A stretch of 30,793 nt of DNA, from IMG/VR virus record IMGVR_UViG_3300044638_008875, positions 1-30,793 of that record; one strand, 5' to 3'. Positions 1-30,793 of the stretch are shown piece by piece. A program made the position numbers and the translations under genes. Source of the DNA: a virus. The notes below the pieces were generated by a model. The model had not been told where the DNA came from. It saw nothing but the letters and a program-made list of their open reading frames with translations, and ran no database searches. How positions within the stretch are numbered: the first letter of the stretch is position 1; every line of letters starts with the position of its first letter.

Positions 1-224
1 AACTCGACTTGATTACAGTAATAATCTAAAAAGCCCTTGTAAGTTTTATTGATTAAATCTCGCCCAGTAATATTTTCGCACATTTCTCTAGCCACGATTA
101 TCATTCGTGTTAGTTCAGTGTCAAAATCGTCATTGCCAACTAAGCGAAGTTTTTGCTTAACCTCGTCTAGTGTTATCGGCTCGATTGTTGCAGGGGTAAT
201 TAATATATAATCTCTAATTAGCAT
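1..224 (-). CDS. Head-tail connector protein, gp6/phiE125 gp8-like (3' end outside window)
   Basis: This reading frame is open to the window edge and 74 codons are visible. It begins at the ATG at 224, inside the end of the upstream gene (11-base overlap). The visible protein has the pattern of the gp6-like connector family: a short beta start (LITPATIEPITLDEVKQKL), then a helix with DDFDTELTRMIIVAREM and the typical ENITGRDLINKTY segment. In this family the protein forms a ring below the portal that joins head and tail. Position after the capsid gene in a head operon agrees with that role. The rest of the gene lies outside the window. Confidence 0.8.
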   Translation of the reverse strand, partial: MLIRDYILITPATIEPITLDEVKQKLRLVGNDDFDTELTRMIIVAREMCENITGRDLINKTYKGFLDYYCNQVE

Positions 225-582
225 CTTTTTCTTTTTCTTTTTTAGGTTTGTTTTTTTTAGGTTTGTTTTTTTTAGGAAAATCTTGAGTTTCGATTTCTAT
301 TTCCTCCTCTTCCTCCTCTTCTTCTTCCTGAGTTTCAATTTCAATTTCTAATTCTTGAGTTTCGATTTCTAATTCTTCTTCTTTCTCTTCCTGAGTTTCA
401 ATTTCAATTTCGTCTTTTATTTCTTGAGTTTCAATTTCTTCAGCAACACCCCAGCCTTGGCTAATAAATACTTCAGCTAATTCTTGATAAATATCATAAA
501 CTTCGCCAGCTTGATATTCAAATATTTTAGTGCCTGTTTGGTCTTTAGAAGCAAAAATTGTTTTTAAAACTTTAATTTTCAT
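214..582 (-). CDS. Small head-region protein with acidic EIETQ repeats and lysine-rich tail
   Basis: A 122-residue protein of unknown function. Residues 1-50 look like the short beta-rich domain often found next to capsid genes (YQAGEVYDIYQELAEVFISQ, then GW). The rest is low complexity: about five copies of E-I-E-T-Q separated by runs of glutamate and lysine (residues about 50-101), followed by a strongly basic tail with KKNKPKKNKPKKEKEK. The acidic block followed by a basic block makes a polyampholyte. It lies between the decoration protein and the connector, so a head-completion or capsid-associated role is likely but not shown. The repeat region is probably prone to length change. Confidence 0.75.
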   Translation of the reverse strand: MKIKVLKTIFASKDQTGTKIFEYQAGEVYDIYQELAEVFISQGWGVAEEIETQEIKDEIEIETQEEKEEELEIETQELEIEIETQEEEEEEEEEIEIETQDFPKKNKPKKNKPKKEKEKDAN

Positions 583-609
583 AGAATATTTTATTTAATC
601 AATAGGAAA

Positions 610-627
610 GGGGGCGGTGTTGCCCCC
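610..627 (-). terminator. GC hairpin between two head genes (weak terminator or RNA-stability hairpin)
   Basis: GGGGGC and GCCCCC form a six-pair stem with a six-base loop, just after the stop codon of the decoration gene when read on the minus strand. The following sequence is only CTTTCCTATT, so the U-tract is poor. It may attenuate transcription or protect the 3' end of the highly expressed capsid message rather than end it fully. Confidence 0.5.
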
Positions 628-633
628 ATTTCA

Positions 634-1029
634 CTATACAGGGTTAACAGCAGAGTGTCCTAGGATTGCGGTTGCAGATGCAGTCGCTCCGCTTGTGACG
701 GAAGTTGAAACCAAAGATAATTTTACATATCTTTTTTTACCAACATAGCCAATAGTTTTGATTGTATTGGCAGTGTTAATTTGTGCTTCAGCTTCAGTGC
801 CAATCAAGAATTGATCGTCAACATTAACAAAGCTAGAGTTGTCATCAGAGTCTTGAATTAGTGGCAAGAAAGTGCCATCAGTTCTCGCTCCAAGCTCTAC
901 AACGAAAGTGCAAGCTTCAAAACCGACTAGGTCGATTGAGTTGCCAGCGGTAGTTGCATTGCTATTGATTACTGCAATGTTAAGTGCCTTCACTGGTTTT
1001 AGTAAGGTTTTTTGGTCGTAAGTAGCCAT
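634..1029 (-). CDS. Putative head decoration/structural protein
   Basis: A 131-residue beta-rich protein directly downstream of the major capsid gene. It has the composition of small phage structural proteins (rich in A, T, S, N and V, no cysteine beyond one) and a pattern common in such proteins: ACTFVVELGARTDGTFLPL, then IQDSDDNSSF and later KKRYVKLSL. Proteins of this type sit beside HK97-type capsid genes in many phages and are usually annotated as hypothetical structural proteins. Decoration or capsid stabilisation is inferred from position and composition; no catalytic motif is visible. Confidence 0.65.
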   Translation of the reverse strand: MATYDQKTLLKPVKALNIAVINSNATTAGNSIDLVGFEACTFVVELGARTDGTFLPLIQDSDDNSSFVNVDDQFLIGTEAEAQINTANTIKTIGYVGKKRYVKLSLVSTSVTSGATASATAILGHSAVNPV

Positions 1030-1048
1030 ATTATTTTAGTTATTAAAG

Positions 1049-2227
1049 TTAAGAGTTGACGGCAATTTTAATCTTCTTGAATGCTTCAGGCTTAGTAACC
1101 ATGCCACCAACACGGCGGTGCATTACAAACTTGATAAGTCCAGAAGACTGCAAAGTGTATTCGTCACGAACAACAACCAAGCCCTTTCTGTCGCCAATTA
1201 GATAGTTCTTAAAGTCGCCAAAAATGATTGGAAAAGTCCCAGCTCCAATATCAGGCATATCAGGCATAATAGCATAAGGAACACCATTAATTGAGGCAGG
1301 AACACCAGCTCCTAAGTTGCCACTTTCCCAGATATAGCGACCATTTGTATTGTCTTTTAAAGTGCGAAGTGTAGCTAAAGTCCTGCGGTTGAAAGCATAA
1401 ATTGGATTGTAGCCAGTTTTGATTTCGCCAGTCACTTTGATTAAACTGTCGAAAGTCAGGGCATTAGTCTCGCCAGAGTTGATAAAACCAATTCCAGCAT
1501 CTTGCATAAAGCCAGACATATTGTTGCCAGCTCCAGAGCCATTAACAAATTGTTGACCCTCTAGTAATGCAAATTGTTCTGCCGCTTCGCTATTCATTTC
1601 AGCAATAACATCGAAAGAGCTGTCTTGCAATAACTCGTAAGAGACAGAGTATTCGAAAGTCATTTTTCTAGCTTCAAGATTTCTTTCACCGTAAACTGGT
1701 TTAGTCGCAGTAGAAGATTGAGCTTCACCAGTCATATAAGCGACAGCACTATTACTGCGGACTGGCATTGACTCTGTTTTTCCACCCATCGTTCTTACTC
1801 TTGCGAATGGACGAAGATTGCTAATCTCAACGATATTTTTAATAATTTCGTTTAGTTGTATAGCAGGGACTAGAAATCCACCAGCAACAGCATTATCAGT
1901 TCTTAAGTATTTTTGATCGATATCAGCTCTACCGTTAACCAAGAATTTTTCGTAGTTTTTGATTTCTTGTTGGTTGCTTTCACTTTTTACATTGTAATTA
2001 GATGCACTAGTCAAAGAAATAAGCCTTTCTTCTATTTCTTTAATTTGACTATCTTTTTCTTGTAATTTTGTAAGCAAGTTTTGGTTTTTTACTTCGTGTT
2101 CGTCAAGAGCGGATTGTATTTTTTCTACAACACCCTTGCTTTCAGCACTTTTCAATTCATTTTGTTGGCGAAGTGCATCGATTGCACCGTGCAATTCACT
2201 TACACTTTTTATGAGTATATCGGACAT
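1049..2227 (-). CDS. Major capsid protein, HK97 family
   Basis: A 392-residue HK97-fold major capsid protein. Residues 1-75 are a predicted coiled coil rich in K, E and Q, which corresponds to the delta domain that the prohead protease removes in HK97-like phages. The mature domain follows: NAVAGGFLVPAIQLNEIIK near residue 113, then typical segments such as YELLQDSSFDV, QQFVNGSGAGNNMSGF and the C-terminal VVRDEYTLQSSGLIKFVMHR. The start codon directly abuts the stop codon of the protease gene, giving translational coupling. The product self-assembles into the icosahedral shell. Confidence 0.95.
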   Translation of the reverse strand: MSDILIKSVSELHGAIDALRQQNELKSAESKGVVEKIQSALDEHEVKNQNLLTKLQEKDSQIKEIEERLISLTSASNYNVKSESNQQEIKNYEKFLVNGRADIDQKYLRTDNAVAGGFLVPAIQLNEIIKNIVEISNLRPFARVRTMGGKTESMPVRSNSAVAYMTGEAQSSTATKPVYGERNLEARKMTFEYSVSYELLQDSSFDVIAEMNSEAAEQFALLEGQQFVNGSGAGNNMSGFMQDAGIGFINSGETNALTFDSLIKVTGEIKTGYNPIYAFNRRTLATLRTLKDNTNGRYIWESGNLGAGVPASINGVPYAIMPDMPDIGAGTFPIIFGDFKNYLIGDRKGLVVVRDEYTLQSSGLIKFVMHRRVGGMVTKPEAFKKIKIAVNS

Positions 2228-3223
2228 TTATTTGATTGTTTCAATTTTTAAAAGAGCCGTCTTCATAGACAGCTCTAACATAGTTTCAGCATCCCGCTGG
2301 GTTGGTGTTGCAACATCCCGTTGCATAATCTCTTTAGCTTTAGCAACTAGCATTTTAGCATCTTGATTGCTAAATTGTGTTGCGATTGCTTTTTCTAATG
2401 TTCTTATACTGTCTATACTATCAATAAAATCTTGTTTCATTTCCTCGTTTTTAAAGCTTTGCATTGTGGCTTTTTCGTTTGCGGGGAATGTAACCAAAGA
2501 TATTTCGTATAAGCTAACTTCTTTTAGTTGCCTTACTCCGCTCTTTGCCGTTTCAGCAAGGTCGACAGAATAGCCAATAGAGAAGGTGTTAAGTGATCCT
2601 ATTTTTATTTGTGGCATTATTCTATCTCTAACCAAAGCATCATCCTTAGGTAGTCTGGCTTCGAATAGCAAGCCGTTTTCATCTTCTTTGATACTGTCAA
2701 TAATACCAATAGGAACATCTCGCATATTATGTTGCAATAGTAACTTAGGCATTCTTTTTTTTAAAGTCTTTTTGAAAGCACCTTTTTCTACAACATCGTT
2801 AACTAGATCAGTATTGCCAAAGGTTGAGCCGTAGCCGCTTATTTTAAAATACTGTTCGTCTTCTGTTTCATTAGCTTTTATCTCTAATTTACAATCAAAT
2901 GTTTGAAATTGTTTTTGCATTTCTGTATTTTTATTATTATTAAAATTAATAGCCCAATCAATACCAGCGGTTCCTCCCCATAATAGCCAAGCAATAGTTC
3001 CTGCGGTTGGTCCGCCGTCATTCTCTCTCTTGTCAGGTTGGTAATTCTGTCTATGTCTATTAAAACTCGCCATTCTACTAATAGTTCTTAAGCTTAAATC
3101 AGCCCCATTAGATAAATCTCTTGCTCTTGCAACTCCCACGGCAGTGCCACCCCTTTCCCATTTCTCTCGTAATTCAAGTCCTCTTTTTGCATTTTCTTGT
3201 GCTTGTTTTGGTGCTATTGGCAT
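2228..3223 (-). CDS. HK97-family prohead protease with an extra N-terminal domain
   Basis: A 331-residue protein. Residues about 105-260 match the prohead serine protease family: FKISGYGSTFGNTDLVNDVV, the likely catalytic histidine in LLLQHNMRDVPIG, the serine in LNTFSIGYS, and the typical YEISLVTFPANE. This enzyme cleaves the capsid delta domain during maturation. Residues 1-100 are a separate domain (RGGTAVGVARARDLSNGADL and TAGTIAWLLWGGTAGIDWA), a pattern known to me from other phage head proteins, sometimes fused and sometimes alone, with no established function. The C-terminal 70 residues are helical and may be a scaffold-like tail. The gene lies between the minor head protein and capsid genes, as expected. 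Confidence 0.9.
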   Translation of the reverse strand: MPIAPKQAQENAKRGLELREKWERGGTAVGVARARDLSNGADLSLRTISRMASFNRHRQNYQPDKRENDGGPTAGTIAWLLWGGTAGIDWAINFNNNKNTEMQKQFQTFDCKLEIKANETEDEQYFKISGYGSTFGNTDLVNDVVEKGAFKKTLKKRMPKLLLQHNMRDVPIGIIDSIKEDENGLLFEARLPKDDALVRDRIMPQIKIGSLNTFSIGYSVDLAETAKSGVRQLKEVSLYEISLVTFPANEKATMQSFKNEEMKQDFIDSIDSIRTLEKAIATQFSNQDAKMLVAKAKEIMQRDVATPTQRDAETMLELSMKTALLKIETIK

Positions 3224-3263
3224 ATTTTATAATGTTTATAATTAAAAATTAGTTTTGTCAATA

Positions 3264-4157
3264 TTAATTAAAATATTTTTTATCGTAAATAGCAACACAT
3301 CTACATCTTATAACATTTGCACTGCTACCATTAGGATCTCGTGGGTAGTTTAGGCTCTCCCCGTCTACAATAAACTTATCATTTGTTTTAACCTCTTGAC
3401 CGTCTGCAATCATATGAGCTTCCCTTGTTGATTTGTCAAGAATTGCAACCCAAGTTTTATTAATAGCCATAGTTCCTCTATTAGTTTTTATCTTAGCATT
3501 ATTAACAACATTAGCCTCGTTGTCTCTTGAATAAGCTTCACCAATACCAATAACCTGTTCGCCGATTAGTCTTGCTCTTGACTTAGCATTATCAAGCAAA
3601 TTAATCTTAATATTCTTAGCTATGTCTCTTTTAGCATTTCTGACAATCATTTCGATTTGAGCTATTCTTTGCCTTGCTTTATCAGTCGCCAGCAATGATA
3701 ATTGGTTTTGCTCTCTTATCAATAAAGATATCTCTTCCGCTTTTATCTGTGTTTGCCTAACAACAATATTATCGATTTCTTTAGCACTCGTATTAGTGAT
3801 TAAATCAGCTTGATTTTCGCTTTGGTTTGCAACAAATAAAGTAAAATCTAACTCCAACTGTCGATTTACATTGTCAAATTCGCTATTGTCAATTGATTTA
3901 AAAGCGATATTAAATTGTTTTTCAATACTATTTCGTAAAGAATAACCAAAGACACCAATTGACATCCGCAGTCCGTCCCTAACCTCTTTTAACATCTCAG
4001 GGCGGTAGTTATCAGCAAGTTCTGTGGCATTTAGCTTGTCGACTAAAAATAATCTAGCGACATCATTTGCTTGATTTTTGAATACCTTATAAATCTTATT
4101 GCTAAGCTTAGCCTCAAGCGGTAGTTTTAACTCGTTAATCTCTTTTGCTTTCATCAA
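3264..4157 (-). CDS. Minor head/morphogenesis protein, Mu F (SPP1 gp7) family
   Basis: A 297-residue protein. The C-terminal 80 residues carry the Phage_Mu_F signature: KTWVAILDKSTREAHMIADG, VDGESLNYPRDP and the closing NVIRCRCVAIYD, with the conserved histidine and cysteines. The N-terminal two thirds are helical (many K, E, Q and I), as is usual. Family members bind the portal or packaged DNA and are needed for head assembly or DNA injection. The start overlaps the end of the portal gene by 23 bases, which suggests coupled translation with the portal. Confidence 0.88.
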   Translation of the reverse strand: MMKAKEINELKLPLEAKLSNKIYKVFKNQANDVARLFLVDKLNATELADNYRPEMLKEVRDGLRMSIGVFGYSLRNSIEKQFNIAFKSIDNSEFDNVNRQLELDFTLFVANQSENQADLITNTSAKEIDNIVVRQTQIKAEEISLLIREQNQLSLLATDKARQRIAQIEMIVRNAKRDIAKNIKINLLDNAKSRARLIGEQVIGIGEAYSRDNEANVVNNAKIKTNRGTMAINKTWVAILDKSTREAHMIADGQEVKTNDKFIVDGESLNYPRDPNGSSANVIRCRCVAIYDKKYFN

Positions 4158-5487
4158 AATAAGTATTTGCCAATTGTTTTATTTTGTCTTCGCTATATTC
4201 TTTTTGTTGTAAAAGTAGATTGATAAAGAAAGCTTTTTCATTGCGAATATTATCGCCAGTGTAATTGTCTGTAGCAATCGGCACTAGATTATTAGCTCGA
4301 TAAATTAAGTCGCCGTTATCCGCAGTTTCGTAGCCTATTAAAGCCCTTAGTTCGTTTAGTGATAGACTATTAAGCTGTTGGTAAGTTAATGCTGTCTGTA
4401 TATTCCTACTTTCAATTGCTTTGATTTTTGCAGTATTAACTGTCAATTTATAATTCGTTTCACCAAGAATTGGCAAAAGTTTTAGGTTAAGAAAATCAAA
4501 TAAATCTTTGGCAATAGGCAGAATACAATTATCATACAAAGCAACCTGTGCGGAAGAGTAGTTAGAATAGGTCATATTATCTTCGTTTATCAAAGGAAGC
4601 GGAATTTTTAAACATTTACTAATTTGATTTTCAGTGCTTTTTTTTAGCATCCCAAAGTCCATATCTTTAATATTTTCGCTCATTTTTTCAACAGTTACAT
4701 CACCAGTTACTGCAAAGGGCTCTCCTGCATTCTTTGCTCCTGCAATTCTTCGCATTGTATCTTGAACACCTTGTATTTGATCGCCTGTTAGTGCATTCTT
4801 AATCAAGAATAATAATGATGGTCTGCAACCATTCTTGATTGTAGCATTGTTATGAACCGAAGCCGTGATATATTGACTAATCTCTAGTTGAGCCGACATT
4901 AACAAAGATATACCTAATTGAGTGTCAATAGTTGTTAAGTTGTTGTTTTTAAAATGTAGCAAGATGTGACCGTCTCTACTTTGATAATTTTTACTTTTTG
5001 CATTATAGATAAATTCTTGATACACTTGACTACTGCTACCGTTTGGAGTGTAAGATATAGTGTTAGCCTTGCCGTTAAGATTAACATCGCTAAGGGTGAT
5101 ATTCTGCGGTTTTAGCAATATTAATTCATAAGTTGAGCCAGCTTTATTAACATCGATAAAAGCATTTCCTGCGACCACATAATACAGTATCAATTCTTTT
5201 ATGAACCTAGAAAATGTCTGGTCTCCATTGGGGGTTGCTAGCTTTGTAATAATATCCGCATCGTGATTAAATTGGTTTTTCTTATCAGTGGTTGTGATTG
5301 GCAAATTAGCAATATTATCGGCAATAATATTAACAGCAACAGCAACAGGGTTGCAATGGTAATAAGCATCGGTAAAAACTCTAACAGCTTCGTTGTAGTT
5401 GCTTGTAAAGTTATAAGTGTTATCAAAGCCATTGCCAATAGCATAATTGCAACTTTTATTCTCTTTTTTTTTAAAAATATTAAACAT
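4135..5487 (-). CDS. Portal protein, HK97 family
   Basis: A 450-residue portal protein. Diagnostic segments are NPVAVAVNIIADNIANLPI near the N-terminus, YYVVAGNAFIDVNKAGSTYE, LLHFKNNNLTTIDTQLGIS, and the stem/wing segment LKKSTENQISKCLKIPLPLI followed by NYSSAQVALYDNCILPIA. Portals form the dodecameric ring at one capsid vertex through which DNA is packaged and ejected. The order terminase, portal, minor head protein, protease, capsid is classical. The gene begins two bases after the end of the large terminase gene. Confidence 0.93.
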   Translation of the reverse strand: MFNIFKKKENKSCNYAIGNGFDNTYNFTSNYNEAVRVFTDAYYHCNPVAVAVNIIADNIANLPITTTDKKNQFNHDADIITKLATPNGDQTFSRFIKELILYYVVAGNAFIDVNKAGSTYELILLKPQNITLSDVNLNGKANTISYTPNGSSSQVYQEFIYNAKSKNYQSRDGHILLHFKNNNLTTIDTQLGISLLMSAQLEISQYITASVHNNATIKNGCRPSLLFLIKNALTGDQIQGVQDTMRRIAGAKNAGEPFAVTGDVTVEKMSENIKDMDFGMLKKSTENQISKCLKIPLPLINEDNMTYSNYSSAQVALYDNCILPIAKDLFDFLNLKLLPILGETNYKLTVNTAKIKAIESRNIQTALTYQQLNSLSLNELRALIGYETADNGDLIYRANNLVPIATDNYTGDNIRNEKAFFINLLLQQKEYSEDKIKQLANTYFDESKRD

Positions 5488-5488
5488 T

Positions 5489-6715
5489 TTAATAATTGAT
5501 TATTCCAAAACCAACTTTTTTTTTGATCCTGTTTGTTAATGAATAGCGAAGTGCATCGATATAGTGATTGTATTTATCTACAATGATTGGCAACACCTCG
5601 CCCGTAGTCTTATCTACCTTGTAGCAATATAAACTAAATTCGTCAATCAAATTTTTGCACCTCGGGTGAATATTTATCTGTTTATAGCCTCGCAAATGCT
5701 CGATACCGTCTTCTACACTGCCTTTCCACTTGTCGCAAGGGTGTATATTGTAGCCATCTGTCATTTTAATATGATTGATAGTTTCAGGTCTGGAGCTATC
5801 GCCATAAATTAACCACTTTTTGCTTTCAGGTATTTTATCAATGTATTTATATAAGTCAACAATTGGTATATGCACTCCGCCAGCTTCGTAATCAATAAAT
5901 AACTCACTATCCATAATAAAACATCTCACCACTGCGAAGGCATCGCTACTAAAGCCAAAATCGACACCAAAGAAAAACCTGTTATCTTGTATCTTATCAG
6001 CGGAGGGGGTTTCAAATTCTTTTATCTTGTATTTACCTTTAAAAATTAGGGCATCGCTAAGTTGCTTAACCTCGCCAAGCCATTTGTTTTGGTATAGCTC
6101 AGGGTTATGCTCTCTGTCGTAAAGCATCTCGTTTTTAATAGGGCTTTTATCAAAATAGGGATTATCATAGTAATTGACTTTAACAGCAATAGTATCGGGC
6201 AGGGGATTTTCTACGAACATTTTATAAGTCGGATCATTTTTATCGTTAGGGTTAAAGCTTACCCAGATCTCGCTTCCCTCGTTTCTAATGGTCGGAGTTA
6301 GAAAATTCCAGCTTTCACTTGAAACTTTTTCAGCTTCTTCTACCCAGCAGATATCAATTCCGCTCGTAGACTTGATTTGCAAAGGATCGTTGCTAATTCC
6401 TTTAAATATAAACTCGCTTCCGTTTACGGTTTTAATGGACGATTTGGTAATTGTAAAATAAGAATGAAGTTCGTAAAAATTAATAATATCGCTAAAGATT
6501 TTATGGACGGAGTCAGTAATGCTAGATTGATACTCCCTAGCACAAAGTATTCTAATTGATTTCTTTTTAAACAAATGCTGTGGATTTAATGCTAGAATTA
6601 ATAAGGCTCTAGCAATATTTTCACTCTTGCCACCGCCACGGCCGCCGTAGGCTACTTTAAATCGTGATTTTTCTTTTAACAAGAATTGAAACTTTGTCGG
6701 GATTTTTATTTGCAT
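5489..6715 (-). CDS. terL: Terminase large subunit, PBSX-type (Terminase_3)
   Basis: A 408-residue packaging ATPase/nuclease. The N-terminal ATPase domain has a Walker A-like motif (VAYGGRGGGKSENIARALL) and Walker B (DICWVEEAEKV). The C-terminal RNase H-like nuclease has its acidic residues in FFFGVDFGFSSDAFAVV, LIYGDSSRPETI and YIDALRYSLTN. The length is normal for the family. It pumps phage DNA into the prohead and cuts it. It lies downstream of the small subunit with an 80-base gap that holds AT-rich hairpins. No Shine-Dalgarno sequence is visible before the ATG. Confidence 0.95.
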   Translation of the reverse strand: MQIKIPTKFQFLLKEKSRFKVAYGGRGGGKSENIARALLILALNPQHLFKKKSIRILCAREYQSSITDSVHKIFSDIINFYELHSYFTITKSSIKTVNGSEFIFKGISNDPLQIKSTSGIDICWVEEAEKVSSESWNFLTPTIRNEGSEIWVSFNPNDKNDPTYKMFVENPLPDTIAVKVNYYDNPYFDKSPIKNEMLYDREHNPELYQNKWLGEVKQLSDALIFKGKYKIKEFETPSADKIQDNRFFFGVDFGFSSDAFAVVRCFIMDSELFIDYEAGGVHIPIVDLYKYIDKIPESKKWLIYGDSSRPETINHIKMTDGYNIHPCDKWKGSVEDGIEHLRGYKQINIHPRCKNLIDEFSLYCYKVDKTTGEVLPIIVDKYNHYIDALRYSLTNRIKKKVGFGIINY

Positions 6716-6775
6716 TATAAGTTTTACTTATATTATTTTATTAAAAAAAAGATAAAACCCCGTGTTTTTCGCTAC

Positions 6776-6798
6776 TAATATAAGTTTTTTTTATATTA
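6776..6798 (-). other. AT-only stem-loop at the end of the small-terminase gene
   Basis: TAATATAA and TTATATTA are perfect eight-base arms around a seven-base loop, and the arm at 6791-6798 overlaps the terS stop codon. A second, weaker dyad (ATAAGTTTTACTTAT) follows close to the terL start. With no GC pairs this is a poor terminator. It may be a processing site or simply AT-rich spacer. Confidence 0.3.
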
Positions 6799-7197
6799 AT
6801 CAACTTCATCGGTAAAAACAACCTCAATTTTTACATCTTGCTTTATCGGTTCGCCATCTTCGCCAGTGATTTCTTGGCGGAGGCTAAACTCGTCTTTTGC
6901 CTTCCTTTCAGCATACCATTTTGCGGTGGAAACATCGCCTTCATTCAAGGCTTTATTGATGACGAGTATTGATTTTATTAGTGGTTTTTGCTGTAAAGTC
7001 TTGCATTGCTCGGAAAATTTAGGGTGTTTTTTACAATACTCAAAATAAGTATCTTGATTTATATCTGCCCAAATGCAAGCATTACGAACACTAAAACCCT
7101 GAGCAAAGCCCTCTTTTAATTTACCGATTGTGGCTTCTGTCATTATTGTTGGTCTTCCAGCTGGACTATGTTGGTTTTTTGGCTTTTTTTTAGTCAT
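6796..7197 (-). CDS. terS: Terminase small subunit
   Basis: A 133-residue protein directly upstream of terL. It starts with a basic linker (TKKKPKNQHSPAGRPTIM), then a helix-turn-helix region (KLKEGFAQGFSVRNACIWAD, followed by INQDTYFEYCKKHP), then a helical oligomerisation region ending in GDVSTAKWYAERKAKDEFSL, and an acidic beta-rich tail. This order is typical of small terminases, which recognise the packaging site on phage DNA and regulate TerL. The assignment rests on the HTH pattern, the AKWYAER motif and the position. Confidence 0.85.
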   Translation of the reverse strand: MTKKKPKNQHSPAGRPTIMTEATIGKLKEGFAQGFSVRNACIWADINQDTYFEYCKKHPKFSEQCKTLQQKPLIKSILVINKALNEGDVSTAKWYAERKAKDEFSLRQEITGEDGEPIKQDVKIEVVFTDEVD

Positions 7198-7210
7198 TTT
7201 TTAATAATTT

Positions 7211-7284
7211 TGGAGCGTGTAGGTCGGATTCGCACCGCCTCCAATTAGATGGTATCTAATTATGCACTATTACACTATACACGC
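7211..7284 (-). tRNA. tRNA-Gly-like element, anticodon ACC, encoded CCA (imperfect)
   Basis: Read on the minus strand, GCGTGTA (5' end) pairs perfectly with TACACGC, followed by T and an encoded CCA. The anticodon arm has a perfect five-pair stem (ATTAG/CTAAT) with a seven-base loop, ATACCAT, giving anticodon ACC (plus strand 7251-7253). C35, C36 and the discriminator T are what bacterial tRNA-Gly carries. The weak points are a three-pair D stem with a D loop lacking GG, TGCGAAT in place of TTCGAAT, and a T stem with one mismatch plus an extra base. It could be a functional divergent phage tRNA, a decaying one, or a tRNA mimic. Its 5' end overlaps the last ten bases of the Mom-like gene. Confidence 0.55.
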
Positions 7285-7947
7285 CTATTTTTTAAACTTA
7301 TTTTTTTCCCTTTATACATTCCAGCCCCCAGCTCATCTATTTTGCTAAATGGCAAAACTGGAACAGTTAAATCTTGTTCTTTTTTTTTATCAATAAAATA
7401 GATATATCTAAATTGAAAGCCATCAAGTTTTTTTAATGTTTTCCAGTAATCTTTATCGTTAGGTCTATGTGCTGAAAAAGTAACTTGGCTAAATACTTCT
7501 CCCGTTTTCTCATCTATTCTTTGCCCAGTATTTCTTTTTATACTTGTTAAAACAAATCCACTAGCTCTATAAATAGTCCCATCCCCACATTGGCAACCAT
7601 CAGCAAAGCTAATAATCCACTGAATATTTGGATAATGTTTTTTAATTAACTGCATTGCAATTGCAATGCAACGGCTCTCACTATTTCTTGGCAATAAATT
7701 GCTAAAAGCCATTCTGTTTAATTCTAAAAAATCATTCCAGCCAGTATCTTTAACTAAACCCTGAACTTTTCTTTTATCAAGGCTAGAACCAAACTGCATT
7801 ACCCCCCCCCAACACTCCATTTAAGAAGCAACCAAAATGTAAAATACTGTTTTGTACCACCTTTCCGCTATAATGATTTTTCTTTACAAAATCTCTAGCT
7901 GCAATTACATTTATTGGTTTTACAATTATTTGTTTAGCCTGTCCCAT
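7275..7947 (-). pseudogene. Mom-like DNA modification protein, frameshifted in a G9 tract
   Basis: Two frames make one protein. Frame one starts at the ATG at 7947 (overlapping the ParB-like gene by 22 bases) and reads MGQAKQIIVKPINVIAAR, then DFVKKNHYSGKVVQNSILHF and GCFLNGVLGG up to the G tract at 7802-7810. The other frame continues GVMQFGSSLDKRKV, then LELNRMAFSNLLPRNSESR and ISFADGCQCGDGTIYRASGF to the stop at 7275. The HYSG, LHFG, MQFGxSLDKRK and NSESR elements are those of the phage Mu Mom family, a GNAT-fold enzyme family that adds a modified group to adenine and protects DNA from restriction. Removing one G restores a continuous frame. The cause may be sequencing error, slippage or phase variation. 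The 3' part alone could also start at 7820 (MECWGGVMQ). Confidence 0.75.
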
Positions 7948-8528
7948 TCTTGAATTATTGTATATAAAGCATTTCCGTTTGAATTTTGATTACCCAAAGT
8001 TTCAATATATTTAAAAGCTTCAGATTTTTTAATTTCTGATAATTTTTCTTGTATAAAATTAGCTTGTTCGTCTGCTAATGTAAAAGTAATTTGTTGAAAT
8101 GGTTCTTTATCACCATTAGCTAGTTCTGGCATATCAACTTCAATATTCATATCAGGAACTTCAAGTCCCCACTCGTTTATCTCTTCTAATTCAAAATTAT
8201 TTGCCAATAAATCCCAATCCCACTGCCCTGCTGTATTTGCATTGGCTCGCACTAAAACTTCTTCCTCTTGTTTAGGGGTTAGCATTCTATCAGGGACATA
8301 AACATCGACTTCAGTATCGCCAAGCTGTTTTAGCTTCATAGTTCGTGCGTGGCCACTTAAAATCGTGCCGTCTTGATTAATATTTATCGGTTGCATAAAG
8401 CCAATCGAGTTAATAGAATTTTCCAAATCCTTCATTCCCTTATCAGTAAACTGGCGAGGGTTTTTAGGGTGTGGTTTTAAATCAGCCAATTTTCTTTTTT
8501 CTATTTTCCAAGTTATTCTTTTTTGCAT
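7926..8528 (-). CDS. ParB-like N-terminal domain protein
   Basis: A 200-residue protein with a ParB/sulfiredoxin-fold domain at residues 10-115: LADLKPHPKNPRQFTDKGMK, SIGFMQPININQDGTILSGH followed by ARTMKLKQLG, and RANANTAGQWDWDLLANNF. The C-terminal part (ITFTLADEQANFIQEKLSEI and beyond) occurs in related phage proteins. Such proteins are common in phages next to DNA methylases or other modification genes and are not partition proteins; some ParB-fold proteins have nuclease or NTPase activity. It is the first gene of the leftward late operon and overlaps the Mom-like gene by 22 bases, which supports a joint role in DNA modification (inference). Confidence 0.82.
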   Translation of the reverse strand: MQKRITWKIEKRKLADLKPHPKNPRQFTDKGMKDLENSINSIGFMQPININQDGTILSGHARTMKLKQLGDTEVDVYVPDRMLTPKQEEEVLVRANANTAGQWDWDLLANNFELEEINEWGLEVPDMNIEVDMPELANGDKEPFQQITFTLADEQANFIQEKLSEIKKSEAFKYIETLGNQNSNGNALYTIIQEWDRLNK

Positions 8529-8554
8529 ACATTTATTAGTTTATTAATAATAAT

Positions 8555-8582
8555 ATATTAGTTGCAAAGTAATAAAAGTCAA
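8555..8582 (-). promoter_or_regulatory. Leftward promoter for the late operon
   Basis: On the minus strand TTGACT (8582-8577) and TAATAT (8560-8555) are separated by 16 bases, with C before the -35 box. Transcription would begin near 8548, about 20 bases before the ParB-like start codon. It is the only clear promoter upstream of the whole leftward gene set. Late phage promoters often need a phage activator; none is identified here. Confidence 0.6.
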
Positions 8583-8602
8583 GTGTTATTTATTATTTGC
8601 AT

Positions 8603-8627
8603 TTTTTTTAAATTTTATTTAAAAAAA
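8603..8627. repeat. 25-base AT-rich dyad, copy 1
   Basis: TTTTTTTAAA and TTTAAAAAAA are perfect ten-base arms around TTTTA. The identical 25 bases recur at 13175-13199, and a shorter reversed-centre variant occurs at 12263-12284, in all three cases just upstream of a -35 box. It may act as an UP element, an activator site or a bidirectional terminator of the preceding transcript. Confidence 0.6.
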
Positions 8628-8630
8628 GTG

Positions 8631-8658
8631 TTGACAACATAAAAAGATGATTTATATT
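8631..8658 (+). promoter_or_regulatory. Rightward promoter of the ibrAB-like operon
   Basis: TTGACA at 8631-8636, 16 bases, then TATATT at 8653-8658. The box sequences and spacing match the promoters at 12291 and 13203. The expected start lies in or just before the palindrome at 8665-8678, so a bound repressor would block initiation. Confidence 0.7.
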
Positions 8659-8664
8659 AACCTT

Positions 8665-8678
8665 ATCGAAATTTCGAT
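8665..8678. promoter_or_regulatory. Palindromic operator ATCGAAATTTCGAT
   Basis: A perfect 14-base palindrome seven bases after the -10 box. Close relatives occur in the same place after the promoters at 12291, 13203 and (diverged) 22582. The repeated position makes a dimeric regulator site likely. The regulator itself is not identified. Confidence 0.65.
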
Positions 8679-8703
8679 TATTAATTAACAACTACTTAAA
8701 ACT

Positions 8704-8979
8704 ATGTGGAAACAAATTACAGCAAATTCTAATCTAATTCAAACCGAAACCGAAAAAGCGGTTTTAATCAAATTACCAAAAAAAGAGTTAATGTTTTGGC
8801 ATCCTGCTAAGCTTGTAAGAACCAATGGCAAATCAAGCTATCGTTTAACCTTTAGCTACACCGACGAATTTAAATTCAAATGCTTTAGAAATGGCAAGGG
8901 AAAAACAACATCTTTTACTAAAATAGAAGAGGTCGAGTATACCGCAAAGCAAATAGAAGAGATATTTAACAAAGAGTAA
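8704..8979 (+). CDS. Small unknown protein, first gene of the ibrAB-like operon
   Basis: A 91-residue, basic, beta-rich protein of unknown function. The segment [20 protein letters not shown], then WHPAKLV resembles IIHQTAKATLFLFSETEIWL, then PNSRF in the next protein, which suggests that the two are diverged relatives of one fold (QT-x-KA followed by two strands and W/P). The ATG lies 26 bases after the operator. No catalytic motif is seen. It may be an accessory or regulatory part of the operon. Confidence 0.75.
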
Positions 8980-8980
8980 T

Positions 8981-9238
8981 ATGCAAGAAAAGAAACCTTG
9001 GGTTCGTGCTAAATACAAAGATATTATTCACCAAACTGCAAAAGCAACATTATTCTTATTTAGCGAAACGGAAATATGGTTGCCAAATTCAAGATTTAGG
9101 TTTGGTAAAAACAATTATATCAATCTGCCCGAAGATTTGGCGGTAGAAAAAAGAATAAACTGGAGCGATATTTATCACCAGCCAGATAAGATTGAGCCGA
9201 TTTTCAATCAGCAAGCAATTGAGGAATTGAAAATATGA
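8981..9238 (+). CDS. Small unknown protein, probable relative of the preceding one
   Basis: An 85-residue protein starting one base after the preceding stop codon. It shares the pattern HQTAKATLFLFSETEIWLPN with the preceding protein and ends in a helical segment (FNQQAIEELKI). The last four bases overlap the start of the IbrA-like gene (ATGA), so the three genes are translationally coupled. I do not recognise a named family. A role linked to the downstream PAPS-reductase-like protein is inferred only from the coupling. Confidence 0.75.
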   Translation: MQEKKPWVRAKYKDIIHQTAKATLFLFSETEIWLPNSRFRFGKNNYINLPEDLAVEKRINWSDIYHQPDKIEPIFNQQAIEELKI

Positions 9239-10527
9239 AAAAATATTTAGATACGAATGTTTATGAGGCTTCGCAAGATAGATTGAAATTTATTTTTGAT
9301 AATTTCGAGCGAGTTTATTTATCTTTTAGTGGCGGCAAAGATAGCGGGGTAATGCTTAACCTTACCCTTGATTATATGCGAGCTAATAATATTAAAGAAA
9401 AAATAGGGGTTTTAGTAGTCGATTTAGAAGGGCAATACAAGGCAACAATTGACTATATCTTAAACACTATTGACAGCAACCTTGACTTAATAGAGCCTTA
9501 TTTTGTTTGCCTTCCTCTTACTCTTCGTAATGCCGTTAGTGTCTTTAACCCTTTTTGGACTTGCTGGGATAGTGAGCAACAAGACAAGTGGATAAGGCAA
9601 ATGCCAATTCGTGACTATGTTATTTCTAGTCTTGATTATTTTGATTTTTTTAAAGAAAAAATGGAGTTTGAGGAATTTACACCAGCCTTTGGCAAGTGGT
9701 TTTCACAAGGAAAAACAACAGCTTGTTTAGTTGGCATTAGGAGCGATGAGAGTTTAAATAGATACCGAACAATTGCTAGTAAAGAAAAAAAGATGTTTCA
9801 AGATAAAATTTGGACTACTGCAATAAATCAAAATCTTTTTAATTGTTACCCTATTTACGACTGGACTACTGAAGATATATGGGTTGGCAATGCTAAATTT
9901 AACTGGGATTACAACAAAGTTTATGATTTGTTTTGGAAAGCTGGCTTGTCAATTACTAATCAAAGAATTTGTCAACCTTATGGCGACGATCAAAGAATAG
10001 GATTAGCATTGTTTCGAGTAATAGAGCAGGACACTTGGGCTAAGGTTGTTAATAGAGTATCAGGAGCTAATTTTGGCAATATCTATTGTGGCGAGAAAAT
10101 TATGGGATATGGCAAGGTAAAATTGCCAAAAGGTAATACTTGGAAAAGTTATACAAAATTATTGCTTTCAACATTACCGCCAGAGCTTTCAATTCACTAT
10201 AAGAAAAGATTTATAAAGTTTATGAAATATTGGAATAAAAAAGGCTGTCCAGTTCGTAATAATCTTGAAAACAAATTGCCAGAAGGTGCAAAAATATTAG
10301 AAAAAACATCTACAAGAGGCAAAAAAGATAAAAAGCTTTTAGTCTATACAAAAATTAATGATTGTCTAGATGCGAAAATTGAAAGTGCAAAATTAGCTCC
10401 GACTTGGCGGAGAATGGCAATTTGTATTCTTAAAAACGATCATTTATGCAAAACAATTTCATTTACTCAAACTAAACAACAGCAAGAGCGAATGAAAGAA
10501 TTATTAACAAAATACAAAAATTTATAA
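9235..10527 (+). CDS. ibrA: IbrA-like PAPS reductase-family (DUF3440) protein
   Basis: A 430-residue protein. The N-terminal PP-loop ATPase/adenylyl-transfer motif is YLSFSGGKDSGVMLNLTLDY. Further family segments are TACLVGIRSDESLNRYRTIA, YPIYDWTTEDIWVG, and the DUF3440-type C-terminal part (QRIGLALFRVIEQDTWAKVV, then NRVSGANFGNIYCGEKIMGY). IbrA of enteric bacteria is known with IbrB as a regulator of prophage genes; the biochemical reaction is unsettled. The PP-loop fold is shared with DndC and SspD, which act in DNA phosphorothioation. An ATP-dependent sulfur or adenylation step on nucleic acid is possible but is inference. It is followed by its usual ParB-fold partner with a one-base overlap. 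Confidence 0.87.
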   Translation: MKKYLDTNVYEASQDRLKFIFDNFERVYLSFSGGKDSGVMLNLTLDYMRANNIKEKIGVLVVDLEGQYKATIDYILNTIDSNLDLIEPYFVCLPLTLRNAVSVFNPFWTCWDSEQQDKWIRQMPIRDYVISSLDYFDFFKEKMEFEEFTPAFGKWFSQGKTTACLVGIRSDESLNRYRTIASKEKKMFQDKIWTTAINQNLFNCYPIYDWTTEDIWVGNAKFNWDYNKVYDLFWKAGLSITNQRICQPYGDDQRIGLALFRVIEQDTWAKVVNRVSGANFGNIYCGEKIMGYGKVKLPKGNTWKSYTKLLLSTLPPELSIHYKKRFIKFMKYWNKKGCPVRNNLENKLPEGAKILEKTSTRGKKDKKLLVYTKINDCLDAKIESAKLAPTWRRMAICILKNDHLCKTISFTQTKQQQERMKELLTKYKNL

Positions 10528-11030
10528 TGAAAAGTCCAGTCTACAATGTTATTGCAGTTTCAGTAGAAAAAATACAAGCTAATGCATACAACCCTAACAG
10601 TGTTGCTTCGCCTGAGATGAAGTTGCTATATGAATCAATCTTGAATGATGGCTACACAATGCCAATTGTTTGTTATTATTTAGCAGATATTGATAAATAT
10701 GAGATAGTGGACGGCTTCCACAGATACACAATTATCAATAAACACAAAGATATTTACGAAAGAGAGGGCGGAAAATTACCAGTTGTAGTAATAGAAAAAG
10801 ATATTAGCAACAGAATGGCTTCGACTATTAGACATAATAGGGCTAGGGGTTCGCACTCAGTAGACTTGATGTCAAATATTGTTGCCGAGCTATTAGAAAT
10901 GGGTAAAAGCGATAAATGGATTGCTAAACATCTTGGAATGGATGCCGACGAGCTTTTAAGATTAAAACAAATTACAGGTCTAGCTTCATTATTTAAAGAT
11001 AAGGAATTTTCTAAATCTTGGGAAGTTTAG
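10527..11030 (+). CDS. ibrB: IbrB-like ParB-domain protein
   Basis: A 167-residue ParB-fold protein: VEKIQANAYNPNSVASPEMK, DGYTMPIVCYYLADIDKYEI, the conserved VDGFHRYTII, and the family segment STIRHNRARGSHSVDLMSNI. The C-terminal helices (GKSDKWIAKHLGMDADELLR) look like a DNA-binding HTH. It overlaps ibrA by one base and the helicase by 13, so the three are one coupled unit. IbrB is the known partner of IbrA. It differs from the ParB-like protein at 7926-8528, which has a different C-terminal half. Confidence 0.87.
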   Translation: MKSPVYNVIAVSVEKIQANAYNPNSVASPEMKLLYESILNDGYTMPIVCYYLADIDKYEIVDGFHRYTIINKHKDIYEREGGKLPVVVIEKDISNRMASTIRHNRARGSHSVDLMSNIVAELLEMGKSDKWIAKHLGMDADELLRLKQITGLASLFKDKEFSKSWEV

Positions 11031-12262
11031 TAGTAAAAAATTTTGATTATCAAAAACAAGCGGTCGATAAGCTAAGCAAGTTAAAAGCAGGCATCTTATT
11101 TATGTCGATGGGGACAGGCAAAACAAAGGTTGCAATGGACTTGGTGTTATCAAAACAGAATGATATCGATTGCATAATTTGGATTGCCCCTGCCTCGCTT
11201 ATAAAATCACAATCTTATGTTGCAGAAATAGAAAAATGGAGCTTTGGCTTAACAAAACAAATTCATTATTTCTCAATCGAGAGCATTGCTAGTAGCGACA
11301 GCAAATACCTTAATCTTATAAATCTTGCTAAAAATAGCTTCTGCATTGTCGACGAAAGCATAACAATAAAGAACTCTACAGCTAAAAGAACCGAGCGACT
11401 TATTAACAATTGGCATTTATTCAAGTTTAGGCTAATACTAAACGGAACACCAATCACCAATAGCTTGTTAGATTTATACTCGCAGGTGCAATTTATTCAC
11501 CCTAAAATCTTGGCAATGACAGAGACACAATTTGCCAATAATTTCTTGATATACAAAAAAGAAGGATACCGAAGTTATGCTAGAGGTAATAAATCATTTA
11601 ACGAGCAAGCATTAATTGAGATTATCAAGCCGTATATTTTTGATGCGGAATTGCAAATAGATGCAAAAATAAAGTATATTGATTTTCAATGCTATCTTAA
11701 CTCAATCGAGCGAGGCGAGTATAATGCTTATAAAAAACAGGTTTTAGAATATAAATTTGATGATAACAACAGCTTTTTAGCAATAGCTCAAGCCCTACAG
11801 CACCATTACACCGAGAAATGTTTTGATAAATTAGAAAAATTTACGGAATTAGTCAAGACAATCGAGGGTCAGGTTATTATCTATGTTAAATATATCAGCG
11901 AACTAGATTACCTAAAAGCAAATTATGATTGTGTTGAATATTCTGGCAGGTGTAAAGACGGAATAGAATTATTCAAAAACGGAGCGAAAATACTTATTTG
12001 CACTTACGGAAGCGGTAGCTTGGGGCATAATTTACAATTTTGCAACAATATTATTTATTTATCACAAACATTTGATTACAAAGACAAAGAGCAAAGCCTA
12101 CACAGGATATATCGAATTGGTCAAAAAAAACAATGCAATATCTATAATTTTTATGTAAATACTGGACTTGAGGATATTATTAAAAGCAGTCTAGACAAGA
12201 AAATTAACACTCTAGCCGAGATAAAAAACTGCATATCGAAAGAAAATATTAAAAATTTATAA
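11018..12262 (+). CDS. SNF2-type helicase/translocase (TTG start)
   Basis: A 414-residue superfamily 2 ATPase. Motif I is FMSMGTGKTKVAMDLV, motif II CIVDESITIKN, motif III LILNGTPITNSLLDLYSQVQ. The C-terminal RecA-like domain has GAKILICTYGSGSLGHNLQF (motif V) and QSLHRIYRIGQKKQCNIYNF (motif VI), which are typical of SNF2 proteins. It is short for the family and lacks accessory domains. No ATG is near the N-terminus; TTG at 11018, preceded by AAGGA, gives GSLVVKNFDYQKQAVDKL. The 13-base overlap with ibrB supports it. It may move along or remodel DNA for the IbrA/IbrB pair or for replication. Confidence 0.88.
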   Translation: MGSLVVKNFDYQKQAVDKLSKLKAGILFMSMGTGKTKVAMDLVLSKQNDIDCIIWIAPASLIKSQSYVAEIEKWSFGLTKQIHYFSIESIASSDSKYLNLINLAKNSFCIVDESITIKNSTAKRTERLINNWHLFKFRLILNGTPITNSLLDLYSQVQFIHPKILAMTETQFANNFLIYKKEGYRSYARGNKSFNEQALIEIIKPYIFDAELQIDAKIKYIDFQCYLNSIERGEYNAYKKQVLEYKFDDNNSFLAIAQALQHHYTEKCFDKLEKFTELVKTIEGQVIIYVKYISELDYLKANYDCVEYSGRCKDGIELFKNGAKILICTYGSGSLGHNLQFCNNIIYLSQTFDYKDKEQSLHRIYRIGQKKQCNIYNFYVNTGLEDIIKSSLDKKINTLAEIKNCISKENIKNL

Positions 12263-12284
12263 TTTTTTTAAATAAAATTTAAAA
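12263..12284. repeat. AT-rich dyad upstream of a -35 box, variant copy
   Basis: TTTTTTTAAATAAAATTTAAAA. The core TTTAAATAAAATTTAAA is the exact reverse complement of the 17-base core found at 8603-8627 and 13175-13199. It directly follows the helicase stop codon and precedes TTGACA by six bases. Confidence 0.5.
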
Positions 12285-12290
12285 TAACCG

Positions 12291-12318
12291 TTGACACAAT
12301 AAAAAAAGCATTTATATT
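12291..12318 (+). promoter_or_regulatory. Promoter of the small early genes at 12371
   Basis: TTGACA at 12291-12296, 16-base spacer, TATATT at 12313-12318. The layout is identical to the promoter at 8631, including the AAAAAAGnATTTATATTAA spacer end. Confidence 0.7.
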
Positions 12319-12323
12319 AATGA

Positions 12324-12337
12324 TATCGATTTCGATA
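12324..12337. promoter_or_regulatory. Palindromic operator TATCGATTTCGATA
   Basis: Half-sites TATCGA and TCGATA flank TT, five bases after the -10 box. The half-sites are the same as at 8665 and 13236, but the spacing is two bases shorter, which may change affinity or place the two monomers on different faces of the helix. Confidence 0.6.
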
Positions 12338-12370
12338 ATTTGCAACTTAAAAAAACAAACTAAAAACAAA

Positions 12371-12616
12371 ATGAAAAAACTAATGTTAATAAATCTATTA
12401 TTAAAGACAGTAGATGCCGTCGATACTAATACTCAATTATTATTAAGAAATATTAATGCCGACGAAGTTTTAAAAGAGGGCGGCTTAGATTTTATTAAAG
12501 ATTTTGCCGCAATTAATTATTTACAAGTAGAGATACTAGAAAAAATTAAAAAAGAATTAGACGATTTGGCGGATGCCGAAGCCGAAGCATTGTATCAACT
12601 AAAAATGAACTCGTAA
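12371..12616 (+). CDS. Small helical protein of unknown function
   Basis: An 81-residue acidic, mainly helical protein (LLLKTVDAVDTNTQLLLRNI; KKELDDLADAEAEALYQL). An in-frame ATG at 12320 would place the operator inside the coding sequence and at the transcription start, so the ATG at 12371, after an A-rich leader (AAAACAAACTAAAAACAAA), is preferred. The stop codon shares one base with the next start codon (TAATG). No family is recognised. Confidence 0.7.
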   Translation: MKKLMLINLLLKTVDAVDTNTQLLLRNINADEVLKEGGLDFIKDFAAINYLQVEILEKIKKELDDLADAEAEALYQLKMNS

Positions 12617-12948
12617 TGTTAGAAAAAATCAAAACCGAACAATTAGCTAAAGCCACAGAATTTGTGGCTAGCTATGATATTAACCAGCTCAAGAATAGTA
12701 TCGGGAGCTATTACAAGACTAATGCTTATATTAATTATGCAATAGGCAAAATGGAAAATGAAGGCAAAGAAATAATAAACTCGAGAATGCTAGCTCGCCA
12801 ACTAAAATTTAAAAAATATTTTGATATTGTCAAAAAGCATAATTTAACCATTGGCGACGAAGCAGAAATTATGAAATTGTGTAAAATCAACAGGAATGAT
12901 TGCATTCTTTTTTGTTATTATCTTCTTGCAAAAACTAACTCAAACTAA
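12616..12948 (+). CDS. Unknown helical protein
   Basis: A 110-residue basic helical protein coupled to the preceding gene by TAATG. It contains INSRMLARQLKFKKYFDIV, then KKHNLTIGDEAEIMKLCK, and ends in a more hydrophobic cysteine-containing segment (CILFCYYLLAKTNSN). No known family or motif is recognised. A DNA-binding role is possible from its charge but not supported further. Confidence 0.7.
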   Translation: MLEKIKTEQLAKATEFVASYDINQLKNSIGSYYKTNAYINYAIGKMENEGKEIINSRMLARQLKFKKYFDIVKKHNLTIGDEAEIMKLCKINRNDCILFCYYLLAKTNSN

Positions 12949-12950
12949 CT

Positions 12951-13163
12951 ATGAAACTAAAAATAATTTTAACATTCCTTTTTATCGCTGGCTGTAGTGA
13001 AGAGATTTATAAAGCTAACGAAAATCTTAAGGCAGAAGATGTAGTAATAAGACCAGAAGATGTCGACGGCTTCGATTGTGTTGGTGGCTATTGCACTGCA
13101 AAAAATATCGAGTGCAACGAGACACGGTGTGTCTATGAAAGCAATTTAGAAAGTGTTTATTAA
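12951..13163 (+). CDS. Small cysteine-rich lipoprotein
   Basis: A 70-residue protein with a short signal sequence (MKLKIILTFLFIAGC) ending in a lipobox-like FIAGC, so the mature form would begin at Cys15 and be lipid-anchored. The mature part is acidic and has four further cysteines (FDCVGGYCTAKNIECNETRC), which could form two disulfides outside the cytoplasm. Small phage lipoproteins can act in superinfection exclusion or as outer spanins. This gene lies among early genes and not beside a recognisable lysis gene, so exclusion is somewhat more likely (inference). Confidence 0.75.
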   Translation: MKLKIILTFLFIAGCSEEIYKANENLKAEDVVIRPEDVDGFDCVGGYCTAKNIECNETRCVYESNLESVY

Positions 13164-13174
13164 AAAATTTAAAC

Positions 13175-13199
13175 TTTTTTTAAATTTTATTTAAAAAAA
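13175..13199. repeat. 25-base AT-rich dyad, copy 2
   Basis: Identical over all 25 bases to 8603-8627 and again just upstream (three bases) of a TTGACA box. In an AT-rich genome simple runs are common, but an exact 25-base match in the same position relative to a promoter is unlikely to be chance. Confidence 0.6.
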
Positions 13200-13202
13200 C
13201 CC

Positions 13203-13230
13203 TTGACAAAATAAAAAAAGAGTTCATAAT
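13203..13230 (+). promoter_or_regulatory. Promoter upstream of the gene at 13286
   Basis: TTGACA at 13203-13208, 16-base spacer, CATAAT at 13225-13230. Same layout as the promoters at 8631 and 12291. Confidence 0.7.
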
Positions 13231-13235
13231 AAAGA

Positions 13236-13251
13236 TATCGAAATTTCGATA
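13236..13251. promoter_or_regulatory. Palindromic operator TATCGAAATTTCGATA
   Basis: A perfect 16-base palindrome five bases after the -10 box. It contains the full 14-base palindrome found at 8665-8678 and is the longest member of the set. Confidence 0.7.
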
Positions 13252-13285
13252 ATTAACAAATTAAAAAACAAACTATGAAAACATT

Positions 13286-13504
13286 ATGAAAATAATAATT
13301 AATGACTACTTCAGCATCGTAAAAAAACCTGCTGGAGTAGACAATGATATTATCCTTGCCGATGATATTGGAGTGGTGGAGCAAGAATTTCTTGACACTG
13401 CGGAACAAAAAATAACTAACGAAAATGGCGAGGTTGTCAATATTTATGAGGTTTTAGGATCGCTTAAAATTGACGGCAAAACTATTTATTTTATTAAAAT
13501 TTAA
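13286..13504 (+). CDS. Small unknown protein
   Basis: A 72-residue acidic, beta-rich protein (MKIIINDYFSIVKKPAGVDN; then KIDGKTIYFIKI at the C-terminus). No family is recognised. It is the first gene after an operator-controlled promoter; a tiny frame (ATGAAAACATTATGA at 13275) precedes it. After the stop codon, another frame stays open to 13641 without an ATG. Confidence 0.65.
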   Translation: MKIIINDYFSIVKKPAGVDNDIILADDIGVVEQEFLDTAEQKITNENGEVVNIYEVLGSLKIDGKTIYFIKI

Positions 13505-13642
13505 TAATTAAACAAAATGATAATCATTATCAAGAAATTTTTGAAAGTTTTAAAGTTGCAACATCAGCAATCGGCTTGGTGCATTTGAATCAACTAGTTA
13601 ATGAAACAGGACAGGAAAAATTTAGAATAATTCATAAATAAC
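13505..13642 (+). other. Open but ATG-less stretch after the gene at 13286
   Basis: From 13507 one frame encodes IKQNDNHYQEIFESFKVATS, then AIGLVHLNQLVNETGQEKFR and IIHK before a stop codon. The composition looks protein-like, but there is no ATG, GTG or TTG near its beginning. It could be a remnant of a gene that lost its start, or the second half of the preceding gene after a frameshift. Too weak to call as a gene. Confidence 0.3.
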
Positions 13643-13670
13643 TTGACTTATTTTTTTAATCAATAATAAT
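13643..13670 (+). promoter_or_regulatory. Promoter of the replication gene block
   Basis: TTGACT at 13643-13648 (preceded by C), 16-base spacer, AATAAT at 13665-13670. The start would be near 13677. A TTG codon at 13675 could in principle begin translation, but it would coincide with the transcription start. Confidence 0.55.
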
Positions 13671-13680
13671 CTTATTGTCT

Positions 13681-13718
13681 TGTGTCAAATTTTTGTTTGA
13701 AATCAGTTATTTGGCACA
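13681..13718. promoter_or_regulatory. Dyad in the leader of the replication block
   Basis: TGTGTCAAAT and ATTTGGCACA can pair over ten positions (one G-U in RNA) around an 18-base loop. It lies just after the expected transcription start and could be an operator or a leader hairpin. It differs in sequence from the ATCGA operators. Confidence 0.4.
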
Positions 13719-13743
13719 GGGCAACCAATCAATACAGGACACA

Positions 13744-13923
13744 ATGATAAACGAGATCACACGACAAAAGAATAGACAAATTGCAAGAACTCTTGACGAC
13801 TTGGCGGATTTAAAACTTCCTAAACTTGTTGAAGATAGAATTAAGCAAGGGTTCTATGATTTTGCAGAAAATCTTATTAAATTAATACAGGCTACTCAAA
13901 ATGACAAATCAAGCAATAAATAA
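13744..13923 (+). CDS. Small helical protein before the replication initiator
   Basis: A 59-residue helical protein starting at the ATG at 13744 (MINEITRQKNRQIARTLDDL). A longer version from TTG at 13675 is less likely because the promoter's start site would fall there. The end overlaps the next gene by 23 bases. The sequence is basic at the N-terminus and acidic in the middle (DDLADLKLPKLVEDRIKQGF). No family is recognised; a small regulatory protein is possible. Confidence 0.6.
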   Translation: MINEITRQKNRQIARTLDDLADLKLPKLVEDRIKQGFYDFAENLIKLIQATQNDKSSNK

Positions 13924-14566
13924 ATCTTTTATTATCCACAAAGATAGCCTCTCTGTTTTAAATAAACTGACAGATGAGCAGGCTGGGAAGCTTTTTAAAG
14001 CAATTTTCGATTATCAAATAAACAATGTTTTGCCAGAAGATACATTAACATCGATTATTTTTGAACCGTTTTTAAATCAATTTAAAAGAGACGAAGAAAA
14101 ATATCAAAATGTTGTTGAAAGGAATAAAATCAATATTGCAAAGAGGTGGAATAAACCTAATACCAAAAATACCACTGGTAAAAATGGTATACCAAAAGAT
14201 ACCAAAAATACCGATAGTGATAGTAAGAATAAGAGTGATAGTGATAGTGATAGTAAGAATGATAATGATAGTAAGAATGATAGTAATTTATCTAATAATA
14301 TTAATATTAAAAATAAAAGATTTACAAAACCAACAATTCAGGAGCTAATATCTTTTTGCAATGAATTTGCACTTAACATCGACCCGCAACAATTTATTGA
14401 TTATTACGAAGCTAACGGTTGGAAAATCAATAAAAACCCAATGAAAGATTGGCAAGCCACTGCTAGAAATTGGCACCGCAGAAATGCCGATAAAATCACC
14501 ACAACCAAAAAAAGCAACATTGTCGATCCGATGGACTTCGTTCCGTCTTACGACTATGATTTTTAA
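13901..14566 (+). CDS. Replication initiator-like protein (DUF6291 type)
   Basis: A 221-residue protein. Residues 5-80 match the DUF6291 pattern (SFIIHKDSLSVLNKLTDEQA, then LFKAIFDYQINN and IFEPFLNQFKRDEEKY). A polar linker of S, D, N and K repeats follows (about residues 95-140). The C-terminal part (FIDYYEANGWKINKNPMKDW, then QATARNWHRRN) is typical of phage replisome organisers and initiators. In such phages the protein binds the origin and recruits the helicase with the loader encoded next. The linker-coding DNA contains repeats that may themselves be the origin. It overlaps the preceding gene by 23 bases. Confidence 0.75.
   Translation: MTNQAINKSFIIHKDSLSVLNKLTDEQAGKLFKAIFDYQINNVLPEDTLTSIIFEPFLNQFKRDEEKYQNVVERNKINIAKRWNKPNTKNTTGKNGIPKDTKNTDSDSKNKSDSDSDSKNDNDSKNDSNLSNNINIKNKRFTKPTIQELISFCNEFALNIDPQQFIDYYEANGWKINKNPMKDWQATARNWHRRNADKITTTKKSNIVDPMDFVPSYDYDF
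14160..14330. other. Candidate replication origin inside the initiator gene
   Basis: Two exact 14-base direct repeats ATACCAAAAATACC (14160-14173 and 14199-14212) flank a ten-base palindrome TGGTATACCA (14185-14194). Three copies of GATAGTAAGAAT follow (14219, 14249 and 14267), then about 40 bases that are almost only A and T. Repeats plus an AT-rich unwinding region inside the initiator gene is the layout of lambda-type origins. The repeats could instead merely reflect a low-complexity linker. Confidence 0.45.
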
Positions 14567-14583
14567 CTAAAAAACAAATAATT

Positions 14584-15141
14584 ATGATTAACTTAGAAAA
14601 TTTTCAAAAACAAATGAAGCTAATAACAACAGCTTATCAATTACAAGTTGGTAATGATTACTTTAGCTTGCTATTAGCTATATTGAATAAAAACAATATC
14701 ACCGATGCCGAGCTTGCCAATGCTTGCAATAAGATGATTAGCGAAATAGGGCTTGTAGAGTTTAGGAACTTGTATGGATATAACAACATCCCCGCACCTG
14801 CCGACTGGTTAAAATTATGCAGAACAGATTTAGATGATGCAGAATATCAAGTAGAATTGTTTTTAAGCGAGGCAGAGGGGTATTGTAGCAAATTGCCTAC
14901 ATTTTCTAATAAAATTACCGAAGAGGTTGCTAGGAGGCATTTCTGGGCGATTAAGTGGGACTTAAACAAAGATAATGATAAGAAAAAAGAAAGATTTTTT
15001 GTAAAGAGGGAGTTAAAAGAAATTTGGTTGGCAACAAGAACGAGATTTTACGACACCACTAGACCTTCACTTGTTTTTGAAATAGATAAAAAAGATACAA
15101 AATTGCTAGATATTGTAAAAAACCTAACAAAAAAAGTATGA
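14584..15141 (+). CDS. Putative helicase loader-type replication protein
   Basis: A 185-residue protein. The N-terminal half (FSLLLAILNKNNITDAELAN, then IPAPADWLKLC near residue 75) follows the pattern of phage proteins in which a small helical domain ends in a P-x-P-A-D/E-F motif, as in P-type helicase loaders. The C-terminal half is charged and helical with ARRHFWAIKWDL. It lies 17 bases after the initiator-like gene and overlaps the DUF1064 gene by four bases. The function is inferred mainly from position; the sequence match is weak. Confidence 0.55.
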   Translation: MINLENFQKQMKLITTAYQLQVGNDYFSLLLAILNKNNITDAELANACNKMISEIGLVEFRNLYGYNNIPAPADWLKLCRTDLDDAEYQVELFLSEAEGYCSKLPTFSNKITEEVARRHFWAIKWDLNKDNDKKKERFFVKRELKEIWLATRTRFYDTTRPSLVFEIDKKDTKLLDIVKNLTKKV

Positions 15142-15542
15142 AATTAAGATTTAAAAGCAACTACAAAAAAGCAAAAAGACCAAAATACAACAATGTAAAA
15201 ACGGCTGTAAAAAAAGACAATAAAATTGTTTTATATGATAGCAAAAAAGAGAGTAAGAGAGGCAAAGAGCTTGCCTTATTGCTAAAGGCTGGAGTTATTA
15301 AAGAGCTGGAGGAACAAAAGGTTTTTCTTTTACAAGAAAAATTTAAGGCAAGAGGAGTGAAGCCACCGCATAAGATACATACAGTGAGAGCTATCAAATA
15401 TTATGCAGATTTTTACTATTACGATAACGAAAAACAAGAATATGTTGTTGAAGATGCAAAAGGATGCAAAACAGAAGTTTATAAAGTCAAAAGCAAAATG
15501 TTTCGGTTAAGATACCCAGACCTGCTTTTTATAGAAAGTTAA
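15138..15542 (+). CDS. DUF1064 nuclease-like protein
   Basis: A 134-residue basic protein with the DUF1064 pattern: an N-terminal K-Y-N-N-V-K-T segment, VLYDSKKESKRGKELALLLK, then AGVIKELEEQKVFLL, RAIKYYADFYYYDNEKQEYV and VEDAKGCKTEVYKVKSKMF. The spaced E (SKKES), D (YYADF), E-D (VVEDAKG) and K are those of a restriction-endonuclease-like fold. Relatives in phages are thought to be endonucleases acting in recombination or packaging, possibly on branched DNA. It overlaps the preceding gene by four bases and ends the replication block. Confidence 0.8.
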   Translation: MKLRFKSNYKKAKRPKYNNVKTAVKKDNKIVLYDSKKESKRGKELALLLKAGVIKELEEQKVFLLQEKFKARGVKPPHKIHTVRAIKYYADFYYYDNEKQEYVVEDAKGCKTEVYKVKSKMFRLRYPDLLFIES

Positions 15543-15561
15543 AAATAATTAATAATTCTTG

Positions 15562-15590
15562 TTGACTCTTATCTTTTTATTATTTATACT
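15562..15590 (+). promoter_or_regulatory. Promoter of the DUF4116/recT block
   Basis: TTGACT at 15562-15567, 17-base spacer, TATACT at 15585-15590, about 20 bases after the DUF1064 stop codon. The sequence is close to consensus. Confidence 0.7.
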
Positions 15591-15597
15591 AGTTTTG

Positions 15598-15612
15598 TAA
15601 GAATTTTTCTTA
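15598..15612. promoter_or_regulatory. Operator of second type, TAAGAA-TTT-TTCTTA
   Basis: A perfect six-base inverted repeat seven bases after the -10 box. A close relative, TAAGA-TTTTT-TCTTA, lies in the same place after the promoter at 19336. The two sites share flanking TTATTAATTA and differ from the ATCGA operators, so they may bind a second regulator. Confidence 0.55.
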
Positions 15613-15642
15613 TTATTAATTAACAATTAAAAAACAAACAAA

Positions 15643-16248
15643 ATGAAAATGACAAATACAAAATATTGGTGGGACAACAAAGAATTTGTTCTTAAGGCTG
15701 TTAAGGTAAGTGGCGGGGATTTGCGATTTGCAAGTGAGGAGCTAAGAGGAGATAAAGAAATTGTTTTGGAGGCTGTAAAGGTAAATGGTAGAGCTTTAGA
15801 ATATGCGAGTGAAGAGCTAAGAGGCGATAAGGAAGTAGTTCTTGAGGCGGTTAAGGAAGAGGGTTCTGCTTTGGAATATGCTAGTGAGGAGCTTAGAGGC
15901 GATAAAGATGTGGTTCTTGAGACTGTTAAGGAAGATGGTTTTAGTTTGCGATTTGCTAGTGAGGAGCTACAAAATGATAAAGAAGTTGTTCTTGAGGCGG
16001 TTAGGCGAAATGGTTATGCTTTACCATATGCAAGCGAGGAGCTACAAAACGATAAAGAGGTGGCTCTTGAGGCTGTTAGGCGAGATGGTGAAGCTTTACA
16101 CTATGCAAGTGTAGAGCTACAAAATGATAAAGAGGTTGTTCTTGAGGCAATAATCAATAACTGGAATGTTTTTGATTGTGTTAGTTTCGAAATGAGAAAA
16201 GCAATTCAAGAAGAAATGAAAAAATTATTAAAAAACAACTTAAACTAA
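15643..16248 (+). CDS. DUF4116 tandem-repeat protein 1
   Basis: A 201-residue protein made of about seven 25-residue repeats with consensus DKEVVLEAVKxNGxALxYASEELxx, followed by a short basic helix. The repeats match DUF4116, a helical repeat known mainly from large viruses, protists and some intracellular bacteria, with no established activity; repeat arrays like this usually bind proteins. A second in-frame ATG at 15649 would give the same MTNT start as the two sister proteins and may be the true start. The next gene begins seven bases after the stop codon. DNA of the repeats is 75 bases per unit and could recombine. Confidence 0.85.
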   Translation: MKMTNTKYWWDNKEFVLKAVKVSGGDLRFASEELRGDKEIVLEAVKVNGRALEYASEELRGDKEVVLEAVKEEGSALEYASEELRGDKDVVLETVKEDGFSLRFASEELQNDKEVVLEAVRRNGYALPYASEELQNDKEVALEAVRRDGEALHYASVELQNDKEVVLEAIINNWNVFDCVSFEMRKAIQEEMKKLLKNNLN

Positions 16249-16255
16249 AAACAAA

Positions 16256-16771
16256 ATGACAAATACAGAAAATTGGAATAATAAAGAATTTGTTCTTAAT
16301 GAAGTAAAGGAAAATGGTTATACTTTAGAATATGCGAGTAAGGAGTTAAAAAATGATAAAGAAGTAGTTTTGAAGGCAGTTAAGCGAAGTGCTTGGGCTT
16401 TAGAATATGCAAGTGAGGAGCTAAAAAATAATAAAGAGGTAGTTTTGGAGGCAGTTAAGCGAAATGGTCGGGCTTTGAAATATGCTAGTGAGGAGCTAAA
16501 AAATAATAAAGAAGTAGTTCTTGAGGCAGTAAAAGAATATGCTTGGGCTTTAGAATATGCGAGTGAGGAGCTACGGAATGATAAAGAGGTTGTTTTGTCG
16601 TCTTTAAAAGAAAATCTTTGGAATCATTTATTTAGTAGTGATAGTGATTGTGGCATGAACCATCTTTCAAGTGAGGACTACGACAGCTGTAACAGCTGGT
16701 GCCGTGTAAAGAACGAGATTTTTAGTGCTTTACTATATGCAAAGATTGACTTAGAACAAAACAACAAATAA
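16256..16771 (+). CDS. DUF4116 tandem-repeat protein 2 with distinct C-terminus
   Basis: A 171-residue sister of the preceding protein, starting MTNTENWNNKEFVLNEVKEN. It has about five 25-residue DUF4116 repeats and then a different, cysteine-containing C-terminal segment of about 55 residues (SSDSDCGMNHLSSEDYDSCN), where the repeats decay. Near-identical N-termini of the three sisters show duplication within this phage lineage. The function is unknown. The different tail could give a different partner or act as an anchor. Confidence 0.85.
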   Translation: MTNTENWNNKEFVLNEVKENGYTLEYASKELKNDKEVVLKAVKRSAWALEYASEELKNNKEVVLEAVKRNGRALKYASEELKNNKEVVLEAVKEYAWALEYASEELRNDKEVVLSSLKENLWNHLFSSDSDCGMNHLSSEDYDSCNSWCRVKNEIFSALLYAKIDLEQNNK

Positions 16772-16774
16772 TTT
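16746..16774 (+). promoter_or_regulatory. Possible promoter for recT
   Basis: TTGACT (16746-16751) and TAATTT (16769-16774) with a 17-base spacer, inside the end of the DUF4116 gene. A dyad AGCAAG-A-CTTGCT at 16795-16807 follows, at the place where other promoters here carry an operator. Box quality is modest. Confidence 0.4.
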
Positions 16775-16833
16775 GCATTACATCTTAACAAGCGAGCAAG
16801 ACTTGCTATTATTAACTTAATTAAAAAAATAAA

Positions 16834-17691
16834 ATGACAAAAGAAATAACTAAATTTGATAAATTAAAAAGCAATCTTACGGAACAATTAGAAAAAGATT
16901 TGCAAGGTAATCCTAATGCGGAGCGATATATCAAGTCTGTTTTGATTGAAATATCAAAAACAAGTAACAATCCTAAAAAAGATTTAACACAATGCAGTTC
17001 TGCATCAATTTACACGGCAATTAAAAAAGCGATTGATTTGGGTTTGGAAATAGATGCAAGACAGCACTGCCATTTAGTTAAATATAAAACCAAAATAATA
17101 AAAGATAATAAAGAACTCTGTATTGAAAATGCAGATTTGCAAATAGGTTATCGTGGTTTTATCTATGCAATTAAAAGAGAATATCCCGATGCAAATATAA
17201 TTGTAAATCTAGTAAAAGAAGGCGATACATTAGAAATAATTGGAGAAGGCGATAATGTTAGCTATATCCACAAAAATACTAATCCTTTTGCCGATGGAAA
17301 AATATTAGGTGGTTATTGCTATATTTCTTACACTTTAGGAGATCGTAAAGTTTCAAAAATAGAATTAATCAATGAAGCTGAGCTAAAAACAATAAGAAGC
17401 AAGGCACAACAAGATTATGTTTGGAAAGAGTGGTATGAAGAAAAGTGTAAAGTTGCTATTGTCCGTAGAGCCTGCAAGATTATATTTGCAGGGCTTAATA
17501 ATAGTTTATTAAATAATATAATCGAGGCTGATAATCAAAATTACGATTTACAAAAAGAAACTGCCCCTGAAGTAAAAATTATAAATGACTTACCGCCATT
17601 AACAGATTTGCCACCTTTAACAGAAGAGGAGCAAGAGCAAATCGTTCAAGAGATTGAAAAAGGTAATCAAGAATTAAACAACTTAAACTAA
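16834..17691 (+). CDS. recT: RecT single-strand annealing recombinase
   Basis: A 285-residue RecT-family protein. Typical segments are NAERYIKSVLIEISKTSNNP, the LTQCSSASIYTAIKKAIDLG segment followed by LEIDARQHCHLVKY, ADLQIGYRGFIYAIKRE, and the C-terminal WKEWYEEKCKVAIVRRACKI. The protein anneals complementary single strands and works with a 5'-3' exonuclease, here the YqaJ-type enzyme encoded at 18284. It also may interact with the phage SSB (28268). An intervening DUF4116 gene separates it from the exonuclease, which is unusual because the pair is normally adjacent. The acidic, proline-containing C-terminal tail is variable in the family. Confidence 0.93.
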   Translation: MTKEITKFDKLKSNLTEQLEKDLQGNPNAERYIKSVLIEISKTSNNPKKDLTQCSSASIYTAIKKAIDLGLEIDARQHCHLVKYKTKIIKDNKELCIENADLQIGYRGFIYAIKREYPDANIIVNLVKEGDTLEIIGEGDNVSYIHKNTNPFADGKILGGYCYISYTLGDRKVSKIELINEAELKTIRSKAQQDYVWKEWYEEKCKVAIVRRACKIIFAGLNNSLLNNIIEADNQNYDLQKETAPEVKIINDLPPLTDLPPLTEEEQEQIVQEIEKGNQELNNLN

Positions 17692-17697
17692 AATAAA

Positions 17698-18279
17698 ATG
17701 ACAAATACAGAAAATTGGAACGATAAAGACTTTGTTCTGGAGAAAGTTGAGCAAAATGGCTTGGCTTTGGAATATGCAAGTGAAGAGTTGCAGAATGATA
17801 AAGAGGTAGTTCTTAAGGCGGTAAAACAAGATAGTCGGGCTTTAAGAGTTGCTAGCAAAGAACTAAGAAGCGATAAAGAGGTTGTTTTAGAAGCAGTGAA
17901 ACAACTTGGGCTTGCTTTAGGATATGCAAGCAAAGAGCTAAGAAATGATAAAGAGGTTGTTCTTAAAGCAATTTGGCAAAGAGGCGATGCTTTACAATAT
18001 GCAAGTGATGAATTGAAAAATGATAAAGAGTTTGTTTTGAAAGTAGTAAGGCAAGGTGGTTATGATTTAGGATATGTAAGTAAGGGGTTGCAGAACGATA
18101 AAGAAGTAGTTTTGGAAGCAGTGAAACAATGTGGTCGGGCTTTGAAATATGCAAGCGAAGAGCTAAAAAATGATAGAGATGTAGTTATTAAGGCAATAAT
18201 TAGTGACTGGGATGCTTTTAAGTATGCTAGTTTTAAAATAAAAAAAGCAATTCAAGAATTATTAATAAAAGGATTATAA
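17698..18279 (+). CDS. DUF4116 tandem-repeat protein 3
   Basis: A 193-residue protein with about seven DUF4116 repeats, beginning MTNTENWNDKDFVLEKVEQN six bases after recT. The repeat consensus is the same as in the sisters at 15643 and 16256, but with more diverged units (KEFVLKVVRQGGYDLGYVSK). The last unit and tail (KKAIQELLIKGL) match the end of the first sister (KAIQEEMKKLL), so proteins 1 and 3 are the closest pair. Its place between recT and the exonuclease suggests either a link to recombination or tolerated insertion of a duplicating gene. Confidence 0.85.
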   Translation: MTNTENWNDKDFVLEKVEQNGLALEYASEELQNDKEVVLKAVKQDSRALRVASKELRSDKEVVLEAVKQLGLALGYASKELRNDKEVVLKAIWQRGDALQYASDELKNDKEFVLKVVRQGGYDLGYVSKGLQNDKEVVLEAVKQCGRALKYASEELKNDRDVVIKAIISDWDAFKYASFKIKKAIQELLIKGL

Positions 18280-18283
18280 AAAC

Positions 18284-19339
18284 ATGAAAAATAGATTTCA
18301 AATTATCGGAGCCAGTGAAGTTGCTGGCTTATTAAAAGAATATGCTGGCAATTTACTTGCCGAAAACATTATCAACGAAGAGCAATTTAATAAAATCTCT
18401 AAAATGCCGAGTTATCTTGAAACAAGATATTCTTTAGCAAAAAAATTAGAAATGAACGAAGTGTATTTTGAAAAATATTCAAAATCTATGGAAAATGAAG
18501 CTATGCAAAGGGGTAAAGATTGCGAGCAAATGGTTGCAGAAGATTATTTAGCAACAACCAATGCAAAAATAGTTGAAGAGCAAACTAGTGTAGATGATTT
18601 AATTACTGGAACTATTTTTCCTTTTAGGGCAACTATTGATTACATTCTTGATAATGGCAAAATTCTTGAGATTAAAACAACGGCAATTAGCCAATGGGAA
18701 TTTAACTGTGGAGATGATGATAGTTATAGAATGCCTTATAATTATTATATTCAAGTGCAGGCACAGATGTGGATGCATAAGAAAGAAGAGGCGATAATAT
18801 ATATTGCTGGTATCGAAACTGTAAAAAACGGCAAAGATAAAAGTTATAATATTTTGCAAACTAAATCATTCGAATTAAAAAAAGATAATGCAATAATTAA
18901 GGCAATAAAAACTTCGCTTATTTGGTTTAGTTACGAATTTAAAAAAGGAGTTTTATTTAATAAGGCGGAAGAGAATAAAACTGCAAAAGACAAGCAAATA
19001 GATGAGTTCTTAATCCACGAGGCTGACACGGTAGACATAGAGCCAAATGATAATCTTACTTATAAAATAGCAAGATTAAAAGAAATAGAGGCTTTTGTAA
19101 AAGAATATGAAAAACTAGAAAAAGAAATAAAAGAAGAAATTAAAGCGACAATGCAAAATTTACAAAAAGGTAGAGCAAGAATTAGTCACAATTCTTATAA
19201 TGTTGAAGCTAAATTTAGCAAAACATCTTTTCATACCGAAGAGACAATTACTTCTGCTATTGAAAAAGTAAAAAAACTTAATGTTGGCGATGTATCTTCG
19301 CCTGCAAAATTTTTATTAAAAATTAATAATTTTATTTGA
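18284..19339 (+). CDS. YqaJ-type phage exonuclease
   Basis: A 351-residue nuclease of the YqaJ/lambda Exo-like fold. Visible motifs are AMQRGKDCEQMVAEDYLATT (active-site glutamates), FRATIDYILDNGKILEIKTT (the D-x(n)-E-x-K core, with EIKTT) and YYIQVQAQMWMHKKEEAIIY (the conserved Q-x-Q). The C-terminal 100 residues are helical and basic. It degrades one strand of duplex DNA to produce tails for RecT. The start is four bases after DUF4116 protein 3. The TGA stop lies inside the -35 box of the next promoter. Confidence 0.9.
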   Translation: MKNRFQIIGASEVAGLLKEYAGNLLAENIINEEQFNKISKMPSYLETRYSLAKKLEMNEVYFEKYSKSMENEAMQRGKDCEQMVAEDYLATTNAKIVEEQTSVDDLITGTIFPFRATIDYILDNGKILEIKTTAISQWEFNCGDDDSYRMPYNYYIQVQAQMWMHKKEEAIIYIAGIETVKNGKDKSYNILQTKSFELKKDNAIIKAIKTSLIWFSYEFKKGVLFNKAEENKTAKDKQIDEFLIHEADTVDIEPNDNLTYKIARLKEIEAFVKEYEKLEKEIKEEIKATMQNLQKGRARISHNSYNVEAKFSKTSFHTEETITSAIEKVKKLNVGDVSSPAKFLLKINNFI

Positions 19340-19364
19340 CTATTAAAAATTATTTGTTTAAATA
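19336..19364 (+). promoter_or_regulatory. Promoter of the accessory block at 19420
   Basis: TTGACT at 19336-19341 overlaps the exonuclease stop codon; a 17-base spacer leads to TAAATA at 19359-19364. Confidence 0.55.
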
Positions 19365-19370
19365 GGTTTA

Positions 19371-19385
19371 TAAGATTTTTTCTTA
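19371..19385. promoter_or_regulatory. Operator of second type, TAAGA-TTTTT-TCTTA
   Basis: Perfect five-base arms seven bases after the -10 box; matches the site at 15598 in sequence and position, and is followed by the same TTATTAATTA. Confidence 0.5.
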
Positions 19386-19407
19386 TTAATTAATTATTAA
19401 CAAAACT

Positions 19408-19413
19408 GGAGGG
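19408..19413 (+). promoter_or_regulatory. Strong Shine-Dalgarno site GGAGGG
   Basis: GGAGGG lies six bases before the ATG at 19420. Almost all other genes in the window have A-rich leaders without such a site, so this gene may be translated at an unusually high level. Confidence 0.7.
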
Positions 19414-19419
19414 TAAATA

Positions 19420-19848
19420 ATGTCGATGCAACAACTTATAGAAAATTGGAACTTAGAGCAAAAAAGAATTTCTGCAGAGGAGTATTGCTTAGGAAGTTTA
19501 ATTGAAGATTTAAAAAATATAAAATCTGATTTAATTGTCGAAATTGATAATGGAAAATTTCCTTCTAGAGAGTATTTATCTATTTTTTACAGCTGGAGAG
19601 GTAGATATTGTGAGTTGGCAATGGAATTTAGCGATAATAACCAGAATATAACTGTTAATGATTTATTAGAAAAGGCTGAGTTGGTTAATGGAAAATATCT
19701 TTTTGGCTTCAAGGGTGGACGGTATTTAATGGACTTAGAAACCCCAATTCATATTGCAAATTATGGCACTTCTGGAAATATAAAACTAATTGGAGTTTAC
19801 GAACATAACGGAAAGGCTATTTTAAAAACAAGAATTGAGGATGAGTAA
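19420..19848 (+). CDS. Conserved phage protein of unknown function (YKGG-type)
   Basis: A 142-residue protein whose pattern I know from many phages without an assigned function: an N-terminal helix (LGSLIEDLKNIKSD) leading to a strand with FPSREYLSIFYSWRGRYCEL, then VNDLLEKAELVNGKYLFGFK with GGRYLMD, and a strand with TPIHIANYGTSG. The start is set by the strong Shine-Dalgarno site. The end overlaps the next start codon by one base. Usually it is found among early accessory genes. Confidence 0.7.
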   Translation: MSMQQLIENWNLEQKRISAEEYCLGSLIEDLKNIKSDLIVEIDNGKFPSREYLSIFYSWRGRYCELAMEFSDNNQNITVNDLLEKAELVNGKYLFGFKGGRYLMDLETPIHIANYGTSGNIKLIGVYEHNGKAILKTRIEDE

Positions 19849-20459
19849 TGTATTTGCAAGAACTTATAATACAAAGCGAAAAATTAGCTCAAGCAATAGT
19901 TTTAGCTAAATTAAAAAACAATAAAAACTATGATTTAAAAAATTGTTTTAAATATATTCCGCCAGACGACCCCGTTTTATTTTTGTATAAAAAAGATTTG
20001 AAACTTTTTCAAAAATATTTTAAAAGTCATATCGGGCTTTATGTTGACGATAACAAAGACGAAGAAATTTTTATTGCAAATGATATAAAATCACTTGTTG
20101 AAGGCATAGCGGAAGTAAAAACAAGACCCGTCACAATATTCTTGTCAATAGCGGATAGTCAAACTTTTATAAAAGCAAATGATATTGCCAAAAAGTTAAA
20201 AGAAAAATATGGAGTTGAAAAAGTAAATGTTTTTGCATTGCATTGTTTTGTGGAAAACCCACCGCCTGATTGGGCTATTGTAAATCAAGATGGTTCGTTT
20301 GGTTATTTTGATGAAAAAGAGCAAAAAATGAAAAATGCTTGGTTTGATAAGCTAATAACTACAAACTCGATGGGTATTCTTAAAGTTGAAAACAGTGAAA
20401 GGTTACAGGTTATCGATTGCTCTGATATTTTTAACGATTATTTAAAACAAAAAAACTAA
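19848..20459 (+). CDS. Degenerate PRPP synthetase/phosphoribosyltransferase-like protein 1
   Basis: A 203-residue protein related to the one at 25645. The C-terminal two thirds follow the layout of PRPP synthetase: a strand and helix (VTIFLSIADSQTFIKANDIA, where an enzyme has the acidic PRPP loop), KYGVEKVNVFALHCFV, and WFDKLITTNSMGILKV with ERLQVIDCSDIFNDYL, matching the T-N-T region and closing helix of the family. The PRPP loop acids are mostly gone and the N-terminal PRPP synthetase domain is missing, so catalysis is doubtful. A regulatory or ligand-binding role is possible. It starts in the stop codon of the preceding gene. Confidence 0.55.
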   Translation: MYLQELIIQSEKLAQAIVLAKLKNNKNYDLKNCFKYIPPDDPVLFLYKKDLKLFQKYFKSHIGLYVDDNKDEEIFIANDIKSLVEGIAEVKTRPVTIFLSIADSQTFIKANDIAKKLKEKYGVEKVNVFALHCFVENPPPDWAIVNQDGSFGYFDEKEQKMKNAWFDKLITTNSMGILKVENSERLQVIDCSDIFNDYLKQKN

Positions 20460-20462
20460 ACT

Positions 20463-20852
20463 ATGGAAAATCAAGAAAAACCGCAATTTCAAATTGAATG
20501 TATTGAACCAACAGAAATTTCTCTTTATCAAAGCGGTGGCTATTATTATAGAATTACTTTAGCAATAAAAGTAATACAAAATTACAAAACACAAAGAGCC
20601 ACCGCTTTTTCACAATCTATTAAGCTGGAGGGGAAATTGACTTATAAAAATTTCATAAATTTTTCTTTTTCCTCTCTTATTCAAGGGGAATGTTTTAAAA
20701 AAGAAATTACTAAAATCATCTTCAATAATAAATCGGAGTTAGAATCTAATATTTCAAGAAAAAAAACTGAAATTGAAGAGTTGGAAAACACTTTGGTGGG
20801 AATAAAAGATTTAAAAACAGAAGAGTTTATTAATCTTTTTCCATCTTACTAA
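20463..20852 (+). CDS. Unknown small phage protein
   Basis: A 129-residue protein. The first half is beta-rich (ISLYQSGGYYYRITLAIKVI), the last 45 residues form a predicted coiled coil (SELESNISRKKTEIEELENT). No family is recognised. It begins three bases after the preceding stop codon, so it is part of the same operon. Confidence 0.65.
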   Translation: MENQEKPQFQIECIEPTEISLYQSGGYYYRITLAIKVIQNYKTQRATAFSQSIKLEGKLTYKNFINFSFSSLIQGECFKKEITKIIFNNKSELESNISRKKTEIEELENTLVGIKDLKTEEFINLFPSY

Positions 20853-20862
20853 AAAATAAATT

Positions 20863-21165
20863 ATGATAGATAAAAATTATAAAAAAATTTTGCAAATGAT
20901 AAAGAGAAGTTCTTCTGTAGAGCATCCTATTTGTTTGCAAGATATTTTGATATTGTTAAAAAATAATAATATCAATCCTTTTGTCTCTTATAGAGATGAA
21001 AGCAATATTGCAACATTATCATTTTTTCCACCGCAATCAACAAATGATATTATAAGTCAGGGTGGTATGAAATCAATTGTTTTATTTTGTTACGATTTAA
21101 CTAAATCACTTGAAAAACAAAATGCCGAAACTTTGGAAAAAATTTCTGATATATTACAACAATAA
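20863..21165 (+). CDS. Unknown small phage protein
   Basis: A 100-residue protein with alternating helix and strand (YKKILQMIKRSSSVEHPICL; IATLSFFPPQSTNDI; SIVLFCYDLTKSLEKQNAET). No motif or family is recognised. It lies ten bases downstream of the preceding gene in the same operon. Confidence 0.6.
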   Translation: MIDKNYKKILQMIKRSSSVEHPICLQDILILLKNNNINPFVSYRDESNIATLSFFPPQSTNDIISQGGMKSIVLFCYDLTKSLEKQNAETLEKISDILQQ

Positions 21166-21174
21166 ACTTATAAA

Positions 21175-21504
21175 ATGAAAAACGATAAAACCTTCGAAAC
21201 TACTTATATAGTAAAAACCTTGGCAGACGGTAAATCATCCAATCTAATAACTGAAATACAAAAGCTAGAAAATGAAGTCAAAAGATATAATGATTTACAA
21301 AAATTTACTATTATTCAACCAATTTTAATCTTAATAGGATTATTCCTAATAATTCGTGAATTTAAAACTAAACAAATGTCATCATTTTATTTCGGTTTTA
21401 TGCTAGGAATATCATTAGTCTCATTTATATCGATTTTATCGAAAAAGGGTTATATGCAAGCTTTTTTTGAAACATTACAAGCTTTTTTTAAAGCACTATT
21501 TTAA
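21175..21504 (+). CDS. Chimeric small membrane protein
   Basis: A 109-residue protein made of two parts seen separately nearby. Residues 1-42 (KTFETTYIVKTLADGKSSNL, then ITEIQKLENEVKRYNDLQK) match the N-terminus of the protein at 22668. Residues about 45-109 (PILILIGLFLIIREFKTKQM, then SSFYFGFMLGISLV) match the protein at 21532 and hold two predicted membrane helices joined by a basic loop. The DNA of the membrane part is very similar to the copy 250 bases downstream. It is most simply explained by duplication and fusion. Its function is unknown. Confidence 0.7.
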   Translation: MKNDKTFETTYIVKTLADGKSSNLITEIQKLENEVKRYNDLQKFTIIQPILILIGLFLIIREFKTKQMSSFYFGFMLGISLVSFISILSKKGYMQAFFETLQAFFKALF

Positions 21505-21531
21505 AATAAAAAAATTACAAAAAACTAAACT

Positions 21532-21804
21532 ATGAAATATTTTATCGTATTATTTATTATTATTAAACCAATTTTAATCTTAATAGGATTATCCTTAATA
21601 ATTAATGAATTTAAAACTAAACAAACATCATCATTTTATTTTGGTTTTATGCTTGGATTATCATTATGTTTATTAATATTGATGTTATTAGCAGATAATT
21701 ATATGCAAGCTTTTTTTAAAGAATTAAAAGATAATAATAATTATGAAAAAAGAGATAAAAAACTACCAACAAAAATAAAAACTATTTATGACAAAAAAAA
21801 TTAA
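21532..21804 (+). CDS. Small two-helix membrane protein
   Basis: A 90-residue protein with two or three hydrophobic segments (YFIVLFIIIKPILILIGLSL; FYFGFMLGLSLCLLILMLLA) and a basic C-terminal tail (KRDKKLPTKIKTIYDKKN). It shares the segment PILILIGL-LII-EFKTKQ-SSFYFGFMLG with the chimeric protein upstream. It ends within the next gene (17-base overlap). A holin or exclusion role is conceivable for any such small membrane protein, but nothing here supports a choice. Confidence 0.65.
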   Translation: MKYFIVLFIIIKPILILIGLSLIINEFKTKQTSSFYFGFMLGLSLCLLILMLLADNYMQAFFKELKDNNNYEKRDKKLPTKIKTIYDKKN

Positions 21805-22033
21805 CGACACAATTCTAGACAAAATAAAAGACCTAGGAATGATTGCTGGCGACACTCCAGCGGATATTGCTAAAAAGCTTGATGCTAAGCCCGACTTGGT
21901 GCGATTTGTTATGAAGCAAATTAATAAATCGCATTGCAACGGAGCTCCTGCCGAGTATCAAAAATATTCTAAATTTGTTGTAAAAGATAAGTTTGGGAAG
22001 AATGATTTTGTTTCAATAATTTATACAAATTAA
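21788..22033 (+). CDS. Small helix-turn-helix-like protein
   Basis: An 81-residue basic protein. The segment TPADIAKKLDAKPDLVRFVM followed by KQINKS has the spacing of a winged-helix/HTH recognition region, and the C-terminal strands (YSKFVVKDKFGKNDFVSIIY) could be the wing. It is the best candidate in the window for a small DNA-binding regulator of the palindromic operators, although there is no direct evidence. It overlaps the preceding gene by 17 bases and is followed one base later by the next gene. Confidence 0.6.
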   Translation: MTKKINDTILDKIKDLGMIAGDTPADIAKKLDAKPDLVRFVMKQINKSHCNGAPAEYQKYSKFVVKDKFGKNDFVSIIYTN

Positions 22034-22034
22034 A

Positions 22035-22568
22035 ATGATTTTAAGGCATCACAAAACAGAAAATATTAAGGCGGGTTTTGATTTTTGCAATTTAGTTTAT
22101 CAAGAAGCTTATTCTATGATTGGTAATAGTTTTGAGGTTGAGTTTAGAAATATAACAGAGACTAAAACTTATAAGCAATTAAAGGGAATCCATAAGCTTT
22201 GCCAGATATATTCTATCTATATGTCGGAGAGTTTAGGCTATAAAGTTAGCCTAGATAATGCTAAGGAAAGCCTAAAATATGCAATCGACTATACTAGGCT
22301 TGCTAATGAAAATCAAGCTTTAGCAGAAGCCCTGAGGCTAAAAAGAGAAAAAGAATTACAGGGCGAAAAAATGAAGCTAAGTGAATTACAAGATTTAATC
22401 GCAGGGTTAAAAACTTATCTTAAAGTCCCCGCTTCCTTTGCTGATGCAACACTGAAAGAAATGCAGGAGCTAATTGAAAAAGTCCAGGAGTTAGGAAGGG
22501 ATCGAGGCTGGCACGATTTAGTTTTGACTAGTCAAGAAATGCAAGAAATGATAAATTATTACAAATAA
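22035..22568 (+). CDS. Unknown phage protein, possibly NinB-like
   Basis: A 177-residue mainly helical protein. The pattern VEFRNITETKTYKQLKGIHKL, split around KQ, recalls phage NinB-type recombination proteins in which a strand leads into a K-T-x-x-Q helix; the rest (LSELQDLIAGLKTYLKVPAS) is helical and does not match a family I can name. It is the last gene before the promoter at 22582. The NinB suggestion is tentative. Confidence 0.5.
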   Translation: MILRHHKTENIKAGFDFCNLVYQEAYSMIGNSFEVEFRNITETKTYKQLKGIHKLCQIYSIYMSESLGYKVSLDNAKESLKYAIDYTRLANENQALAEALRLKREKELQGEKMKLSELQDLIAGLKTYLKVPASFADATLKEMQELIEKVQELGRDRGWHDLVLTSQEMQEMINYYK

Positions 22569-22581
22569 TTAATAATTTTAC

Positions 22582-22609
22582 TTGACACTAAAGAAATACT
22601 TGTTAATAT
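22582..22609 (+). promoter_or_regulatory. Promoter of the gene at 22668
   Basis: TTGACA at 22582-22587 (C before it), 16-base spacer, TAATAT at 22604-22609, as at 8631. Confidence 0.68.
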
Positions 22610-22613
22610 TACC

Positions 22614-22635
22614 TTATCACAATTTATTGCGATAA
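22614..22635. promoter_or_regulatory. Diverged palindromic operator TTATC...GATAA
   Basis: TTATC-x-CAA-TTTA-TTG-x-GATAA is an imperfect dyad placed five bases after the -10 box and preceded by ACC as at 8661. It shares TATC/GATA half-site ends with the ATCGA operators but differs in the centre, so it may have weaker or different binding. Confidence 0.5.
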
Positions 22636-22667
22636 TTAATTATTATTAAAAACCTTTACTTAAAAAT

Positions 22668-22994
22668 ATGAAAGACAAAACTTTTGAAACTTTGGAAACA
22701 ATAGAAATCTTGGCAGACGGCGAGTTATCTAGTATAATCGCTGAAATTCAAGAATTAGAAACTGAAGTAAAAAAATATGATGACTTACAAAAACAACTAA
22801 GACAAAAAGTAAAAGAGCTAATGGGCGACAATAAAAGAGCGGTAATCAAAACTAATCAATTTGAATTACAAGCTAATTATTCCTTCCCTACTTATCACGA
22901 TCAAGACACTAAGCAAGAGGCTCTTAATAAAGCTGGCGCGATAGAAATTGGCAGTTTAAAAGTAGCTTCAAAGCTAATTGTAAAAATAAAATAA
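22668..22994 (+). CDS. Siphovirus Gp157-like protein (short)
   Basis: A 108-residue protein with an N-terminal coiled coil (IIAEIQELETEVKKYDDLQK, then QLRQKVKELMGDN) followed by strands around AVIKTNQFELQANYSFPTY. The arrangement of coiled coil and then a beta-rich end resembles Gp157-type phage proteins, which in some phages are linked to resistance or replication, but it is shorter. Its first 42 residues recur in the chimeric protein at 21175. It is followed by a hairpin terminator and so forms a single-gene unit. Confidence 0.5.
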   Translation: MKDKTFETLETIEILADGELSSIIAEIQELETEVKKYDDLQKQLRQKVKELMGDNKRAVIKTNQFELQANYSFPTYHDQDTKQEALNKAGAIEIGSLKVASKLIVKIK

Positions 22995-23001
22995 CAACAA
23001 A

Positions 23002-23040
23002 ACAGCCCTTGAAATATAGGGCTGTATTTATAACTTTTTT
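23002..23040 (+). terminator. Intrinsic-type terminator
   Basis: ACAGCCCT (23002-23009) and AGGGCTGT (23018-23025) form an eight-pair stem with an eight-base loop, eight bases after the stop codon. The T-run (ACTTTTTT) lies 10-15 bases after the stem with ATTTATA between, so termination may be only partial. It is the clearest terminator in the window. Confidence 0.7.
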
Positions 23041-23041
23041 C

Positions 23042-23069
23042 TTGACAATAAAAATAGTTAAGTTAAAAT
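23042..23069 (+). promoter_or_regulatory. Promoter of the envelope-protein block
   Basis: TTGACA at 23042-23047 (C before it), 16-base spacer, TAAAAT at 23064-23069, directly after the terminator. Confidence 0.7.
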
Positions 23070-23073
23070 AATC

Positions 23074-23090
23074 TTGTAATTAAATTACAA
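23074..23090. promoter_or_regulatory. Palindrome TTGTAAT-TAA-ATTACAA
   Basis: Perfect seven-base arms, four bases after the -10 box. Same position as the other operators but a different sequence, so either a separate regulator or a diverged site. Confidence 0.5.
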
Positions 23091-23111
23091 CTACTAACTA
23101 AAAAAACAACT

Positions 23112-23342
23112 ATGATTGCATCCTTATTAACCTTGATTTTATTAATCTTAATTACCTTATTTTTAGGTATCAATACTGACTTTACTAACAAGTTATTCGG
23201 TTGCAGATTGCTTAAGAATGAAATTAAGCAAGCAGTGCTTGGTGCATTAATTCTTATTTTAATATTTGCCGTGCCAGTTTCAATCGTAAAAAATTGTTTT
23301 GGCAATATTATTGCTCCAACCAAAAACACTAAAAAAAATTAA
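23112..23342 (+). CDS. Small two-helix membrane protein
   Basis: A 76-residue protein with two predicted membrane helices (SLLTLILLILITLFLGINTD and AVLGALILILIFAVPVSIVK) separated by a short basic loop (GCRLLKNEIKQ). No family is recognised. It immediately precedes an exported barrel-like protein under the same promoter, suggesting both act in the host envelope. Holin is a possible alternative, though the first helix lacks the charged pattern I would expect. Confidence 0.7.
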   Translation: MIASLLTLILLILITLFLGINTDFTNKLFGCRLLKNEIKQAVLGALILILIFAVPVSIVKNCFGNIIAPTKNTKKN

Positions 23343-23343
23343 T

Positions 23344-23907
23344 ATGAAAATTAAAATTGTAATATTATTGCTAATTTTATTGCCTTCGGTTGCCTCGGCC
23401 GCTAGTATTGGCATCGGCACTAATGCTTTTTATAGTAAGATAAACGATCCTGACCTTAGCTTTGCTAAAGAATACGAAAATATACAAGACCCGATAAATG
23501 CTATTAGGAATGTTAATATTAGCTTAACTAATAACTACGGCAAGTTTATATACAGTGTTGCAACTAATCGACTACTTAATAGCGGTAGCAATAGGGTTGT
23601 ATTAGATAATAAAGACAGAGAGTATCAATACCGCAGTCAAGTTATTCTAGATAGTGTGAGCCTCGGCTATGCTATTACTAAAGATATGGCAGTGGGTGGC
23701 TTTTTAGGCAATTTATATCTAAGTCAAAAACTATCGAGAGGAAGTTATTACAAGAAGACAGAAGAGTCCGCTTTAGTTTACGGTGCAACTATAAGCAAAA
23801 GAATTAACAAACACTCGCTTAACTTGATTTTACTTGCACCCTGCCAAGCTGTTAAGGCGGAATATGGTGTAGGTTTGTCTTATTCTTATCAAATCAAATT
23901 GTTTTAA
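23344..23907 (+). CDS. Exported outer-membrane barrel-like protein
   Basis: A 187-residue protein. The ATG at 23344 gives a clear signal peptide (MKIKIVILLLILLPSVASA, cleavage after ASA); an upstream in-frame start would bury it. The mature part alternates in the way of amphipathic beta strands (GIGTNAFYSKI; VNISLTNNYGKFIYSVATNR; VSLGYAITKDMAVGGFLGNL) and ends in VGLSYSYQIKLF, with an aromatic final residue as in barrel proteins. Phage-encoded outer-membrane proteins such as Lom change the host surface or block further infection. That role is inference here; no specific family is recognised. Confidence 0.7.
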   Translation: MKIKIVILLLILLPSVASAASIGIGTNAFYSKINDPDLSFAKEYENIQDPINAIRNVNISLTNNYGKFIYSVATNRLLNSGSNRVVLDNKDREYQYRSQVILDSVSLGYAITKDMAVGGFLGNLYLSQKLSRGSYYKKTEESALVYGATISKRINKHSLNLILLAPCQAVKAEYGVGLSYSYQIKLF

Positions 23908-23909
23908 AA

Positions 23910-24767
23910 ATGTCAGTATCAAACCGAAAATCATTCTCTGTCCGCTGGGGCAGGTTAATTAACTATAAAGAGCAATTTGCTAAAGTAACTAATCTTGACA
24001 AAAATGGCGAAGCTTATGAAGTAGCATTCTTATTAAAATCAATAACCGTAGAATTTTCTATTTTTAGCAAGAATAAACTAATTAGCACTAGTAGCTTACA
24101 AATAACAAATAACCGTAAGGAAGACCGCCATTTATGCGGTATCGATGTGCCAATTCCTAGTAGTGAGATTATGCTATATGAAAAAACAAGAAAATCTTTC
24201 GATAATATGTGGGATAGAGTAAAAACCTTCTGGGAAATTACCCCTAACGAAGAGTGCGGAGTTGCTTATATCGAAAAAAATGACGAAAACAGCAATTCTT
24301 TTATCTTGCGAGGCTTTTACGAAGCAGAAACTGTTTTTGACCCTGTATTGCATCGCTTCGGGCAGGCGGTAGGTGTTAAATGGCACGGAGCCACAGAGAT
24401 TGGTAATATCTTTAAAGCAATTGGCTTTATTGCCGAACAATGCGAAAATAACAATACTCTAACCAAAGAATTTATTGATTATGTTAAAAGCAACAGCCGT
24501 TTAGTAATCAAAAATGAGGTTGTTAAAAACAACTCGAATGATTTAAAAGATCATCTCGATATGATAATTGACAGCCTACAAATTACCGAAACCGCCAAAG
24601 ATAAAACCATAGAATTAGCTAAGCAAATCTTAAGCGAAAACGAATTTGAAAAATGCTTTATGGCAGATAACGAAAAAGTTTTATTATATCGTTTTTCATC
24701 ATTAATAAAAGAATTTGTTAATAGTGTTAGGAAAAAAACTGAAAATGCTAATTTAATTAATCAATAG
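23910..24767 (+). CDS. Unknown phage protein
   Basis: A 285-residue soluble protein without recognised family. It begins MSVSNRKSFSVRWGRLINYK and has a central region with VLHRFGQAVGVKWHGATEIG, followed by helices to the end (DHLDMIIDSLQITETAKDKT). Two bases separate it from the barrel-protein gene and one base from the next. It uses the same codon bias as its neighbours, so there is no sign of recent arrival. Confidence 0.7.
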   Translation: MSVSNRKSFSVRWGRLINYKEQFAKVTNLDKNGEAYEVAFLLKSITVEFSIFSKNKLISTSSLQITNNRKEDRHLCGIDVPIPSSEIMLYEKTRKSFDNMWDRVKTFWEITPNEECGVAYIEKNDENSNSFILRGFYEAETVFDPVLHRFGQAVGVKWHGATEIGNIFKAIGFIAEQCENNNTLTKEFIDYVKSNSRLVIKNEVVKNNSNDLKDHLDMIIDSLQITETAKDKTIELAKQILSENEFEKCFMADNEKVLLYRFSSLIKEFVNSVRKKTENANLINQ

Positions 24768-24768
24768 G

Positions 24769-25056
24769 ATGCAAAGACCAAATTATTATTATTTAAAAAA
24801 ACAACGAGAAATGACTTACTACCACACTCCGCACTCAATTGCATTGCTGGCAAAATTTGCAACAAAATTAGCAAAAAAAGAGTTGGCAAAAGAAGTTAAT
24901 AATAATCAGTTGGAGTTATTAAACGGCATTAAAATTAATACCGTGAAATTTACTAAAAATGATTATTCTAAACAACAAGAAATCGATTTATCTTTGTTTT
25001 TTAAACAAAAAATAATCGAGGAATTAAAACTTAAACTAAAAAAATATGAAAACTAA
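24769..25056 (+). CDS. Unknown basic protein
   Basis: A 95-residue basic protein rich in lysine and tyrosine (MQRPNYYYLKKQREMTYYHT; FATKLAKKELAKEVNNNQLE). No family is recognised. It overlaps the dUTPase start by 11 bases, so expression is probably coupled to dut. Confidence 0.65.
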   Translation: MQRPNYYYLKKQREMTYYHTPHSIALLAKFATKLAKKELAKEVNNNQLELLNGIKINTVKFTKNDYSKQQEIDLSLFFKQKIIEELKLKLKKYEN

Positions 25057-25492
25057 AACAATCCTATTGCGGAATGCAAAAGAAATTTATAACGGTAAAT
25101 TTTACCAAACATCAGGAGCGGCTGGCTTCGATTTACGATACATTGGCAACGAACCTATTGTAATACACTCTAGAGAAAATAAACTAGTGCCTACTGGCTT
25201 GCAAATGGAAATACCCGATGGCTTTTATCTAGCAATACATCCCAGAAGCGGTTTAGCCGTAAAACATAACATTACTTTAGGTAATGCTGTTGGTGTTGTA
25301 GATAGCGATTTTAGAGGTGAGATACAAGCTATTATTTACAATGCTGGTAATAATGATTTTGTTATTAATGAAGGCGACAGAATAGCCCAAGCGGTTTTAA
25401 TGAAACACGAAAAAGTAAAATTTGATTTTGTCGATGAGCTTGACGAAACCGAGCGAGGTGAAGGCGGTTTTGGATCAACTGGAGCTAAGTAA
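25046..25492 (+). CDS. dut: dUTPase, trimeric type
   Basis: A 148-residue dUTP pyrophosphatase with all five motifs: AAGFDLRY (1), HPRSGLAVKHNI (2), GNAVGVVDSDFRGEIQAIIY (3, with the catalytic D and Y region), EGDRIAQAVLM (4) and RGEGGFGSTG (5). It converts dUTP to dUMP, which feeds the phage ThyX encoded at 29069 and keeps uracil out of phage DNA. The length is normal. The stop codon shares one base with the next start (TAATG). Confidence 0.95.
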   Translation: MKTKTILLRNAKEIYNGKFYQTSGAAGFDLRYIGNEPIVIHSRENKLVPTGLQMEIPDGFYLAIHPRSGLAVKHNITLGNAVGVVDSDFRGEIQAIIYNAGNNDFVINEGDRIAQAVLMKHEKVKFDFVDELDETERGEGGFGSTGAK

Positions 25493-25638
25493 TGTTAAAA
25501 TTTGTAAAAAAATTATTTAAGAAAAACACAATTAAAATCACCATAATTTTTGAAAATAATGGCGATGCGAAGTTTGAAAAAGCTTTTGCTGTAATGCTGG
25601 AAACTTTAAATCGATTAAATGAAATTTATAAACGATAA
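25492..25638 (+). CDS. Very small basic protein
   Basis: A 48-residue protein starting in the dUTPase stop codon (TAATG). The basic N-terminus (MLKFVKKLFKKNTIKITIIF) is followed by FENNGDAKFEKAF and a helix (MLETLNRLNEIYKR). The coupling and the absence of any other gene in this 150-base gap support it as real. The amphipathic N-terminus could touch the membrane. No family is recognised. Confidence 0.6.
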   Translation: MLKFVKKLFKKNTIKITIIFENNGDAKFEKAFAVMLETLNRLNEIYKR

Positions 25639-25644
25639 ACTAAA

Positions 25645-26343
25645 ATGATAACAAAAATTTATCACAAAAAAAACGAACTATTCAATATTGAGTTTTTTAA
25701 AAATGAAGGATGCAGTGAACCTTTTGAATTTTTAAATGAAAAAAGTTTATATATTAAATTAAAAGCAGGCGATATAACTCCGTTTTTAGAAATTTATAAA
25801 TATTCCCAATTCCGAGATATATATCTACCATACTTTCCAAATATCGATACTCTTGATTATCTGCCAAGCTTAGAAAATATATACACTTTGGACGACATCA
25901 CCGTCGATCTTTCAAAATACATACCAGAAGATAATGCTGTGTTATTTTTGAGTGAGGAGGATAAAGAAAAATACAAAAACTCTTTTTTATCACATCATAG
26001 AGGTTGGCATCCAACAACAACTATCTTCATCTCTCACGGCACAGAAACCAAACTTAAAGAAGTAATCGAATTAGCAAAAAGCTTAAAAAAACAATGCGGA
26101 GTTAAAGAGGTAAATTTGTTTGTTTTACATTGTTTTATAAGTTTATACGGCGGAGAAAGTTATATAAATTCGTTTGTTTCAAAAGGCGATGATTTTCCAG
26201 AATTTTACTCATTTGGAGATTTTTTTAACAAAATCATAACAACAAACTCAACGGGTATGTCGCTTATTCAAAATAAAGAGCGGTTGCAAATTATCGATTG
26301 CTACGATATTTTTAACGATTATTTGCAAAACAAAAATGAATAA
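25645..26343 (+). CDS. Degenerate PRPP synthetase-like protein 2
   Basis: A 232-residue protein with the full layout of a short PRPP synthetase: FKNEGCSEPFEFLNEKSLYI, the near-canonical FRDIYLPYFPNIDTLDYL (family: LPYFPYARQDR), KYIPEDNAVLFLSEEDKEKY, TTIFISHGTETKLKEVIELA at the PRPP-loop position, VKEVNLFVLHCF, and FNKIITTNSTGMSLIQN with ERLQIIDCYDIFNDYL. The R-Q-D-R motif and the acidic PRPP loop are replaced, so it is probably not an active synthetase. The C-terminal 130 residues match the protein at 19848. It overlaps the next gene by eight bases. Confidence 0.6.
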   Translation: MITKIYHKKNELFNIEFFKNEGCSEPFEFLNEKSLYIKLKAGDITPFLEIYKYSQFRDIYLPYFPNIDTLDYLPSLENIYTLDDITVDLSKYIPEDNAVLFLSEEDKEKYKNSFLSHHRGWHPTTTIFISHGTETKLKEVIELAKSLKKQCGVKEVNLFVLHCFISLYGGESYINSFVSKGDDFPEFYSFGDFFNKIITTNSTGMSLIQNKERLQIIDCYDIFNDYLQNKNE

Positions 26344-26656
26344 CCTAAAGCCAGACCCTACTTTACGAAACGGCTACAAAGACCAAAAACATTTGGAAAG
26401 AGTAGCTAATTTACCCTGCACCCTTTGTTTTTTTATTAATCAAAAACAAAAAACAAGAACAACAGTTCATCATTACCACGGCGGTGGACTTGGTAAAAAA
26501 GCAAGCGATTTAAGGGTTATGGCTTTATGCGACGAGCATCACCAAAACGGTATTTTTGCTTTTCATAAGATTGGCAGAATTGCTTTTGAAGAAAAATTTG
26601 GTATCGACCAAGAGGGGTTAATAGAATTAACTAATAGAATGTTAAAATATGATTAG
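26336..26656 (+). CDS. HNH endonuclease, Ref/Rap-like (DUF968 type)
   Basis: A 106-residue HNH-type nuclease: RVANLPCTLCFF (first zinc cysteines), TTVHHYHGGGLGKKASDLRV, the core ALCDEHHQNGIFAFHKIGRI and IAFEEKFGIDQEGL at the end. This matches small phage and P1 Ref/Rap-type proteins, which cut recombination intermediates or act with RecA. With RecT, exonuclease and SSB it would complete a recombination set. It overlaps its neighbours by eight bases on each side. Confidence 0.82.
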   Translation: MNNLKPDPTLRNGYKDQKHLERVANLPCTLCFFINQKQKTRTTVHHYHGGGLGKKASDLRVMALCDEHHQNGIFAFHKIGRIAFEEKFGIDQEGLIELTNRMLKYD

Positions 26657-27212
26657 AAAAATAACCAATCAATCCGCTTTTATTCGTGAATGTGTTGTTA
26701 TCGGTTTGCTTTTTGCTTTTAAAGAACAAGTTTCGGCAATATCTAAAATGATTGATTTTGACAGCGAAAAAGCTTTAGAATACCAAAAAATCGACCTGCA
26801 AAGCTATTTTTATAGCAATATCGATAATAGTTTTATTGATAAAAAAAAATCAAGTGCAATTCTAAAGAAAATCAATGCAACTTTAGGCAAGTATCAGTCC
26901 AGCGGAGTTTATAAAGACTTAGCTACTGAAGTAAATGGCGAGCTTAGGGATAACACAGCAAATATGATTTATAACTTTTATGTGCTTTATCAATTAAACA
27001 GGTTTGCTTTAGCTTTTAACTTTTATAAGAACTGCGAGACTAGTTATGTCCAGCATTATGTCGAGATTTTGACAGATTTTGAAGGCTGTATTTATAATCA
27101 TATGACAAAAATTGGTAATCCAGAGGAAGATTGGGACATAATCAAAAAGACTGCTTATAATAGGAGCAAGGAACTTGCGGTAATATTTAAAGATATTTTG
27201 CCACAATGTTAA
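26649..27212 (+). CDS. Unknown helical protein
   Basis: A 187-residue mainly helical protein (FIRECVVIGLLFAFKEQVSA; KSSAILKKINATLGKYQSSG; IYNFYVLYQLNRFALAFNFY). No family is recognised. It overlaps both neighbours by seven or eight bases, so it is a coupled member of the operon. A hydrophobic segment at residues 15-27 is too short for a sure membrane helix. Confidence 0.65.
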   Translation: MIRKITNQSAFIRECVVIGLLFAFKEQVSAISKMIDFDSEKALEYQKIDLQSYFYSNIDNSFIDKKKSSAILKKINATLGKYQSSGVYKDLATEVNGELRDNTANMIYNFYVLYQLNRFALAFNFYKNCETSYVQHYVEILTDFEGCIYNHMTKIGNPEEDWDIIKKTAYNRSKELAVIFKDILPQC

Positions 27213-27526
27213 TAACTAATAGCTATCAAATAAAAGAACATAATGCAATAATTGGTGAAATTTGTTTACGGCAATATGAGGGTTGCGAATATCAACATAT
27301 TGAATTTGAGATAAAAAAAGATTATCAAAATCAAGGTTTTATGAAAAAACATTTGCCTATTTTTTTAAAGCAACTGACCGATAAAGTTATTGTTGCGGTT
27401 GTAAATCCGAGTAATTTAATCAGTATCAAGTTATTGACTACTAATAGTTTTATTGAGTTAGGAATTATTGGTGCTTATAAGAATTTTATATATATCAATA
27501 AAAATAATGAATTTAGATCTTTTTGA
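27206..27526 (+). CDS. GNAT-type acetyltransferase-like protein
   Basis: A 106-residue protein with a short GNAT fold: AIIGEICLRQYEG (strands 2-3), YQHIEFEIKKDYQNQGFMKK (strand 4 and the acetyl-CoA P-loop, here NQGFMK in place of the usual Q/R-x-x-G-x-G/A), VAVVNPSNLISIKLLTTNSF (strand 5 and the N-x-x-S-x-x-L-x-x-x-x-F signature). The substrate is unknown; GNAT proteins modify protein, small molecules or, in Mom, DNA. It is shorter than typical members. It overlaps the preceding gene by seven bases and the methylase remnant by 20. Confidence 0.65.
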   Translation: MLITNSYQIKEHNAIIGEICLRQYEGCEYQHIEFEIKKDYQNQGFMKKHLPIFLKQLTDKVIVAVVNPSNLISIKLLTTNSFIELGIIGAYKNFIYINKNNEFRSF

Positions 27527-27680
27527 CAGACCAATATTACCCGACAGCTTAGGCTTAAGAATACCATATATGGGCAGTAAAAATAAAGTAGCTGTTGAGT
27601 TATTTCAAAAAATGCTAGAAATATACTTGATTATTATTATTAAAGTTGTTATAGTTATAATAACTTTAATAACTTTATAA
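27507..27680 (+). pseudogene. N-terminal remnant of a D12-class DNA adenine methylase
   Basis: A 57-codon frame beginning MNLDLFDRPILPDSLGLRIP, followed by YMGSKNKVAVELFQKML. The R-I-P-Y-M-G-S-K-N-K segment is the first conserved block (AdoMet-binding start) of D12-class DNA adenine methylases, where the next block F-x-D-L-F-G-G-G should follow. Instead the frame runs into a hydrophobic tail encoded by an AT-rich stem-loop (27642-27667) and stops. The rest of the gene is absent. The 5' end and context are intact, so loss was probably caused by insertion or deletion at the HNH gene that follows. Confidence 0.7.
27642..27667. repeat. AT-rich stem-loop at the methylase break
   Basis: AAAGTTGTTAT and ATAATAACTTT pair over 11 positions (one G-U) around AGTT; AATAACTTT is repeated directly after it. 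It marks the point where methylase similarity ends, and may be a recombination scar or a terminator-like hairpin. Confidence 0.45.
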
Positions 27681-27685
27681 AAACA

Positions 27686-28141
27686 ATGTATAATCTAAAA
27701 TTTAAAAACACTACAAATAGATACTCTAAACAAGAGCTTTTTGATAATATAGAAACGGTATGGAATTTCAAAAAAAGCCAGCCATTTCTTAAAGATATGC
27801 AAATAGCACCAAGCAAAATATGCTTTGCCACTTACTTTAATAGATTTGGAAGTTGGAAAAATGCTTTAATGGAATTTGTAAAATATAAAAACGGAGCAAT
27901 AGAATTACAAGAGCCAAGCCAATTTAGGAAATCAAGAAAAACTATCAACAATAGCTTGAAATATGATGTTATGAAAAGAGATAACTTTAAATGCAATTAT
28001 TGCGGGAAATCACCAGCTATTGATGCAAATATAGAATTACAAATAGATCATATTTTACCTATTTCAAAAGGTGGAGATAATTATATAGAAAATTTAAAAA
28101 CAATTTGCAAAGATTGCAATATTGGCAAATTCAACAAATAA
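27686..28141 (+). CDS. HNH homing-type endonuclease
   Basis: A 151-residue protein. The N-terminal part (RYSKQELFDNIETVWNFKKS; TYFNRFGSWKNALMEF) matches the homing-endonuclease-associated repeat, a DNA-binding module. The C-terminal HNH domain is clear: VMKRDNFKCNYCGKSP, IELQIDHILPISKGGDNYIE, LKTICKDCNIGKF, with both CxxC pairs, the catalytic D-H and the N. Such genes are mobile and often invade other phage genes. It directly follows a truncated methylase, which it probably disrupted. It would cut phage or competitor genomes lacking the insertion. Confidence 0.88.
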   Translation: MYNLKFKNTTNRYSKQELFDNIETVWNFKKSQPFLKDMQIAPSKICFATYFNRFGSWKNALMEFVKYKNGAIELQEPSQFRKSRKTINNSLKYDVMKRDNFKCNYCGKSPAIDANIELQIDHILPISKGGDNYIENLKTICKDCNIGKFNK

Positions 28142-28191
28142 TAGTATAGTAAAAATTGAAAAACTTTTTTACAATAAAATGTAAATAAAAC

Positions 28192-28220
28192 TTGACTTAT
28201 TAAACAAAATAATCAATAAT
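28192..28220 (+). promoter_or_regulatory. Promoter of ssb
   Basis: TTGACT at 28192-28197 (C before it), 17-base spacer, AATAAT at 28215-28220. A weaker inverted repeat (TTTACA/TGTAAA at 28168-28185) lies upstream. Confidence 0.6.
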
Positions 28221-28224
28221 TGGG

Positions 28225-28242
28225 TTGTTGCAAAGGCAACAA
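28225..28242. promoter_or_regulatory. Palindrome TTGTTGC-AAAG-GCAACAA before ssb
   Basis: Perfect seven-base arms begin four bases after the -10 box. In RNA it would form a stable stem at the very 5' end of the ssb message. It could be an operator, a stabilising 5' hairpin or an autoregulatory site. Confidence 0.5.
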
Positions 28243-28267
28243 TTTTTAACTTTAAACAAAAATAATT

Positions 28268-28666
28268 ATGTCAATAAACAAAGTAATACTCGTAGGTAAT
28301 GTAGGTCAAGAGCCAGAAATAAGAAACACCCAAGATGGTCGTGAAATTGCTAGTTTTTCTATTGCAACTACCGAAAGTTGGAAAGACAAAAACAGTGGCG
28401 AAAAAAAAGAAAAAACCGAATGGCACCGTATTGTTATTTTCTCTCCTAATCTAGTTTCTGTTGTCAAATTATATGTCAAAAAAGGAAGCAAGCTTTACAT
28501 CGAGGGAGCTATACAAACTCGTAAATGGAAAGATAATGCTGGTGTAGAAAAATACACTACCGAAGTTGTATTACAGCAGTATAATTCTACTTTGCAAATT
28601 CTAAGCAATAATCAAAACCAAGCGGAAACAACAGAGCAAGAGACTGAGGAAGACTTTATTTTTTAA
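28268..28666 (+). CDS. ssb: Single-stranded DNA-binding protein
   Basis: A 132-residue SSB with the OB-fold pattern: MSINKVILVGNVGQEPEIRN, FSIATTESWKDKNSG, TEWHRIVIFSPNLVSVVKLY, VKKGSKLYIEGAIQTRKWKD and YTTEVVLQQYN. The short acidic tail ends in EEDFIF, a variant of the usual DDDIPF tip that binds partner proteins. It protects single strands in replication and works with RecT and the exonuclease. It has its own promoter with a palindrome in the leader. Confidence 0.95.
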   Translation: MSINKVILVGNVGQEPEIRNTQDGREIASFSIATTESWKDKNSGEKKEKTEWHRIVIFSPNLVSVVKLYVKKGSKLYIEGAIQTRKWKDNAGVEKYTTEVVLQQYNSTLQILSNNQNQAETTEQETEEDFIF

Positions 28667-28685
28667 ATCAATACTTAAAATAATA

Positions 28686-29084
28686 ATGGGACACAATGTA
28701 AGATATTACGGTAAGTTAACAGTTAAAAATCCGCTAAGCGATGCAGAAATAGCATTGCTTAAAAAATTACGAGATTATGATAGAAACTACCCTGACCTCT
28801 ATGCTTTAGAATATAAAGACGGTTATTTTTACTATTATGGTTGCGAAAAAATCTTGCCAACTTATTTTTACCAATCAATAGAAAAATATATTGGAGTTCT
28901 AAAAGAGGGTGGCAATGATTTAGAGGAGGGTAGTTTTTTAGTCTCTTGCAGTGAATATGGAATTGGTGATGAGGCGATTATTTTACTTTATACAAATGGA
29001 GCTTTTATACAAAAACCAATAACAGAACTTGTTGAAGATTTTATTAAAATAACAACAATTAAAGAAGAATGTCGAGCAGGATAA
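28686..29084 (+). CDS. Unknown protein between ssb and thyX
   Basis: A 132-residue protein, acidic, with mixed helix and strand (MGHNVRYYGKLTVKNPLSDA; YKDGYFYYYGCEKILPTYFY; GDEAIILLYTNGAFIQKPIT). No family is recognised. It overlaps thyX by 16 bases, so the two are co-translated. The many tyrosines near the middle could form a binding surface, but there is no motif to support a function. Confidence 0.7.
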   Translation: MGHNVRYYGKLTVKNPLSDAEIALLKKLRDYDRNYPDLYALEYKDGYFYYYGCEKILPTYFYQSIEKYIGVLKEGGNDLEEGSFLVSCSEYGIGDEAIILLYTNGAFIQKPITELVEDFIKITTIKEECRAG

Positions 29085-29836
29085 AACTAATAAATCATAT
29101 TGGCTCAGACCAATTTATCGGCGACAGTGCAAGAATATCTTTTGGCAAAGCTAATGAAGGCAAAGATTGTGAAAATCTTATCAACTACCTAATGGAGCAC
29201 GATCATTCGTCCCCTTTTGAAATGGCGGAGCTTATATTTGAAATAAAAGCCCCTATTTTTATTGCTAGGCAATGGTTTCGCCACAGAACGGCTTCTTATA
29301 ACGAAATATCTTTAAGATATACAGAGCCGTCAAAAGACTACTTTATACCAGAAGAGTTTAGGGAGCAGTCAAAAACTAACAAGCAAGGCAGTGTTGCAAT
29401 GGAAAGCAAAATAAATGGTAGAATAGCAAAAATAGAAACTGAGATGACTATGGAAAATGCTTGGAAATCTTATGAGTATTTAGTCAGCTTAGGAGTATGC
29501 AGAGAGCACGCAAGAATGGTATTGCCAACCGCCTATTTTACTACTTTTATTTACAAGACAAACCTAAAAAACTTGTTGCATTTTGTTAAGTTAAGAATGC
29601 ACGACACGGCACAAGCAGAAATTAGGTGGTATGCAGAGCAAATTGCCGAGATTATCGCCGAGAAGTTTCCGCTAACTTGGCAAGCTTTTAAAAGATTTAA
29701 AATTGAAAGCAAAACACTAACCAAAGAGCAGATTGATATTGTTAAAACAGCAATAAATGGGAACTTATTAACAAAAGAAGAGAGTGGGTTGAGTGATAGA
29801 CATTATCAGCAAGTTGTTGATATATTTTTTAAATAA
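29069..29836 (+). CDS. thyX: Flavin-dependent thymidylate synthase
   Basis: A 255-residue ThyX. The signature RHRTASYNEISLRY (family R-H-R-x(7)-S/R) is present, with ENLINYLMEHDHSSPFEMAE upstream and LLHFVKLRMHDTAQAEIRWY downstream, which form the FAD and dUMP sites. It makes dTMP from dUMP using NADPH and methylene-tetrahydrofolate. Together with the phage dUTPase it supplies thymidine nucleotides for an AT-rich genome. The ATG at 29069 lies inside the preceding gene. Confidence 0.95.
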   Translation: MSSRIKLINHIGSDQFIGDSARISFGKANEGKDCENLINYLMEHDHSSPFEMAELIFEIKAPIFIARQWFRHRTASYNEISLRYTEPSKDYFIPEEFREQSKTNKQGSVAMESKINGRIAKIETEMTMENAWKSYEYLVSLGVCREHARMVLPTAYFTTFIYKTNLKNLLHFVKLRMHDTAQAEIRWYAEQIAEIIAEKFPLTWQAFKRFKIESKTLTKEQIDIVKTAINGNLLTKEESGLSDRHYQQVVDIFFK

Positions 29837-29849
29837 TTGTAAAATTAAA

Positions 29850-30050
29850 ATGAATAAAGACAATACCAATCCGCAACACTATCAATTGCCAATACAACCA
29901 ATTGATTACATCATTAAAAACAACCTTGATTTTCTTGAGGGCAATATAATTAAATATGTGTCAAGATATAAGCAAAAGAACGGTCTTGAGGACTTGCTAA
30001 AGGCTAAAAAATATCTTGAGTTATTAATAGAAAAAGAGGAAAAAAAGTAA
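29850..30050 (+). CDS. DUF3310 protein
   Basis: A 66-residue protein starting at the ATG at 29850; an upstream in-frame ATG would run back into thyX and lacks family similarity. It matches DUF3310: NPQHYQLPIQPIDYIIKNNL, then DFLEGNIIKYVSRYKQKNGL and EDLLKAKKYLELLIEKEE. This short domain is common beside phage nucleotide-metabolism genes and is sometimes annotated as a nucleotide-kinase accessory; the activity is not established. It ends directly before the next ATG. Confidence 0.85.
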   Translation: MNKDNTNPQHYQLPIQPIDYIIKNNLDFLEGNIIKYVSRYKQKNGLEDLLKAKKYLELLIEKEEKK

Positions 30051-30158
30051 ATGGGACTAATCACAAGAATATTGTTTGGCAAGAAAAAAGCTAAACCAAT
30101 TGAAGCTAGACCAATTGAAGCTAGACCAATTGAAACTAAAATTATTAATACATACTAG
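30051..30158 (+). CDS. Very small repeat protein (PIEA repeats)
   Basis: A 35-residue frame starting directly after the DUF3310 stop codon. It reads MGLITRILFGKKKAKPIEAR, then PIEARPIETKIINTY, with three P-I-E-A/T-R/K repeats encoded by 15-base units (ACCAATTGAAGCTAG). The N-terminus is an amphipathic, basic helix like those of small phage proteins in this location. The coupling favours it as real; its function is unknown. Confidence 0.5.
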   Translation: MGLITRILFGKKKAKPIEARPIEARPIETKIINTY

Positions 30159-30175
30159 CATTTTTAAATAAAATT

Positions 30176-30457
30176 ATGAAACTAATAAAAAATTACGAAA
30201 ATGCGGTAGAAGATATCGCCAAAGAAATTTGCAAAATATTCGATTGCAAATACGATAAAGCGGACTGGACTGGTGGCGAAATAGGTGACATATTCTCTAT
30301 TGGCGATATGTTTTTACATTTATCCGATATGATTACAATATTGAAAATGAATGCTACAAGGCAAGAATATGTTGCTTATTACGATGCAATTACGGAAGGC
30401 AAGAAAATTAATCTAAAGAATTGGCTAGCAATGACAAGAAGCGGAATGAAGGTATAA
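30176..30457 (+). CDS. Unknown small protein
   Basis: A 93-residue acidic helical protein (AVEDIAKEICKIFDCKYDKA; WTGGEIGDIFSIGDMFLHLS; MNATRQEYVAYYDAITEGKK). No family is recognised. It is the last plus-strand gene before a strong promoter at 30465. Confidence 0.7.
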   Translation: MKLIKNYENAVEDIAKEICKIFDCKYDKADWTGGEIGDIFSIGDMFLHLSDMITILKMNATRQEYVAYYDAITEGKKINLKNWLAMTRSGMKV

Positions 30458-30464
30458 ATATTAT

Positions 30465-30493
30465 TTGACAAAAGTAATATTAAGATTTAAAAT
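30465..30493 (+). promoter_or_regulatory. Strong promoter before a GC-rich non-coding stretch
   Basis: TTGACA at 30465-30470, exactly 17 bases, TAAAAT at 30488-30493. It is the best consensus promoter in the window, yet no convincing gene follows. The start would be near 30500. Confidence 0.65.
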
Positions 30494-30499
30494 AGATTT

Positions 30500-30640
30500 A
30501 TTGAGCTCCATCTTTTCCCTCAGCTAGAAATAGTCTGGTTGGCGATGTGGAGACACACGGCAGGACAGTCGTTGGGTCGCTACCAAAAGCTTAATTATTG
30601 CCTCACAAGCGGTTTAGAAATAGTTAAGCAGTCTATAAAT
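30500..30640 (+). ncRNA. Candidate structured RNA
   Basis: A stretch clearly richer in G and C than its surroundings. It can form: a hairpin CAGCTA-GAAA-TAG(T)CTG (30521-30537) with a GNRA-type loop; CTCCA (30506-30510) with TGGAG (30548-30552); GGT(T)GGCGA (30537-30545) with TCGCTACC (30577-30584), which crosses the previous helix and would make a pseudoknot (it shares G30537 with the hairpin); and an 11-pair stem GCTTAATTATT (30589-30599) with AATAGTTAAGC (30619-30629). No known RNA class is recognised. A 39-codon frame at 30545-30664 exists but is not convincing. Confidence 0.45.
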
Positions 30641-30641
30641 A

Positions 30642-30793
30642 CTATTTGCACCTCCAGCTACTAGCTTCGTTATATTTCTTAAAATTCCTAATCTTTTTAT
30701 CTTCGCAATAAGGCATTGCCAAACCTTGCTTTATTATTGATAAGCTATAATCAACACCCTCAACGACAATATATCTAAGCTTCCTGCCATAAA
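30642..30793 (-). CDS. Thermonuclease-like protein, C-terminal part (5' end outside window)
   Basis: Fifty codons are visible, reading YGRKLRYIVVEGVDYSLSII, then KQGLAMPYCEDKKIRNFKKY to a TAG stop at 30642. The pattern Y-G-R-x-L-x-Y-I-x-V-x-G-x-D, then L-I-x-x-G-L-A, is that of the last strand and helices of staphylococcal-nuclease-type proteins. The visible end is somewhat short after the last helix. It converges with the candidate RNA. Whether it is phage or flanking host DNA cannot be decided from the window. Confidence 0.6.
   Translation of the reverse strand, partial: YGRKLRYIVVEGVDYSLSIIKQGLAMPYCEDKKIRNFKKYNEASSWRCK

Follow-up and report, generated by a model that had tools for sequence, protein, structure and literature searches.

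In the repressor-operator immunity of lambdoid phages, dyads lie at the phage promoters and their sequence is phage-specific. The mRNA of T7 gene 10 is protected by a sequence-independent 5' stem-loop, which is supplied by 21 bp of the phi10 promoter (PMC2254391). A sequence-independent 5' stem-loop also protects the ompA mRNA (PMC3997798, PMC7509114), and RppH requires unpaired 5' nucleotides (PMC3997798). Two further papers cite promoter early stem-loop cassettes (PeSLs) and a promoter-plus-inverted-repeat motif of HGTV-1, a haloarchaeal virus (PMC4503421, PMC3950731).

We analysed a stretch of 30,793 nt from an uncultured phage, here called the window, together with related phages. The promoters, hairpins and operons given below with start and end coordinates lie on the + strand. 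In the small family of uncultured phages concerned, the palindrome past most strong promoters is probably a protective RNA hairpin, and not the site of a single repressor. The relatives of the large terminase in genomes reached 49% identity at best and came from mixed taxa, and therefore no host was assigned.

Three modules with an ATCGA palindrome

The initial annotation had noted the same order of promoter and palindrome at 8631, 12291 and 13203, and this arrangement was present. The complete pattern TTGACA..NATANT..TATCG had three matches in the window versus 0.00 expected. The modules read TTGACA-16-TATATT-AACCT-TATCGAAATTTCGATT, TTGACA-16-TATATT-AATGA-TATCGATTTCGATA and TTGACA-16-CATAAT-AAAGA-TATCGAAATTTCGATA, respectively. 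In each of them the palindrome begins 5-6 nt past the -10, which agrees with its annotated position at the expected transcription start, as judged from the distance to the -10. The distance between the ATCGA and TCGAT half-sites was 4, 2 and 4 nt. A motif search confined the palindrome to these modules, with exactly three matches to ATCGA(0-6)TCGAT in the window (expected 0.13), a count that was reached in none of 100 shuffles of the window. An exact search of viral contigs for TTGACA plus TATCGAAATTTCGATA returned no matches.

The repeated unit extends over about 90-122 nt with 77-83% identity, longer than annotated, and judging by this similarity the modules look like duplicates. The unit includes an AT block upstream of the -35 that forms a near-perfect UP element. 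The consensus NNAAAWWTWTTTTNNNAAANNN was matched at 13/13, 11/13 and 13/13 specified positions in modules 1, 2 and 3 (8608..8629, 12268..12289 and 13180..13201), against a mean of 8.3 (sd 1.7) in shuffled intergenic sequence. The strong UP element was limited to these three modules, and the other cassettes scored near background.

Promoter 1 (8631..8658) matches the sigma-70 consensus at 11 of 12 positions. Its predicted 5'-end hairpin (8664..8679, core 8665-8678; RNA fold -3.2 kcal/mol) precedes an operon (8704..12262) encoding a PHROG 27058 protein, a small ORF, a PAPS reductase-DUF3440 protein, a ParB-like protein and an SNF2-type helicase. Promoter 2 (12291..12318) is followed by a predicted hairpin whose middle is shorter by two bases (12324..12337; -3.4 kcal/mol) and by three small ORFs (12371..13163). 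For the first of these, the start was moved to ATG 12371; the presumed transcript start falls downstream of the ATG at 12320. Promoter 3 (13203..13230) and its predicted hairpin (13236..13251; -4.8 kcal/mol, z -3.75) stand before the first gene of operon 3 (13286..13504), to which no function was assigned. The leaders of these modules were unstructured, A/U-rich and devoid of a Shine-Dalgarno sequence, with the AUG about 36-55 nt downstream of the presumed start. Shine-Dalgarno sequences as such were almost absent.

Pairing without a fixed sequence

Five further promoters, missed by the initial annotation, have a hairpin 3-7 nt past the -10, each with a different sequence. At 15562..15612, TTGACT-17-TATACT precedes TAAGAATTTTTCTTA (15598-15612; p about 0.04 against leader shuffles). 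The promoter at 19336..19385, TTGACT-17-TAAATA with a weak -10, is followed by TAAGATTTTTTCTTA (19371-19385), TTGACA-17-AATATT at 22582..22635 by TTATCACAATTTATTGCGATAA (22614-22635), and TTGACA-16-TAAAAT at 23042..23090 by TTGTAATTAAATTACAA (23074-23090; z -3.2). The last one, TTGACT-17-AATAAT with TTGTTGCAAAGGCAACAA (28192..28242, hairpin 28225-28242; -7.5 kcal/mol), lies upstream of the SSB gene at 28268. ATCGA occurs in three of the eight hairpin promoters of the window and the remaining ones have unrelated dyads; at least five unrelated hairpins occupy the same place. A promoter-like site at 30465 had no hairpin, and another at 13643 only a weak one. The cassettes at 22582 and 19336 are paralogous (72% over 99 nt), yet their hairpins are wholly different; among the paralogous cassettes at 15562, 19336 and 22582, the flanks are common and the hairpin is not. 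The 19336 cassette was found again in L133, with 90% identity over 97 nt, upstream of a different gene.

Folding was examined at 33 intergenic promoters of five related phages, selected blind to hairpins, as the energy of 24-nt segments. The mean was -2.90 kcal/mol for segments beginning 4 nt past the -10, compared with -0.38 kcal/mol (sd 0.13) in shuffled controls, and the flanks of these promoters stayed mostly at about -0.3 kcal/mol. Promoters of more distant and unrelated phages, AT-rich leaders included, showed no comparable signal; the search based on SSB had returned mostly unrelated phages, which served as controls. In the window, the summed fold energy of ten leaders was -37.1 versus -7.1 (sd 3.4) for shuffles. 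Dinucleotide-preserving shuffles seldom equalled the real folds, although the 19336 and 15562 leaders beat them weakly.

The hairpins had energies of -1.4 to -8.8 kcal/mol, with short, AU-rich stems. Their 5' base lay on average 5.6 nt past the -10 (sd 1.4), which would be about +1, and varied less in position than the hairpin centre (sd 2.0) or 3' end (sd 3.1), though the search window partly biases this 5' anchoring. The stems of the window contain one to three G-C pairs and no T-run. A loose terminator rule was satisfied only around 28225-28242, terminator-like sites in the window were no commoner than in shuffles, and an Rfam scan found no known family. Internal G.U and A.C mismatches, counted by eye, numbered 3 versus 2, too few to separate RNA from DNA symmetry.

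Conservation of pairing was examined at the promoters orthologous to that of gene 8704. The initial annotation had named loss of the palindrome upstream of orthologous operons as evidence against its regulon, and at the level of sequence the palindrome was indeed not kept: the phages L004, L006 and L008 have other palindromes in place of ATCGA. Across four phages, 97% of the pairs in this leader were nevertheless retained, and four of the nine pairs were altered on both sides. The covariation was 0.48 versus 0.22 in shuffles, of which 3 of 500 were as high, and it dropped to at most 0.09 when slid. The promoter of L009 at this gene has no hairpin, L005 has no promoter at the position, and the SSB promoter of phage G003 is without a hairpin. 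Stems are also reused inside one phage, with ATCGA three times in the window, ATCAAG three times in L006 and GTCAAG twice in L008. Loop length and sequence vary inside one phage; the loop or half-site spacing of ATCAAG in L006 is 7, 6 and 7 nt.

Possible roles of the palindromes

The letters of the palindrome change among promoters but the pairing stays, and it is therefore probably a protective RNA hairpin. We assign a probability of about 0.6 to the reading that these phages reuse cassettes of a strong promoter and leader, whose transcripts start with a 5'-terminal stem-loop that does not depend on sequence and protects the 5' end against decay. The cassettes would be strong promoters for host sigma-70, with near-consensus -35 and -10 elements and, in the three ATCGA modules, the UP element. 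The palindrome would work mainly as RNA, the stem-loop opening the transcript with few or zero unpaired 5' nucleotides. It would slow 5'-end-dependent decay, either by RppH-type pyrophosphate removal and then RNase E or by RNase J, and would keep the leader open for ribosomes. If only pairing and position matter, the hairpin sequence would drift among promoters and phages, and the ATCGA set would be alike because the entire cassette was duplicated within the window phage. With a start shifted by about 8 nt from the presumed site, part of the hairpin would not be transcribed, or the hairpin would lie inside the transcript.

The main rival, which we consider unlikely, takes the palindromes as operators. 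A phage or host repressor on the ATCGA dyad over the start would silence the three operons, other operators would act elsewhere, and relatives would differ in specificity like lambdoid immunity types. The ATCGA palindrome occurs nowhere else in the window, and its three copies sit at +1, a classic repressor position; stems tend to be common inside a phage and different between phages; and since DNA operators are also dyads, pairing alone is compatible with this account. The initial annotation went further and proposed one regulon with one DNA-binding regulator, possibly the protein at 21788. This small ORF was winged-helix-like in a weak predicted structure (pLDDT 60), whose PDB matches, mostly winged-helix proteins, all had E > 0.3, too weak for class assignment. 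However, its 88% identical homologue occurs in phage G003 (L028), which has no ATCGA palindrome at any promoter, and a Pfam scan found no known repressor domain among the window proteins scanned. The unrelated hairpins in the same place at five other promoters also speak against a single regulator; at least five regulators would be needed for the window alone. The half-site spacing varies both here and in L006, and a rigid dimer normally does not tolerate a shift from 4 to 2 nt. Paralogous cassettes retained their flanks but not the palindrome, and the orthologous operons do not keep its sequence.

The sharing of stems within a phage and the location at operon heads would also fit RNA sites for a phage protein or RNA polymerase, boxB/nut- or put-like, that cause antitermination or another phage-specific boost. 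This is very improbable given the lack of a conserved loop, the many unrelated stems in a single phage, a position at +1 and not further downstream, and the terminator and Rfam results. We find it highly improbable that the hairpins have no function and arose incidentally, from the AT-richness of the initial transcribed region or from recent duplication of one palindrome. Short palindromes arise easily in AT-rich DNA and recent duplication accounts for three of the eight copies, but shuffles of the same leaders seldom match, AT-rich leaders in other phages show no such signal, and pairing outlasts sequence replacement in orthologues.

If the protective hairpin is real, this phage family uses structure-only 5' hairpins at most strong promoters, and the cassettes are ready-made promoter/leader parts. 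The apparent regulon without a known regulator becomes a testable RNA-stability device, with the caution that a palindrome at a phage start site is not necessarily an operator. A wider proposal is tentative, and we rather doubt it: the lineage may cap most host-polymerase transcripts with a 5' hairpin of free sequence that replaces Shine-Dalgarno-driven protection, in a low-Shine-Dalgarno host and spread by mobile cassettes.

Comparison with described systems

The window phage family shares with lambdoid systems the dyads at promoters with phage-specific sequence. It differs in the variable half-site spacing, the several unrelated dyads per phage and the lack of an identified repressor. The likeness to the PeSLs of T4-type phages and the HGTV-1 motif, as cited in two papers, is a repeated promoter and stem-loop before different genes (PMC4503421, PMC3950731), an arrangement also seen in the window duplications and in the 19336 cassette of L133. 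However, PeSLs are promoter-terminator motifs according to the title cited in these papers (PMC4503421, PMC3950731), whereas the window hairpins lie downstream of the -10 without a terminator T-run, and the window copies did not qualify as intrinsic terminators.

By sequence-based prediction, the window hairpins would share two features of the ompA and T7 elements, a stem-loop near the 5' end and a requirement for pairing over sequence. In T7, the phi10 promoter is followed by a short 5' stem-loop that raises mRNA stability and expression of gene 10 (PMC2254391). The T7 system relies on the phage's own RNA polymerase and has a strong Shine-Dalgarno sequence, while the window has promoters of the host sigma-70 type, three of them with UP elements, no Shine-Dalgarno sequence and many unrelated hairpins. 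The likeness to E. coli ompA and papA lies in the sequence-independent 5'-terminal stem-loop, which in those mRNAs blocks 5'-dependent decay (PMC3997798, PMC7509114). However, ompA and papA are single host genes, whereas the window hairpins recur across a phage genome.

Promoter modules and repeats within the window

The three promoter modules at 8631, 12291 and 13203, each with a palindrome downstream of the -10 box and each heading an operon, were present exactly as described in the initial annotation. A search of the window for ATCGA(0-6)TCGAT returned sites at 8665, 12325 and 13237 only, all at the module promoters, against an expected 0.13, and no shuffle contained three. The modules are real and exceed chance. 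The repeated unit spanned 90-122 nt with 77-83% identity, far longer than the hexamers alone. Of the 13 specified positions in the UP-element consensus, the upstream AT blocks of the three modules matched 13, 11 and 13 in turn, compared with a background of 8.3 (sd 1.7). Given the length of this repeat and its UP-element-like block, the three copies appear to have arisen by duplication of a single strong cassette of promoter, hairpin and leader. The operon products included a PHROG 27058 protein, a PAPS reductase-DUF3440 protein, a ParB-like protein, an SNF2-type helicase and small unknown proteins.

Other repeats were also seen in the window. Three ORFs (15643-16248, 16256-16771 and 17698-18279) are built of 25-aa repeats; the first matched DUF4116 and holds five repeats, and the other two carry the same repeat by sequence. 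The phage also carries duplicated small genes or gene parts, at 19848-20459 and 25645-26343 and at 21175, 21532 and 22668, grouped as repeat families D2, D7 and D11.

Predicted hairpins at inferred transcription starts

Listing every TTGAC box in the window revealed five more promoters with a hairpin 3-7 nt past the -10 box, at 15562 (TAAGAATTTTTCTTA), 19336 (TAAGATTTTTTCTTA), 22582 (TTATCACAATTTATTGCGATAA), 23042 (TTGTAATTAAATTACAA) and 28192 (TTGTTGCAAAGGCAACAA). RNA folding of each leader, begun at the inferred start, predicted the hairpin at the extreme 5' end and an open A/U-rich stretch after it. The folding energies of ten window leaders summed to -37.1 kcal/mol, compared with -7.1 (sd 3.4) in dinucleotide shuffles. 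The cassettes at 15562, 19336 and 22582 are paralogues with common flanks, and the hairpin of 22582 differs. The promoter and hairpin cassette at 19309-19404 also has a 90% identical copy in a related phage (L133:1029-1124), where it heads a different gene, directly after thyX.

We also picked intergenic promoters by their -35 and -10 boxes and a downstream ATG alone, ignoring hairpins. Among 33 promoters of the close group of five related phages, the 24-nt fold energy stayed near -0.3 kcal/mol across most of the flanking sequence and reached a minimum of -2.90 in the segment starting 4 nt past the -10 box, compared with -0.38 (sd 0.13) in shuffled leaders. No comparable dip was found at 23 promoters of a more distant phage group (-0.42), or at 23 promoters of unrelated AT-rich phages (-0.80 vs -0.62 shuffled). 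These comparisons show that the 5' hairpin is a genuine feature linked to the transcription start and, in the phages sampled, confined to this lineage.

RNA hairpins or DNA operators

Leaders were compared across four related phages (L004/L127, L006, L008/L128-L130 and L028/L131-L133). The promoter of 8704, the first gene of operon 1, carries TATCGAAATTTCGATT in the window, and its orthologues carry TATCAAAAAAAATTTTGATA in L004, TATCAAGTATTTGCTTGATA in L006 and TTGTCAAGAGTTCTTGACAA in L008, all about 5 nt past the -10 box; the palindrome sequence before this orthologous operon is thus not conserved. In the alignment of these four leaders, pairing was found in 97% of cells, and both sides had changed in 4/9 pairs. 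The covariation score was 0.48, compared with 0.22 in shuffles (3/500 as high) and at most 0.09 in slid versions; with four sequences this is suggestive of kept pairing, not conclusive. At the 8704 orthologue, L009 has a promoter without the hairpin, and no promoter was found in L005. In related phages, the leaders at L005:3707, L009:7439 and L038:3982 share a TTTTTAACAAATTTA-type start and have no hairpin; they may represent another type of leader. Among the relatives, the promoter at L131:2822 runs straight into GGGGGGTTGCCACCGCCCCCC and a T-run, so that a hairpin resembling a terminator lies at the start site, and ATCGATTTCGAT occurs in a leader at L128:128 with no adjoining TTGACA box.

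Dyads alone are expected from an operator and from an RNA hairpin alike. The main rival explanation, that multiple operators lie at these promoters, agrees with the recurrence of the same stems within one phage and with the position of the dyads at the inferred +1. However, half-site spacing is not constant within a phage (4, 2 and 4 at the window ATCGA sites; 7, 6 and 7 in L006), and a single phage has many unrelated dyads; both observations count for RNA, and we consider multiple operators the less likely reading. Relative to the promoter, the 5' base was the best-anchored point of the hairpin: its position had an sd of 1.4, compared with 2.0 at the centre and 3.1 at the 3' end. This also favours RNA, although the figure carries some search bias. 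The exchange of hairpins while the cassette flanks persist points the same way. Mismatches in the stems, counted by eye, comprised three G.U and two A.C, too few to separate RNA from DNA.

The initial annotation had assigned the three ATCGA palindromes to one regulator, with the protein at 21788 as an example of a candidate. A single regulator is not supported, given the many unrelated dyads, the uneven spacing and the differing palindromes of the orthologues. The 21788 protein is predicted to be weakly winged-helix-like. However, an 88% identical homologue occurs in phage G003 (L028), whose sole ATCGA dyad lies away from promoters. Overall, the observations are best explained by a family of promoter cassettes that is specific to this lineage and carries 5'-terminal RNA hairpins, with a probability of about 0.6.

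Proposed function and precedents

The strong promoters, three of them bearing UP elements, would drive high-output expression. By analogy, the 5' hairpin would shield the transcript 5' end, with an open leader downstream of it. Sequence-independent 5' stem-loops protect the ompA and T7 gene 10 mRNAs; adding a 21-bp segment of phi10 gave a fourfold increase in the output of a reporter (PMC2254391). RppH-type enzymes require unpaired 5' nucleotides (PMC3997798, PMC4227774). Shine-Dalgarno pairing in the window was no better than in shuffles, reaching -5 kcal/mol or lower at 4/48 starts and in 4% of shuffles. Shine-Dalgarno sequences are almost absent from its gene starts; a strong one (TGGAGGG) occurs at 19420.

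Recurrent promoter-plus-stem-loop cassettes are likewise described for T4-type phages, as PeSLs, and for HGTV-1 (cited in PMC4503421 and PMC3950731), although the stem-loops of PeSLs are characterized as terminators.
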